Of a stretch of DNA of 53,934 nucleotides, positions 1-53,934 are shown in pieces. Within the stretch, counting starts at the first letter, position 1. Each line of letters starts with the position of its first letter. The notes below the pieces were generated by a model that saw nothing but the letters and a program-made list of their open reading frames with translations, was not told the origin of the DNA and searched no databases. The stretch is taken from the NCBI GenBank assembly GCA_021372815.1, contig JAJFTS010000194.1:1-53934 (forward strand), read 5' to 3'. The position numbers and the translations under genes were made by a program. Source of the DNA: Deltaproteobacteria bacterium. GTDB taxonomy: Bacteria > Desulfobacterota > Syntrophia > Syntrophales > Smithellaceae.

Positions 1-164
1 CCTGAACCGGCCAAGGACGCCGCCCAGAAGCACATTGAGCAGATTATGAAGGGAACTAGCCGCGGTTACGAGGAAGCCGTTTTGCGCGAGCAGCATATGC
101 AGAACGTCATGTTAAATAGAGAGAAATCGAGAAGCGAAGGGAGAACGTATTCAGATGTTGACGG
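1..164. repeat. Terminal direct repeat, left copy
   Basis: Bases 1-164 align with 53771-53934. From base 40 to 164 (125 bases) the match is perfect. Bases 36 and 39 differ and most of the first 18 bases differ. The simplest reading is an assembly overlap of a circular or circularly permuted genome, with strain variation in the first 39 bases. A real short terminal repeat cannot be excluded. Confidence 0.9.
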
Positions 165-171
165 GCGTTGA
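1..171 (+). CDS. terL: Large terminase subunit, C-terminal end (continues from window end)
   Basis: Frame 1 is open from base 1 to a TGA at 169-171 and reads as the tail of the terminase that starts at 52253. The residues QKHIEQ and the stretch after them are the same here and at the right end of the window. It encodes no catalytic motif, only a charged, helical C-terminus. The stop codon lies inside the next gene, whose ATG is at 155, so the two are translationally coupled. The first 18 bases encode a different peptide (PEPAKD) from the copy at the right end (VKKEVP), so the two ends come from slightly different sequence variants. Confidence 0.93.
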   Translation, partial: PEPAKDAAQKHIEQIMKGTSRGYEEAVLREQHMQNVMLNREKSRSEGRTYSDVDGR

Positions 172-412
172 TGTAATAATTATTTATTTTTTGGTTGTTA
201 TAACAGTTTTGGTTAGTATTATCATTGGCTTTTCTTTAGGTCGTCAGACCGCAGGCGAGAAGGGCATTGGTGAAAAGATTGTCGAGGCAATCAAGCCCAA
301 GCCGAAGAAGGTGGAGGCCCGTGATCCATATTTTGAGGCCATGAATTGGGAACCAGAACCGCCGGTAGATAAAGAACCACCCAAACCAAAAAGAATCCCC
401 ACGGTGGAGTAA
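155..412 (+). CDS. Small single-pass membrane protein
   Basis: 85 residues. Residues about 5-28 are a long hydrophobic segment (VIIIYFLVVITVLVSIIIGF), followed by a soluble tail rich in Lys, Pro and Glu. This predicts an inner-membrane anchor with a cytoplasmic proline-rich tail. The ATG overlaps the end of terL by 17 bases, so it belongs to the packaging operon. I do not recognise the family. Its place between terminase and portal is often taken by small accessory proteins, but nothing here shows a function; a holin-like role is possible but unsupported. Confidence 0.75.
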   Translation: MLTGVDVIIIYFLVVITVLVSIIIGFSLGRQTAGEKGIGEKIVEAIKPKPKKVEARDPYFEAMNWEPEPPVDKEPPKPKRIPTVE

Positions 413-415
413 AGC

Positions 416-898
416 ATGAAAACAGTAGCGATATGCCAGGTTTGCGGCGAGAGAATTGCCACGGTCGAAATTGATCGTTTAACTTATCCATTGTCGGGCG
501 CCATGTTCGAGAGCGTTGATCCTGCACATCAAGTTCCATCGCCATTCGATTCCGGCCAGGAATGGGAAACGTTCCGCTGTCCGTATGGCCGGACACACCG
601 CCCCATGTTCAAGGACAATGAGATATTAACACCCGCGGGCTTGATTGTGATTCCGAAGAATGACAGTCCTCCCTTTTTAGCCGAGGCACCAACGGAAAAC
701 GGTCGAGAAGTTATTTGCGATCGGTCTTTTACGTTTAGCGAGGAAGAGGCAGCACGGCAGGTAAGGAAGGAATATTATGGCGAAACCGAAGTTCGGGCGG
801 GGGAACAGGAAAATAACCAGTCCGTCGAAGAGGAAAAAGAAGAAATTGAACAGGTAGCAGAGCCGCAGAAACGCAGACGCAAGAGAGTGAAGGAATAA
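416..898 (+). CDS. Hypothetical protein with N-terminal Cys pair
   Basis: 160 residues. It opens with a CQVC pair at residues 7-10, and a further Cys and His lie near residues 55-61 (FRCPYGRTH), which could make a small metal-binding knuckle. The C-terminal third is very acidic and ends in a basic run (KRRRKRVKE). It lies 3 bases after the preceding gene and 3 bases before the portal gene, so it is part of the head operon. No named family is recognised. A role in portal or packaging assembly is only a positional guess. Confidence 0.7.
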   Translation: MKTVAICQVCGERIATVEIDRLTYPLSGAMFESVDPAHQVPSPFDSGQEWETFRCPYGRTHRPMFKDNEILTPAGLIVIPKNDSPPFLAEAPTENGREVICDRSFTFSEEEAARQVRKEYYGETEVRAGEQENNQSVEEEKEEIEQVAEPQKRRRKRVKE

Positions 899-901
899 GT
901 A

Positions 902-3502
902 ATGCCAGATAAAAGAGAGACATATTTGATCCCGCCTGAAGGTCATAAAGACGTAGGCAAAACAGTTTTTTCTGTGCTGAGTACCATCATTGAGGACAAA
1001 CAAGCCCTCGGCCTGCACAAAAAATGGAACCGTAATTATAAGCTCCGACAGGGCAAGCACTGGAACACCGAATCAACCGCATCTTTGCCGCTGGCAACGG
1101 CAAATCTTATTTTTACTCACATTGAGCGCACCAAGAACGAGCTCACTGACAACAATCCCACGTTTAATGTCGCCAATATCGGCCAAGTGGACGAAACACA
1201 GAAAGAGGTCTGCATGGATCTCCAACGGGCAACGGAACACTGGTGGATTGATCAGGAACAGCAGGACACACTGGAAAGTTCAGTACTGAACGGAGAGGAA
1301 TACGGCATTGCGATAGAGAAGGTTGTTTTTAACGCCAATCTGGAATATGGCCTGGGCGAAGTAGAAACTGAGGTTGTTGATCCGTTTCATTTCGGCTGGT
1401 ATCCGACAAAGTTGAAAGACCCGAAGGACATTAACAATCCATCCCGATGTGAGGCTGTGGTTCATTTCTATCCTGTTTCCGTCCGTATTTTGCAGCGACG
1501 CTATCCTGATTTGGCTGATAAAATCAAATCTGATGCCGATTGCGTGGCAGAGTTGGATGATCAGCGCCGGGAAATCTCCAACACAACGACCAAAGGCAAA
1601 AGCTCAAATATATCTCTGTCGGGTGTAGTCAAAAACATCTGGAATTTTGTCACTGGCACCGAAGATATTCAGGAAGAAGAAACATTCGTTTGCGAAATGT
1701 GGCTCCGGGATGAAGCGCAGGAAGATTTGGGCGAAAAAGAAGAGAATGGCCGGCGCATACAGGAAAGCAAATCTAAATATACCGGTGGCATCCGTTACAT
1801 TCTAGCCTGTTCCGGCAACGTAGTTTTGGAGGACAAAGACAATCCTAATATTTCCCCGAATCTTCCGCCTGAAGAAGCCCTCAAAACCTATCTGTATGAT
1901 AAATTCCCCTTCGTGGCCGTCAATTCGGTCAAGGACACGAGCAATGGGTGGGGAATGAGTGATATTTCGCAGGTCGAGGGATTGCAACGGGAATTGAATA
2001 AATCCCTGTCACAGCACATTTTGGAAAAAGACAGAATGATTCGGGCGAAATTGCTGAATCCGTCCAATTCGGGCGTGGATAATGAAGAACTGACCAATTA
2101 CGTCAATGTCATCAATCCTGTTTCCGGTATAGCCGCTCAGGAAATGCGATGGTTAGTGCCGCCAGCGCCGACCGGTGATGTGGAAAAGTCGATGGAAATT
2201 ATGAAGCAATTGCTGCTGATGATCGTCGGAACATTTGATTTGGACATGGCGCAGACTGGCAACCAGGTCATAGCGTATAAAGCAATTGCAGCCTTGCTGG
2301 AACGCGCCGCCACGATGAAGCGAGGGAAGATCCGAAACTATGGCCGGTTAATCCGGGAACGTGGCCGGATGTATCTGTCCCATGTGATGAATTTCTATTC
2401 TGAGGATAGATGGATTACCTACAACGACGATAACGGAGCGAGGGCGGCCAAACCTACCAACGGCCACAAGATGATCATTCCGGCAAAGCTGACGGTTGTG
2501 AATGGTTCGACGCTGCCTATTTCCCGGGTACAGCAACGGGAGGAAGCCCTCGCTTTGTATGAGAAGGGTGCCATTGATCAGCAGGAATTGCTGGAAAAGA
2601 TTGATTGGAGCAATCGGGCAGAGGTTATTAAGCGGATGCAAGCCGGACCGCTCGGGCAGGTATTCGATAAACTGTCTCAGGTTGGGATGCCGCCGGAAGT
2701 TCTGGAATACATCAAGGGCGTTGCGGAAGCAGACCCCAAGAAGCTTCAGCAATCGCTGCAGAAAGGTGAATATCCCACGTTTGAACAATTCTCGCAGCAG
2801 TTATTACAGGGTATGATGGGCCCCGATGGTCAACCGATTATGCCGCAGCAACAGGAAAACCAGGAAATGCAGGAATTGGCAGCCCGGGTGAAGAAACTGG
2901 AAGCGGAAGCGGCTTTGATCGCAGCTAAGATTCAGACCGAGGCCGTTAATCAGCAGGTGGCATTGAATGGTGTACGGTTCGACGAGGAAAGTCTGTCGAT
3001 ACAGAGGGCAAAGGCTGTTTCGGAGATGGAAAATAACATTAAGAGCCATGCCCGCGAGGATTTCAAGGTGGGGGCCGAGATTGTTTCTAATTTAAATAAT
3101 CGGCCGGGATTCAATGATAATGAACTGAAATCTGATAATAAGAAAACCATTCAAGGAAGGGCGGGAGGTGGTCCTGTTACAGCGGGCAATCCTTATATCG
3201 TTGGTGAGAAAGGCCCTGAAGTTATTGTTCCACATTTAAATAGCCCAGATTATGATTACCGTGGAGCGTGGAAAGCCAACCTATTACCAACTGAAAGAAA
3301 TCCACATGATAACAGGTACCACTGGACATCAGGAACCAACATTAATGGCAAAAACGTCTACTTTAAATCCCCTGATCACCCAACTAAGTGGATGCAAGAT
3401 TTTTTAGAGACATTTGGATACAACGCAGAAGATAAAGGAATCAATAAAGAACAAGGATTGAAAATGATAGATCTCTATAGAAAGAGTCTCAAAGAGCAAT
3501 AA
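902..3502 (+). CDS. Portal protein with unusual C-terminal extension
   Basis: 866 residues, in the size range of P22-type portals. The N-terminal and central part (YKLRQGKHW near residue 45; long helices about 350-500; a Gln/Glu-rich helical stretch about 640-720) fits the portal that forms the dodecameric DNA entry channel. Position after terminase and before scaffold and capsid supports this. After residue about 755 a Gly-rich segment, GGGPVTAGNPYIVGEKGPE, resembles a motif common near the ends of tape-measure and other virion proteins. A further 90 residues begin YDYRGAWKANL and hold a HPT motif, also seen in podophage virion proteins. Call by architecture and synteny, not by a search. Confidence 0.85.
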   Translation: MPDKRETYLIPPEGHKDVGKTVFSVLSTIIEDKQALGLHKKWNRNYKLRQGKHWNTESTASLPLATANLIFTHIERTKNELTDNNPTFNVANIGQVDETQKEVCMDLQRATEHWWIDQEQQDTLESSVLNGEEYGIAIEKVVFNANLEYGLGEVETEVVDPFHFGWYPTKLKDPKDINNPSRCEAVVHFYPVSVRILQRRYPDLADKIKSDADCVAELDDQRREISNTTTKGKSSNISLSGVVKNIWNFVTGTEDIQEEETFVCEMWLRDEAQEDLGEKEENGRRIQESKSKYTGGIRYILACSGNVVLEDKDNPNISPNLPPEEALKTYLYDKFPFVAVNSVKDTSNGWGMSDISQVEGLQRELNKSLSQHILEKDRMIRAKLLNPSNSGVDNEELTNYVNVINPVSGIAAQEMRWLVPPAPTGDVEKSMEIMKQLLLMIVGTFDLDMAQTGNQVIAYKAIAALLERAATMKRGKIRNYGRLIRERGRMYLSHVMNFYSEDRWITYNDDNGARAAKPTNGHKMIIPAKLTVVNGSTLPISRVQQREEALALYEKGAIDQQELLEKIDWSNRAEVIKRMQAGPLGQVFDKLSQVGMPPEVLEYIKGVAEADPKKLQQSLQKGEYPTFEQFSQQLLQGMMGPDGQPIMPQQQENQEMQELAARVKKLEAEAALIAAKIQTEAVNQQVALNGVRFDEESLSIQRAKAVSEMENNIKSHAREDFKVGAEIVSNLNNRPGFNDNELKSDNKKTIQGRAGGGPVTAGNPYIVGEKGPEVIVPHLNSPDYDYRGAWKANLLPTERNPHDNRYHWTSGTNINGKNVYFKSPDHPTKWMQDFLETFGYNAEDKGINKEQGLKMIDLYRKSLKEQ

Positions 3503-3516
3503 CGAGGAGTAACGGA

Positions 3517-4086
3517 ATGAGAAGAAAAAAAGGCGAACCAAATCCATTAATAATTTGTGCATGTGGATGCGGGGAAACACTTTATAAATATGATAAATAC
3601 GGACGATCCCGATTGTTTTTAAAAGAGCATCGTCATTTTATTCCGTTATCTTTTCAGTTTGAAAAATTTGTTATCAAGAAAGATGGTTGTTGGGGATGGA
3701 CTGGGACGAAAAGCACAAATGGTTATCCGCAAATTCGCCATAATAAAAAAATAATTCATGGCAACAGAGTATCGTATGAGTTGCATCATGGTGAAATACC
3801 AAGGGGATTGGATGTTCTTCATAAATGCGATAATCCAGAATGCACAAATCCTGATCACTTATTCTTGGGTTCTCATTTGGATAATATGCACGACGCAATT
3901 TTAAAAGGTCGGATGAGAGGTAAGAGAACTTTTAGTGATGATTTTATAAAGACCATCAGAGATGAATACGCCAAAGGTGAAAGAACAGTAAAAGAACTTG
4001 GAAAAATTTATGGGATTGGAGCCGATTATCTTTCGCGTATAGTTAACCATAAAGCAAGGAGGTATGAGTATGCCTGTACTTGTTGA
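3517..4086 (+). CDS. HNH homing endonuclease with C-terminal helix-turn-helix
   Basis: 189 residues. An N-terminal CACGCGETL knuckle is followed by the HNH_3-type core: CWGWTG, then VSYELHHGEIP, then LHKCDNPECTNPDHL, which supply the zinc-site Cys and the catalytic His residues. The last 50 residues (RTVKELGKIYGIGADYLSRI) form a helix-turn-helix for DNA binding, as in NUMOD-type endonucleases. A Shine-Dalgarno (CGAGGAG) precedes the ATG. It sits between portal and the zinc-ribbon gene and overlaps the latter. Low GC relative to the portal gene suggests a recent arrival. No intron core is visible, so it looks free-standing. Confidence 0.92.
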   Translation: MRRKKGEPNPLIICACGCGETLYKYDKYGRSRLFLKEHRHFIPLSFQFEKFVIKKDGCWGWTGTKSTNGYPQIRHNKKIIHGNRVSYELHHGEIPRGLDVLHKCDNPECTNPDHLFLGSHLDNMHDAILKGRMRGKRTFSDDFIKTIRDEYAKGERTVKELGKIYGIGADYLSRIVNHKARRYEYACTC

Positions 4087-4471
4087 TTTTGAATGTCGCA
4101 GGGGACACATAACCGAGGAAATATGCGATTCTGAGATGCAGGAAATAACTTGCCCGAAGTGCCGGGGGAAAGCGAAACGCATTATTTCGGTTGGCCGCCA
4201 GTTTGTCGATGATGAATGTCCGCCCTGGATAAGGTCGGTACTGGATGTTGTCGACAAGGACAGCCCCAAGCGGCATGTGCAGGAGTTCGTCAAGAATCCA
4301 AGCCGGGAAACCTACAAAAAGTGGATGAAAGGCGAAGGGATTAGGCCGGCAGACTACACGGTTCATGGTGCGCCGCCGGTATTTCAGAATCGGCCGGTAG
4401 TGGATATGACCGCGGCACATAAAGAAGTTTTCCGTAAATATCAGGAACGGCACAGGCTGGAGGTTCGTTAA
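4070..4471 (+). CDS. FmdB-like zinc-ribbon protein
   Basis: 133 residues from ATG 4070. The N-terminus VLVDFECRRGH then TCPKCRGKAKR gives the Cys set of an FmdB-type zinc ribbon; the rest is charged and lacks known motifs. An upstream ATG at 4064 is only one base after the AAGGAGG (4056-4062), whereas 4070 has ideal spacing, so 4070 is preferred. The gene begins inside the HNH gene. Zinc-ribbon proteins of this type are frequent between portal and scaffold in podophages, role unknown. Confidence 0.8.
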   Translation: MPVLVDFECRRGHITEEICDSEMQEITCPKCRGKAKRIISVGRQFVDDECPPWIRSVLDVVDKDSPKRHVQEFVKNPSRETYKKWMKGEGIRPADYTVHGAPPVFQNRPVVDMTAAHKEVFRKYQERHRLEVR

Positions 4472-4472
4472 A

Positions 4473-4574
4473 ATGGACGATAACCACTTAACCATTCTTT
4501 TATGGTTTATAATTGGTGTATTGACTGGAAATTTCTTAGTCGCAGTTATTTACATCATTGCCCGGTTGGTTTGA
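4473..4574 (+). CDS. 33-residue membrane peptide
   Basis: ATG 4473 begins one base after the stop of the preceding gene. The product is almost all one hydrophobic helix (LTILLWFIIGVLTGNFLVAV) with two Asp residues before it. It is probably a one-span inner-membrane peptide. No family assignment. The tight spacing with both neighbours favours a real gene. Confidence 0.55.
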   Translation: MDDNHLTILLWFIIGVLTGNFLVAVIYIIARLV

Positions 4575-4575
4575 A

Positions 4576-4776
4576 ATGACACGAGAGAACACCGACACAT
4601 TTAAAGCATTGCGAGTTAAACAACTGATTTCTGATGCAGAAAAATATTTATTATCCTTGCTTGATAATAAAAAAAGTGGTAAATATGAGATAACTTTAGA
4701 AATTAATTTATCGCAAGGTGCAGTGGGAGAATCGTTTTTAAACACTCATTCAAGGGAGAAATTTCAAATGAAGTAG
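4576..4776 (+). CDS. Hypothetical small protein
   Basis: 66 residues from ATG 4576, just after the stop of the membrane peptide. An in-frame ATG at 4558 would overlap it instead. The N-terminal part is helical (TFKALRVKQLISDAEKYLLSLL), followed by a short beta-like segment (KYEITLEINL). No Shine-Dalgarno stands out for either start. It is the last gene before the terminator at 4841. Function unknown. Confidence 0.5.
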   Translation: MTRENTDTFKALRVKQLISDAEKYLLSLLDNKKSGKYEITLEINLSQGAVGESFLNTHSREKFQMK

Positions 4777-4840
4777 AATTTTAAGTAAAATCAGACGGTT
4801 ACAGACTGACCTTATTTGATTTTAAGGTAAGGGATCACGA

Positions 4841-4884
4841 AGCCCGGAATTTTCGACACTTACGTCGGAGTTCCGGGCTTTTTT
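4841..4884 (+). terminator. Rho-independent terminator before the scaffold gene
   Basis: AGCCCGGAA (4841-4849) pairs perfectly with TTCCGGGCT (4871-4879), followed by a run of six T. The loop contains a second stem, CGAC/GTCG. The 24 bases after it lead straight into the Shine-Dalgarno of the scaffold gene. It therefore probably acts as a partial terminator or attenuator that sets the ratio of portal-side to capsid-side transcripts. Confidence 0.8.
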
Positions 4885-4909
4885 ATTTCAGCAAGGAGGA
4901 AATTAACAA

Positions 4910-5830
4910 ATGGCAGAAGAAACTGGAATCGACGCTAACGGATCCGAGCAGGATCGCATTGAGATTTCGTCTATCTCAGACAGTTTATTGAGCAGTCCAG
5001 ATGGGAATGCACGGCCTGTATCTACCGTTGAGGTAGAAGAGGGCGGCGCCCAGGACAACACAGATAAGACACCGGACACCACGATTGACGAGAAAGCCGG
5101 TGACAAAACAGGTGAAGGGGCCGGGGATAATACCCAGGACGATAAAGCCTCTTCGAGTGGGCAGGAAGGTCGTTACGACAAAGACCCTGCCTGGCAGAGA
5201 ATAATTAAAGAACGCAATGACGCGAAAGCGGAAATCGCAGCGTTAAAGGCGAAGGATGCCGGGAAGCCCGCAGGAGAGGCCAAAGAAGCGGCGACAGCCA
5301 CTGAAGGCCAACTTCCCTACAAGGACATTACCAAGATGTCTGACGAGGAACTGCGGGAATGGCAGGAAGATGACCCCAAAGGCTATGCAGTAAATTTGTT
5401 CACCCAGATACAGTTTGAGACTGAACGGGTACAGGAACAGCGGAAGTCTCAGGCTGATGTCAACAGTAAAATGGAAGCAACCTTCACCAATTACGCCAAA
5501 GCCAATCCCGATTTTAATACCATGTGGGATTCCGGGGAAATTGAAGATTTTATGACCAAGAACCCCGGTCATAATGCAATTTCCGCACATATGGCGATGA
5601 CTCAGGAAAGCCGGATAGCGGCAGCAGCAGAGAGAGCCGCGAAAGAGGCTGAAGAACGAGTCATCAAAAATTTTCAAGCTAAACGCAACGCGACGGTGCT
5701 GACCGATAGCCCGGCTCATAGATCGGGCAAAGACGACATTGCCGCAGAACTCAAAAACACAAAACAATTCGGAGGGAAAACGGCTGTAATGGCCGATCGC
5801 CTTGCTCGTATGCGGGGCGGTGGAGTTTAA
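4910..5830 (+). CDS. Scaffolding protein
   Basis: 306 residues. The first 110 are acidic and disordered, rich in Asp, Glu, Gly and Thr. The middle and end are helical with coiled-coil character (residues about 95-120, 165-200, 235-265), and the C-terminus is basic (MADRLARMRGGGV), as in capsid-binding ends of P22-type scaffolds. It directly precedes the major capsid gene and has a strong Shine-Dalgarno (AAGGAGG). It would fill the procapsid and leave on maturation. No protease motif is seen. Confidence 0.85.
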   Translation: MAEETGIDANGSEQDRIEISSISDSLLSSPDGNARPVSTVEVEEGGAQDNTDKTPDTTIDEKAGDKTGEGAGDNTQDDKASSSGQEGRYDKDPAWQRIIKERNDAKAEIAALKAKDAGKPAGEAKEAATATEGQLPYKDITKMSDEELREWQEDDPKGYAVNLFTQIQFETERVQEQRKSQADVNSKMEATFTNYAKANPDFNTMWDSGEIEDFMTKNPGHNAISAHMAMTQESRIAAAAERAAKEAEERVIKNFQAKRNATVLTDSPAHRSGKDDIAAELKNTKQFGGKTAVMADRLARMRGGGV

Positions 5831-5860
5831 CCTCAATCCCTTCTATGGAGGATTTTATTT

Positions 5861-6136
5861 ATGACTTTAACATTCACTGAACTTGAAAGCATTACCACAG
5901 ATTACTTTCTTGCTGATGGAAGAAAGGCAATTGATATTTATTTCAACGACTCTTTTCTTGTCGACTATCTGATGAACAAGAAAAAGGGACTCTGGGAGCG
6001 TCCCAACGGCGGCAAGACAATCCGTATCCCCTTGAACTATGACGGGCAGGAAGGCGGTTTCTACAGCAAAACATCTACCCTTTCCAGTGATGACCGCGAG
6101 GCAATCAATGCGGCATTTTTTCGCTGGAAGCACGCT
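5861..6136 (+). CDS. Major capsid protein, exon 1
   Basis: 92 residues, up to RWKHA. The reading frame then meets a TAA (6137) that belongs to a group I intron. Joined to exon 2 the product is about 331 residues, the size of P22-like podophage coat proteins. The 5' exon ends in T (6136), as group I splicing requires, and its last four bases CGCT can pair with GGCG at 6147-6150 in the intron to form P1 with the expected U-G pair. A good Shine-Dalgarno (GGAGGA) precedes the ATG. Confidence 0.88.
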
Positions 6137-6972
6137 TAACAACATAGGCGCACTGCTGAATTAATATGGCAAAAGCAAAATGGACAGAAGAGGAAATGCA
6201 AATCCTCAAAGAAAAATATGGGACAATTTCCAATAAGGAATTGGCAAAAATAATGGGACGCTCAAAACAAGCAATTCAACATTTAGCACACCGCTTGAAT
6301 ATAACAACCTTGAAAGTTGCTAATCACAAGCATTGTGTTGATTGCGGGACTTTATTGAGTCGTGCAGCTATTTACAAAAAAAGTGCTGAACGATGTGTTT
6401 CATGCGCCAACAAAAAACGTAGCAAGGAAGGCCATCATAATTGGAAGGGTGGTGTTGCTCCTTTGCGGCCATTAGTCCAGATACTTCTTAAACCCGCATG
6501 GATTATACCGATCATGCAGCGTGATAATTTTACCTGTCAATTTTGCGGAAAAAGAGGCGGAGATATGAATGTTCATCATATCCTCCCCTATCGAAAAATA
6601 AGAGATAAGGTCATCAAAGATAATCCCGAAATCAACCAGAGGACATTTGAAGGTAAAAAAATATTGTCCCTGAAAATTGTTGAGGCTCATAATTTGAGTT
6701 ACGGAATCACTCTTTGTATCCCTTGCCATAAATACATTCACAGTGAAACAGGCGGTGAATTGCTGGGAACTCCTAATGTCTTAGTTGCAGACATGGACAA
6801 TCAGCAGCCAAGCCGAGCGAATGTGCTTAATTTTGTAGCTCGGAAGGTTCACAGACTAATCGGTGAGGATGCACAATCCAATAAGCCGGACACGAGTGCC
6901 GCCCACTCTATCTCTTTGAGTGAAGATATAGTCGGAACTTGTAGGTAACTACAAGAAGTAGAAAATAAAATG
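6137..6972 (+). ncRNA. Group I self-splicing intron in the capsid gene
   Basis: All four conserved elements are visible: P (AATTGCTGGGAA, 6758-6769), Q (AATCAGCAGCCAAG, 6799-6812), R (GTTCACAGACTAATCGG, 6847-6863) and S (TGAAGATATAGTCGG, 6921-6935). R and S pair through GACTA/TAGTC to make P7. GGAT/ATCC between them is a plausible P8. CTTGTAG-GTAA-CTACAAG (6938-6955) is a perfect P9 hairpin with a GNRA loop. The intron ends in G (6972). Removing 6137-6972 joins the two coat reading frames without a shift. The HNH gene fills the 5' half and runs through the core. Confidence 0.92.
6166..6948 (+). CDS. Intron-encoded HNH homing endonuclease
   Basis: 260 residues. Residues 1-50 form a helix-turn-helix (SNKELAKIMGRSKQAIQHL). 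Next comes a Cys-rich part, CVDCGTLLSR with CVSCANKKRSKEGHHNWKGG. The HNH domain follows at about 120-195: FTCQFCGKRGG, MNVHHILPY and LCIPCHKYIH. The last 65 residues are encoded by the intron's catalytic core, so that DNA is constrained by both protein frame and RNA fold. The stop codon lies in the P9 loop. It would cut intronless capsid alleles to spread the intron. Confidence 0.93.
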   Translation: MAKAKWTEEEMQILKEKYGTISNKELAKIMGRSKQAIQHLAHRLNITTLKVANHKHCVDCGTLLSRAAIYKKSAERCVSCANKKRSKEGHHNWKGGVAPLRPLVQILLKPAWIIPIMQRDNFTCQFCGKRGGDMNVHHILPYRKIRDKVIKDNPEINQRTFEGKKILSLKIVEAHNLSYGITLCIPCHKYIHSETGGELLGTPNVLVADMDNQQPSRANVLNFVARKVHRLIGEDAQSNKPDTSAAHSISLSEDIVGTCR

Positions 6973-7692
6973 TTCTACGCTAACACATTGTATGGAAATT
7001 CCACCGTGCATCGTATTGATGAACTGGAAAATGCCGGACCTTATGCGGAAGTCCAGCTGGTCAACGCCAAAATCGAAGGCGCCCAGAAAACAGTCCGCAA
7101 GAAGATAGCCGAACAGCTTTATTCAGCTGTTACTGATACTGCGGAAGAGTTGACCGGCCTGTTGTCATTAACTGCCGGCTCGGCCTCAGTTGCCTATGGC
7201 GGCATTGCTGAAAACGATTTGGTGGCGCAGGATGCTTCAAAACCTTGGAGTGCTGAATCTACCACGACAACCGAAGCTATTGCTCTGTCGGTTATCCGCA
7301 CCTTACGTAGTTCGGTCAAAATCAGCTCCGGCGCCGGCGGCAAACCGGATATTGGCGTCACCACGGAAACCTTGTTCAATATCGTTTCCGGCATCCTGCA
7401 GGTACAGCAAAGATTTACTGAGGATAAGGACACCGCAAAGGCCGGATTCACCAATCTTGTTTTTGAAGGAATGATCTTGGCCGCTGACGATTATTGTCCG
7501 AGCGGCGATTTGTTTGTCCTGAACAGCAATCATGTCGGCTTCGCCATTCACAAGGATGGTTATTTTGCCCGCGATCCGTGGGGCAACCTGACCGTAACCG
7601 GTGTGCCGGCTAAATCAATGAAAATTTTCTGGGATGGCAATTTGGTTTGCAGCAACCGTAAGGCCCACGCAGTACACACCAACTTGTCTTAA
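6973..7692 (+). CDS. Major capsid protein, exon 2
   Basis: 239 residues from FYANTLYGNST to NLS. It continues the coat protein after splicing (RWKHA joined to FYANT). A spurious ATG at 6970 straddles the 3' splice site and should not be used as a start. It contains VQLVNAKIEGAQKTVRKKIA, a long helix like the spine region of HK97-fold coat proteins of podophages, followed by beta-rich segments. Stop is followed by a stable hairpin. Confidence 0.88.
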   Translation, partial: FYANTLYGNSTVHRIDELENAGPYAEVQLVNAKIEGAQKTVRKKIAEQLYSAVTDTAEELTGLLSLTAGSASVAYGGIAENDLVAQDASKPWSAESTTTTEAIALSVIRTLRSSVKISSGAGGKPDIGVTTETLFNIVSGILQVQQRFTEDKDTAKAGFTNLVFEGMILAADDYCPSGDLFVLNSNHVGFAIHKDGYFARDPWGNLTVTGVPAKSMKIFWDGNLVCSNRKAHAVHTNLS

Positions 7693-7708
7693 CCTTTAAC
7701 CCTTTAAA

Positions 7709-7733
7709 CAGGCCGGACGTTTAATCCGGCCTG
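7709..7733 (+). promoter_or_regulatory. Hairpin after the capsid gene
   Basis: CAGGCCGGA (7709-7717) pairs perfectly with TCCGGCCTG (7725-7733) over a 7-base loop. No T run follows. It most likely stabilises or marks processing of the abundant coat mRNA, or causes weak termination, before the next gene's Shine-Dalgarno at 7743. Confidence 0.6.
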
Positions 7734-7755
7734 ATCCATGATGGAGGAATTAATT

Positions 7756-8490
7756 ATGGGAAACTTTTGCGCACCAAAGAAGATTACAGGATGGAATCAG
7801 GGTATATATCAGGAATCAGTAACGCAGAAAGAAATGCTGGGAACTGTCCGCGAGTTAATAGATGGCCGTACATTCGCTTACGCCAAAAATGGCGCGAGCG
7901 CTTTGGCGGCTGCCAAGCTCACTCAGGGTGCCGTTTGGCAGGTTAACCAGTTGGCACAGGCAGTAAATACGGCGGCGATTGGGGATACTTCCCTTACTGT
8001 AACCGTAACCAATGCAGTAACTGCCGATCAGTATAAAGATGGCTTTATTTGGGCTTCCGATGACACCGGAGAGGGCAATATTTATGAAGTTCTTAGTAAT
8101 ACGGCGGCCTCTGGGGGTGGGGATTCAGTTTTTTATTTAAAAGACCGTATCCGCGTAGCTTTTGCTGCCGCAACAACCGTTACGATGTACGCTTGTTTGC
8201 AGAACGGCGTTATTATTTGCCCGACAACGTTGACGGCGGCGCCTGCAGGCGTTCCTTTGATTCCGGTAACAGCAGCTTATTACTTCTGGAATCAGGTCAA
8301 AGGCCCTTGCCCGGTACTGATTGATGGCACCGTGGCTATCGGCGAAGAGGTAGCACCTTCCAATGGTACGGCCGGGGCAGTTGAGGCTTTGGTTCACGCA
8401 ACCACGTTTGATACTACCGTGGGTGTCGCTATGACTGTTGACGCAACAACCGAATACGGCCTTATCAATCTGGCTATCCCGGGTTATTAA
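7756..8490 (+). CDS. Probable head-surface or decoration protein
   Basis: 244 residues from ATG 7756, which has GGAGGA nine bases upstream. An in-frame ATG at 7738 lies before that site and is unlikely. The sequence is Ala/Thr/Val-rich and beta-like throughout with no motif I can name. Its place directly after the coat gene, with a strong ribosome site and hairpins on both sides, suggests an abundant virion protein such as a capsid decoration or stabilisation protein. Inference from context only. Confidence 0.65.
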   Translation: MGNFCAPKKITGWNQGIYQESVTQKEMLGTVRELIDGRTFAYAKNGASALAAAKLTQGAVWQVNQLAQAVNTAAIGDTSLTVTVTNAVTADQYKDGFIWASDDTGEGNIYEVLSNTAASGGGDSVFYLKDRIRVAFAAATTVTMYACLQNGVIICPTTLTAAPAGVPLIPVTAAYYFWNQVKGPCPVLIDGTVAIGEEVAPSNGTAGAVEALVHATTFDTTVGVAMTVDATTEYGLINLAIPGY

Positions 8491-8501
8491 ACCATTCAAT
8501 C

Positions 8502-8548
8502 GGGGGCGTCTGGGAGGTTCCATTGCTTTTCTCCTCCTGGGCGCTCCC
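8502..8548 (+). promoter_or_regulatory. Imperfect long hairpin between head genes
   Basis: GGGGGCG-TGGGAGG (8502-8517) can pair imperfectly with CTCCTCC-GCGCTCCC (8531-8547), with a T-rich loop. There is no T tract after it. It lies just after the stop of the preceding gene and 26 bases before the next ATG. It is probably an mRNA stability or processing hairpin. Confidence 0.5.
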
Positions 8549-8573
8549 ACAAACATAGAAAGAGGTAAGAATT

Positions 8574-8840
8574 ATGGCTTTTACAGCTACTAAAACCGGC
8601 GAGCATGTAGTCGGTGATCTTCGCATGACAAGAGGAACGTACGCCAATTCCGGCGGAACGACTGGCGGAGACATCAATACCGGACTGCATCAGTGCGTGG
8701 ATATGAAATTAACGGCAAGCGGATCTTCAATCGTTGCTGATACTCCGACAATAAATGAAACATTCCCTGTGAATGGAAGTGCGGTAACAATAATCACCAC
8801 GGCGAACACCGCCGGGACATGGATAGCATTCGGTTATTAA
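8574..8840 (+). CDS. Small beta-rich virion protein
   Basis: 88 residues, Gly/Thr-rich (GTYANSGGTTGGDINTGLHQ), ending in TWIAFGY. The length, composition and place between two head genes match the small structural proteins found behind coat genes in many podophages, of the decoration or cement type. I cannot name a domain. Shine-Dalgarno AGAGG is present. Confidence 0.65.
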   Translation: MAFTATKTGEHVVGDLRMTRGTYANSGGTTGGDINTGLHQCVDMKLTASGSSIVADTPTINETFPVNGSAVTIITTANTAGTWIAFGY

Positions 8841-8856
8841 AGGAGGAATATAGACC

Positions 8857-10335
8857 ATGACAATATCGGTCACAAGTAATGAATATTCGGTCTTTGGCAA
8901 CAAGGCTATCGCTTTGGCCGATGTTGCGTTTGATTCCTCTTACCCAACGGGAGGCGAATCTTTTGACCCGGAAACTCTTTTTGGATTGCACGATGTATCC
9001 CTGGCCTTATTTGAGTCACAGCAGGGTTATTCTTTCCAATATGATTACACCAACAAGAAAATCAAGATATTTGCTCCCGCTCCCCCTATCGTTTACGAGG
9101 AAAAGCAGACACCTTCCAGTGATATTGTGACCACCAATTACCCCGCCGCTTTCTTTATCAATGCTACCCGAACCGGTAACAACAAGAAATTCCGATCAAC
9201 CGGTATTGCTTTGGCCTCTTTGTCGGACGATGAAATTTGTCTGGCTGAACAGATGGCCGCCGGCGAACGCACACAGTTGACCGTCAAGGATTATGATCGG
9301 CTGGCGGGTGATGGCGCATTTACCGGTGGAACGACGAATTGGACATTTGACGCGGCTCCCTGGACATACGGAACAAACAAACTGGCAAAAGATGCTGATG
9401 GGACAAACACATTGACCCATGACACGTTCGCTGCCGTTATTGGCCGCACTTATCGGCTGTCTTACACGATATCCAGCTGGACGGTGGGAACAGTAACGCC
9501 AACTCTCGGCGGAGTGGCCGGTACTGCGGTGGGCGCTGATGGCACTTATACCGAAGAGATTACGGCAACGACCACAGATGGGTTGGTGTTTACGCCGTCC
9601 AATACTTCCCGTTTCACGATTGATTCAATCACAGTCTACGATCTTTCTGAACCTGTTTATCTGACCTATGTTACCCAGGCATGGAAGGACGTTTGGGATA
9701 ATCTGGTGCAGGACGAAGAAGTTGCCGTAGCGACTACGGAAACAAGTCTGGCCAATGCACCAATGGCAATTATGTATGCTGACCGGACGAGCGCAACGGC
9801 AAAAGCACTGACTTTAATTGATGAAGATGACACCGCGGCATCAGGTGAAATAGCTTTTTATTTTAGTCATGCCGCAGATAATATTAAAGCCGTGCATGCT
9901 GACGAAAACAACAAAACGGTAAAAATAACCTACCTGAAAAAACCCGCCAGTGGATTCTTGTGTGACAGGCAATTCGAGAATGAAGGCGCGACGAAAGCTG
10001 GCGGAGATCCCTACACCAACACATTTGATTACCCCATTCTGATCTGGGCTTATACCGGGCAGGTTCCCATCAACGGCGGCGCTACTCAACGGCTTATTGA
10101 TTATGCCGGTACTCCGGCCGCAGGTGAAGCTGTCATTGATTGGTTTACACCAGGAGCAAGAGGGGCAGGCGCACCGGCTACGGGAACCGTTATCGGGACA
10201 AAGAGTGATGTTACGGCCACAGGTGCGGGAGTTTGGGGAACAATTAACGAAATCCAAAACCTGCAACCCCTGGAAATCAAGGATGGCGTCGATCTTTCGG
10301 GCATATCAACCCGGCTGATGCTCATCGGGGTATAA
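8857..10335 (+). CDS. Virion structural protein with an inserted beta-sandwich domain
   Basis: 492 residues. Residues 1-145 and about 265-492 look like one structural protein. Between them, at about 152-262, lies a self-contained Thr/Gly-rich unit (FTGGTTNWTF, then RTYRLSYTISSWT, then GTYTEEITAT, then FTIDSITVYDL) with the layout of carbohydrate-binding or Ig-like jelly-roll domains seen as insertions in phage proteins. The DNA before and after reads as one continuous frame. It probably sits on the capsid or collar surface; the insertion could bind host or environmental polysaccharide. Inferred. Confidence 0.7.
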   Translation: MTISVTSNEYSVFGNKAIALADVAFDSSYPTGGESFDPETLFGLHDVSLALFESQQGYSFQYDYTNKKIKIFAPAPPIVYEEKQTPSSDIVTTNYPAAFFINATRTGNNKKFRSTGIALASLSDDEICLAEQMAAGERTQLTVKDYDRLAGDGAFTGGTTNWTFDAAPWTYGTNKLAKDADGTNTLTHDTFAAVIGRTYRLSYTISSWTVGTVTPTLGGVAGTAVGADGTYTEEITATTTDGLVFTPSNTSRFTIDSITVYDLSEPVYLTYVTQAWKDVWDNLVQDEEVAVATTETSLANAPMAIMYADRTSATAKALTLIDEDDTAASGEIAFYFSHAADNIKAVHADENNKTVKITYLKKPASGFLCDRQFENEGATKAGGDPYTNTFDYPILIWAYTGQVPINGGATQRLIDYAGTPAAGEAVIDWFTPGARGAGAPATGTVIGTKSDVTATGAGVWGTINEIQNLQPLEIKDGVDLSGISTRLMLIGV

Positions 10336-10348
10336 GGAGAAAGAAAAA

Positions 10349-10786
10349 ATGAAACGATTTTCCTTAATCATAGCAATATTAATGTTTTTGTTTGTCCCGG
10401 CGTGTCTCTGGGCGGCGGGGTCCTCGTGCGTTATCACGTACAGCAATACCGTACCGGTAGAGAAAATAGTTTTTACCTGCACGGGTGATGACGCGAATGG
10501 AACTTTTCCGAGCGTAGAAACCAAATCACTCCACGGCTGGATATTGGCAGTTGAAACCAATCCCGGCAGCACCGGTCCGACGGATAATTATGATATCGTT
10601 TATAATACCTCAACGGGTGTGGATGTTATGGGCGGCAATACCATGAACCGGGATGTAGCCAACACCGAACGGGCAGTTCCTGCGGTATCGGGATGGGTGG
10701 ATGGAACGATTACACAGGTCGTCACGAATGCGTCTGTCAATTCAGCTACGTTTACCAGTACGATCTGGTTCTGGAGGCAAGAATAA
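10349..10786 (+). CDS. Exported beta-rich protein with signal peptide
   Basis: 145 residues. MKRFSLIIAILMFLFVPACL followed by WAAG is a clear Sec signal peptide with a cleavage site after AWA-type residues near 22. The mature part is Thr/Ser/Asn-rich and beta-like, with Cys residues at about 27 and 39. The stop overlaps the next start by one base. A signal peptide on a gene in the virion block is odd; the product may be periplasmic or secreted and not packaged. Confidence 0.65.
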   Translation: MKRFSLIIAILMFLFVPACLWAAGSSCVITYSNTVPVEKIVFTCTGDDANGTFPSVETKSLHGWILAVETNPGSTGPTDNYDIVYNTSTGVDVMGGNTMNRDVANTERAVPAVSGWVDGTITQVVTNASVNSATFTSTIWFWRQE

Positions 10787-12123
10787 TGAAGAAATATATC
10801 CTCTCTGTTCTCGTATTGCTTTTTGTGGCGACACAAAGTATCGCCGCCGGGCCTCCGCCATTTATTTTACCGCCGGCAGGGGCGGCAACTACCCTTGAAG
10901 GCCACGCAGCGAGTTATTTTCAGGTTGCTCATGCGGCTCTTTCGAGTATTGGGGGTCTAACCGAGAGTGCTGGAGGTTTTCCTTACTTTACGGCAGATGA
11001 CACATGGGCAGTTCTGGGGATAGGAACAGCTTATCAGATATTGCATGTTAATTCTGGCGCAACGGCTCCCGACTGGACTTCTACATTAGGATCGTCTTCA
11101 ACCAGGCTAACAATGGGTTATTTTACTAATCTGGAAATTACCAATTCCCCCACGGTCAATGGCACTGCTTTGTCGGCTCTTTATCAGCCACTTGATTCCA
11201 CTTTAACCGGGCTGGCAGGTATTGCAATAACGGTTGATGGAGATAATGTAACATTTCCTGGTGCGATTATTACAACTGCGACTGATGGTAGCAGAAAATT
11301 AGCGGTGCTTGCGAATACGGTAGGTGTTGACGCTACTTCTGACGCATTTGAACTATACCCGGATAGCGACGATCTGTGGAAGTTAAATCAGCATGGAACT
11401 GAGTATACTTTTGTTCTTAATGGCCTTGCTTCTACAAATTTGATTATTCCTTCATCGAACTCCGATCCCGAAACTACAACTGGTACAATTAAGCATGACT
11501 CCACTGACACTAATGCTGCATCGGATGGATCAATTAAAGTATTTACCGGAAATCACGTAAATACTCTTGTCAGCGCAACGGCTGTTGCTGATGATTCCTA
11601 TACGATTATTACTAAAACAGAGTATATCCCCATAGCATACGCTGAAGATGGGGCTGCGGCTCCTGCGGCTGCGTCAGTGTGGGCTGATACGCGCAAAGCA
11701 AAAATAAGAGTGTTTGCGGCTGATGCAGACGATGATGTTGAAATTCATTGGATGGTACCCGATGATTATGTTGGCGGCATTAAATTTAGGGTTGTTGGGT
11801 TTGTAGATAACGCGACGGCTCCGGCAAACACAGAAACGGTTATTTTGAATTTAGCGGGATGTTCTGTTGGAAATTCTGATGATGGTGGTTGTACGCTTGG
11901 AACAGGGGTTGATTCAACGTTCACTGCTGATGCCACTTATGCACAACACGATAGATGGTCGTCCGCATGGTCAAATGAAATTACAGTAACTAATATTGTC
12001 GCTGGTGAAAGCGCCATGTTAAAACTTTTTAGGGACGTAGATGATACGTACGGGCAGGGCATTGGCGTTGCTGGTATAGAAATCAAATACAAAGCCAGAG
12101 TCTTAATGGCAGATAGGTACTAA
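10786..12123 (+). CDS. Exported fibre-like structural protein
   Basis: 445 residues from ATG 10786. The longer frame from 10693 lies in the preceding gene and is ignored. Residues 1-20 are a Sec signal peptide (MKKYILSVLVLLFVATQSIA). A Pro/Gly-rich linker follows. Next is a repeat-like segment (LGSSSTRLTMGYFTNLEITN, then LYQPLDSTLTGLAG), typical of phage fibre shafts, and a beta-sandwich C-terminal half. It looks like a fibre or appendage protein fused to an export signal. GGAGG precedes the start. Confidence 0.65.
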   Translation: MKKYILSVLVLLFVATQSIAAGPPPFILPPAGAATTLEGHAASYFQVAHAALSSIGGLTESAGGFPYFTADDTWAVLGIGTAYQILHVNSGATAPDWTSTLGSSSTRLTMGYFTNLEITNSPTVNGTALSALYQPLDSTLTGLAGIAITVDGDNVTFPGAIITTATDGSRKLAVLANTVGVDATSDAFELYPDSDDLWKLNQHGTEYTFVLNGLASTNLIIPSSNSDPETTTGTIKHDSTDTNAASDGSIKVFTGNHVNTLVSATAVADDSYTIITKTEYIPIAYAEDGAAAPAAASVWADTRKAKIRVFAADADDDVEIHWMVPDDYVGGIKFRVVGFVDNATAPANTETVILNLAGCSVGNSDDGGCTLGTGVDSTFTADATYAQHDRWSSAWSNEITVTNIVAGESAMLKLFRDVDDTYGQGIGVAGIEIKYKARVLMADRY

Positions 12124-12164
12124 ATTAAAGCTTGGAACTAGCTATACCGATAGATATATTAAGT

Positions 12165-12182
12165 CTATATCAAAAGATATAG
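12165..12182 (+). promoter_or_regulatory. Small perfect hairpin in the gap before the beta-helix genes
   Basis: CTATATC-AAAA-GATATAG, a seven-pair stem with an AAAA loop, in an 89-base AT-rich gap. No T run follows on either strand. It may mark an mRNA boundary or a protein-binding palindrome. Base composition drops here, consistent with acquisition of the following gene. Confidence 0.4.
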
Positions 12183-12212
12183 ATTAATCCAGATAAAGGG
12201 GTAGGGGGTAAT

Positions 12213-13814
12213 ATGAAAAGTAAAAAACAAAAGTTATTTAACAGTTTTGTGGTGGTTGGGAATGAAGCAAATTTAAAAAATAAATTGTTCGGCAAAACAT
12301 CACACATAAATTGTACCTTATTAATCATTCTCTTTATCGCATTAGCATTTCCTTGTTTATGCTTTGCAGAAGATATTTACATTGCTCAAACTTCTACTGG
12401 TTCAAGTACAGGTGTGGCCTGCGCTAATGCTCATGGTTCCGATTGGTTCAACAATGAAAGTCATTGGGCTAATCCGAAACAATCTGGTGCGATAGGCCCA
12501 GGAGATACTATCCATTTATGCGGGACAATCAGTACTACCCTTAGACCCCGAAATAGCGGCTCATCCGGTTCACCTATAACGATTTTGTGGGAAACCAATG
12601 CGAAACTAAGCCAGCCCGCAGCGACGCTTATCTTTGCGCAAGACTTAGCATATATTATTTTTGATGGTGGTACTAACGGTATCATTGAAAACACTGACAA
12701 TGGTGATGGATTGGGAAATCAACTGGGTACGGCGGGAATTTATGCAAATGGTTCCTCGAATATGGAAATAAAAAATCTAACCTTCCAAAATATATATGTT
12801 AAAAACGGTTTGGGCAACACACCAGATTTGACTGTAGGGGGCGCGATTTATTTCAACAAAACTGGCAATAATGTATTGATTCACGATAATACTTTTCATG
12901 ATGTTTGCTGGACTGTAATAGTTGGATCATTAACCCCCGTTACCGGATTTAAGTTCTATAATAACAATCTTTATAATTATGATCATGGTGTGGCAGGATT
13001 GTGCAATTTAAACGGTGCAAGTATATATAACAACCACTTCGGAACAACAGCAAAATGGGATACGACTTCAAATGAATGGCATCACGATGGTATCCACGTC
13101 TTTTTTGACTCAACTGGTTCAGTATCCGATGTGAATATTTACAACAATCTATTTGATGGAGATTGGGGAATTAATAACACGGCCCATATATTTCTTGAGT
13201 GTGATTGGTCACACTCAAATATCAATGCTTGCAGCGGATTCAATATTTATAATAATGTTTTTATCCAGTATCCTGGCAACTATTTGAATAATGGGTTTTT
13301 GGTGGCTAAAGGACTGGATTTTTCTATTTATAATAATACGTTTTTGGGGTCAGGCGTCACAAATAGTACAGCAATCATATCACAGGGATCAGGTACCGCG
13401 TTTAAAAATAACATTGTAAGCGGAGTCACGACTTTTGTTAATTTCACGAATCTTGCTGCTGGGGGATTAAACAATAATTTATACGCGAATCACACAAGCG
13501 GAGGCACTTACCCATATGGACTAAATGGTACAGGTTATACGAGTATTGCTGCATGGAAAACGGCTACAGGGCAAGATGGAAATTCTTCTCAGGTGGCGGA
13601 TGCACAACTTGATGTAAACGGTTACTTATTATCAGGTTCTCCCGCAATCGGTGCCGGTGCAGAGTTATCAACATATTTTACTACGGATAAAAGTGGTTCC
13701 TCCCGTCCTCAAGGTTCTGCATGGGACATCGGCGCGTACGAATACACATATGAAGGAGCTAAACAGAAATTCACCGGAAACATAATGATTGGCGGGGCTG
13801 GCTTATTTAATTAG
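12213..13814 (+). CDS. Exported right-handed beta-helix protein (tail-spike/lyase-like)
   Basis: 533 residues. A basic N-terminus of about 30 residues precedes a hydrophobic segment (CTLLIILFIALAFPCLCFAE) that reads as a signal peptide with a late start, cleaved after CFA. The mature part has many short repeats with Asn ladders (YNNNLYNYDH, IYNNLFDG, IYNNVF, IYNNTFLG), diagnostic of a pectate-lyase-like parallel beta-helix, and ends with SSRPQGSAWDIGAYEY, a usual ending of this family. It is probably a polysaccharide-binding or degrading spike. The export signal suggests secretion instead of, or before, assembly. Confidence 0.75.
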   Translation: MKSKKQKLFNSFVVVGNEANLKNKLFGKTSHINCTLLIILFIALAFPCLCFAEDIYIAQTSTGSSTGVACANAHGSDWFNNESHWANPKQSGAIGPGDTIHLCGTISTTLRPRNSGSSGSPITILWETNAKLSQPAATLIFAQDLAYIIFDGGTNGIIENTDNGDGLGNQLGTAGIYANGSSNMEIKNLTFQNIYVKNGLGNTPDLTVGGAIYFNKTGNNVLIHDNTFHDVCWTVIVGSLTPVTGFKFYNNNLYNYDHGVAGLCNLNGASIYNNHFGTTAKWDTTSNEWHHDGIHVFFDSTGSVSDVNIYNNLFDGDWGINNTAHIFLECDWSHSNINACSGFNIYNNVFIQYPGNYLNNGFLVAKGLDFSIYNNTFLGSGVTNSTAIISQGSGTAFKNNIVSGVTTFVNFTNLAAGGLNNNLYANHTSGGTYPYGLNGTGYTSIAAWKTATGQDGNSSQVADAQLDVNGYLLSGSPAIGAGAELSTYFTTDKSGSSRPQGSAWDIGAYEYTYEGAKQKFTGNIMIGGAGLFN

Positions 13815-13822
13815 GAGGACAA

Positions 13823-15618
13823 ATGGGAAAGATAAAGAGAATATTTTTAGCAATATTGCTTCTACTGGTCACCTGCAACGGGTGGGCGGCAACGTATTAC
13901 GTCAAGACAGGCGGCAATGACTCAGCAGCCGGAACTTCTGATGGTACGGCATGGGCGCATTGTCCGGGGATGGTTGGCTGGTCGGGAGCAGCTATACTAG
14001 CGCCAGGAGATACGATTAAATTCCGCTCGCAGGATTCATGGAATGCTAGTGATAGTTTTTTAATGATTTCTACTGCAGGAACTACGGGGTCAAGAATAAC
14101 CTATGACGGTTCTTCATATGGTACAGGGACAAAAGCTACTTTTCTAGTTACCGGTAGATCATCTTTATATGCTGTTGTGCAAATACGCGTAAGCAATATA
14201 ACTTTTACCGGATTCAAAGTTGATACTAACAAGTTTCCGTTAAGCGGGATTGCCGTTGGTTATTCCAGTCCATCGCCTGCTGGAGATATAGAAAACATAA
14301 CTGTCAGTGAATGCGAAGTTACTATGGGCCAAACCGAGGACGGTTGGGTAGTAACTTCTCCTTATGACGGGCTAAAATATATAAGCAGATGTTCCAGTTC
14401 TAACGGTTGTACGTCTACGCCTCGTCCGGGAGACGGTGTTAATTGGAGTTATTATTGGGATTTATATGAGGGTGACAGATCGGCGGATTGCACATGGTCT
14501 GTTTCCGGCACGTATTTTGGCAGGGAATGGTATTATTCTTCCATCCGTCGGCGCGTGGAGGTATTACAAGCAGCAATATTCTTATAGAGAATAATTATGT
14601 CCACGATGTTGGGCATGAGGGGATTCCGGCGTATCCTCAATGGGGGTCATATGTAAACTCAATTGATGGTATAGTTATAAGGGGAAACAGGGTTATAAAT
14701 ACCGGTCAGGCGCTTACGACATTGAAAAGTCAAACCACCGGAGAGTATACCAGAACGGACGCGGTAGAACGCAAAAGTTGCATTGATCTGGTGAACGATG
14801 TGGACAACGCTACCATTGAGTTTAATTATTGCGAAAACGGCGGTGTTTTAACGATTGGAGCTTACAATTACGACTGTCCGGGTGAGTGTAATCAATACGC
14901 GGATAACTACACTATAAGATATAATATTTTGAAAAATACTATTTTCGCCATTAACGCAGCCGGAAATCATAACATGACTGGCTATGGATCTTTTTATGGA
15001 AACTTATTGATGGAATGCTACGTATCTTGGGGAGGTAACGACTTTAACTCAAAGTCGCATAAAATATATAATAATACGATTTATGTTACCACTACACACG
15101 GTGTTTATCACACCGATGCGTGTTATAACCAAGAAAATGTTGAGTTCAAAAATAACATAATCTATCAAAACGGTGCTAGCGCGGGATATTTTAATATCAA
15201 AGACCAAAGTGATTGCATGGTTCCATCGCAAAAAAGTAATAATTTGTATTATCGAAAAATAGGTACTACTGCGGTAGACGGAGGCGCTTCTGATTATACA
15301 ATAGCTCAAATCGCCGCAGGATTGTATGACACTAATGCCAAAACCATCGATCCGTTTTTCACAGGTGGCGATCTTCCAACAGGGTTCACCAACAACCGTC
15401 CTAACACCAATTATTTTCTGCCGGAGACAGGCAGTCTGGCATATTATAACGGCACGGCGACATTGACCCCGACAGTGGATATCCGGGGCTATCCATATTC
15501 CCGTTCATCTCCTGCCATCGGCGCGTATGAGCGGATACTAGGGAATCCGGCGAACATCGGCGCTGTAGGGGCGACTGCGCGGCCTGGTGTCGGAGCTGCG
15601 GCAACAATAGGGAATTAA
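13823..15618 (+). pseudogene. Second exported beta-helix spike, split by a frameshift
   Basis: The first frame (13823-14587) starts with a signal peptide (FLAILLLLVTCNGWAA) followed by TYYVKTGGNDSAAGTSDGTA, the usual opening of beta-helix phage proteins. It runs out at 14587. The sense continues in another frame from about 14545 (ARGGITSSNILIENNYVHDV) to 15618, ending with RSSPAIGAYERI. A net loss of one base near 14540-14550 explains the break. It could be a natural mutation, an assembly error, or a -1 frameshift; no classic slippery heptamer is seen. Intact length would be about 598 residues. Confidence 0.75.
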
Positions 15619-15635
15619 AAAAGGAAAATTATCAA

Positions 15636-15809
15636 ATGACATTCGATTTCAACACCGGCATTCTTACTGTGATTCTTGTTCTCGTGGCCTGGGTAAAAGC
15701 TGATCTGGCCAGTGTATGGAAGCGACTCAACAACCATACGCACGTTGTCGAGTGTGATGATAAAAACTGCAACGTAAAAATGAACGGCGTTGTTTTGAAG
15801 GGGGAATGA
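15636..15809 (+). CDS. 57-residue membrane protein
   Basis: ATG 15636. Residues about 7-20 (TGILTVILVLVAWV) form one membrane span, followed by a charged tail with two Cys (VVECDDKNCNVK). The stop overlaps the next start (ATGA). Together with the lipoprotein gene downstream this resembles a spanin or holin cassette, but no family is certain. Shine-Dalgarno AAAAGG. Confidence 0.6.
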   Translation: MTFDFNTGILTVILVLVAWVKADLASVWKRLNNHTHVVECDDKNCNVKMNGVVLKGE

Positions 15810-16027
15810 TGAAAAAACTCATTGTCTTATTTTTAGCTTTGGCCTTATTCGGCTGTGCTCATGCCCGGTATCAGGACGGTAGCAGAGTTGCCGAATATAC
15901 CAGCTTGTGCCGGACAGCGGATGTTATCAATGTGGATCTTAATCAGGGCACGGTGAAGGTTGAAGGGCAGAAGATAGACGCGAAAGTGCTTGAGGCAATC
16001 ACGCAGTTTTTAAAGGCGATACAATGA
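15806..16027 (+). CDS. Small outer-membrane lipoprotein
   Basis: 73 residues. KKLIVLFLALALFGCAHA has a lipobox (LFGC) with the lipidated Cys at about 17. The mature part is about 56 residues. ATG at 15806 and 15809 are both possible. The small size and overlap with an upstream membrane protein fit the o-spanin of a two-gene spanin pair, needed to break the Gram-negative outer membrane, though it lacks the Pro-rich character of Rz1. Inferred. Confidence 0.65.
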   Translation: MMKKLIVLFLALALFGCAHARYQDGSRVAEYTSLCRTADVINVDLNQGTVKVEGQKIDAKVLEAITQFLKAIQ

Positions 16028-16464
16028 AAACGCAAGTCAGAGGCACAATAAAGATCGAACGGATGCCAGGATGCAGTCTTGTCCGTACAATCGCGCCTTT
16101 CCCGTTCTATTCGGCGATTCTGAAACGCTGGTCGGAGATTCCCCTGGGCTTTATCTACGATGAGGAGTCCGTTCCTGTTTTGCGCGGCACGAACCCCGAA
16201 GCCGGTGCAATCCATGATTACCTCTGCCGCAAAGACAGTGATCCGGTCGTGGATAAACTGACGGCGGCACTGGTATACAGAGAATTTATCGCATATTACA
16301 ATTCAATAGAGCCGCAGCAGACCAACAAAATCAAAGCATATCTCAATTCCGTTTACGATTATATCAAGATGCGGATTAAGCCGGACGCCGTTATCGTCGC
16401 GCCCGGTTATTTCCATAAATTGCCGGTAATGGCGACGCTGGAACAAGTACAGAAGGCATTATGA
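16024..16464 (+). CDS. DUF1353-like phage protein
   Basis: 146 residues. The segments IPLGFIYDEESVPVL and GAIHDYLCRKDSDPVVDKLT match the DUF1353 pattern (a Gly-Phe-x-(T/Y)-D-x-x-S-V-P stretch followed by an Ala-x-x-His-Asp-Tyr-Leu motif). Family members are common in phage tail/lysis regions but their function is unknown. Overlaps its neighbours by four bases on each side, so it is in a tight operon with the lipoprotein and the next membrane protein. Confidence 0.8.
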   Translation: MKTQVRGTIKIERMPGCSLVRTIAPFPFYSAILKRWSEIPLGFIYDEESVPVLRGTNPEAGAIHDYLCRKDSDPVVDKLTAALVYREFIAYYNSIEPQQTNKIKAYLNSVYDYIKMRIKPDAVIVAPGYFHKLPVMATLEQVQKAL

Positions 16465-16643
16465 TTTACACAAACCAATGGCTTATTGAGCTCATTAAAG
16501 AAAACTGGATGGGGATGATACTTTTTTATAGTATTACCCGTGCAATGTTCCCGAACAGCAAAATATTAACAGCTATCGGGGAATCTTTTTCAAATCTTTT
16601 TCCTGTTTTCAAGAAAAAAGGGGAATCACCATTACCGCAATAA
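16461..16643 (+). CDS. 60-residue membrane-associated protein (holin candidate)
   Basis: The product has an amphipathic or weakly hydrophobic first half (LIELIKENWMGMILFYSITRAMF) and a basic tail (PVFKKKGESPLPQ). One membrane span is plausible. Its place after the lipoprotein and DUF1353 genes makes a holin role possible. The evidence is position and composition only. Confidence 0.5.
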   Translation: MIYTNQWLIELIKENWMGMILFYSITRAMFPNSKILTAIGESFSNLFPVFKKKGESPLPQ

Positions 16644-16656
16644 GGAGTTATTAAGC

Positions 16657-17526
16657 ATGTCAACAGTAGCCGACATTATGGATGAGCTGCAAGACCGGAT
16701 TCCACAGGAACGTATTGGTTCTCTTTTCCCGGCCATTAATCGGGCAATCGGATTGTTATCTAAACGCCTTTACCTGTTAGATTCCGATTTAATTATCGGA
16801 GATTTGGAAGTCGATATTTATGCCCAACAGACCTACACGGCAAGCTCTATTGCCTTTGTGGATGGGAAAAGCGAGGCGGTTGACACCATCACTGACACGG
16901 CTTCTCAGTTTGTTGCCGAGGAATTTGACGTTGACATGCCGATAAAAACCAATTGTGCCGGCAACGAAGGACCGTTCCGCATTACGGCCGTTGCCGTCGG
17001 GACTCTCACTTTAAGCGCTGATTCATCCGTAACAGCACAGGCCGCCGGATCTTCCTATACTATTACCTCACAAAATGACTTCGGGTATTTACCGGATGAC
17101 TTCGGCGGTTTGATCGACAAGCCCTATGTTGTTGGCTATCAATACCCGCTGGAACCGTTGCCGAGCCAATATGTCAAGATGGCCTATCTAAGTTCCACCG
17201 GAGTGAATACGGGAACACCGACCTATTACCAGGTCAAAGGCGGCAAATTGCACATTATCCCGGCCACAGGTTCAGACATTGTTATCGGCGGGGATTATTA
17301 CAAGAAGCCTGTCAAGTTGACAATGATGGATGATATTCTGCCTTTTGACGGGATGCTGGATGATGCCCTGGCGGAGTATCTTTTGCAGGTTCTGGCCGGC
17401 GGTGTTTCGATTGCCGATGACAGTCTGAAAATACTTTTATACGACGCCGTTGATCTGATTGCCAAAAAACGGCCAAAGAAAGCGGCGCCAAAAGTACCGC
17501 GAGGCATACCATGGGGGGATTTATAA
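16657..17526 (+). CDS. Head completion / head-tail connector protein
   Basis: 289 residues. The N-terminal 45 residues are helical (TVADIMDELQDRIPQERIG, then INRAIGLLSKRLY), as in connector proteins that dock on the portal. The middle is beta-rich, and the C-terminal 70 are helical again (LDDALAEYLLQVLAGG). It is paired with a gene of similar size and layout and precedes the propeller-like tail protein, the order of P22 gp4/gp10-like tail accessory genes. Function inferred from order and fold pattern. Confidence 0.65.
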   Translation: MSTVADIMDELQDRIPQERIGSLFPAINRAIGLLSKRLYLLDSDLIIGDLEVDIYAQQTYTASSIAFVDGKSEAVDTITDTASQFVAEEFDVDMPIKTNCAGNEGPFRITAVAVGTLTLSADSSVTAQAAGSSYTITSQNDFGYLPDDFGGLIDKPYVVGYQYPLEPLPSQYVKMAYLSSTGVNTGTPTYYQVKGGKLHIIPATGSDIVIGGDYYKKPVKLTMMDDILPFDGMLDDALAEYLLQVLAGGVSIADDSLKILLYDAVDLIAKKRPKKAAPKVPRGIPWGDL

Positions 17527-17529
17527 GCC

Positions 17530-18420
17530 ATGTCTGCACCGACTGCTCCATCTTCGACGACAATTTGCACTGAGGCATTAACCCGGTTTCTGAATGGCGG
17601 CACACCCGCCGCTGCGGACATTACCCGGGCAATTAATTACGGGCTGGAGAAAGTGAAACGGGACATTATGACCTTTGGGAAAACATGGCGCCCGTTGATT
17701 ACCACCAGCTATGATATAACCGCGGCTGGTGTATCCCATTACGCCAATCCGAGCGACTTTGAAGGTGATCTGTCTATCGGTTTGATGACTGGTGATCATA
17801 CCGGCGCATTAGGCGTCGTAACCAGTTCCTCTAAAGTCACCCTGGCCGCCACTGAAGATGCAACGGAAGCCGAAGCCGAAGGGAAATTGTTGTTGATCAC
17901 ATCCGGTACGGGAGTTGACCAGGCGCAATTAATCAGTGCGTACAATGCGACAACAAAGGTTGCTGATCTCAACACTGCTTACGGGACTTTGCCGGTCACG
18001 GGCGACGGTTACATGATTGTCAACAGTATTACCGATCTGACCAAAATCGGTGTGGGGCTTTATGACCAGTTCCAATACCCGGGAAAAGCGGGGACACCCA
18101 AAAGATATGCTTTTGTCCCGAATGATACCGTTGGACAGTTGGCCTTGCAGCCTGTTCCCAATGCTGTTTTCGGAATTAGGAGAAAATATTACGCCGATTT
18201 GATGAAGGTGGACACCGCAGGGACGCTTTATTCTACGCTCTTGCGTCGGTGGGCGGGGCTTTTCGAGCAAGGTGTTTATGTCTGGAAGCTCTCGGAAGAT
18301 GATGACCGATACACTGAGCAAAATAATATTTATCAGGCCATGATTTTAGCGACTATGGGGACAGATTTAGATGGTTTTGACGCTACTAAGGCCGCAAAAG
18401 CAATGCAAGGACAGGGTTAG
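17530..18420 (+). CDS. Tail adaptor / connector protein
   Basis: 296 residues. The N-terminal helices (TEALTRFLNGG, then ADITRAINYGLEKVKRDI) and the central YDITAAGVSHYANPSDF are typical of phage adaptor proteins linking portal and tail. The later part has LALQPVPN, also a recurring element in such proteins, and helical ends. Three bases separate it from the previous gene. It could be the second of two stacked tail-tube rings. No direct motif assignment. Confidence 0.65.
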   Translation: MSAPTAPSSTTICTEALTRFLNGGTPAAADITRAINYGLEKVKRDIMTFGKTWRPLITTSYDITAAGVSHYANPSDFEGDLSIGLMTGDHTGALGVVTSSSKVTLAATEDATEAEAEGKLLLITSGTGVDQAQLISAYNATTKVADLNTAYGTLPVTGDGYMIVNSITDLTKIGVGLYDQFQYPGKAGTPKRYAFVPNDTVGQLALQPVPNAVFGIRRKYYADLMKVDTAGTLYSTLLRRWAGLFEQGVYVWKLSEDDDRYTEQNNIYQAMILATMGTDLDGFDATKAAKAMQGQG

Positions 18421-18422
18421 TT

Positions 18423-19976
18423 ATGGCTTACAAAGGAAATACCGACCGAATCCCATGCAGCAAGGGTGGATTGACCGGCGCCAAAAACATAGATGATATT
18501 CCTAACCACATGATGGTTTATCCGTCCCGTAATATTAATCTGGAAAAGAACGGGCGTCGCAAGCGGGGCGGCACGACTCTTTTGCTTAGTTCTGCCTATG
18601 CCGGTGCGCCGAAGATTTTGGGGCTTTACCATGCTTATTTCGGAGATAGCACGGATGGTTTTATTCTTGCCGCCACAGCAGATGGAGATTTATACAAGGA
18701 TGATACCAATAAGATCGCTACAGGAATGGGTGCAGTTATGCCTTGGTCTTTTGAAATGGGAGAGGACAAGGTTTTTATCGCCGATGGAATTAATATTCCT
18801 AAAGTCTGGTCTGGTTCGGGAAGTGCAGCGGCCATTTCTGAACCTGCAGCGGATTTTTCTACCAGCCCACCTTTTCAATTAATGGTTCACAGCCGGGGGG
18901 CGTCTAAAAGAATGTGCGCCCTGAATGAGCATGGAATTTATATGTCCGCTTCGCATGCCAGTGCCGGGGACATGGAAAAGTTCAGCACTGGCGCTGAGGC
19001 GATGTTTGTCGAAACCGGAGATGGTTATGGGTTGGTCGGCATGGTGGAATTTGGCGAAGATATTTTCCTATTTGGCAAGAAAAAGGCGTACCGGGTGGAT
19101 GATTCCAGCCTGGATACTTCTGAATGGGGTTACGATCCGGCACAGTGGGAAGGTGGAGCGGCCAACTGGCGATTGATTATCAAAACGCCCAATGATGTTG
19201 TGGTCATGGCTGATGATGGCGAAATATACAGCATTACTTCGGTCAGTGCCTACGGCGATTACAAACAGGCGTCTTTGACTCGCAATAGCTGGATGCACGA
19301 TTGGATTAAGGATTATGTGAAATTGACGGAAATAGACCAATTTCACGGGCAATATGATCCGGCACTGAGAGCGATTTTTTTCTGGGTGGTGCGAAACGGG
19401 CAGACCTCAGTTGATACGGCGCTCGTTTATTTTATTGACCGTTCCCCGGAAGAGGCCTGGATGGTTCACGATAATCAAACGGCTGATTCAGGATATAAGG
19501 CCGCCTGTTCCTGTAATGTCAAACAGATTTCCGGCCCGCACATGATATTTACCGGCGATTACAAGGGGCAGATTTGGAAATTGAACCAGGCCAACCGTAG
19601 CGACAACAGTAACGGTTATTATGCCGGTTTTCGCACTCCGAATATATCCATTGATGACCCCCGCCTAAACAAACATTTTAATGCTGGACGTATCTTAATG
19701 TCTCCGATGGGGCTGTATAATTTAACGGCAAAATGCTGGATTGATGGTGTACTGGCGAGTTCACAGGATGTGAGTATGGATGGTGGTTGTGCTGTTCTGG
19801 GAACATTTCTTTTAGATACTGACACCCTTGGCGGAGAAGCAATTATTGATACGTCTTTCAAGATTGGGAAGGTCGGGAAGCGCATCCAATATGAGTTTTT
19901 TAACAGCACAGCCAATCAGGATTTTTTTATTTCCGGTATTATGACTGACTGGAAACCAACCGGCAACAAACAGTAG
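18423..19976 (+). CDS. Beta-propeller-like tail accessory (stabilisation) protein
   Basis: 517 residues. RNINLEKNGRRKRGGTTLL near residue 35, then ILGLYHAY, then repeating blade-like segments (GFILAATADGDLYKDD, FEMGEDKVFIADGINIPKVW, LVGMVEFGEDIFLFGKKKAY). This is the pattern of P22 gp10-type packaged-DNA stabilisation or tail hub proteins, which form a toroidal propeller below the adaptor. One-base gap to the preceding gene. Assigned from repeat pattern and synteny. Confidence 0.7.
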   Translation: MAYKGNTDRIPCSKGGLTGAKNIDDIPNHMMVYPSRNINLEKNGRRKRGGTTLLLSSAYAGAPKILGLYHAYFGDSTDGFILAATADGDLYKDDTNKIATGMGAVMPWSFEMGEDKVFIADGINIPKVWSGSGSAAAISEPAADFSTSPPFQLMVHSRGASKRMCALNEHGIYMSASHASAGDMEKFSTGAEAMFVETGDGYGLVGMVEFGEDIFLFGKKKAYRVDDSSLDTSEWGYDPAQWEGGAANWRLIIKTPNDVVVMADDGEIYSITSVSAYGDYKQASLTRNSWMHDWIKDYVKLTEIDQFHGQYDPALRAIFFWVVRNGQTSVDTALVYFIDRSPEEAWMVHDNQTADSGYKAACSCNVKQISGPHMIFTGDYKGQIWKLNQANRSDNSNGYYAGFRTPNISIDDPRLNKHFNAGRILMSPMGLYNLTAKCWIDGVLASSQDVSMDGGCAVLGTFLLDTDTLGGEAIIDTSFKIGKVGKRIQYEFFNSTANQDFFISGIMTDWKPTGNKQ

Positions 19977-19987
19977 GAGTTTAAACA

Positions 19988-20551
19988 ATGGCAGGCGGGT
20001 TATTTGCGAGAGTTAAAACATGGGCGGCGGAAGTTCTGACTTATTCCGATCTCAATACTGAGTTTGACAACATCATTAACAATTTTATTCCCTCTATGAT
20101 GGATGATTCGTCGGCCACAGAAGCATTGATGCAGGCCACAACAGATCCGTACCCGGCCAGTGTCGCTTCTTTGGCTACCTCACTGGAAGGTGAACTAAAA
20201 AGAATCCGTTATATCCTGCAGCAGATCACCGGAGAAACATACTGGTATGTTGATCCCTCCGGAAAAAACTGGTTGCCGCGGGTGGCGGCAGGCGGCACAG
20301 CCGACGCAATCACTGCCGATTTTACTCCCAACATTACCCTTTCTGACATGATGACCGTGGCCGTGGTTGCGGGTGCAGCCAATACTACAACAACGCCGAC
20401 CTTTGCACCGGATGGCTTAACGGCGCATACAATTGTAAAACGTGGTGGCAATGCTTTAGCAGCAAATGACATAGCAGGGGCCGGTCATGTTATCCTGCTC
20501 TGTTACAATCTGGCAAACACCAGATGGGAACTACTTAACCCTGCAACTTAA
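19988..20551 (+). CDS. Tail fibre protein, short paralogue
   Basis: 187 residues. The first 95 residues (TYSDLNTEFDNIINNFIPSM, then TDPYPASVASLATSLEGELK) are clearly paralogous to the first 90 of the next gene. The C-terminal half is Thr/Ala-rich and beta-like, ending TRWELLNPAT, as in phage fibre tips. The shared N-terminus should attach both fibres to the same tail site. Confidence 0.7.
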   Translation: MAGGLFARVKTWAAEVLTYSDLNTEFDNIINNFIPSMMDDSSATEALMQATTDPYPASVASLATSLEGELKRIRYILQQITGETYWYVDPSGKNWLPRVAAGGTADAITADFTPNITLSDMMTVAVVAGAANTTTTPTFAPDGLTAHTIVKRGGNALAANDIAGAGHVILLCYNLANTRWELLNPAT

Positions 20552-20565
20552 TTAAGAGGTTTATT

Positions 20566-21588
20566 ATGGCACGTATAAAAGTATGGTTGGATGGCGAAAT
20601 TCTTACCGCTTCTGACTTAAATGCTGAATTTGATAATGCTCTGGCAAGTTCATTGACACCAGATACACTTGACGATGTGTCTGGCAATTTAGTGGAGATG
20701 CAAGCGGTCGCTGACCCTTATCCGGCGGGTGCGGCTTCTTTGGCCACAACAATGCGGGGGGAAATTCAACGCCTGCGGTATTTGCTTAAACAGATAACCG
20801 GGAAAAGTGAATGGTATATTGACCCCGATACAACATTAACGGCCATTGCTGCGGATTATGTTCACGCGGCATTATTTGATGCCAATACAATCTTGGCCTC
20901 CAATGCTGATGATACCCCAGCAGCGGTTACAGTATCCGAAAAGAGCGTTGTCGGAAGGAAAACGGGTGGCAATATCGCTGCACTTACGGTTTCCGAAGTC
21001 CTTGATTTTATAACAAGTTCCACAACTGGCGATGCTTTGATGCGGGGAACAAGTGAATGGGAAAGATTCTCAATTATTGGTTTGGTCGCGCCATTTCCTA
21101 TTGGAACTCCACCAGTTGGATGGTTAGAATGTGATGGCTCTTCTTTATCAAGAACTACTTATGCTAATCTTTTTGCGGTCTTGGGAACAACTTATGGCAA
21201 TGCCGATGCTTCTCATTTTTACTTGCCTGATTATCGTGGTCAATTTCTCCGTGGTTGGGCGCATGGACAAACGACTGACCCAGATAAGGCAAGTAGAACT
21301 AACCGGGGCGATGGGACTGGTGGTGATGTTGTTGGAGCAAAACAAACATCGCAAGTAGTGGCTCACGATCATGGAAGCACAGGATCGCATAGCCATACAA
21401 CAACTTTTTCTTCGGGGAGTGAAGGAGGTTTATTTTCGACATACGGTAGTGTATATGCCGGAAATTACTTAATAGTATCTACTATTAACCCTCCCACATC
21501 TAGTGCTGGTAGCCATACACATACATCGGTTGGCGGAAATGAGAACAGGCCAATAAATGTCAATGTCATGTATTGCATAAAATATTAA
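20566..21588 (+). CDS. Tail fibre with phage tail collar domain
   Basis: 340 residues. Residues 1-90 match the preceding fibre. Residues about 170-275 form a tail collar (MdpB/gp12-like) domain: PFPIGTPPVGWLECDGSSLS, then LGTTYGNADASHFYLPDYRG, then FLRGWAHG. The His-rich stretch that follows (HDHGSTGSHSHTT and SHTHTSVGGNENRP) is a metal-binding receptor tip as in T4 gp12. It is probably the receptor-binding fibre. Confidence 0.9.
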   Translation: MARIKVWLDGEILTASDLNAEFDNALASSLTPDTLDDVSGNLVEMQAVADPYPAGAASLATTMRGEIQRLRYLLKQITGKSEWYIDPDTTLTAIAADYVHAALFDANTILASNADDTPAAVTVSEKSVVGRKTGGNIAALTVSEVLDFITSSTTGDALMRGTSEWERFSIIGLVAPFPIGTPPVGWLECDGSSLSRTTYANLFAVLGTTYGNADASHFYLPDYRGQFLRGWAHGQTTDPDKASRTNRGDGTGGDVVGAKQTSQVVAHDHGSTGSHSHTTTFSSGSEGGLFSTYGSVYAGNYLIVSTINPPTSSAGSHTHTSVGGNENRPINVNVMYCIKY

Positions 21589-21601
21589 GGGGTTTAAATA
21601 T

Positions 21602-22195
21602 ATGAATTTATTTCATTTTTCTCCAACTGAACCACATGAATATCAAGGGTATACAGAAGCAAAAATAGATCCTTTGGAAACAAAAACGCAGGGCAGAACT
21701 GTTTATTTATTGCCAGCGAATGCAACATTTAAAGAAGTGCTGCCAAAAAAGGATGGTTTTGTTATCTGTTATCAGAAAGATGATTGGTTGTATTTTGAAG
21801 ATCATCGGGGCGAAACAATTTATTCCAAATCCGATGCAACCAGTAAAGTAATAACTGAAATTGGCGTAATTCCCAACGGTTACACCTCGTCCGTTCCTTG
21901 CGCGTTTCCAATATGGGATGAAAAAGTGGCAATATGGATTGAAGATTCCGAGACAAGGACGAGCAAGGAGGCAGCCGATCAATCTGCCGAACAGGAAAGG
22001 CAGAAAATACTGCTTAAAACTGCCGCCCAATTATCCTTAGACAAATCAGATATTACTTTGCTGAGATGTTTTGAAAATTCAATTGTTGTACCTGAAGAAT
22101 GGCGACAATACCGCATTGATTTGAGGGCAATAGTCTCAGAAATATCAAAGGTAGCAGAATTACCGGCAAGACCGGAATATCCTAAAGGAACATAA
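21602..22195 (+). CDS. Tail fibre assembly chaperone-like protein
   Basis: 197 residues. The N-terminus FHFSPTEPHEYQGYTEAKID has the layout of caudoviral tail fibre assembly proteins (Tfa), and the C-terminal quarter is helical with VPEEWRQYRIDLRAI, matching the usual W-x-x-YR-x-x-LR end of that family. It lies directly downstream of the collar fibre, the normal place for a fibre chaperone. Confidence 0.82.
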   Translation: MNLFHFSPTEPHEYQGYTEAKIDPLETKTQGRTVYLLPANATFKEVLPKKDGFVICYQKDDWLYFEDHRGETIYSKSDATSKVITEIGVIPNGYTSSVPCAFPIWDEKVAIWIEDSETRTSKEAADQSAEQERQKILLKTAAQLSLDKSDITLLRCFENSIVVPEEWRQYRIDLRAIVSEISKVAELPARPEYPKGT

Positions 22196-22220
22196 TTTAA
22201 ATAAGGGAGATCGCAAAGTA

Positions 22221-22625
22221 ATGATAACCAAATTGCAGCTCTATCGTCCTCATCTATATTACAAGATTTACCGTGCCTTGCAGGATGAAGGGTGGTCTGA
22301 TGCTGAAATGTATTTCGATAAGGACATTACTTACGTTTTGCCAGAAGGATTTTTCACTTTCCGAATTGAACATGGCGAAGTCGTCTTGATTCATTTACTG
22401 GTCTGGCCGGAAAAACGGGGCAGACTTAAACATATTGTCGCTTTGTACCGGGCGTTCCAATTTATTTTATTATCATTGAATGAAATCACTTTTATTGCTA
22501 CAGTAGATCAAAGTAGAGATTATTTTTATTCTTTCTTGCAATGGGTGGAACAGGGAAAACAATTAATTCCTTACGCCAAAGACGCACAGGGAACAAGTTA
22601 TTATCGGGTTACACTACGGAGGTAA
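22221..22625 (+). CDS. Small protein near the ejection genes (GNAT-like possible)
   Basis: 134 residues, aromatic-rich, alternating strands and helices (GFFTFRIEHGEVVLIHLLVW, then LKHIVALYRAFQFI, then FIATVDQSRDY). The order beta-helix-beta resembles GNAT-like internal virion or acyltransferase proteins of T7-type phages, but the acetyl-CoA signature is not evident. It precedes the ejection protein genes by only four bases. Family uncertain. Confidence 0.55.
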   Translation: MITKLQLYRPHLYYKIYRALQDEGWSDAEMYFDKDITYVLPEGFFTFRIEHGEVVLIHLLVWPEKRGRLKHIVALYRAFQFILLSLNEITFIATVDQSRDYFYSFLQWVEQGKQLIPYAKDAQGTSYYRVTLRR

Positions 22626-22629
22626 AACA

Positions 22630-23598
22630 GTGAAAATTTACACATTGCTCAAAATTGATATTGAATCCGGTCAAATTGATGATGAAATTTCATTCGAATA
22701 TGATGGCCTCATTGCTGAGTGCAAAGGGAATACCACCGTAGCCGCAACGCCGAAATCGGCAGAGGAAATAGAATTAGATAGGCAGCAGGTCGCATTATTG
22801 AAACAGCAGGTTGCCGATAATGACGCCTATCGAAAATATACGGAAGAAATGGAGCCATTTACACTGGAATCAATGGGGTATGAACGCGATTCCAGCGGGA
22901 AAATAATCAAGACCGGGTTGGCCAAAGCGCAAGATGCTATGACCGCTCACCAACTGGCTATTTCCGGTTATGATACCAGTGGGAACAAACTCACCGAAGA
23001 TCAGATGTTGGCGGAAATGTCCGACACGGAGAAAATGGACTATGAAACCAACAAGGCATCTAAAGAGCGTTTGCTCAAGGCGTACAAAGGCGAACTCGAT
23101 ATTTCTCCGGCACTGGAAAAGGAGCTGACTTCGCAGGAAACACAGGCCAAAGAAGCCCTAATGCGAAAACTCGGCACGAACTGGATGACCTCAACCGCTG
23201 GCCAAAACGCCATGAAGAATCTGCAAGAAAAGAACTCTCTTATCAGGGAAGAAGCCCGGCAGGGCATTATTTCCTCTGGCGAAGGCATTAACGAAGCCAG
23301 AAACAACAATACATTATCGACAAATGCTAAATATTCCAATTTGATTAATTTGATTTCTGGTACGGGCAACGATAAATTGTCCCGGATGATGGGTTATGGT
23401 AATATGTTAAAAGGAAATGCGGGTAATGCTTTTGAAAATTCCCTGAGCTTGTCCAGCAAATACGCTTCGGAGCGGGCGAACCAGCAGAATTTAAGAATGA
23501 CAGAAGCTCAAAACGCCGCGAATAGAAGCACATCAACGACGAACACAGCGATAAGCGGAGCTGCAACGGCAGCAGCGGCGGCGGCGGCGGCGGCTTAA
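22630..23598 (+). CDS. Internal virion / ejection protein A
   Basis: 322 residues. GTG start with GGAGG nine bases upstream. It is helical, Gln/Asn/Ala-rich, with no Cys in the body apart from one near residue 31, and carries long amphipathic segments (residues about 55-80, 165-230). It ends in a polyalanine run coded by repeated GCG/GCA triplets. Size, composition and place before two more such genes fit the ejection proteins released with the DNA (P22 gp7/gp20/gp16-like group). Confidence 0.65.
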   Translation: MKIYTLLKIDIESGQIDDEISFEYDGLIAECKGNTTVAATPKSAEEIELDRQQVALLKQQVADNDAYRKYTEEMEPFTLESMGYERDSSGKIIKTGLAKAQDAMTAHQLAISGYDTSGNKLTEDQMLAEMSDTEKMDYETNKASKERLLKAYKGELDISPALEKELTSQETQAKEALMRKLGTNWMTSTAGQNAMKNLQEKNSLIREEARQGIISSGEGINEARNNNTLSTNAKYSNLINLISGTGNDKLSRMMGYGNMLKGNAGNAFENSLSLSSKYASERANQQNLRMTEAQNAANRSTSTTNTAISGAATAAAAAAAAA

Positions 23599-23618
23599 TA
23601 ATCAGAGGAGAGAGTAAG

Positions 23619-24446
23619 GTGAAAGAAAAAATCGAGGAGACAAAAGCAATATTAAAAATGATCACCAAAGAATACCACAAACCCATTATCTATTCTGGGT
23701 TAGGCAAAGATTCTATCTGCGTTATTCATTTAAGCCGATCATTGGGATTTAATTGGCCGATTATGTTTCATCGTGATCCGTTTTTTCCTAAAAAATACCG
23801 TTATGCCAACAAGATAATTGAGTTATGGGACTTGGAATGTCATGATTATCCAGCCCATGATACCAGCGTTTTTTATCGCAACGACACATTTGAGGTTACA
23901 CGCCATTTTCAGGTCGGGGCAGGAGATATGATTTTATGTGCTATGTTGTATGAACCAGACGAATACATAGAAGGGCAGTATTTATGCGCCTTAAAAGATA
24001 TCTACCTACAGCCTCTCGGGACAAGCGAGTTCGTATGGGACGTGGGAATCCAGGGACATCGAAAGGCAGAAAGCAAGCCGCATAGTGGACACAAACCAAA
24101 CCGGCTGCAGTGGGTCTGCAAACAGTTTCTCGGCAGTATTGATTTCTTTCAGCCTTTAAGAGAATGGACGAATCAGGATGTTTATCAATATATTGTTGAT
24201 AATGGAATTCCCATTAACACAGACGTTTACGATGTAAAAGACGGAGAATTGATCCCAAAGATTGACAGCACATATAATCCAGATCGACGCCCAGCGTGTT
24301 TTGACTGCATGAAACCGGACAATCCGAAGGTTGTATTTTGTCGGAAACGTCAATGCACGGTTAATAATGTTTGGGAAGATTTGCGTAAAACAGTCATGCC
24401 AACCGATTACCCGAACTATCAGGAAGAAGATGAAAAAGGAGAATAA
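23619..24446 (+). CDS. PP-loop PAPS reductase-like protein
   Basis: 275 residues, GTG start with AGAGGAGAGAG upstream. The PP-loop IYSGLGKDSICVIHL lies at residues 23-37. GIQGHRKAESK and FFQPLREWTNQDVYQYI are the later signature elements of the phosphoadenosine-phosphosulfate reductase family. Near the C-terminus are ACFDC and FCRKRQC, four Cys that could hold metal. It adenylates or thiolates an unknown substrate. It lies between ejection protein genes in the late operon, an odd place for a sulfur-assimilation enzyme. Confidence 0.85.
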   Translation: MKEKIEETKAILKMITKEYHKPIIYSGLGKDSICVIHLSRSLGFNWPIMFHRDPFFPKKYRYANKIIELWDLECHDYPAHDTSVFYRNDTFEVTRHFQVGAGDMILCAMLYEPDEYIEGQYLCALKDIYLQPLGTSEFVWDVGIQGHRKAESKPHSGHKPNRLQWVCKQFLGSIDFFQPLREWTNQDVYQYIVDNGIPINTDVYDVKDGELIPKIDSTYNPDRRPACFDCMKPDNPKVVFCRKRQCTVNNVWEDLRKTVMPTDYPNYQEEDEKGE

Positions 24447-24449
24447 ACC

Positions 24450-25772
24450 ATGCCGTTTCAACCGCCACATTACGAATATCCATTGCAGACAACATTTAAA
24501 GATCCTGCTGGTTCGGCTATCAAAGGAATTTCACAGGGGTTGGCTTTATATGCCCAATTTCAAGGCGCGAAGAAGTTGTCAAATCAAGACCAACTCACTC
24601 AGGACATCGGCATGGTGCACGATAAGACGCAGGCGGAAATCGCCGCCTTAGAGAAGCCCACAGAACCGGCTTTGACCAACGTGCAGACACCGAATCAGGA
24701 CGAAACTATCAAAAAGATGATGGTTGCTGATCAGACGGTGCAGAATAACGCAGTGCCTGGATTAGCGACGTACAATAATAGCCAGGCGCAAACAACGGGA
24801 GCGTCGCAGATTGCCTCCGATCCCAGGTTGGGAGCTGCGCCGCAGCAGCAGGCAGATGTCCCTTTAGCCAATGTCCAAACAGAAAAGGCCATTGCCAACA
24901 ACGAAGCGGCCAGGATGAAATATGATAAAGACATGGCTGATTATCAAGGTAAGGTCATTGAATTGCGCTCCAAAATGGCAAATAACATTATTGATTTGCA
25001 TTACAAGCATGGCTTTCCGGAAGAAGCACAGAAGATGGAAAGCAAATACATCGAACAGGCGGCCAATGTCGCCAAGTTTATTGACCCGAAATTAGCGGAA
25101 AAGGTCTGGAACAATAGTTCTTTGGCTGAAAAATGGGGCAAGGCGACAATCGAAGATAAAGAGAAGTGGAAGCTGTCAAGCGACGGTTTAAGAGCCATTG
25201 ATGAGAAAACAGGGGAAACGAGAGATATTCCCATGACGGCCAACGATGCCATAAAAATGTTTAAGCCGGTTGCCGAGGGTGCTATGGGGTTTGTTCCTTT
25301 GATTGGCAAGAATAATGAAATCGTGGGTATCTCTTTCCAGAAAAACCCGAAAGACAATACGCGGGAACTAAAGAAGGACGAACGGGAGTCAAAGAAGGAA
25401 GCAAGGCAGGATATAAAGGACAACCTGACGACAAGTGGTCAATATTACAAAGACTTAAGAGTTACGGCTAATGCGTACATTAAAGACAATGAAGGGAGCA
25501 CCGACCCGGAAGTCGCTGGAATGGTGCAGAAATACAAATCTGTTTTGCAGAAGTTGCCCGATTATGAACGCTTTGACCGTGATCATATTACCCGCGGCAT
25601 GGAGCCGGTCAACGCCAATAGAGTTCAAAAATTTCTTGAAGGGCAGCCAGCACAGAATACTTCAAAAGCCCCCACGAGCCGCAAGGAATATTTTGCAGCA
25701 ATGAAGAAAGCAAATCCGAAAGCAACAGACGCAGAAATTAACGATTATCTGGACAAAAAAGGGGTAAAATAA
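24450..25772 (+). CDS. Internal virion / ejection protein B
   Basis: 440 residues, helical, Lys/Gln/Asp/Ala-rich. A short hydrophobic-aromatic start (FKDPAGSAIKGISQGLALYA) precedes long coiled-coil-like stretches (about 145-200, 300-340). No enzyme motif. It abuts the giant gene (its TAA ends one base before the next ATG) and lies in the ejection cluster. Probably a partner in the trans-envelope conduit. Inference from context. Confidence 0.62.
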   Translation: MPFQPPHYEYPLQTTFKDPAGSAIKGISQGLALYAQFQGAKKLSNQDQLTQDIGMVHDKTQAEIAALEKPTEPALTNVQTPNQDETIKKMMVADQTVQNNAVPGLATYNNSQAQTTGASQIASDPRLGAAPQQQADVPLANVQTEKAIANNEAARMKYDKDMADYQGKVIELRSKMANNIIDLHYKHGFPEEAQKMESKYIEQAANVAKFIDPKLAEKVWNNSSLAEKWGKATIEDKEKWKLSSDGLRAIDEKTGETRDIPMTANDAIKMFKPVAEGAMGFVPLIGKNNEIVGISFQKNPKDNTRELKKDERESKKEARQDIKDNLTTSGQYYKDLRVTANAYIKDNEGSTDPEVAGMVQKYKSVLQKLPDYERFDRDHITRGMEPVNANRVQKFLEGQPAQNTSKAPTSRKEYFAAMKKANPKATDAEINDYLDKKGVK

Positions 25773-28700
25773 ATGGCCGGTCTTGTCGATCCGTTTGAAA
25801 CTTCTACTTCTCTGATTGACCCTTTTGAGAAAAAGACAAAAGAACCAGCGACAGGTTACGATATTGTTGGCGGATTAAAAACTGTGGGCGGTTCACTTTT
25901 GCGTGTTCCTGAAAATTTTGCTGCCGCCGGCATTGAAGCCATCGAGGGACAAAGCGGTGCCAGCGTCATCGATAATAAAGGATATGCTGACCGGTTTGTT
26001 AATTGGGTGCAGGAGAGAAACAAGAAGAGACAGGAAGGAATCAAAGCCGAATACGGCGACAAGGAGATGTTGCCCGGGATTAAAGTATCTGATGCCGGTG
26101 ATATGGCGCAAAGTTTGGGCTTTTCCGGTGTAGGCATGGCCACAGGCCTCGCTACAGGTGTTGGGACAGGATTTGTGACTAAGAACCCAGCGGCGGCATG
26201 GACAGCCGGTGGCGCTGCTTCGGGTGCTGCTGCTTATCGTATTGCCTCACACCAATTTACGGAGCAATATCTTGAAGCAAAAAATGAAGAAAGACTGCAA
26301 TCTACCGGCAAGCCGCTGACAAAAGCCGAAGAAGAAGCATTAAAGAAAGACTTTTCCAGTAAGGCTACTCAATATGGCTTATGGGAAGCGATACCGGAAG
26401 CTATCGGGAATGTTGGTGAATTAAAAGCCCTGATTGTCCCTTTGAAAAATACTGTAGGGAAAAAGTTGGCCACAAAAATAATGGCTAAAATGGGCAGCCT
26501 CTATGGGTTAGAGGGCGCAACCGAAGCCGTCACCCAAATGGGGCAACAACAAACGGAATCAGAGGCGGGATTAACACAGGAAAAGCCTCGTTCATGGACA
26601 GAACCGGAAGATTGGTGGAAATCCGCAAAAGAAGTTTTCCCTGCTGTCTTTTTGCAATCATCTTTAATGGCGGGATTAGGCGGTGGTGGCGCGGTAATTA
26701 AGGGGAAATACGGACAACGCAGAACTTCTTTGTCCATTCAAAATGCCGTAGCCGATGATCAGCACCTTAACCTTTCCGACGAAGATTTAGCCGGCACATT
26801 ACAGGGCGCAACTGATCTTCTACAAAAACGAAAACACGATAAAGGCTTAGGAAAAGCGGTTGCCTCCCTGCAACAAGAGGCGGCAAGACGGCAACAGACG
26901 ACAGAGCAAACAATGGAGCCGGGAGATGCGGGGCAAACAGAGCAAACCGCACCGCCGGAACCGAATATGCCAACAGAAGAAACTCCGCCCCTTGCCCAGG
27001 GCGTACCCGTTGCAGAGGCAAGTCCGACGCAATATGAAAACATAATTCAGGCCAGCGCCACTAAATACGGCATTGACCCTGCTTTGGTTAAAGCAGTCAT
27101 CCAATCCGAAAGTGGATTCAGAAATGGCTTAACCAGCCCGAAGGGTGCGGCGGGTTTGATGCAGCTCATGCCGGGAACGGCCAAAATGCTCGGCGTTAAT
27201 AACGTAATGGACCCTGTAGAGAATATCGAGGCCGGGACTGAATATCTTGCCGGACTTTTGAAAAAGGTCGGTGGGGATGAAGCGAAAGCATTGGCCGCTT
27301 ATAATTGGGGGCCCGGAAATCTTGCCAAACACGGCCTTGACAATGCTCCGAAAGAAACACGGGACTATATTGCCAAAATACAGGCGAACAAGACGAAGTT
27401 TGGCGGCGGCGGCGAAGCAATGTTACAGACGCAACCCGCAGGCACAGACCCGAAAGAAGCTGTTATTTTATTCAAAAACGCCATTCAGACCGGTTCCATT
27501 CCTTTGCAGGAAGCTATCGCCAAAAGAAGCGAGATCATCAGCGAGTTTCCAGAAGAAGAAGATGAAATCAACAAGGCCATTATCGAGGCGCAGGCATCAA
27601 GGCCACTGGCGGGAATCGCGCAGGAAGAAACGCCGATCATTACCGAATCACAACCGACTGCACCTTCGCCAACTATTTCTCAACCGGCACTGCCGCAGCA
27701 AAATGAAGTTGATATCAGCGAACTGCAAAACCGGATTGCTCAGCAGGAAAGCTACCTTGACACCCACCAGGGATATAGAGGGACGGAGATTTATAAATCA
27801 TGGCAGGATACCCTTGTTCAAGACAAGGTAAAACTGGCCGAATTGACCGGTGGGATACCGGTTAAAGCCCAAACTATTCAAACCAGTCCTGCCAATCTAC
27901 CAGCCCAACCGGAGATCGTTCAACCTGGGGCATCCTCGCAAGAAGGCGCTGGAAGCCCCGCCAATCAAGGGATTGCGGACGTAAAGACTAAAGAACCGTG
28001 GGAAAGCGATAGAACCTTCTTGACAGACAAGGTTCTTTTTGATAACCTACCTGATATAAAGGAGGTAGGTGGTAATGTTAAACAAGAACTTCGTCGCAGG
28101 ATTGATAGCAGGAGAGGGAACGTTCGTAAAATACCAACCGACTCGACAACGAAAGAGCAAACCGCATCAGAGTTATTGGGAGTTCAGCTTTCAGATACAC
28201 ATGGCAAAAGACGAGGAAGACTTGATACAAGCACTACACAAATTTCTCGGAGTAGGGAAAATATACTACAACGGCAGGCAACATCCGAATTGGCAGACAT
28301 CTTTGAGCTTACGAGTGGGGAAGCAGGAAGATATAAAGAAAGTCTTGATACCATTCTTCAACAAACACTTGGCAAGGATGCCTTGCAAGAAGGCAATACA
28401 ATACAGGGAATGGAGAGACGCATTTCTGGATTATTACAAAAATCGGTTGCCGATAGGATATGGCGATCCATTCAAGAACAAAAGAAAAAACTTATAGCAT
28501 CAGTCCCCGATCATGTGCGTGCTGAATATGGTCTTACAACCAACAAGGAATCCTTACAGGCTGATCGCCCAAGCGGTGAAACAGTTACGAAGGCACCGGA
28601 AGCCGTGCCTTTAGAACCAGAAGAAATTCGCCTTGAACAGACCGACGAGGGCAGGTTCACTCTTGACTTAATGAAGGAGCAATTGCAGAATGGAACTGCT

Positions 28701-31700
28701 GGCACAATTCAAGATGCTGAAGGTGACTTTTCTCGTTTTTCCTCTCATGCGCCGTGGTTCAGGGAAATTGCCAAAAAACATAAAATATCGGCCAAAGATA
28801 CAATTCGCATTATCGACAAAGTTGTAAAAGGTAAGTCTTTAACCCAAAAACAGGAGAAGGCATGGCGGGACATTCGCCGGGCAGCCATTAATGAGCAAAA
28901 TAACAATCCCTTAGTCCGTGAATTTTCAGAAACCTTAAGGAGAGAATATGAGCGAGCAGCAACAGAACTCAAAGCCGAAGGCATTGACGCCAGCGCAATT
29001 GAAGAAAACAAAGGAGACATTATTGCCAATGCTTCAGAAACACCTGGAGCGGAAGGGCTTACTCCCGAAGTCCTTGAAACCAATGCCGCAGAAGTAGAAT
29101 CATTTTTTGATGAAATTATAAAGGAAACAAAGAAGCGGGAACCGCAGCAAAAGGAAACCCCCAAAGGCGAATTTGACACCGGAGAACTGGAAGGCTTTGG
29201 CCTTAAAGACACCTTCGGCCTTTTAAATCCTGAAACGGATATGTCTCAGCATAAGCCTCTCTCTGAGCAGAAAACGGCGAAGAATGAGGAATTGTTTGCG
29301 GAAAACCATATTCCTGATACCACGAAAAAGGTTGAGAAGGAAGCACAAAAACAGCCCTGGCAGATGACCCCCGAAGAATACGCTGGGAATAAATCAACCG
29401 ATGAAAAGGCGGTTGCACTCGCGGCACACCCCCAACACGTTAAAGACGCATTGGCTGAAGGAAAGAAAGTTCCGATAGGCGTGTTGGAGAAATATAAAAA
29501 TAATGTCTGGGCGCAAAGAGCTATTGCTAATCTTAACCCGAAAGAAGAAACCAAAGAAACCGACAAAGGCGTTGCGCTGTATAACCGTTCATCCTCCCCC
29601 CCTCGTGGCATAACCACTAGACAGGTCAATTCGGTTGTCGATAAGGTAAAATCATTCCTGAAAGCCGCACCGAAAATCAATGTTGTTCAGCATGTTTCCG
29701 AATGCCCCAAGACCGTTCTAAATGACATGAAACGTAACGGCATCCTAGACGAAAACGGTGACGCTGATGTGCAAGGTTTCGCCTGGAAAGGTCAAGTCTG
29801 GCTGGTGGGCGATAATATCGACAGCCCCCAGGAAGCCCTTAAAATCCTGATGCACGAATTGACCCATGACGGATTAGGGAAGTTCCTGTCAGCCAATACT
29901 CCGAATGTAAAACTGCGTTCTATCCGGTTGCAATACAAATCCTTGATGGATGCAATTTATCAGGCGCACGAGAAGGAAGTTAAGAAGATCGCCCGAACCA
30001 CTCACACGCACCTTGATGTTTCCACCCTGGCCGGGCAGAGGCAGGCGGCGGAAGAATGGCTTTGCAATCAGTCTTATCAGTCTCAGCCGAAATGGTACGA
30101 TAAACTTGTGACAATTTTCCACGATATCGTGAGGGCTATCGGGTTTGACGTTAAGCTGAGTGATTCGGAAGTCAGGACAGTTTTGCAGGATGCTTTCAGA
30201 AATTTCAAAGAAGCTGGTAAAGAAGCAGTTTATATTGAAAAATCTCCTGAAGCGGCAACGGTTTCCGCCGCCAGAAAGGAAACGGCGAAGTATGCCCGTT
30301 CTGCCCGTGCTCTCTCCATAGAGGAAATTATTGACCAGATCGAAAGGGACGAGCTTGCTGCTCTGGAAGCTCCCAATCCGGAAACCAAGGAAAGCCGTCT
30401 TGCCGTGCGCCTGGAAAAAGAAGCGATTGCCAAAGAGCTGACCGCCAATTTTGGCGATCTGGCCGAATACAAGACCATGAACATGCAGGAACAGGCGGAC
30501 ATGGCTCAAGACGTTATGAACAACGATTATGATCTGGCAAAACGTATGGCCATGGGTGAAATTGCTCCTCCTCCTAATGTCAGAGCGGCTTCGATGTTTG
30601 AGGCTGTCAAAATACGGGCATTGGATGAAGGTGACGTTGAAACCTTGCACCTTTTAGCCACAGAATCCACCATCCCCACCATGTTAAGCCAGTACGGGCA
30701 GGAGATCAAGGCCGCCGATTCCTACTTGATGGCCGATCCGGTCAAGGCCATGCAGACTGTTATCAAGCACCGGATCGAAGAAACCAAAAAGACCAAAGGC
30801 ACAAAGGCACAGCAGGCAGAAGAACTTGCCACCTTGCGCAAAAAACTGGAAATAGCCGAAAAGAAACTCGCGGATTATCAGGCCAAGAAGGAAGAACAGG
30901 CCGCCGGTGACGTCATTGAAGAAATGATCAAGAAGCCGGCCAGAAAGAAAGCGTCTTTTGGTTCAAAAAACAAACTCGTCACAGTGGAAGAATTTCAGCG
31001 GTTACGTGAAGAACTACGCAACTCAGCCAAAGGAACTCAGTTAAATGCCTTCCCTGACCCTACCCAGTTTGTTAAAATGGTAAAAGTAGGCGTTTTTTAT
31101 ATCGAAGGCGGCCTCCGTGATTTTTCATCATGGAGTAAGCAAATTATTGAGGATGTTGGCGATTGGATTAACCCGCACGCACAGGAAGTATTCGACGAGT
31201 CTTTGAAATCCTACCATACAGGCGTTATTCAGGGCATTCAGGAAGATATAAGACAGGCCGTAACTGAAGATTCTTTTGGCAATATCGGCAAATACGCCAA
31301 AGACTTAGCCAAGCATTTTATATCTTTGGGTATAACTGAACGGGAAGAACTTTTTAATAAAATCCATGATGTTTTAAAAGCAGAAATGCCCGATCATACA
31401 CGACGAGATACAATGAAGGCCATTTCGGGGTATGGAGAGTTTAAACCCTTAGACCCAGATGCAATATTAACCAAGTTCCGGGACTTCAAAGGCCAGATCC
31501 TGCAAATCGCCAAACTGGAGGATTTGATTAAGACAGGCCGGGCAGAAAAGACCGGATTTGAGCGACAAACGCCGAGCGACGAAGAGCGCCGCCTTACCAA
31601 GTTGGTAGAAGATGCCAAGAGAAAATATGGGATTGAAACCGTCGATAAGGATCGGCTTTTAAAATCCGCCCTTGATGCTATTAAAACCAGATTAAAGAAC

Positions 31701-33863
31701 CAGATTAAAGACCTGGAGTATCAGATCGAAACACGGAAAAAGATTGTCCCGGTCAAGCATGATATAAAACGTGATGCCGAAGCAAGGGCACTAGAAAAAC
31801 GTCGGGATGAGTTAAAGGCCGATTTTGAGGCTATTTTCGGGAAAACTCATATTACTGACGAGCAGCGCCTTAATGCCGCCCTGAAGATCACCGAAAAAAG
31901 TATTGCTGAGTATTACCGCCGCATAAAAGAAGGCGATGTGTCCGGGATGACTGCGACATCAACGCCGCTAAAGTCTGCCCTGTTGGATATGATGCGGGGG
32001 CGCCGGGAAGAATTAAGACAGGAATACAAGCACCTGAAGGATTTAGCCAATCCGAAGAAAACGCCGGAAGAAATTGCGCTGAGATCATTGAAAACCAGAT
32101 TGAGGAACGAGGCCAAGAAATACTCGGAAATGCTGGACAACCTGAATTTTGAACCAAAGCCGAAACGGGAAAGAAATATCGACGCCGAAGGCCAAAAATT
32201 GCAGGATGAACGGGACCGGATTAAAAAGAATTACCAGGAAGCGTCAAAGGTCAGTAGTATTACCAAGGAGGAAGCGGAAAATATTGTCAAATTATCCAAG
32301 ATCGTTTCCGAAACAAAGGAAAATCTGGAAAATGGCGGGAGTCGGTTTGATTATGGCGCTGCCCGGGTCGCCTTTGAAAAGTACATCGAACACCTGAAAG
32401 GCCGGGATGATACCATTTCGCATATGGCACGCCGCCGGGCAGATGAGTTTAAAACCACCTATCAGGACCATAAGGCGAAGGCCGTTTATGATGTGATCAA
32501 GGATTCCATTCAAACGATTTCGGATACGTCCATTTCTCTGGTAGCCTCTCTGGATAACAGTTTTATTGGCCGCCAGGGGCTGAAAGTTTTAATGACCCAT
32601 CCAACTGTCTGGTGGCCGGCGGCAAGAGAATCATTCCGGGACATTCGAAAGGTTTTGGGCGGTCAGGATGCCCACGCCGCTTTGATGGCTGATATTTACT
32701 CCCGTCCCAATTGCCTGAACGGGGCATATGACACAGCTAAGTTAATTCCTAAGACGGAAGAACAGTTCCCGACTTCCATGCCGGAGCGGGTGCCGTATGC
32801 CGGAAGAATGTTCAAGGCCAGTCAGACAGCTTTCGAAGGTGCGGCTATTCGGATGCGTACCGATCTTTACGACCTCCTATCCAACACGGCGGAAGAAGCC
32901 GGGCAGAACGTCACCGACAAAACATGGATTGAAGATGTTGGCCGATTAATCAATTCCTTGACGGCCAGGGGTGCCTGGGGCAAGCGCGGAGAACCGGCCA
33001 TAGTAAGGGTTATCCTTTGGGCCCCGAAGATGCTGAAGGCCAATCTGGACGTTTTGACGGCGCATGGTGCGGGGGCTGGTTTGGAAACAGGTTTTGCCCG
33101 GAAAGAAGCGGCTTTGAACCTGCTAAAAATCGTTGGCAGTACGGCGGTATTGTTAGCAATGGCCGCGGCTATGGGTGCCGACGTAGAAGATGACCCCAGA
33201 AGTACGGATTTCGGGAAAATTAAGGTAGGTGATACCCGGTTCGATGTTACCGGCGGCGCCGCTTCGATTATCACTTTGGCGGCAAGATTACTTTCCGGAT
33301 CTTATAAAAGCGCCTCTACCGGATTGATTCATAATTACGGCACCAAATATGCCGCCCGGACTCGTTGGGATGCCTTTATTGACTTCTTGACTAACAAGAC
33401 CAGCCCACCGGCAAGAGTTGTCGTCGATATGCTGAAAGGTAAAAACTGGAAGGGCGAACCGTTTACATGGTCCGGGGCAGCGTATCAAGCTCTCACCCCA
33501 ATCTCTATTCAAAATGCTATTAAACTAAAAGATGAAGCGTCGGCAGACCGTGTTTTGGGTGTCATTGCCGACTTTGTGGGTGTGAATACTCAATCCTTTA
33601 CCGCCTCCGAAAAAGCCTGGGATGAAGAACAGTCCAAAGAAATGAAACAGTTCCATGATCGCCTTGGTGCCGATAAATTCAAAGAGGCCAATAAAAAGTA
33701 TAATGATCGGGTTAATTCCTGGTACGATAAGGCAAAGAATAATCCTTATTTCCAGAAATTAACCGATGATCAGAAGTCCGAAGAATGGCGCAAAGAGCGG
33801 GCAAAAGCGAAAAAGGCCGCGTTCAGGGAGTATCACTTTTGGCCGAAACGGGAAAAGAAGTAG
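25773..33863 (+). CDS. Giant polyvalent ejection protein: transglycosylase and zincin domains
   Basis: 2696 residues, the last gene of the late operon. Residues about 105-150 form a Gly/Ala-rich membrane-active segment. A lytic transglycosylase (SLT) domain follows at about 419-540: YGIDPALVKAVIQSESGF with the catalytic Glu near 446, AAGLMQLMPGTAKMLG, ALAAYNWGPGNLAKHG. A zincin metallopeptidase-like domain lies at about 1290-1470 with LMHELTHDGLGKF near 1360 (HExxH). Long charged coiled coils fill 1560-2200. A hydrophobic stretch near 2450 (STAVLLAMAAAMGA) and a basic end close it. This is the large polyvalent protein plan, injected with the DNA to cut peptidoglycan. Residues about 765-908 overlap a LAGLIDADG gene in another frame. 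Confidence 0.88.
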   Translation: MAGLVDPFETSTSLIDPFEKKTKEPATGYDIVGGLKTVGGSLLRVPENFAAAGIEAIEGQSGASVIDNKGYADRFVNWVQERNKKRQEGIKAEYGDKEMLPGIKVSDAGDMAQSLGFSGVGMATGLATGVGTGFVTKNPAAAWTAGGAASGAAAYRIASHQFTEQYLEAKNEERLQSTGKPLTKAEEEALKKDFSSKATQYGLWEAIPEAIGNVGELKALIVPLKNTVGKKLATKIMAKMGSLYGLEGATEAVTQMGQQQTESEAGLTQEKPRSWTEPEDWWKSAKEVFPAVFLQSSLMAGLGGGGAVIKGKYGQRRTSLSIQNAVADDQHLNLSDEDLAGTLQGATDLLQKRKHDKGLGKAVASLQQEAARRQQTTEQTMEPGDAGQTEQTAPPEPNMPTEETPPLAQGVPVAEASPTQYENIIQASATKYGIDPALVKAVIQSESGFRNGLTSPKGAAGLMQLMPGTAKMLGVNNVMDPVENIEAGTEYLAGLLKKVGGDEAKALAAYNWGPGNLAKHGLDNAPKETRDYIAKIQANKTKFGGGGEAMLQTQPAGTDPKEAVILFKNAIQTGSIPLQEAIAKRSEIISEFPEEEDEINKAIIEAQASRPLAGIAQEETPIITESQPTAPSPTISQPALPQQNEVDISELQNRIAQQESYLDTHQGYRGTEIYKSWQDTLVQDKVKLAELTGGIPVKAQTIQTSPANLPAQPEIVQPGASSQEGAGSPANQGIADVKTKEPWESDRTFLTDKVLFDNLPDIKEVGGNVKQELRRRIDSRRGNVRKIPTDSTTKEQTASELLGVQLSDTHGKRRGRLDTSTTQISRSRENILQRQATSELADIFELTSGEAGRYKESLDTILQQTLGKDALQEGNTIQGMERRISGLLQKSVADRIWRSIQEQKKKLIASVPDHVRAEYGLTTNKESLQADRPSGETVTKAPEAVPLEPEEIRLEQTDEGRFTLDLMKEQLQNGTAGTIQDAEGDFSRFSSHAPWFREIAKKHKISAKDTIRIIDKVVKGKSLTQKQEKAWRDIRRAAINEQNNNPLVREFSETLRREYERAATELKAEGIDASAIEENKGDIIANASETPGAEGLTPEVLETNAAEVESFFDEIIKETKKREPQQKETPKGEFDTGELEGFGLKDTFGLLNPETDMSQHKPLSEQKTAKNEELFAENHIPDTTKKVEKEAQKQPWQMTPEEYAGNKSTDEKAVALAAHPQHVKDALAEGKKVPIGVLEKYKNNVWAQRAIANLNPKEETKETDKGVALYNRSSSPPRGITTRQVNSVVDKVKSFLKAAPKINVVQHVSECPKTVLNDMKRNGILDENGDADVQGFAWKGQVWLVGDNIDSPQEALKILMHELTHDGLGKFLSANTPNVKLRSIRLQYKSLMDAIYQAHEKEVKKIARTTHTHLDVSTLAGQRQAAEEWLCNQSYQSQPKWYDKLVTIFHDIVRAIGFDVKLSDSEVRTVLQDAFRNFKEAGKEAVYIEKSPEAATVSAARKETAKYARSARALSIEEIIDQIERDELAALEAPNPETKESRLAVRLEKEAIAKELTANFGDLAEYKTMNMQEQADMAQDVMNNDYDLAKRMAMGEIAPPPNVRAASMFEAVKIRALDEGDVETLHLLATESTIPTMLSQYGQEIKAADSYLMADPVKAMQTVIKHRIEETKKTKGTKAQQAEELATLRKKLEIAEKKLADYQAKKEEQAAGDVIEEMIKKPARKKASFGSKNKLVTVEEFQRLREELRNSAKGTQLNAFPDPTQFVKMVKVGVFYIEGGLRDFSSWSKQIIEDVGDWINPHAQEVFDESLKSYHTGVIQGIQEDIRQAVTEDSFGNIGKYAKDLAKHFISLGITEREELFNKIHDVLKAEMPDHTRRDTMKAISGYGEFKPLDPDAILTKFRDFKGQILQIAKLEDLIKTGRAEKTGFERQTPSDEERRLTKLVEDAKRKYGIETVDKDRLLKSALDAIKTRLKNQIKDLEYQIETRKKIVPVKHDIKRDAEARALEKRRDELKADFEAIFGKTHITDEQRLNAALKITEKSIAEYYRRIKEGDVSGMTATSTPLKSALLDMMRGRREELRQEYKHLKDLANPKKTPEEIALRSLKTRLRNEAKKYSEMLDNLNFEPKPKRERNIDAEGQKLQDERDRIKKNYQEASKVSSITKEEAENIVKLSKIVSETKENLENGGSRFDYGAARVAFEKYIEHLKGRDDTISHMARRRADEFKTTYQDHKAKAVYDVIKDSIQTISDTSISLVASLDNSFIGRQGLKVLMTHPTVWWPAARESFRDIRKVLGGQDAHAALMADIYSRPNCLNGAYDTAKLIPKTEEQFPTSMPERVPYAGRMFKASQTAFEGAAIRMRTDLYDLLSNTAEEAGQNVTDKTWIEDVGRLINSLTARGAWGKRGEPAIVRVILWAPKMLKANLDVLTAHGAGAGLETGFARKEAALNLLKIVGSTAVLLAMAAAMGADVEDDPRSTDFGKIKVGDTRFDVTGGAASIITLAARLLSGSYKSASTGLIHNYGTKYAARTRWDAFIDFLTNKTSPPARVVVDMLKGKNWKGEPFTWSGAAYQALTPISIQNAIKLKDEASADRVLGVIADFVGVNTQSFTASEKAWDEEQSKEMKQFHDRLGADKFKEANKKYNDRVNSWYDKAKNNPYFQKLTDDQKSEEWRKERAKAKKAAFREYHFWPKREKK
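28045..28070 (+). promoter_or_regulatory. Hairpin overlapping the nested gene's ribosome site
   Basis: ACCTACCT (28045-28052) pairs perfectly with AGGTAGGT (28063-28070) over a ten-base loop that holds the AAAGG half of an AAAGGAGG Shine-Dalgarno. The fold would partly hide the ribosome site of the LAGLIDADG gene until read through or melted, like the hairpin control known for T4 I-TevI. The same bases also code for the giant protein (DNLPDIKEVGG). Confidence 0.6.
28075..28497 (+). CDS. LAGLIDADG homing endonuclease nested out of frame
   Basis: 140 residues from ATG 28075, with AAAGGAGG ten bases upstream; a GTG at 28069 in frame is also possible. NFVAGLIAGEGTFVKYQ is the LAGLIDADG helix with its catalytic acidic residue. 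It is followed by YWEFSFQIHMAKDEEDLIQA, FLGVGKIYYN and VLIPFFNKHL, all in the family's order. One motif means it acts as a dimer. The whole gene lies inside the giant ejection gene in frame +1, and the giant frame stays open across it. Confidence 0.85.
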   Translation: MLNKNFVAGLIAGEGTFVKYQPTRQRKSKPHQSYWEFSFQIHMAKDEEDLIQALHKFLGVGKIYYNGRQHPNWQTSLSLRVGKQEDIKKVLIPFFNKHLARMPCKKAIQYREWRDAFLDYYKNRLPIGYGDPFKNKRKNL

Positions 33864-33871
33864 GACGTCCC

Positions 33872-33902
33872 AAAGGGGAAGTGAACAGGCTCCCCCTTTT
33901 TT
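33872..33902 (+). terminator. Terminator of the late operon
   Basis: AAAGGGG (33872-33878) pairs with CCCCTTT (33893-33899) and is followed by more T (to 33902). An alternative register GGGGA/TCCCC adds to stability. It lies ten bases after the giant gene's stop, at the boundary with the converging leftward operon. Confidence 0.82.
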
Positions 33903-33936
33903 CACAATTCTCTCCTTGACATTAAACTTAAAATTC

Positions 33937-33959
33937 TGTCGGTCACTAAACGGTCACTA
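33937..33959. repeat. Tandem 11-base repeat
   Basis: CGGTCACTAA occurs twice in a row with one base between (CGGTCACTAAA then CGGTCACTAAG). It is in the non-coding gap between the converging operons. A TTGACA at 33917 lies upstream but I see no properly spaced -10 box. It could be a protein-binding site. Confidence 0.55.
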
Positions 33960-34030
33960 AGCCCGTTTCCTATAATTTTTGGCTAATCAAAATCATTATT
34001 TAAAAGCTTATGATAGGGTTTATTTTCCAC

Positions 34031-34239
34031 TTATTGCACTGTTATAAGCCGGTCTTTCCCGGCTGCCAGGCCTCTGCATTACCTCGTGCAGAACTCGCTA
34101 AGGCTTGCGCCCGTCAGGGACTCGAACCCTGTCCTTCACCCAGATCTCGGCCAACGAGCGGGGATTGAACCCGCCTGATCTGTCGCGCTTTTGCGCATGT
34201 ACTACGTTTAGAGCAATAAACGCTTATAACACGCAATAA
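34031..34239. other. Multi-hairpin non-coding island closed by an inverted repeat
   Basis: Inverted repeat TTATTGC-ACT-GTTATAAGC (34031-34049) and GCTTATAAC-AC-GCAATAA (34222-34239) closes about 170 bases without a gene. Inside are AGCCGG/CCGGCT, TCTGCA/TGCAGA, CAGGG/CCCTG (34115-34131), GCGGG/CCCGC (34158-34174) and GCGC-TTTT-GCGC. On the minus strand two of these read as tRNA T-arms: CAGGG-TTCGAGT-CCCTG and GCGGG-TTCAATC-CCCGC. No matching acceptor or anticodon arms are found, so it is not a standard tRNA. It could be a structured RNA or tRNA relics. Confidence 0.5.
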
Positions 34240-34279
34240 AGCAGATCGCTGCCGCTCCTGCTTATCCGCACGTTATGTG
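34222..34279 (-). other. attC-like imperfect palindrome after the leftmost early gene
   Basis: On the minus strand the stop codon of the 88-residue gene lies in ACACATAAC, followed by GTGCGGATAAGCAG, a short spacer, CTGCTTTATTGC and GTGTTATAAGC. The AAC/GTT ends, inner pairing arms, about 58-base length and stop codon inside the first box match the layout of integron attC sites. A second GTTATGTG lies at the other end of the gene (34564-34571). The match to the consensus core is partial and no integrase is present. Confidence 0.4.
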
Positions 34280-34539
34280 TCTATGACTTGATAGCCGTTA
34301 AGTTGTAAATTAAGAATTGCCACCCTGTCCAGTATAACCCTGGCACTATCCAGCGAGGGAACCCATATTACAACGTCAGTATCTTTTGGTTTGTATGGTT
34401 CGCCGTCTTTCCAATCAGGGTCTTTTTCTCCTATGGCGTGTTGTTGGTCAACTTTACAAAAAAGCAAGCCGAAACACTCATCTTCTTTTCGGAATATTTC
34501 ACCAACAAAAACATTACCTTTCCCCATTTCTATTTCCAT
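34273..34539 (-). CDS. Hypothetical 88-residue protein (possible cassette)
   Basis: Starts at ATG 34539 with AAGGAG seven bases upstream; the longer frame begins before it. Beta-rich N-terminal half (GNVFVGEIFRKEDECFGLLF), Asp/Lys-rich middle, helical end. No known family. Last gene of the leftward operon. Its stop codon lies inside the attC-like palindrome and its leader begins with GTTATGTG, so its borders look like those of an integron gene cassette. Confidence 0.7.
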   Translation of the reverse strand: MEIEMGKGNVFVGEIFRKEDECFGLLFCKVDQQHAIGEKDPDWKDGEPYKPKDTDVVIWVPSLDSARVILDRVAILNLQLNGYQVIDT

Positions 34540-34598
34540 GAATTTTCTCCTTTCTCTAAACACACATAACCAGCCGTTAGATCCGACGAGCGGCTCAA

Positions 34599-35030
34599 CT
34601 ATTCGTTCTCACACGCTGTCTTGATTGCCTGCCAAAAAACATCTTTACATTCTTCATCAAACCCATCTTTTTCATTTTCAAGAGTATTGAATTCCTTATA
34701 CACTTCCTCTACCGGCTTCATCCGCTCCCGCAGCTCGGCAAGTTCGGCCTCGGCTTTTTCGGCGCGTTCTTCTTGTTTACATGCCATCATTGAAAGCTCA
34801 CGATATCCATCAAGGTGTTTATCTGCCGCCTTCCTGACCATGCCCGCAATGAAGTTATTTAGCCGAATAATCTCCTTATCCTTCTCCGCAATGGTCGCAC
34901 GGAGTTCGGCGTTTTCTGTTAACAAAAAATTAACATTACCCACGTATAAATCACCTGAAACATTCACATCCTTTTTACGCTCCAAAAAGGAAACAAACTC
35001 TTTTATTGCCTCAACTCTATCTCCACTCAT
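34599..35030 (-). CDS. Coiled-coil hypothetical protein
   Basis: 143 residues from ATG 35030, preceded by GGGGAGAAAG. Residues about 40-120 are a heptad-rich coiled coil (AELRATIAEKDKEIIRLNNF, then ERAEKAEAELAELRERM). The C-terminal part is acidic (EEVYKEFNTLENEKDGFDEE). Overlaps the next upstream gene by 14 bases. No domain recognised; such proteins are common late members of phage early operons. Confidence 0.72.
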   Translation of the reverse strand: MSGDRVEAIKEFVSFLERKKDVNVSGDLYVGNVNFLLTENAELRATIAEKDKEIIRLNNFIAGMVRKAADKHLDGYRELSMMACKQEERAEKAEAELAELRERMKPVEEVYKEFNTLENEKDGFDEECKDVFWQAIKTACENE

Positions 35031-35196
35031 CTTTCTCCCCTTCATGCTTATACCACGGACAACCTTTATCCGGCTGCTTGAAAAAATGGTGTGAATATGG
35101 ACACATATAATCACCATTTATCATAGGGCATTCTTTACTGCAAAACCCGTTTTTATCCGGTTCCGGTATCAAAATCGTCTTATGTCTAGTTTTCAT
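35017..35196 (-). CDS. Cys-rich small protein
   Basis: 59 residues from ATG 35196 with GAGG six bases before it. Four Cys in the pattern CSKEC-x7-MC-x14-CPWY (residues about 18-46) with two adjacent His suggest a small zinc or iron-sulfur knuckle. It overlaps both neighbours by 11-14 bases, showing translational coupling. Function unknown. Confidence 0.65.
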   Translation of the reverse strand: MKTRHKTILIPEPDKNGFCSKECPMINGDYMCPYSHHFFKQPDKGCPWYKHEGEKDEWR

Positions 35197-35443
35197 CGGT
35201 AGCCTCATATTCTTGTAATAAGATAATTATTGCTTTAATAGCTCCATTTTGTAGTATAGTGTTATCATTCACTACTTTTACTGTCATTTTTACATTCTCC
35301 ACAAACTCAATCGCTTTCCGGCCACGTTCAAGACGGGAAAGTAGTTCTCTTCTCGGTGGTTCTACTCTTGCAAGGCACTTATCACATCCACAAGAAAACC
35401 CTGCTGCTTGATTAATAAGTTCTTCATCACTCAGATTTTTCAT
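35186..35443 (-). CDS. Small protein with Cys knuckle and helix
   Basis: 85 residues from ATG 35443 with GGAGG upstream. SCGCDKCLARV near residue 20 gives three close Cys, followed by two helices (RRELLSRLERGRKAIEFV and the hydrophobic IKAIIILLQEY). Overlaps the next gene by 11 bases. No family recognised. Confidence 0.65.
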   Translation of the reverse strand: MKNLSDEELINQAAGFSCGCDKCLARVEPPRRELLSRLERGRKAIEFVENVKMTVKVVNDNTILQNGAIKAIIILLQEYEATDEN

Positions 35444-35447
35444 TCCC

Positions 35448-37103
35448 TTACCTCCATTCCACATTCAACGGCGTCGCTTTCGCCGCTACTCTATGACCAC
35501 TCCCCCTCACAAATGACAGTGGGTAAGTTTCCCGGACGTGAGCCAAACACTTTTCCAGTTCAGGGATTGTCATTTGCCTGCGTGGTTTCCCGCCAAAGTG
35601 ATTAAATATTTCTCCGTTTATTCGCTTCGGATTAAACCTGTTCTGAAAAGAGTATGAGCGGATATGATCTTCAATTTGCTCAAGTAATTCAGTTTCAATT
35701 TCTGAGCTTGTTTTTCCCGGGGTAAACGGCAATTCCCGTTGACCTAAAATCATTTCTCTCTTCCCAGTCAGGGCAGAGGACAGCGGTGTTATCCCACCCG
35801 GTGACGGTTCCAGGCGAAAGCCGCCGTCCCCTGCATCTTCGCAGGAGGAGAATTGCCGCGAAGTTTTATTCCTGAATTCCATTACTGGAAGCTGTTCTTT
35901 TTCGATTTGCTTCATGACTCGTTTAAAAAGCGGATCTGCAGGCGCGAAAATATGGCCGGTTTGTTCGTCATAGGGATACGCGGGGTCAATTCTATTCGAA
36001 CGGGCAGTCATTTGCTCAATCCAAGGCACGGAGCGGATTCTAGTCAGGCATATAATGTGACTGATTTCCGGAATGCTCAAACCTTCATAGGCCATGGCCA
36101 CAGTAACAATTACGTCGAGTTTCCCGGATTTCATTTTGTTGATGACTTTTAATGCGGCCGCTGAATCTTCAGAAGTGGCGATTGCACACCGGGCGGATAT
36201 TCCGGAAAGGTTACGCATGTGCCGTTTCGCCTCGGAAATGTTGGATGTCACAACGAGGCATTTAGCGCCTGTGTAATGTTTCCGGTGTTCCTGCCAATGT
36301 GCAATCCCCTGAACAAGCAGGTCATCAGCATATTCTGTTTTCAGAGCGGTATAGAGGGCTTTATTTGCATCAACCTCGTCCATTTTATCAATGCTGGCTA
36401 CACGGACTTTGCGGCCTCTGGTGTCCTCCCATTCCGCAGAACCGTCTGAAAGATGAAAGGTAAGGGGGATTATCGCCTTTTCTTCCAACGCGTCCGCCCG
36501 TGTGTAGCGGATAACTGCGGCATCCGGTCCATCCTGCAGGGCGGGAATCACTGACTTTCCATCCTCGCGGTAAGGCACAAAGGCAATCCGGCTGTCATCG
36601 CCTCTTTCCAGCGTTCCGGAAAGGAATATCCTATACGTGGCCGCGCCCCATAATTCTTTTATTTTCTTTTCCCAAAGAGAATCGGCGGCAATGTGGTGTC
36701 CCTCGTCAAGAATCAGAATATAACGACGTTGCAAAAACTCATTTCTTAAAATTCCTTCGTCCATGCCAACGGCCTGATAAGTGGTGCAGAACCCCTGCAA
36801 TCCGCGACAGGGGTTATTTTCGTTAGTTGATGACCTCACGTTAATATGATGATTGAACTCTTTGCGCCACATAGGATTAACAAACTCTCGCTCTCCTTGG
36901 TCAAGCAACGATAAACGTGGTGCCGTCCACATTAATTTATCCGCAAGCCCAGTCTCGATCAGCCTCCCAGCAAGCACAGGCAGCAGGCTTTTGCCGCTTC
37001 CCGGCGTACAATGGCAATAAATCGTATTAACTTTTGATCCAGCCATTATCCCATCTATGACATTTTTAAATTGCTGCTGATGTTTCCTGAGCATTCCCGT
37101 CAA
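35448..37103 (-). CDS. Superfamily 2 DEAD-like helicase
   Basis: 551 residues. Walker A CTPGSGKS at about 32-39, DEGH (motif II) near 135, the SAT-type motif III as SGT near 161, and QMTARSNRIDP as motif VI near 370, so it is a complete two-lobed helicase. The last 120 residues form a separate helical domain. It is likely to unwind recombination or replication intermediates together with SbcCD. The start codon lies inside the HNH gene upstream; the N-terminus MLRKHQQQFKNVIDGIMAG repeats a relic peptide found upstream of that HNH gene. Confidence 0.9.
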   Translation of the reverse strand: MTGMLRKHQQQFKNVIDGIMAGSKVNTIYCHCTPGSGKSLLPVLAGRLIETGLADKLMWTAPRLSLLDQGEREFVNPMWRKEFNHHINVRSSTNENNPCRGLQGFCTTYQAVGMDEGILRNEFLQRRYILILDEGHHIAADSLWEKKIKELWGAATYRIFLSGTLERGDDSRIAFVPYREDGKSVIPALQDGPDAAVIRYTRADALEEKAIIPLTFHLSDGSAEWEDTRGRKVRVASIDKMDEVDANKALYTALKTEYADDLLVQGIAHWQEHRKHYTGAKCLVVTSNISEAKRHMRNLSGISARCAIATSEDSAAALKVINKMKSGKLDVIVTVAMAYEGLSIPEISHIICLTRIRSVPWIEQMTARSNRIDPAYPYDEQTGHIFAPADPLFKRVMKQIEKEQLPVMEFRNKTSRQFSSCEDAGDGGFRLEPSPGGITPLSSALTGKREMILGQRELPFTPGKTSSEIETELLEQIEDHIRSYSFQNRFNPKRINGEIFNHFGGKPRRQMTIPELEKCLAHVRETYPLSFVRGSGHRVAAKATPLNVEWR

Positions 37104-37716
37104 CTCCTAACCACTTCTTGTTGTTTTTTATGTTTGATATAATTGTTCGGCCTACACCATATTTTTGAGATATTGCTTCGATAGTCATATTATAATTAAA
37201 AAGAAGGTGTCTGATTTCGACAACGTCCTGTTCTGACAAAATTACACAGTTCCTATTTCGCGTATTCTTGGCAGGCGTAACCCATCGACAATTTGAAGGC
37301 TCATAATTTCCATTGTTGTCAATTCGGTCTATTTGCAGATTCCCTGCGTAACCATTGGATAGCGCCCATTCCCTAAAAGGAGGATAATGGGCCCATTCAT
37401 TGCATACGGTTATCCCTCTGCCACCATAACGGCCATAGCTGTCATTATTTGCAGACGAACATCTGTTTTTCATGCTGGCCCATGTCTGATAAAGGCGTGA
37501 TTTATGGTCTCCGTGTTTATCGTGAGCGCACCCACATGATGCTTGATCTCCGCTTCGTAAGTTACTTGATTCAGAATAGACCGTGTTTCCGCAATCACAC
37601 TGGCATAACCACATCCTTACTCCCGGCCGCCTCCCGCGTCTTTTGCTTCTTGTTTCCGTGCGTTTCAAAACCGTCAACTTCCCGAACCTCTGCCCTGTTA
37701 AGTCCAGTGCTTTCAT
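37066..37716 (-). CDS. HNH homing endonuclease inserted at the helicase 5' end
   Basis: 216 residues. The N-terminal zinc-knuckle region (LTGQRFGKLTVLKR, WLCQCDCGN, SCGCAHDK) is typical of large phage HNH proteins. The HNH core is RWVTPAKNTRNR with IDRIDNNGNYEPSNC at about 128-160. A helix-turn-helix follows (MTIEAISQKYGVGRTIISNI). Its ATG overlaps the stop of the relic ORF and its 3' end overlaps the helicase start by 38 bases, so it forms a bridge between the two copies of the helicase beginning. Confidence 0.92.
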   Translation of the reverse strand: MKALDLTGQRFGKLTVLKRTETRSKRRGRRPGVRMWLCQCDCGNTVYSESSNLRSGDQASCGCAHDKHGDHKSRLYQTWASMKNRCSSANNDSYGRYGGRGITVCNEWAHYPPFREWALSNGYAGNLQIDRIDNNGNYEPSNCRWVTPAKNTRNRNCVILSEQDVVEIRHLLFNYNMTIEAISQKYGVGRTIISNIKNNKKWLGVDGNAQETSAAI

Positions 37717-37808
37717 TTCTTTTCCCCTTGGTAGATTGTATCTATCGGGTCACCATTCATTATCCGGCCAATTGTTTTGGCAAAATCTGCTTGATGTTTT
37801 CTTAACAT
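37713..37808 (-). pseudogene. Relic of the helicase 5' end
   Basis: A 31-codon frame with Shine-Dalgarno GAGGG reads MLRKHQADFAKTIGRIMNGD and then PIDTIYQGEKK. It is about half identical to residues 4-30 of the helicase (MLRKHQQQFKNVIDGIMAGS), which lies on the far side of the HNH gene. It stops at TGA overlapping the HNH ATG. It looks like the original helicase beginning, cut off by the HNH gene, with a second, diverged beginning supplied at the 3' side of the insertion. Confidence 0.75.
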
Positions 37809-38029
37809 TCTGCCCTCACGAGTACACTCAATCCTTCCACTCGTTCCTCAATCACTGAAATATCTTTCTTTAATTTCACGTTTTCCATTTCCAATTTCTG
37901 CACATAATTGATCAGCTTGATGATCTGCACTGCCGATTCAAGCGGACAGAATTTCCTGTATTTATTTTCAAGTTCATATATTTCGTCAGGTTTCACTTTA
38001 ACACCAATACGGGACTTTTCCCGGTTCAA
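37802..38029 (-). CDS. Coiled-coil small protein
   Basis: 75 residues with one heptad-rich helix at about 35-68 (LINYVQKLEMENVKLKKDIS). It begins inside sbcC (32-base overlap) and ends seven bases into the relic ORF. No family recognised. Overlaps on both sides suggest that it belongs to the sbcC-helicase operon. Confidence 0.65.
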   Translation of the reverse strand: MNREKSRIGVKVKPDEIYELENKYRKFCPLESAVQIIKLINYVQKLEMENVKLKKDISVIEERVEGLSVLVRAEC

Positions 38030-40337
38030 ACATCAAAACATGATCAGCCATTGACCGGCATTCTTGTTTGTGGGAGATAAATGGGATCGTTTCAAAGTGA
38101 CCGATTTCCATAAACGCCCGGTACATACTGATAAAATTAACAGCGTTTTCAGAATCAAGACTGCCATCTAATTCGTCGAAAAAAGCAGTTTGGAAATTAC
38201 GCCCGCCTTTCTCTTTCGATAGAAGCGTCATGGCCAGCCTGAGCGCCATTAAAATCCAGACCTTTTGGCCGCCGGAAAGATTATCCAATAAAACTTCCTC
38301 ACCATCTTCACCGATAGTCACGATATCCAGGCATTCTTTCCCGTTTTCATCCTGGGTAAGAAACTTTACCGTGTAAAGTGAGCCGAAAGCCTTTGATAAA
38401 AGTTCATTTGCATAGCCGGTTATCAGTGGAGCCGCTCCGTCAATCTCCATTGCCTGCAGACCGTTTTTCCCGCAGGCGTTCCTGATATAAGTCCAGTCTG
38501 CCATGTCTGCCATAACCGCACTTTGCTCATCGGTCGCTTTTTTAAGCTGTTCTTCAGCAGCGTATATTCCGGAAAGTTCGGCTTGAAGCGTGGCTATTTT
38601 GGTGGTTATTTCAGAAATAAGCTTCTCGGCATTATCAATTGAAGTAGTTGTCTCTTTTATATGATCTTCGATGCCGGTTAAATAGCCTGCAGCGGTAGCT
38701 TCAATTTGCCCATTAATTTCTGCAATCTTATTTTGCTGGGCGATAATCTGATCATCAAGCGCCTGTTTTCTTGCTTTCCATGCCTCGGCAATTGCCATAC
38801 CCTGCTTTTTGTTTTCCTCTAAAGCCTTTGCCCTATCTTCCTTTTTGCTCTTCGCTACGGCAATTTCTGCCTGTTTTGCGGCTAAATTCTGGTAGCGGCT
38901 CAGATCGAGACGGCGGTCTGCAAGTTCTTTGCGCTTGCTGATTTGGATGAATTGTTGATTGATCAATTTATCTTTGGCCTGTTTTAATATGCCTTCTTTT
39001 TCGGCAATCGTGCGGCCAATGGCGGCGCCAGCGTTGATTAATTCGTTTGCACGTTTTTCTCTGGCAGCTTCGTGCTGTCGGAGCGTGTGTTCTAATGCTG
39101 GCAACTCATCTTTAGCCTTGAGCGCTGTGACAATGAACGAGCATGTTTTGCTTGTGCAATCCTGATCGCGGATGTCCAGTGCTGCAAGCTGGTCTTCACG
39201 CGCCTTGATATTTTGCTTTATTAAACTGAGAGCCGTACACAATGATTGATATTCAGCATCTTTTTCAGGCAAAATACATTGATTCTTTAATTCCTGAATT
39301 TCTTTTTCCAGCCCGGTAACTATCGCTTGTTCCTTAACGGCTCCCTTTGCGGCTTCATCAATACTTAAAGTAATACTTTCAATTAATTCTTTCAGAGCCT
39401 TTTCGTTTTCGACGGCTGCATAAATTGCCGCCTCATCTTTTAGGATGGCCTCAATACGTTGGATTTCTCCGGATAGCTCCTGATACTGCGTCCGTAGGAC
39501 ATTCAAGCTTTCCTCTGCGGCTTTCCCTTCGGAATGCCGACCATCGATCATTCCGTTCAAAATATCCGTCATGGAATTGGCTTGAGCTTTCAAAACTTCA
39601 TTCTTGGCGATAACCTCTTTTAATTTCTCGCGCTCTTTTTGCACATCCAAAAGAGTCGCGTTTAAATCGGTTTTAAGGCCTTCTTTCTCTTCTTTGAGGA
39701 CATTGAGCCGGGCAAGCTCTTCTTTAATGCCCTGGGCTCCGTCCATGCGCTTCCGTAATGCGTCTAATGTGGTGTCAATCTGTGCGACCTTACCGGAGAG
39801 GACGTTATTCTTTTGCTTGCAGATTTCTTCGTATTCCTGCAGGCGGTCAAGGCGTAGAAATTCGGCGAATAAAGTTTTAAGCTGGCCCGTGGTCATGTCG
39901 CTTAACTTTGTGGCATTTTGTTGGCAGAATACAGAGTTGTAAAATAACTCAGACGATCCGAATAATTCAGTGACTGCTTTTGAGTAGGCGCTGATTTTAC
40001 CGTTCACGAGTGATTCGCCGTCGCGCCAAATAAAGCCTTCAGATTTTCCCGACTGGCTATCAATTTTGAGCAAAGTGCGATAATCGTGGCCCTGGTAACT
40101 GAAACTTAACTCCCTCTCTGAATCACGAAGATAGACGTGCTGATATAAAGCGCCGCTACGAGAAGCGAGACGGTTCCAAGGAGAAAGTAATTCGATACAG
40201 GTTGACTTTCCACTTCCGTTAACTCCCGCAAAGGCGACGAGACCAGATACTCCGCTGAAATCTATCTCAACGGTATCTAAGCCAAGACCTCTATTAAAGC
40301 CGACAAACCCTTTTGCTCTCAACTTTTTTATCTTCAT
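37998..40337 (-). CDS. sbcC: SbcC/Rad50-like ATPase
   Basis: 779 residues. The N-terminus IKKLRAKGFVGFNRGLG precedes Walker A GVNGSGKST near residue 39. Long coiled coils fill about 180-600, with Cys pairs near the apex region (DCTSKTC about 395) that could be the zinc hook. The C-terminus has the ABC signature LSGGQK near 693 and Walker B TAFFDELDGSLD near 725. It would partner with the SbcD nuclease in the same operon to process DNA ends for recombination-dependent replication, as T4 gp46/47 do. Confidence 0.92.
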   Translation of the reverse strand: MKIKKLRAKGFVGFNRGLGLDTVEIDFSGVSGLVAFAGVNGSGKSTCIELLSPWNRLASRSGALYQHVYLRDSERELSFSYQGHDYRTLLKIDSQSGKSEGFIWRDGESLVNGKISAYSKAVTELFGSSELFYNSVFCQQNATKLSDMTTGQLKTLFAEFLRLDRLQEYEEICKQKNNVLSGKVAQIDTTLDALRKRMDGAQGIKEELARLNVLKEEKEGLKTDLNATLLDVQKEREKLKEVIAKNEVLKAQANSMTDILNGMIDGRHSEGKAAEESLNVLRTQYQELSGEIQRIEAILKDEAAIYAAVENEKALKELIESITLSIDEAAKGAVKEQAIVTGLEKEIQELKNQCILPEKDAEYQSLCTALSLIKQNIKAREDQLAALDIRDQDCTSKTCSFIVTALKAKDELPALEHTLRQHEAAREKRANELINAGAAIGRTIAEKEGILKQAKDKLINQQFIQISKRKELADRRLDLSRYQNLAAKQAEIAVAKSKKEDRAKALEENKKQGMAIAEAWKARKQALDDQIIAQQNKIAEINGQIEATAAGYLTGIEDHIKETTTSIDNAEKLISEITTKIATLQAELSGIYAAEEQLKKATDEQSAVMADMADWTYIRNACGKNGLQAMEIDGAAPLITGYANELLSKAFGSLYTVKFLTQDENGKECLDIVTIGEDGEEVLLDNLSGGQKVWILMALRLAMTLLSKEKGGRNFQTAFFDELDGSLDSENAVNFISMYRAFMEIGHFETIPFISHKQECRSMADHVLMFEPGKVPYWC

Positions 40338-41206
40338 TATTGATTAACCGCCTCCTTTCCCCAAAAAACTTTTTCTCCATCTTTGCGGGCATTTATTGCC
40401 TCGTCTTTCGTCAAATAAGACCCCAAGTGTTTCCATTTATTGTTAACGGTGATCCCGGCTCTAAATCTTTTTGTTGTTTTGTCGAAAAACACACCGGCAT
40501 GGCCTGATTTATTGCTTTTAAAAATTCCGAGATTTCTTTGTTGCTCTGTCTTTGTTGCCCATTTACAATTTCCCGGTTCATAATTCCCGTTGCCGTTAAT
40601 TCGTTCAATGCTATATTCGATACTGGGCCTTGACGCCATATCCGCAATAAAATTCCCAAAATCACGCCAACGGTCACAAACCTCAATCCCTCTCCCTCCA
40701 TATCTCTCAAACCCGAAAGCATTTGGATTCGTACATCTCTGAATCATGCCCTCCCAGACGCCATATTCAGGCAGAGCGCATCCACCATGTTTTGTATGCA
40801 ATTCTTGCCTTAAGCATCCACAAGAAGATGTGATCCCATTCTTTATATGCGATCCTCTGGCAATAAATTCATTCCCACAATCACAAAGGCAATTCCAGAG
40901 AGCATCTCCGTGATCGTTGACGCTATTAAATGAGATAACAGTCAGCCTACCGGAGTTATAACCATGCATATCTTTCCGTCTTGGACCGTGCGCCCCAACT
41001 TTCTTTTCTCTCCCGTAGGGCATCCCCGCACTGCAACCGCACGATATTGTATGCCCTCTCCTGAGGTTTGACATATTGACTTTTGTCAAGTTTCCGCAAT
41101 CACATCTACAATTCCAAAAGTATTGCCCTTGTTTATTCTTGCCAGATTCAGAAATAACTATTAATTTTCCAAAACGTTGCCCGGTTAAATCAATCTTTCT
41201 TCCCAT
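40337..41206 (-). CDS. HNH endonuclease with AP2-type DNA-binding domain
   Basis: 289 residues. Two tandem N-terminal zinc-knuckle repeats (LTGQRFGKLIVI, WNCRCDCGN, SCGCSAG; then SGRLTVISF, WNCLCDCGN, SCGCLRQ), so the module has been duplicated. The HNH core is IERINGNGNYEPGNCKW at about 200-220. The C-terminus (AGVFFDKTTKRFRAGITVNN, then LGSYLTKDEA) is an AP2-like domain. It overlaps the stop of the sbcD 3' part and the ATG of sbcC by one or two bases, inserting between them without cutting either. Confidence 0.92.
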   Translation of the reverse strand: MGRKIDLTGQRFGKLIVISESGKNKQGQYFWNCRCDCGNLTKVNMSNLRRGHTISCGCSAGMPYGREKKVGAHGPRRKDMHGYNSGRLTVISFNSVNDHGDALWNCLCDCGNEFIARGSHIKNGITSSCGCLRQELHTKHGGCALPEYGVWEGMIQRCTNPNAFGFERYGGRGIEVCDRWRDFGNFIADMASRPSIEYSIERINGNGNYEPGNCKWATKTEQQRNLGIFKSNKSGHAGVFFDKTTKRFRAGITVNNKWKHLGSYLTKDEAINARKDGEKVFWGKEAVNQ

Positions 41207-41634
41207 TATGCCTCCCTCGCAATTATATCTTCTGCCGGTGTACTTTCCAATTCGTCCGCTTTTGTCAATATCCGCTCCGGCACTGTTTCATTATTGAGCG
41301 CCGCCATGGCTATTAACTTTTCTCTGAGCGTTTTGACCTTCAGGACGGATTCAGAGCGCACTGTTTGGCGGGGTATTCGGATTATGCGGATATCTGCTTC
41401 CTTGGCTCCGGAAGATAAGTATTGTCTGATAATATCCTCTTTGTTGATCTTACCCGCTTCATCTTGCCAGGCCGTAACATCAATACGGACAAATGCTGCT
41501 TTAATGTCTGTCGTAGACGCATGATGGATAATAAAGTTATCAAGAGACTCAATGCTTTCGGTGGTCAAATCAATTGTCGTTCTGACCAGCTTCCGGCAAG
41601 GAGTCTTGATAAACTCTGATTTTATTTCATACAT
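41206..41634 (-). CDS. sbcD: SbcD-like nuclease, C-terminal part (split gene)
   Basis: 142 residues from ATG 41634, which has AGGAAGG about nine bases upstream. It begins MYEIKSEFIKTPCRKLVRTT, the segment that follows the catalytic domain in SbcD/Mre11-type exonucleases. The preceding SbcD fragment ends HGFYIHEIE, and here YEIKSEF picks up the sense. The remaining part, ISVDVTAW-like beta and helical caps, binds SbcC. The HNH gene lies exactly between the two fragments. The two could act as a two-chain enzyme. Confidence 0.8.
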   Translation of the reverse strand: MYEIKSEFIKTPCRKLVRTTIDLTTESIESLDNFIIHHASTTDIKAAFVRIDVTAWQDEAGKINKEDIIRQYLSSGAKEADIRIIRIPRQTVRSESVLKVKTLREKLIAMAALNNETVPERILTKADELESTPAEDIIAREA

Positions 41635-42169
41635 GGCTTCCATTCCTTCCTAACTCTCGCCCGAGCCAACGCCCGGTTCGTATATGCACGAGGTTATGCT
41701 CACTTTTGTCTTTGCAAAGTTGGAGATTGCCGAGACTGTCATCCGTTTTAATTTCATTTTTATGGTGGAGAACTTCAGGCGGCACAATCATGTGTCCGGT
41801 TGCCTCTTCCCAAACGATATTTGCCCTTTTTACGTACCCATCTTTATTGGCGCGGGGGTGTCCTTTTCGAAGTAGGTAAATATACCCTTTTTGTTTCATC
41901 ATCCCGACGCCTATTGGCTTTGCTCTCATTAAGCCGACTCCTAATATTTCCCCATGATCTCTCATTTGATCATTATGCCTATTGCAATATCCATTGTTTT
42001 TGGAAGGTAAACCACATCCATCAACCTTGCAAAGTTTCCCTTTGTTTTGGTTCTTTAAAGTTTTCCTTATGATGTGGCCGTACTTTTTAAATTGTTGATA
42101 ATGAGCGCTGCAAAATCCTAACCCGTATGTTTTCCGTTCGCATTGCTCTACGCTGCATATTTTATCCAT
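41627..42169 (-). CDS. HNH endonuclease that splits sbcD
   Basis: 180 residues. Two N-terminal Cys/His knuckles (CSVEQCERKTYGLGFCSAHY and CKVDGCGLPSKNNGYCNRHN) are followed by an HNH_3-type core: RANIVWEEATGHMIVPPEVL, HHKNEIKTDDSLGNLQL and KSEHNLVH. It starts ten bases after the stop of SbcD-N and its stop overlaps the SbcD-C start. The gene occupies nearly the whole insertion, leaving no room for an intron core, so it is a free-standing homing gene. Confidence 0.92.
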   Translation of the reverse strand: MDKICSVEQCERKTYGLGFCSAHYQQFKKYGHIIRKTLKNQNKGKLCKVDGCGLPSKNNGYCNRHNDQMRDHGEILGVGLMRAKPIGVGMMKQKGYIYLLRKGHPRANKDGYVKRANIVWEEATGHMIVPPEVLHHKNEIKTDDSLGNLQLCKDKSEHNLVHIRTGRWLGRELGRNGSHV

Positions 42170-42179
42170 TTTAAACCGC

Positions 42180-42947
42180 CTATTCTATTTCATGAATGTA
42201 AAAACCATGATCGTGATTTTCGCCGAAATTGTTCGGATAAATTGATCCAGAGTAAAAGACATTTCCGCGAAGTTCTTGTGGAAGATGAATATGACCACAT
42301 AGAAACAAATCTGCATTCGACAAACCAAGCTGATCCGTGCTTACCTCAATGTCCATGCCCGTGAGAGTTTGGGAATTGGAAAGCCTAGCCCCCGAAATTG
42401 AACCGTGGTAAATAAGAAGGTGAGGACACGAGCATTCTGCGGCAGCGGCCCCAAATCCGGCAAAAAGCCCGTTCATTGCTTGCGAAATAGATTCATTCGA
42501 TTCCTGAATACTTCCTTGATTAAAATACTGCTTACTCGGCTGCGGTATCATCGTCAATACAGCAGCCGGCTTAATGCTTTCTATTCCCCTGGCTGGGTAT
42601 AACTCGCCTTGTTTGAGGTATATCTGCTCAGGCACCGATGATACATGCACAAAGTGTTTGCCTCGTGCGTACCGTAGAACCTCGGCGGCGGTGCCATCGT
42701 GACTTGCGGTCCCGAGAACAATTGCAACCGGGCAAATGTCGGCCAACTCGCTGATTGTCCGGATGACCATCTTTGCGCTCTTGCTGTCGAGCTTGATATC
42801 TCGGCTGTCAAAGATATCCCCGGCAATTAACACCAGATCAACCTTTTCATTATCCGTGGTGTAAACGAGGAAACTCAGGCACTCCCCAATTTCCTCAATA
42901 TTATTATCCCTGACATGCCAGTCGGCGGTATGAAGTATTTTAAGCAT
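42180..42947 (-). CDS. sbcD: SbcD-like nuclease, catalytic N-terminal part (split gene)
   Basis: 255 residues from ATG 42947 with AAGGAAGGATAAG upstream; the longer frame is unlikely. All phosphoesterase motifs are present: LHTADWHV, LIAGDIFDS, the GNHD-type motif as GTASHDG near 98, LLIYHGSISG and LCGHIHLP near 225. It ends at HGFYIHEIE*, earlier than full SbcD proteins, because the C-terminal cap is encoded by the separate downstream fragment. Mn-dependent end-processing nuclease, partner of SbcC. Confidence 0.9.
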   Translation of the reverse strand: MLKILHTADWHVRDNNIEEIGECLSFLVYTTDNEKVDLVLIAGDIFDSRDIKLDSKSAKMVIRTISELADICPVAIVLGTASHDGTAAEVLRYARGKHFVHVSSVPEQIYLKQGELYPARGIESIKPAAVLTMIPQPSKQYFNQGSIQESNESISQAMNGLFAGFGAAAAECSCPHLLIYHGSISGARLSNSQTLTGMDIEVSTDQLGLSNADLFLCGHIHLPQELRGNVFYSGSIYPNNFGENHDHGFYIHEIE

Positions 42948-42964
42948 CTTTCTTATCCTTCCTT

Positions 42965-44017
42965 CTAACATGGCGGCTCATCTGGAATGCTGAGCAAGTG
43001 TCTGTAAAGTTTCGTTCGTTGCTCAGGCGTGAGGTCACTTAGTTTTTCTTTCTGTGCTCTGCCCAGGTAGCCCTTAACATCGTAGCCCTTTTTGACAGAC
43101 AGCGTGAAAATCGTGCTTGATTGTTTAGCCGCATCTAATTTCTCGAAATCAATATTGGCTGGTTCTTCCGGCTTCTTCTCTTCCGCTTGCGGCGGTTCAG
43201 GCCCAGTGCCGCTTTCCTCTTCCGGCAACGGAGTAATGTCAATCGGCTTGCTGTCCCGGATTTCCTGATCAAGTGCCTGCGGGCCATAAATCCCAGTCAT
43301 TGCCTTAATTGAAGCATCAACAAACTGTTTTCGCACGGCTGCGTCAGAGAAGTCGGGCCGGAAGACAATCCGAGCCATGACAAAAGGCTGCTCCAGTTCC
43401 TTCGTAGTGTACGCCTGCTTTAAACCAAGGAGCATCCGTAGCACACGGTTCATGGCGCCAGCCTCGCATAACCTCAGTTTAAATTTACGCTTCTGTATCA
43501 TGTCGCGGTTTACGCAGAAATCAACATACTCCGCCCGTTCCTCCGCTGTTTTTCTGTAATAATTTCCTTGTTTGTCTTTGGCCTCTGCCTTTTTTGTGTA
43601 TTGATCAACGAGCTCATCCCGCATGACTTCAAAATCGATATCATACTCAGCGGAGAAAAAAACCGGCTGGCCGTCCGCTTTTTTGATTCCGCCGACTGCC
43701 TTATATGATATGTAGTCCCGTGATTGTCCGTTGTCAGTCCGCTTCGTTTCTGAAGGCGACCAGATAACGCCAGAGCACACGCTCAGCTTCATCAACGCCT
43801 GTTTTGTCGGCCGCCATTTCTTTTCCGGTCCAATGGCTGCGTTGTCGTGCGGGTAAACATCGCCGTCATTCGGATTGGATGACAATTTTACCGTCTCAAT
43901 TATCGGATGGTGGTATTCGCTTAGTCCGGCTATATGGGTGCTGGGCATGAGTAAATTCGCGCCCTTTGCCTTATACGCCTCCAACTCTGTTGAAATATCT
44001 TTCTCTTTTTCCGTCAT
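42965..44017 (-). CDS. Probable recombination (annealing-type) protein
   Basis: 350 residues. The conserved-looking core is residues about 150-225: RKFKLRLCEAGAMNRVLRML then LGLKQAYTTKEL and PFVMARIVFRPDFSD. The C-terminal third begins with an acidic, Pro-rich linker (LPEEESGTGPEPPQAEEKK) and ends in a small helical domain. The layout (globular N-terminal part, acidic linker, small C-terminal domain) and place next to SbcD suggest a single-strand annealing or recombinase mediator protein. I cannot place it in RecT, Erf or Rad52 by motif. Confidence 0.6.
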   Translation of the reverse strand: MTEKEKDISTELEAYKAKGANLLMPSTHIAGLSEYHHPIIETVKLSSNPNDGDVYPHDNAAIGPEKKWRPTKQALMKLSVCSGVIWSPSETKRTDNGQSRDYISYKAVGGIKKADGQPVFFSAEYDIDFEVMRDELVDQYTKKAEAKDKQGNYYRKTAEERAEYVDFCVNRDMIQKRKFKLRLCEAGAMNRVLRMLLGLKQAYTTKELEQPFVMARIVFRPDFSDAAVRKQFVDASIKAMTGIYGPQALDQEIRDSKPIDITPLPEEESGTGPEPPQAEEKKPEEPANIDFEKLDAAKQSSTIFTLSVKKGYDVKGYLGRAQKEKLSDLTPEQRTKLYRHLLSIPDEPPC

Positions 44018-44310
44018 GGTTCCCTCCTCCTTTTTAATCCTTCCGGCAAACTTCCAACCTCAGCCAGCCAGTAAAAATATATCCTCTTGCCCTGCAACCT
44101 TTTTGACATTACTGTCCATCCGTGCGGTGCCAGTGCTTCCCTAATATCGCTAATTCGGCACGAATGTGTTAAACTTCCAGATGCTTTTGTGACCTCGATT
44201 GCATCCGCGCCGCCATGATAAAGCAGGTCATAAATTTTGTAATTTTGGGTCTGAAAATCGAAAAGTTCTCCTGGTTTCGGTGCTGTGAAATTAAGTGCCG
44301 GCTGGTTCAT
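44014..44310 (-). CDS. Winged-helix-like small DNA-binding protein
   Basis: 98 residues. TQNYKIYDLLYHG, then SLTHSCRISDIREAL, then HGWTVMSKRLQGKRIYFYWL has the helix-helix-wing pattern of small phage winged-helix proteins. The stop overlaps the next gene's ATG and the start overlaps the preceding stop, so translation is coupled. Probably a DNA-binding regulator or recombination accessory. Confidence 0.65.
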   Translation of the reverse strand: MNQPALNFTAPKPGELFDFQTQNYKIYDLLYHGGADAIEVTKASGSLTHSCRISDIREALAPHGWTVMSKRLQGKRIYFYWLAEVGSLPEGLKRRREP

Positions 44311-44588
44311 TAATTGTCCCTCGCAACCTTAAAAACCTTACCTGTTTTTATCTCTTTACATGACCAGCCAGAGGCCGAAGGTTCAAGAACGCAATCATCG
44401 GCGTATTTTTTTGTAAGTTGTTTCTCAATGTGGGAAATTTCCTTTTGAGATAATGGCGAATGTTTGGGCGCCATGCCGACGGCGCACAAAGCAATTATGA
44501 TTGTTAAAAAAGCAGCCACCAAAATGGTAGATAAAATATCGTTGAAGATTTTTTCTTTTTGATAAGGTGATAAAAATTGTTTAAACAT
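44310..44588 (-). CDS. Small inner-membrane protein
   Basis: 92 residues from ATG 44588 with AAGGAGAAAG upstream. Residues about 17-39 (DILSTILVAAFLTIIIALCA) are a membrane span. The C-terminal 50 residues carry two Cys (DDCVLEPSASGWSCKEIKTG) that could form a periplasmic disulfide. Function unknown; an early exported-domain membrane protein could act in superinfection exclusion, but that is speculation. Confidence 0.68.
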   Translation of the reverse strand: MFKQFLSPYQKEKIFNDILSTILVAAFLTIIIALCAVGMAPKHSPLSQKEISHIEKQLTKKYADDCVLEPSASGWSCKEIKTGKVFKVARDN

Positions 44589-44607
44589 TGGCTTTCTCCT
44601 TCGGCAT

Positions 44608-44629
44608 GAGGGGGCCGGGTAGCCCCCTC
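44608..44629 (-). promoter_or_regulatory. Perfect GC-rich hairpin before the membrane protein gene
   Basis: GAGGGGGC and GCCCCCTC pair perfectly (8 pairs, six-base loop) on either strand. On the minus strand it ends six bases before the AAGGAG ribosome site of the membrane protein gene. No T tract follows. It probably controls stability or processing of the leftward message. Confidence 0.65.
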
Positions 44630-44678
44630 CTACTAATATTAATTTCCTTCGCCGCACCTGATTTTCGTGCTCCGGACA

Positions 44679-44688
44679 GGTTTAAACC
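44679..44688. repeat. Palindrome GGTTTAAACC
   Basis: A perfect ten-base palindrome flanked by CCGG on both sides (TCCGGACAGGTTTAAACCGGAT), in the 260-base gap between two leftward genes. It may be a protein-binding site; nothing else decides. Confidence 0.35.
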
Positions 44689-44768
44689 GGATAAGCAATT
44701 CAAAAAACCTTCTTCAAAAGTATAAATTTACCTCCTTTATTTTATTTTGTGAAACCGTGGTATTGGTG

Positions 44769-44852
44769 AAGGGGCTGGATGAGGTCATTTTTTTGACGAG
44801 TGATTTTATTGTTCCCCAACATATAGCATCACTTCCAGCCCCTTATTTTTTA
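44769..44852 (+). ncRNA. Candidate structured RNA with terminator (plus strand)
   Basis: AAGGGGCTGGA (44769-44779) pairs perfectly with TCCAGCCCCTT (44834-44844), stacked on AGTGAT/ATCACT (44799-44804 with 44828-44833). A side hairpin GTCA/TGAC lies in the bulge, and a TATTTTTTATT tract follows. In the plus direction this is a terminator-shaped fold, though the genes on both sides are on the minus strand. It could end an antisense or small RNA, or be bidirectional. No open frame here is convincing. Confidence 0.5.
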
Positions 44853-45053
44853 TTTACTAATAGCAATGTTTAGCTTTGCGGCTATTGCAAAAAATAATTT
44901 CCTTTCAAGAACGTATTGCAGGGCATCGCCGTTTCTTTCTACTGCTTTCAGGCACACGGCTTCGGTCTGATCTTTAACGTATCGCAGGGCATAGCCGTTT
45001 CTTTCTACTGCTTTCAGGGCTGCTTCAATTGATAATATTGCACAAAATTTCAT
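44850..45053 (-). CDS. DUF4116 repeat protein
   Basis: 67 residues from ATG 45053 with GGAAAGGAA upstream. Contains two copies of a 22-residue unit (LKAVERNGYALRYVKDQTEA and LKAVERNGDALQYVLERK), the pattern of DUF4116 repeats, plus half a unit before them. First gene after the leftward promoter, so among the earliest expressed. Function of the family is unknown. Confidence 0.75.
   Translation of the reverse strand: MKFCAILSIEAALKAVERNGYALRYVKDQTEAVCLKAVERNGDALQYVLERKLFFAIAAKLNIAISK
44911..45018. repeat. Direct repeat of 42 bases, offset 66
   Basis: 44911-44952 and 44977-45018 differ at only two bases. They lie inside the DUF4116 gene and code for the repeated unit. The near identity at DNA level shows a recent duplication of one 22-codon module. 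Confidence 0.85.
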
Positions 45054-45377
45054 TGTAGAATATTCCTTTCCTTTTTTTATCAGCCCCTTACCAGCACGGG
45101 GCGTCAGACTGAATCGCGTAGTTGTATGAGTTGATGTTCGATTAAAACTGCGTACGCTGTACTGGCAACACTTCACTCGCTCTTATCAAACTAATTAAGG
45201 AGGTGCCGAACTATTCCCGGCAGTCAGTGGAATCTTATTTGGCTCCTAAAATCTTTTTTACCTTGCCTCGTCCGCCCTTGTGTTTCAGCGATTATGTACC
45301 TTCGAGGTCTTTTGCCTTCCAGCCGCTATTCCGGTGATTAGCCAGGGGAGGGAAGGTTTGTTGCTTTGTTGATTCGT
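45054..45377 (-). other. Long untranslated leader of the leftward operon
   Basis: About 320 bases between the leftward promoter and the first leftward gene, with no convincing open frame on either strand. It holds small hairpins such as GCCG-GGAATAGTT-CGGC (near 45207-45223) and a GC-rich stretch around 45320-45350. A long structured leader next to an early promoter could carry an antitermination or regulatory site, but no known motif (boxA, nut, put) is clear. Confidence 0.5.
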
Positions 45378-45406
45378 ACCATAATCGAAACTGGCTTTTC
45401 TGTCAA
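45378..45406 (-). promoter_or_regulatory. Leftward early promoter
   Basis: On the minus strand TTGACA (45406-45401), a 17-base spacer and TATGGT (45383-45378). The -35 box is a perfect consensus and the -10 matches 4 of 6. It drives the DUF4116-to-34.3 kb operon and lies back-to-back with the rightward promoter. Confidence 0.75.
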
Positions 45407-45453
45407 GTATTATTTTCATCTAAGAAAAATATATTTTCTATGGCGAAAATATC

Positions 45454-45482
45454 TTGCAATGTATTGCGATATCGGTTATAAA
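45454..45482 (+). promoter_or_regulatory. Rightward promoter with operator-like palindrome
   Basis: TTGCAA (45454-45459), 17-base spacer, TATAAA (45477-45482). The predicted start of transcription falls at about 45489-45490, on the regulator's ATG, so the message would be leaderless. GCAAT-GT-ATTGC (45456-45467) overlaps the -35 box and is a likely operator. Confidence 0.65.
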
Positions 45483-45489
45483 TGCAAGC

Positions 45490-45687
45490 ATGAATAGACA
45501 AAAATATTTAGACAAATTAAAAAAGGAATCGGAAAAACTTACATATACAAAGTTAGCGGCTAAAGTAGGCGTCCATTATGTTACGTTGTGGCGCGTCATT
45601 AAGGGCAAATCGCCGGGAGATTTAAAATTTTGGGATGCGATTTTTGCACATTATAAGAGACCGCGTAAAAAACCCCAATTCAACTAA
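45490..45687 (+). CDS. Cro/CI-type helix-turn-helix regulator
   Basis: 65 residues from ATG 45490. KLTYTKLAAKVGVHYVTLWR with VIKGKSPGD is a helix-turn-helix of the lambda-repressor family. There is no Shine-Dalgarno, consistent with a leaderless message; the upstream in-frame TTG lies inside the promoter. The short length lacks a dimerisation domain, so it is more Cro-like. It sits between divergent early promoters and probably represses one or both. Confidence 0.8.
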   Translation: MNRQKYLDKLKKESEKLTYTKLAAKVGVHYVTLWRVIKGKSPGDLKFWDAIFAHYKRPRKKPQFN

Positions 45688-45710
45688 GACACAAAATCCC
45701 ATAGGCACAA

Positions 45711-45776
45711 ATTACAAAAGTTTACATGAAAAATTACAAATGTTTACATGGAAAATTACAGGAGCTTACATGGATA
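45711..45776. repeat. Three tandem 22-base iterons
   Basis: The unit ATTACA-n-AGTTTACATG-AAAA repeats at 45711, 45733 and 45755 with a few changes; ATTACA and TTACATG are kept in all three. The period is two DNA turns. They lie between the regulator and the next gene, whose ATG is inside the third copy. They could be replication iterons or a cooperative operator array. Confidence 0.8.
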
Positions 45777-45979
45777 ATATGAATTTAGAAATACCGGATT
45801 GCGGGGCAAGTTACGTTAAGTCGGATAAGCGTGATTACTGTATTATTGGATTGTGTGCGGCGAAAACCCTGGATGAAGTGAAGTCCTGCGCAAATTATGA
45901 TCCGTCTATATTATTTAATGCCGGCGGGTGCGATCATCTAGCCCCGCGGTCAGGCAAGTGTTTGAAGGGCGGAAAATAG
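45770..45979 (+). CDS. Cys-rich small protein
   Basis: 69 residues from ATG 45770; ATG 45779 is also possible. Six Cys (DCGASY, YCIIGLCAAKT, SCANYD, GGCDHLAPRSGKC) suggest a metal-binding fold. First codon lies in the third iteron, so its translation start overlaps the repeat array. No family recognised. Confidence 0.6.
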   Translation: MDNMNLEIPDCGASYVKSDKRDYCIIGLCAAKTLDEVKSCANYDPSILFNAGGCDHLAPRSGKCLKGGK

Positions 45980-45982
45980 CGT

Positions 45983-46213
45983 ATGGTCCTTACTTTCGGC
46001 ATCCACAAAGGTAAAAAGTTGTCTGATCCTGATATTCCGGATCGTTATATCTGCTGGCTGGCGAAACCTAAATATAGCGGCATGTTTTACAGGTCCCTGC
46101 ATGTCACTGATCTCAAGTGGCGGGTGCCCTGGCCGGTGAAAGAAGCCGCCAGGGTGGAAGCGGAAAGGCGAGGATGGACTTTGAGCGGGGAGACGTGGGC
46201 ACATGACCGATGA
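45983..46213 (+). CDS. DUF3820-like protein
   Basis: 76 residues. FGIHKGKKLSDPDIPDRYIC followed by WLAKPKY matches the short DUF3820 pattern (F-G-x-x-K-G-x-x-L then P-x-x-Y-x-x-W-L), found at the ends of exonucleases and as small stand-alone proteins. A 15-codon frame (46203-46250) overlaps its end and the next start. Confidence 0.7.
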   Translation: MVLTFGIHKGKKLSDPDIPDRYICWLAKPKYSGMFYRSLHVTDLKWRVPWPVKEAARVEAERRGWTLSGETWAHDR

Positions 46214-46246
46214 TTTATGGGATAAATTAGGGGAGTTGTTCGGAGG

Positions 46247-46417
46247 ATGAAAGACAAACCTTTCCCCGCCCAGATGCTCCATAAATACACCTACGAACAG
46301 TTGGAGCGGATTTCCATAAAAATGGACAGCGGCATTCTGATGGAAGAGGCCGAACGGCAGATGTTGAGAGAAGAGAAAATTGAGAGGTTTATGGAGAACG
46401 ACGAGAGACAGAAATGA
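46247..46417 (+). CDS. Small helical charged protein
   Basis: 56 residues, ATG 46247 preceded by GGAGG (within the overlapping 15-codon frame). It is one long charged helix (EQLERISIKMDSGILMEEAE). Overlaps the next gene by four bases (ATGA). Function unknown; the spacing and Shine-Dalgarno support translation. Confidence 0.6.
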   Translation: MKDKPFPAQMLHKYTYEQLERISIKMDSGILMEEAERQMLREEKIERFMENDERQK

Positions 46418-46668
46418 GTATTTGCGCTTACTGTAAATTGCATCAATGCGGCATCACATATCGCATTGTTAAAGAGCACGGTTGCTTAAATAATAAAAAG
46501 CAATACGGCCAAAAGCAACAATGCAAGCACTTCCGCAAAGTAGATCACCCAATTTGGGTGGAAAAAGAGAGAATCAAGAAACGAAGAAAAAAGTATCAGG
46601 CGATTAAGAAAGCTAAAATAGATAGGTTTATGAATGTTGATGAGCAAAGAAATAAAAATAATAATTAA
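46414..46668 (+). CDS. Small basic Cys/His protein
   Basis: 84 residues. CAYCKLHQCG, then EHGCLNN, then QCKHFRKVDH gives Cys/His pairs for a zinc knuckle, followed by a very basic helix (KERIKKRRKKYQAIKKAKID). Likely nucleic-acid binding. It overlaps both neighbours. Confidence 0.62.
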   Translation: MSICAYCKLHQCGITYRIVKEHGCLNNKKQYGQKQQCKHFRKVDHPIWVEKERIKKRRKKYQAIKKAKIDRFMNVDEQRNKNNN

Positions 46669-47014
46669 TGGCACGATCCGCTCGAAGAAAAACAGCAAGC
46701 GGATATTTGCCACCGGAAAATCTAAAAAAGTGCTGCCGTCGAAATCTTATGTATCCTGGGAACAAGACGCCTGGCGGCAGATGATGGCGGCAGGTTTTAA
46801 TACATTAGGTGTTTTATCATGCCCGATAGAAGTAACGGCAATGATTTATTACAAAGGGCCACGCCCGGACTTAAGCGGTGCCCTGGAATCAATAGGCGAT
46901 TGTCTCCAAAAGATAATCTGGGCAGACGACGCTCAAATCGAATCATGGGACGGCTCCCGATTAATCCATGACAAAGATAATCCACGGACGGAAATCACGG
47001 TTAAAATACTTTAA
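46634..47014 (+). CDS. rusA: RusA-type Holliday junction resolvase
   Basis: 126 residues. IKIIINGTIRSKKNSKRIF at the start, GPRPDLSGALESIGDCLQKI with IWADDAQI near 75-100, and the closing NPRTEITVKIL match RusA, including the Asp residues that bind Mg in the active site. It cuts Holliday junctions before packaging. ATG 46634 overlaps the preceding gene by 35 bases; ATG 46640 is an alternative. Confidence 0.9.
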   Translation: MLMSKEIKIIINGTIRSKKNSKRIFATGKSKKVLPSKSYVSWEQDAWRQMMAAGFNTLGVLSCPIEVTAMIYYKGPRPDLSGALESIGDCLQKIIWADDAQIESWDGSRLIHDKDNPRTEITVKIL

Positions 47015-47040
47015 GTATTACTTTAAGGTTAACATTTTTA

Positions 47041-47068
47041 TTGATTTATTACGTGGAAAGTGTATAAT
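47041..47068 (+). promoter_or_regulatory. Promoter of the structured leader
   Basis: TTGATT (47041-47046), 16-base spacer, TATAAT (47063-47068), a perfect -10. Transcription would begin near 47075, a few bases before the first strand of the long inverted repeat. Confidence 0.68.
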
Positions 47069-47074
47069 GGTGAC

Positions 47075-47190
47075 ATTCGTTAGCGCGAAGGTAATTATGA
47101 ATCAACAAAATAATAAATATAAGCCATTGAGAAAACGGACCGGAATCTAGGCATTCTGCCTTCCTTCGCGCTAACGGTCCGTTTTTCTCT
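47075..47190 (+). ncRNA. Interleaved-helix leader RNA / attenuator candidate
   Basis: Strand 1 GTTAGCGCGAAGG (47079-47091) pairs perfectly with strand 2 CCTTCGCGCTAAC (47163-47175). Strand 3 AAAACGGACCG (47132-47142) pairs perfectly with strand 4 CGGTCCGTTTT (47175-47185), which runs into a T tract. The order 1-3-2-4 is interleaved: either a pseudoknot or two exclusive folds, where 3-4 is a terminator. Strand 1 contains the AAGG ribosome site of a 17-codon frame. It lies between rusA and the DUF1376 gene and could regulate the replication genes or be a small RNA. Confidence 0.7.
47097..47150 (+). CDS. Leader peptide candidate, 17 residues
   Basis: MNQQNNKYKPLRKRTGI, ATG 47097 with GAAGG five bases upstream. 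The Shine-Dalgarno is in strand 1 and the last codons are in strand 3 of the interleaved structure, so its translation would disrupt both helices. An in-frame ATG at 47067 overlaps the promoter. Translation is unproven. Confidence 0.4.
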   Translation: MNQQNNKYKPLRKRTGI

Positions 47191-47203
47191 GTGGTGAAAG
47201 GTC

Positions 47204-47578
47204 GTGAAATTGAAAAAGCCTCCTGCTTTTATGTTCTACGCTTCTGACTTTTATATGGACACTTCAACATGGGATGCGGACGATATCGGGGTTTATATTA
47301 GGCTCCTTTGCATGGAATGGGTGAACGGTCCTTTAGAGGCCGACACAAGAAAGCTGGCCAAAATTGCGAAGAAAACGCATCAAAAATTCATCAAAAATTG
47401 GTCAAAAATTAATCAAAAGTTTGTCGTTTCTGGTAACGGATTTGTTGTAAATCTAAGGTTAGAGGAAGAACGTGCCAAACAAATGTCTTTCCGCGAAAAG
47501 CAAAGAGAGTTCGGCAGGTTGGGAGGAAAGCCTAAACAATCACTTAAAGAAAATATGGAGGTTTTTCAGCAAGGGTAG
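47204..47578 (+). CDS. DUF1376 replication-associated protein, C-terminus frameshifted
   Basis: 124 residues, GTG start with AAAGG upstream. KLKKPPAFMFYASDFYMDTS, then DDIGVYIRLLCMEWVNGPL, then VVNLRLEEERAK is the DUF1376 domain of phage replication proteins. It stops at 47578 after KENMEVFQQG. In the next frame the sense goes on to 47660 (SLRLPYRVAYRVAKPRALKK), as usual for this family. A one-base excess in TTTTT (47562-47566) would explain the break. Confidence 0.82.
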   Translation: MKLKKPPAFMFYASDFYMDTSTWDADDIGVYIRLLCMEWVNGPLEADTRKLAKIAKKTHQKFIKNWSKINQKFVVSGNGFVVNLRLEEERAKQMSFREKQREFGRLGGKPKQSLKENMEVFQQG

Positions 47579-47615
47579 CCTTAGGCTACCCTATAGGGTA
47601 GCCTATAGGGTAGCC
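47572..47615. repeat. GGGTAGCC repeat and palindrome cluster
   Basis: GGGTAGCC occurs three times direct and once inverted. GGCTACCCTATAGGGTAGCC (47584-47603) is a perfect 20-base palindrome. It is followed by an AT-rich stretch (about 47640-47695) at the start of the primase gene. Possible initiator-binding cluster of a replication origin. Confidence 0.6.
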
Positions 47616-47646
47616 AAACCCCGCGCGTTGAAAAAGAAAACATCAT

Positions 47647-48528
47647 ATGTATATATATAAAACTAATATAAGTTATATAAATATACCGGACCCGAGAAAT
47701 TTTTCAAATCCAAAAAGTTTCTTTGACCTATTCCCTGGTGTAAAGACAATTCAGACCTTTGATGACACGAAAGCAAAGAGAAAAAATCTTACCAAAATGT
47801 TTCACTTTAATGGCGAAGTAACAGAAAAAATATTATCCGATCTGCGTTTCATCAACGAGCTTGGCGCGGGCATATACATGACCATCAACGAAACAAACGG
47901 AAAGGGTAGGTTGGCTGATGATATAGTCAGAATCAGATCAGCATTTGTTGATCTGGATGGATCACCATTAGAACCAGTGCTGAAATATAACCCCACATTG
48001 GTGGTGGAATCATCTCCCGGCAAATATCATGCGTATTGGTTTGTTTCGGATATGCCATTACCTGCGTTTTCGCCTATGCAAAAAAATATAGCAAGAATAT
48101 TTAACGGCGACAAAGTTGTTCATGATCTTCCTCGCGTACTGAGAGTACCGGGATTTTTGCACCAAAAAAAAGAACCGTTTTTAACATGTATTCGAGGCGG
48201 TATTGGAACAGTGTTTACATATCGTGGATTAGTTGAAATGTTTCCACCAGCGAAAGTGAAACAGTGGTCTGGTGAAAAGTACGGAAATAACAGGCCAGTT
48301 AATAGCGGAGATTTTCGTGGGCAATATGGCGCACCTTTACACGAAAGAAATATTCACGTTTTGCGGAGAGTTGGCGGGTGTATAAAACGTGGTAAAACAT
48401 GGGATTATATTATACAAGAGGCATTCAAGGAGGGACTGGCGTGTAGCCCCCCGTTAAAAGAACAAGAAATTCAAAATATATTAAAAAGCGCGAAGAGGTA
48501 TTACAATGGAACAAATAGAAATATTTAA
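47647..48528 (+). CDS. RepB/AEP-type primase with PriCT domain
   Basis: 293 residues. IYMTINETNGKGRLADDIVR, then SAFVDLDGSP (catalytic hhDxD), then VESSPGKYHAYWFV (sxH), then HDLPRVLRVPGFLHQK form the archaeo-eukaryotic primase core of RepB-like replication primases. Residues about 230-285 (RNIHVLRRVGGCIKRGKTWD, then NILKSAKRYY) are a PriCT-1 domain. The start is in an AT-rich stretch without a clear ribosome site; ATG 47647 gives the usual N-terminus (SFFDLFPG). Primes phage DNA synthesis with the helicase downstream. Confidence 0.85.
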   Translation: MYIYKTNISYINIPDPRNFSNPKSFFDLFPGVKTIQTFDDTKAKRKNLTKMFHFNGEVTEKILSDLRFINELGAGIYMTINETNGKGRLADDIVRIRSAFVDLDGSPLEPVLKYNPTLVVESSPGKYHAYWFVSDMPLPAFSPMQKNIARIFNGDKVVHDLPRVLRVPGFLHQKKEPFLTCIRGGIGTVFTYRGLVEMFPPAKVKQWSGEKYGNNRPVNSGDFRGQYGAPLHERNIHVLRRVGGCIKRGKTWDYIIQEAFKEGLACSPPLKEQEIQNILKSAKRYYNGTNRNI

Positions 48529-50026
48529 TAGTATCAAGGAAATAGAATTAAAGCCGTTACAGGAATTTTGCCTCAACGAGATAAGGCAAGCATTCACGAG
48601 ATCGAAAAAAATAATATTCCAGGCTGCAACAGGAATGGGGAAAACTGTAATTGCTGCAAAAATCATGGAAAGTGCTCTAAATCTCGGTAAAAAAGTTGTT
48701 TTTATCGTTGATCGTATTGTCCTTGCGCATCAAACATCCGACGTTTTGCTTCGCTATGGGATAAAGCACGGCGTAATTCAGGCGCAAAACGAGAGATTTA
48801 ATATTCATAGGAATTTACAAATATGCTCAATTCAAACCATTAAACGCCGGGGATGTCCTAAAGCCGATTTGATAATTATTGACGAAGCGCATGTTCTTTT
48901 TGAGGCACACAAAAAAATAATTCAGGAAAACCCAGAGGCTTATGTGCTCGGATTAACAGCCACGCCGTATTCTAAGGGGCTGGGTAAATATTTCGATTTT
49001 CATATTCAGCCAGTGACGGTAAAGCAGCTAATCGACAATAAATATTTAGTTCCGTTTGAAATTTACGGTCCTTCGATCGCTGATTTAACGAAGTTAAAAA
49101 TAAGAGTCGGTGAATTTACCGAGGAATCTGTGGCCGATGTATTTGACAAGGCGGATATAGTCGGAGATGTTGTCAAAACATGGCAATCATTAACACCCGG
49201 GAAGAAAACAATCGTGTTCGGTGCAAATATCGCGCACATAAAGCACCTTGTAAAATCATTTCAGGAAATTGGAGTATCAGCGGTTCAGATTAACGCTTAC
49301 CAATCGGATGAAGAGCGGGAAGCGGCATTGAAAAGCTTCACAGAGGGAGACACTAAAATTTTATGTTCCGTGGAAGTGGCGACCAAAGGTTTTGATTGTC
49401 CTGCCGTAGAATGCTGTGTTTTAGCCGTAGCAACGAGGTCAATGATAAAGTGGACACAGACAACAGGGAGAGCGTTAAGAACGTGCCAAGGGAAAGATAA
49501 GGCCACTATATTGGATTTCGGCGGGAACGCTGAACGCCTCGGATTCCCGGACGATTACGAATTTCTTGGATTAGATGACGGAAATATAAGACAAAGCAAA
49601 AAACAAGAGGCAAAAGAAAAACTTCCAAAGGCATGTCCTTCATGTGATTTTATTAAGCCAGTCGGTGTTCATATTTGCCCGGCTTGTGGTTTCGCTCCAG
49701 AGAGAGTCAAAAACGTGGAAGTCGCCGATGGAGAACTAAAGAAATTGCAACGAAAAGAGCGAGCGGAATACACCATCGAAGAAAAACAAAACTTCCTCGC
49801 ACAACTAAACCAATATGCCGAAGATCACCGGATGAAGCGGCATATCAAGGGTTTTTACGGCGCGGCAATATACGCCTATCAAGATAAGTTCGGCTGCCGA
49901 CCGAGTGGAAAAATAAACTGGAATGCTAAGGCACCAGTAAGCGAAGAAGTTAATAAATATATGACTTATCGGTTAATTAAGTATTCTAAAGGAAAAGCAA
50001 AGCAAAAACAGCAAGCGGCGGCATAA
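48506..50026 (+). CDS. SF2 replicative-type helicase with zinc ribbon
   Basis: 506 residues, overlapping the primase by 23 bases. Q/A region LKPLQEFCLNEI, Walker A AATGMGKT near 41, DEAH near 124 (LIIIDEAHVLF), GLTATPY motif III, TKGFDCPAVE and TTGRALRT (motifs V and VI). A four-Cys zinc ribbon (CPSCDF and CPACGF) lies at about 375-392, followed by a basic helical tail. This is the usual DEXH helicase next to RepB-like primases in phages, likely loading or unwinding at the origin. Confidence 0.92.
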   Translation: MEQIEIFNSIKEIELKPLQEFCLNEIRQAFTRSKKIIFQAATGMGKTVIAAKIMESALNLGKKVVFIVDRIVLAHQTSDVLLRYGIKHGVIQAQNERFNIHRNLQICSIQTIKRRGCPKADLIIIDEAHVLFEAHKKIIQENPEAYVLGLTATPYSKGLGKYFDFHIQPVTVKQLIDNKYLVPFEIYGPSIADLTKLKIRVGEFTEESVADVFDKADIVGDVVKTWQSLTPGKKTIVFGANIAHIKHLVKSFQEIGVSAVQINAYQSDEEREAALKSFTEGDTKILCSVEVATKGFDCPAVECCVLAVATRSMIKWTQTTGRALRTCQGKDKATILDFGGNAERLGFPDDYEFLGLDDGNIRQSKKQEAKEKLPKACPSCDFIKPVGVHICPACGFAPERVKNVEVADGELKKLQRKERAEYTIEEKQNFLAQLNQYAEDHRMKRHIKGFYGAAIYAYQDKFGCRPSGKINWNAKAPVSEEVNKYMTYRLIKYSKGKAKQKQQAAA

Positions 50027-50083
50027 AACATTTCAACATACGGGAAGGAAGAAAAAGAAATACTGGAATTATATAAAAGAGCG

Positions 50084-50161
50084 ATGCAAGGTGAAGATAC
50101 TTGGAAAGAATATAAAATTGCTTGTGATAATTTACTGAAAAAAGTGAAGGAGCAAAAATGA
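50084..50161 (+). CDS. Small ORF, 25 residues
   Basis: ATG 50084 to TGA 50159-50161; the frame stays open upstream to about 50030 (TYGKEEKEILELYKRA) without an ATG. It is helical and charged. It overlaps the next gene's start. A non-AUG start upstream is possible, but coding status is uncertain. Confidence 0.35.
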   Translation: MQGEDTWKEYKIACDNLLKKVKEQK

Positions 50162-50310
50162 CTGAAGAAGAAATCAAAGTTTTAAAGCGAAAACGCGTAT
50201 TGAAATTGCAGCTTATCGAATTGACCAATAAGGAAATCGAAGAACTAGATCGGTTAATTGAGGAAGAAGAAAATCAAAATGATTTAGTAATTGTATTGGA
50301 GGCGGAGTAA
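50158..50310 (+). CDS. Coiled-coil small protein
   Basis: 50 residues, ATG 50158 with GAAGGAG seven bases upstream. Heptad-like (LKRKRVLKLQLIELTNKEIE), acidic end. The stop overlaps the next ATG by one base. Function unknown. Confidence 0.62.
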   Translation: MTEEEIKVLKRKRVLKLQLIELTNKEIEELDRLIEEEENQNDLVIVLEAE

Positions 50311-50840
50311 TGGCAGGAAGAATTAAGCGCAAAGCAGACCGGAAGCATCCTGAAAAGCCTGATTTTTTTTGGTGCTCGTATCACCAGGATTATCATCATG
50401 TATCTGAGTTTGCCAAAAACCGGAGCAATAAACACGGCATAATGTCAATTTGCAGGGAGGCAAATAAAATTTCTCACAATAACTCGGTGGAAAAGCATGG
50501 CGATTATCATAAAAAAGCGACAACAAAACGATTTGACCGTCGCCACCCTACTGACCCGAATTTGTTCTGGTGCGGACATCATCAGCGTTTTGAGCCACGA
50601 GCAGATTTTTATGCGAAAGATACAAAATTGGGGATATCGTCGATTTGCAAGGTGGCCACTGCGGAGCGGAAAGCGCAGTGGTACAAGGATAATATCATAA
50701 AACAGACTGAGCCCGTCAAAGAAAAGTTATCCGCATGGTGCAAGAGGATGATGGATAATCCGCATTATTTCCAAGGCGCTTTTCACAAGCCGCCGACGAT
50801 GGAAAATATTAAAAAACAAGCAAAAATATACGGCATGTGA
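50310..50840 (+). CDS. Protein with duplicated Cys/His module
   Basis: 176 residues. Two copies of a module of about 50 residues: FFWCSYHQDYHHVSEFAKNR then GIMSICREANK, and LFWCGHHQRFEPRADFYAKD then GISSICKVATAERK. Each has C-x2-H-Q and a second Cys, like half-zinc sites of phage endonuclease VII-like or HNH-related knuckles, in which one ligand is replaced. The C-terminus has another Cys (AWCKRMMDNP). Possibly nucleic-acid binding; no catalytic motif is evident. Confidence 0.65.
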   Translation: MAGRIKRKADRKHPEKPDFFWCSYHQDYHHVSEFAKNRSNKHGIMSICREANKISHNNSVEKHGDYHKKATTKRFDRRHPTDPNLFWCGHHQRFEPRADFYAKDTKLGISSICKVATAERKAQWYKDNIIKQTEPVKEKLSAWCKRMMDNPHYFQGAFHKPPTMENIKKQAKIYGM

Positions 50841-50847
50841 GGAAATA

Positions 50848-51204
50848 ATGAACATAGAGAAATTTATGGACTGGACGTACATCAGACAAAAACAATGCTC
50901 CCGTCTGTTGGCAGGAGTTAAAAACACGGAGTACAGCCGTAATGACGACAAACTGCATAATTTTAAACGTGCTGGCGCGTTGTTGGGGTGTACTCCGCAT
51001 GAGGCGTTGATTGGCATGTGGTCAAAACATCTAATATCTATTTTGGATATGGTGCGCGATTATGCGAAGGATGGGGTAATGCCATCCTCAGCTGCAGTTG
51101 ACGAAAAATTTACCGACGCAATAAATTATTTGCATTTACTGGAGGGGTTGTTCCGGGAGTCTCAATCTGTAAATAATAATGCCTATAAAACGTGCGACGA
51201 TTGA
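50848..51204 (+). CDS. Nmad1/MazG-like all-alpha protein
   Basis: 118 residues. VKNTEYSRNDDKLHNFKRAG, then LIGMWSKHLISILDMVRDY, then EKFTDAINYLHLLEGLFRES is the pattern of DUF1599/Nmad1 proteins, in the MazG-like all-alpha NTP pyrophosphohydrolase superfamily (Glu, Lys and Asp at the expected helices). It may act on nucleotides or support modified-nucleotide metabolism. Shine-Dalgarno GAGGAAA. Confidence 0.72.
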   Translation: MNIEKFMDWTYIRQKQCSRLLAGVKNTEYSRNDDKLHNFKRAGALLGCTPHEALIGMWSKHLISILDMVRDYAKDGVMPSSAAVDEKFTDAINYLHLLEGLFRESQSVNNNAYKTCDD

Positions 51205-51270
51205 TTTTAAGCAGCGAAAACATAATATACGATAGATTTAGCGGGCAAGAAAATATAACAGCTTAAAATC
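51203..51270. repeat. Inverted repeat before ssb
   Basis: GATTTTAAGC (51203-51212) and GCTTAAAATC (51261-51270) are perfect ten-base inverted copies. The first overlaps the stop of the preceding gene. They flank an AT-rich 48 bases. Likely a regulatory palindrome pair or mRNA stem. Confidence 0.6.
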
Positions 51271-51298
51271 GAAATATGAGTGATGTCAACAAACAGTA

Positions 51299-51331
51299 AA
51301 TAAATACTTTAAGATAAATTAATAAATACTT
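51299..51331. repeat. Direct repeat AATAAATACTT, spaced 22 bases
   Basis: The 11-base word AATAAATACTT occurs at 51299 and 51321, exactly 22 bases apart, the same period as the iterons at 45.7 kb. It lies in the AT-rich region just before ssb. Could be an operator pair for the ssb/terS promoter, for which I cannot identify clear -35 and -10 boxes. Confidence 0.5.
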
Positions 51332-51369
51332 GAAATAATAAAGAAAAAAATGAAGGGGGTGCCTTAATT

Positions 51370-51774
51370 ATGCTCAATCAATGTAACTTTATTGGACGTG
51401 TCGGACGAGACCCAGAAACAAAATATCTGCCATCAGGGGAGCCGGTGTGTAATTTCTCAATTGCTCTCGATGAGAATTACAAAAATAAATCCGGGGAAAA
51501 AGTAAGCAAAACGGAGTGGGTGAATATTGTTACATTTCGAAAGCTTGCGGAAATTTGCGGTAATTATCTGGTTAAGGGAAAGCTCGTCTACCTTGAAGGG
51601 AAAATTCAAACCCGTTCCTGGGAGGACAAGGAAGGCGTGAAGCGATCGACTACGGAAATTGTGGCGAATGATATGAAAATGCTGGATTCTAAGGGTCAGG
51701 CTAAATCTGAGGGACCGTATTCCGCTGCCGGAAATACAGGAGCGGGAGATGTACCGGATGATGTTCCATTCTGA
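51370..51774 (+). CDS. ssb: Single-stranded DNA-binding protein
   Basis: 134 residues. LNQCNFIGRVGRDPETKYLP, then SKTEWVNIVTFRKLAEICGN, then GKLVYLEGKIQTRSWED is a bacterial-type OB-fold SSB, and the C-terminus is the acidic tip DVPDDVPF that recruits partner proteins. AAGGGGG precedes the ATG. It coats single strands in replication and links early and packaging genes. Confidence 0.95.
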   Translation: MLNQCNFIGRVGRDPETKYLPSGEPVCNFSIALDENYKNKSGEKVSKTEWVNIVTFRKLAEICGNYLVKGKLVYLEGKIQTRSWEDKEGVKRSTTEIVANDMKMLDSKGQAKSEGPYSAAGNTGAGDVPDDVPF

Positions 51775-51825
51775 TCGAAATATTTATCATTGCATAATCA
51801 ATCAAAATGTGACAAAAATATTATT

Positions 51826-52290
51826 ATGGAAAAGAATAAAGGCGGTAGACCACCAAAATACAAGACGCGAGAAGAACTACAGGCCAAGATAGATGAATAT
51901 TTTGATTCTTGTTGGGTAGATAAGATTACTCAAGTTACCGATAAAGATGGGAATATTACGGAATCGAATGTGAGGTATCAGGATAGGCCTTATACCATCA
52001 TGGGGCTGGCTTTGGCATTGGGAATGACGAGGGAAACTTTATGCCAGTATGCGAAAGATGGTCGGTTTTCTGACATTGTTAAAAAGGCTAAACAAACCGT
52101 AGAGATGTACGTTGAAGAAATGCTTTTAGAGGGCAAGAACGCCGCCGGGCCAATCTTCTGGTTGAAGAATCACGCGGAATATCGGGATAAGACAGAGCAA
52201 GAGCATACCGGGAAGGACGGCGGACCTATTCAAGTGCAGGATTTGACAAACGATGAGCTTCTCTCAATCATTAATAACGGACGCCGCTAA
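51826..52290 (+). CDS. terS: Small terminase subunit
   Basis: 154 residues from ATG 51826; a TTG at 51790 in frame is possible. GGRPPKYKTREELQAKIDEY, then YTIMGLALALGMTRETLCQY (helix-turn-helix), then GPIFWLKNHAEYRDKTEQEH is the typical DNA-packaging protein of the P22 gp3/terminase small type, which binds the packaging site. The next gene starts 38 bases before its stop. No strong Shine-Dalgarno. Confidence 0.9.
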   Translation: MEKNKGGRPPKYKTREELQAKIDEYFDSCWVDKITQVTDKDGNITESNVRYQDRPYTIMGLALALGMTRETLCQYAKDGRFSDIVKKAKQTVEMYVEEMLLEGKNAAGPIFWLKNHAEYRDKTEQEHTGKDGGPIQVQDLTNDELLSIINNGRR

Positions 52291-53934
52291 AGAATTATTA
52301 AGGCGTAGGAAAGCAGTTGATAGTCTGGTGAATTTCGCCCAGGCTATTGATATTCCGGGAAAGCCAGTATCGGAAGATCCTGATGAATGGTTGTTTAATC
52401 CTGTGGAAACAGATTTGGCGAAGCATCATGTTCTGATGTTGGAGGTCATGGAGTGGGTGATCACGGGTAAGCGCCCAGAAAGAGCTAGGTATTTGTTGAC
52501 GGAATGTGAGAAGGCTCCGCGCCGGGCTATGTTCTTTCTTCCGCCAGGTAGCGCCAAAAGCTCTTATGGTTCAGTCGTTGCGCCAACGTGGGCAATGGGC
52601 AAATTCCCCGGAGAAAAAATTATTCTTGCCTCTTATGGATCAGATTTAGCCCGTAAACATGGGCGCAGAGCAAGACAAATAGCAAAATCAAAAGCATATC
52701 AATCAATTTTCCAAACTAAAATATCATCCGAAACATCTGCAGCTGATGAATGGGCATTGACAACAGGATCTGAATATCTTGCATGTGGCATTTTGTCAGG
52801 TATTACAGGAAATCGAGCGCATGGTTTGATTATTGACGATCCGGTAAAGGGGCGTCAAGATGCGGACAGTGAAACAGTACAACAGCGCACTAAAGACGTT
52901 TACGATGAGGATTTACTTACTCGTTTAATTCCTGGTGGGTGGGTGATGATAATCCAAACACGGTGGAATGAGTTAGATTTGTCGGGTGGTATTTTGCCGG
53001 AAGATTATGAAGGAGCCAGTGGGTTAATCCATTGCCGTGACGGAAACGATTGGTATGTGGTCTGTTTGCCCGCGCAATGCGAAAGAAATGACGACCCGTT
53101 AGGCAGGAAGCCCGGAGAGTTTTTGTGGCCTGAATGGTTCAGCGAAGAGCATTTTAAGCCGTTTATGATTAATACCCGCACATGGAATGCTTTGTTTCAG
53201 CAAAGGCCACAGCCGGAAACAGGAACATTCTTTCAACGTGAATGGTTTCATAGATATAATCCCAAACAAAAACCAAATAATTTATATATTTATGGTTCTT
53301 CTGATTATGCGGTTACTGATGATGCTGGTGACTTTACTGAACATGGAGTCGTCGGAGTTGACCCAGACAATAATATTTGGATTTTAGATTGGTGGCATGG
53401 ACAGACAACGGCAGATATTTGGTTTGAATCTCTTTTGGATTTAATTGCTATTCATAAGCCTTTTTGCTGGTTCGGGGAGGCGGGAGTGATTAAGAGAGCT
53501 ATTGAACCGTTTCTAGAGCGGCGTATGATTGAGCGAATGGTTTATTGCCGACATGAATGGTTGCCTTCCATTGCAGACAAACCAACAAGGGCAAGAGGAT
53601 TTCAAGCCAGAGCAAGCCAGGGTAAAATTTATATCCCAGAGGGAGAAACAGGGGATCGAATTATTGATCAATGTTTAAGATTTCCCACTGGTAGCCATGA
53701 CGATGCCGTTGATGTTCTGAGTTTGTTTTGTAGAGCGCTCGATCAAGCTCATCCGGCCATTGCACCTCGGGTTAAAAAGGAAGTACCTGCCGCCCAGAAG
53801 CACATCGAACAGATTATGAAGGGAACTAGCCGCGGTTACGAGGAAGCCGTTTTGCGCGAGCAGCATATGCAGAACGTCATGTTAAATAGAGAGAAATCGA
53901 GAAGCGAAGGGAGAACGTATTCAGATGTTGACGG
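52253..53934 (+). CDS. terL: Large terminase subunit (runs off the window end)
   Basis: ATG 52253 lies inside terS. 560 residues are present here and the stop is at 171 on the other end. The ATPase domain has a Walker A variant FFLPPGSAKSSYG near 97-105, Walker B GLIIDDPVKG near 200, and a coupling motif in the strand VMIIQTRW. The nuclease domain has SDYAVTDDAGDFTE with its catalytic Asp near 355, and GSHDDAVDVLSLF near 490. It is a TerL of the type with an N-terminal ATPase and a C-terminal RNase H-like nuclease. It powers DNA packaging. Confidence 0.95.
   Translation, partial: MSFSQSLITDAAKELLRRRKAVDSLVNFAQAIDIPGKPVSEDPDEWLFNPVETDLAKHHVLMLEVMEWVITGKRPERARYLLTECEKAPRRAMFFLPPGSAKSSYGSVVAPTWAMGKFPGEKIILASYGSDLARKHGRRARQIAKSKAYQSIFQTKISSETSAADEWALTTGSEYLACGILSGITGNRAHGLIIDDPVKGRQDADSETVQQRTKDVYDEDLLTRLIPGGWVMIIQTRWNELDLSGGILPEDYEGASGLIHCRDGNDWYVVCLPAQCERNDDPLGRKPGEFLWPEWFSEEHFKPFMINTRTWNALFQQRPQPETGTFFQREWFHRYNPKQKPNNLYIYGSSDYAVTDDAGDFTEHGVVGVDPDNNIWILDWWHGQTTADIWFESLLDLIAIHKPFCWFGEAGVIKRAIEPFLERRMIERMVYCRHEWLPSIADKPTRARGFQARASQGKIYIPEGETGDRIIDQCLRFPTGSHDDAVDVLSLFCRALDQAHPAIAPRVKKEVPAAQKHIEQIMKGTSRGYEEAVLREQHMQNVMLNREKSRSEGRTYSDVD
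53771..53934. repeat. Terminal direct repeat, right copy
   Basis: Matches 1-164; perfect from 53810 to the end. It is within terL and in the same frame as the left copy, so joining the ends restores an intact terminase. The differing first 39 bases show sequence variation between the two copies. Confidence 0.9.

Follow-up and report, generated by a model that had tools for sequence, protein, structure and literature searches.

In the textbook cases, endonuclease genes sit harmlessly in important genes as part of introns or inteins. The ShiLan element is arranged differently: an HNH endonuclease gene lies out of frame within mycobacteriophage DNA methylase genes (Arsenault, Gosselin and Gogarten, 2025; PMC11855218). 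Its host frame is free of stops, neither an intron nor an intein nor a ribosome site was detected, the host methylase is non-essential, and a disjunct distribution with empty sites was shown (PMC11855218). ShiLan hinted at a third way beside introns and inteins; GC-rich phages get open alternate frames almost free. In phage T4, hairpins over ribosome sites limit how far endonucleases are translated from read-through transcripts, and these hairpins are bypassed by internal late promoters (PMC2988022).

We analysed a stretch of 53,934 nucleotides (the window), in which a LAGLIDADG gene had been predicted to lie out of frame inside a giant ORF. The ORF coordinates and a Pfam match agreed with this prediction. 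The giant protein contains an SLT transglycosylase domain (Pfam), and its PHROG matches are lytic tail, internal virion and DarB-like proteins; 'ejection protein' is a reasonable label that we infer for it. A P22-like portal is encoded in the same phage genome, and a 146-bp direct repeat of 98.6% identity occupies both ends of the window (19-164 and 53789-53934). Judging by the portal and the shared ends, the window probably represents a single, nearly complete phage genome within a bacterial assembly; the terminal repeat suggests that this genome is about 53.8 kb long and complete, circular or terminally redundant. The features of the locus are listed in the table.

Table. Features of the nested endonuclease locus (positions in the window).
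Feature	Position	Strand	Remarks
Giant virion (ejection-type) protein gene	25773..33863	+	2696 codons; frame stays open through the endonuclease gene; ORF list, domain matches
Giant-frame stretch without counterpart in the relatives found	28005..28583	+	Residues 745-937; outer limits of the element
Second hairpin	28011..28036	+	8 perfect pairs, 10-nt loop, then TTTTT; terminator-like or regulatory
Hairpin over the ribosome site	28045..28070	+	8 perfect pairs, 10-nt loop; stem 28045-28052/28063-28070
Ribosome site AAAGGAGG	28058..28065	+	9 nt ahead of the endonuclease ATG
LAGLIDADG endonuclease gene	28075..28497	+	140 codons plus stop, +1 relative to the giant frame; Pfam, AlphaFold

Several other observations were made on this genome. 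The segment of the giant protein encoded at 29349-30218 is about 50% identical to its counterpart in an archaeal virus, Methanosarcina virus MetMV, although the window was binned with a bacterium, and relatives of this segment also occur in contigs binned as Methanoperedens and Planctomycetota. In the same assembly, contig L064 (G000:C273, about 24730-25560) carries at its end a partial giant-protein relative (residues 956-1153, 31%), so that a second related phage is probably present. Overlapping perfect inverted repeats cluster at 47572-47613, possibly as an operator or origin element.

The endonuclease ORF ends with a TAG at 28495-28497. Pfam LAGLIDADG_1 matched residues 8-116 of its product with an E-value of 2.4e-12 and a score of 48.1 bits, above the curated cut-off of 23.1. 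The helix motif VAGLIAGEG is present together with the acidic metal-binding residue; Glu14, which occupies the catalytic position, does not vary among 14 aligned relatives. The AlphaFold model (mean pLDDT 85) has the alpha-beta-beta-alpha-beta-beta-alpha order characteristic of the family, and its best PDB fold matches were I-PnoMI and I-OnuI. A profile built from the endonuclease and its relatives likewise matched I-OnuI-type endonucleases in PDB. As judged by profile and model, the product is a real LAGLIDADG protein, and site-specific DNA cleavage is predicted for it. LAGLIDADG proteins with one motif act as homodimers; this protein has a single motif and so would work as a homodimer. The closest relatives found in phage records were HGTV-1 gp104 and proteins of Kersh and BaboJay, with 26-36% identity and the same motif, and the 395 genomes of the phylum held one relative (29% identity). 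No second copy of the nested element was found, which counts somewhat against a homing element, since mobility and constraint on either frame can be measured only with further copies.

Endonuclease genes of the LAGLIDADG class are often intron-borne, and degenerate introns can evade detection. An unrecognised self-splicing intron might therefore take the region out of the mRNA, the endonuclease being an ordinary intron ORF. The original prediction had proposed a search for an intron core. Rfam, run on 0.9 kb at lax thresholds (E up to 10), returned no match and no intron core, and a known group I or II intron was rejected on this ground. The unmatched sequence around the ORF is only about 70 nt on the 5' side and 90 nt on the 3' side, and an intron would have no reason to remain open in the host frame. 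We consider such an intron highly improbable. An intein was rejected as well, since the endonuclease is one base out of the giant frame and not in frame with the host protein.

We then asked how the giant protein compares with its relatives. Scanning viral contigs with single proteins of the window gave no relative, whereas alignment queries did; the relatives found were MetMV, the viral contigs L030-L035 and genomes of the same order, the last with partial relatives only. As the original prediction had proposed, the giant protein was aligned with these homologues. Those covering the region aligned to residues about 592-744 and again from about 938-962, but never across 745-937, and residues 745-960 had no match in 50,697 phage records. 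The inter-domain place holds other modules in relatives, about 330 residues in MetMV and about 130 in L023. Because relatives carry other sequence there, the region around residues 745-937 is a variable inter-domain site with a putative insertion, and a clean empty site was absent among the relatives found. Of the earlier claim that the giant protein 'gained about 140 residues', the absence of the stretch from all relatives found stood, and the gain itself is putative, other modules lying at that place in relatives. The lack of an empty-site relative among those found counts against a homing element; no relative was close enough to compare presence and absence at the exact site.

The composition of the locus suggests narrower limits. 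Near 28.01 kb the GC content drops from 0.57 to about 0.41, with a recovery near 28.50 kb, and over about 28.01-28.50 kb the codon score of the giant frame dips lower than anywhere else in the giant gene. Both dips suggest an element of about 490 bp (about 28010-28497) that ends at the endonuclease stop codon or close to it, with these ends putative. The best target-site pseudo-palindrome at possible junctions scored 7/11, a value that falls within the null and therefore fixes no boundary. A direct repeat flanking the element (27942/28589, 81%) was set aside as probably due to chance. An AlphaFold prediction of the giant stretch, made from a shallow alignment, gave pLDDT below 50 for residues 696-956, with better predicted helical segments on both sides; at this low confidence it shows only the absence of a recognised domain. 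These values fit a tolerated linker.

Since different modules occupy the same place in relatives, adjoining recurring KEPW-type motifs, the whole variable segment (28.00-28.58 kb) could have come by recombination between giant genes, with the endonuclease as a passenger. On the other hand, the endonuclease ORF is unbroken and retains the acidic residue of its motif as well as its ribosome site and hairpin. This intactness suggests that expression has recently been selected for, and the low-GC island matches the ORF plus its leader. We regard such a module swap as unlikely. The KEPW/KQPW-type motifs recur at module borders of giant proteins (L030, L031, L002 and the window) and are perhaps a module-shuffling signature.

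The host frame does read through the element, as had been claimed, and we asked whether this could be chance. At 42% GC, several stops would be expected to close this frame, so that its being open is informative. A stop in the giant frame requires an endonuclease codon ending in T before AA, AG or GA. T was found at 0 of the 46 stop-capable places, while 17 of the 93 codons elsewhere end in T (Fisher P 0.00075). Permuting the endonuclease's own synonymous codons gave a mean of 4.7 stops (zero-stop P 0.0017 and 0.0015). A model based on the codon usage of this phage's other genes, with amino acid and context matched, predicted 10.7 stops (P 3e-7), and the same usage scaled to the low third-position T (T3) of the endonuclease predicted 6.1 (P 8e-4). 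The third frame, taken as a negative control, had 10 stops where 10.7 were expected. Among 758 windows of other genes of this phage, none was open in the equivalent frame relation. Zero stops over 140 codons, against 4.7-10.7 expected depending on the model, suggest that the host frame is held open by selection. The original prediction held that the gene survives because the host frame reads through; these statistics strengthened that view, which remains an inference.

The endonuclease might instead interrupt the giant gene with the host frame open by luck and unselected, the element being perhaps recent or the long product unused. T3 is low throughout the endonuclease gene, and it is also rare before purine-start codons unable to make a stop (2/34; contrast P 0.18), which weakens the claim of stop avoidance; under this strictest control, the 2/34 rate, the zero-stop chance is about 0.06. 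These codons are not a fully independent control, since T before them would give the giant frame Tyr, Trp or Cys. Two GC-rich nested cases are open at chance level. For the ShiLan copy in phage Mantra, an out-of-frame HNH gene (65% GC), the same permutation test expected 0.9 stops with a zero-stop P of 0.33, so its read-through is unremarkable, in contrast to the P of 0.0015 here; a nested gene in contig L051 (68% GC) gave P 0.26. Against luck stand the P values of 0.0015 to 3e-7 across four codon models, the 0/758 windows and the fact that in relatives one continuous protein is homologous to both flanks. Taken together, chance read-through is quite unlikely.

The ribosome site predicted ahead of the endonuclease ATG was confirmed. 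Its sequence AAAGGAGG occurs six times in the window (both strands), and in only three cases at start-codon distance, namely for the genes starting at 8857, 28075 and 44017 (minus strand). A GTG at 28069, in frame with the endonuclease, was rejected as the start because it is too near the ribosome site. The 8-pair stem overlapping the ribosome site, which had been likened to phage T4, was also found: it is perfect, folds with -12.1 kcal/mol (z -2.7), and equally good folds arose in 2 of 200 shuffles. As in the case of I-TevI, the hairpin lies over the ribosome site, and its effect on translation is a prediction. Only 3 of the 8 ribosome-site bases are paired in the stem, the others lying in the loop, so any control by this hairpin may be partial. 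The second hairpin, upstream, was found in the present analysis and is not part of the original prediction. Taken together, the two hairpins fold better than shuffled sequences by 2.85 sd, and no other perfect 8-pair hairpin with a 10-nt loop occurs in the giant gene. The upstream hairpin with its TTTTT (28011-28041) sits inside the giant coding frame.

A consensus scan with spacers of 16-18 nt reported no promoter ahead of the endonuclease, which counts against a dual-coding homing element. The hexamers TTGACA (28020) and GATAAC (28041), separated by 15 nt, would place a start near 28053, just beyond the 5' arm of the hairpin over the ribosome site. An internal promoter whose transcript lacks this arm is only an idea, since the scan reports none there.

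We consider it likely that the locus is a splicing-independent, dual-coding homing element, with mobility unproven. A LAGLIDADG gene with its own ribosome site would have inserted itself into the giant virion gene, in a variable inter-domain part that is probably unstructured. The host frame would continue through the element and yield a virion protein with about 140-165 extra linker residues. The endonuclease would be translated apart, from its own AAAGGAGG and ATG, either on the same transcript or on an internal one, and the hairpin would hold its output low or timed. The endonuclease homodimer would then cut element-free copies of the site, and the element would spread by repair. More tentatively, and with somewhat less than even confidence, we propose that dual coding spares the cost of invading a virion gene: synonymous sites would be tuned by selection against host-frame stops (perhaps also Cys, Trp and Tyr), and the hairpin would separate the two translations. 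Under this proposal the element would be a third route beside introns and inteins, independent of the free open frames of GC-rich genomes. The element is also an overprinted gene pair in which the older frame is known, and the presence of a ribosome site and a hairpin makes its expression and homing directly testable.

Among the known systems, the T4 genes for the intron endonucleases I-TevI/II/III and the free-standing genes mobE and segB resemble the present element in having a hairpin over the ribosome site and an endonuclease gene within another transcription unit (PMC2988022). They differ in lying in introns or between or splitting genes and in belonging to other endonuclease classes, whereas the present gene is a nested LAGLIDADG gene; late promoters have been mapped in T4 (PMC2988022), while the consensus scan reports none here. 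The other phage LAGLIDADG genes are also placed differently. The gp104 gene of halovirus HGTV-1 is free-standing among tRNA genes, that of mycobacteriophage Kersh is in frame within a host methylase, and that of mycobacteriophage BaboJay lies between two genes, each annotated as an RNA ligase.

A survey of LAGLIDADG relatives yielded a second out-of-frame nested LAGLIDADG ORF, at L051:5941-6441 (IMGVR_UViG_3300036801_000124). Its host ORF has 1109 codons with portal and head-maturation-protease matches. The frame relation is identical to that of the present element, and the host is a long phage head gene; in contrast to the present element, L051 is GC-rich, open at chance level and without a clear ribosome site.

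The original prediction presented the arrangement as a departure from the intron, intein and intergenic norm; the ShiLan-type out-of-frame HNH precedent, published in 2025 (PMC11855218), qualifies this. Each of the two elements lies out of frame within a phage gene whose own frame has no stops, neither has a detected intron or intein, and in both the host-frame product of the insert is of low predicted order. ShiLan is an HNH gene in a methylase gene, whereas the present element is a LAGLIDADG gene in a virion gene with another frame relation. A disjunct distribution with empty sites is found for ShiLan and, among the relatives found, not for the present element; no ribosome site was detected in ShiLan, whereas the present element has a strong one plus a hairpin. 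The present element would work like the ShiLan element yet is not one, as it lacks the HNH endonuclease. Out-of-frame nesting was thus already known, with ShiLan as the direct precedent; the present variant is set apart by the LAGLIDADG class, the virion gene, the element's own ribosome site and a non-trivial read-through.
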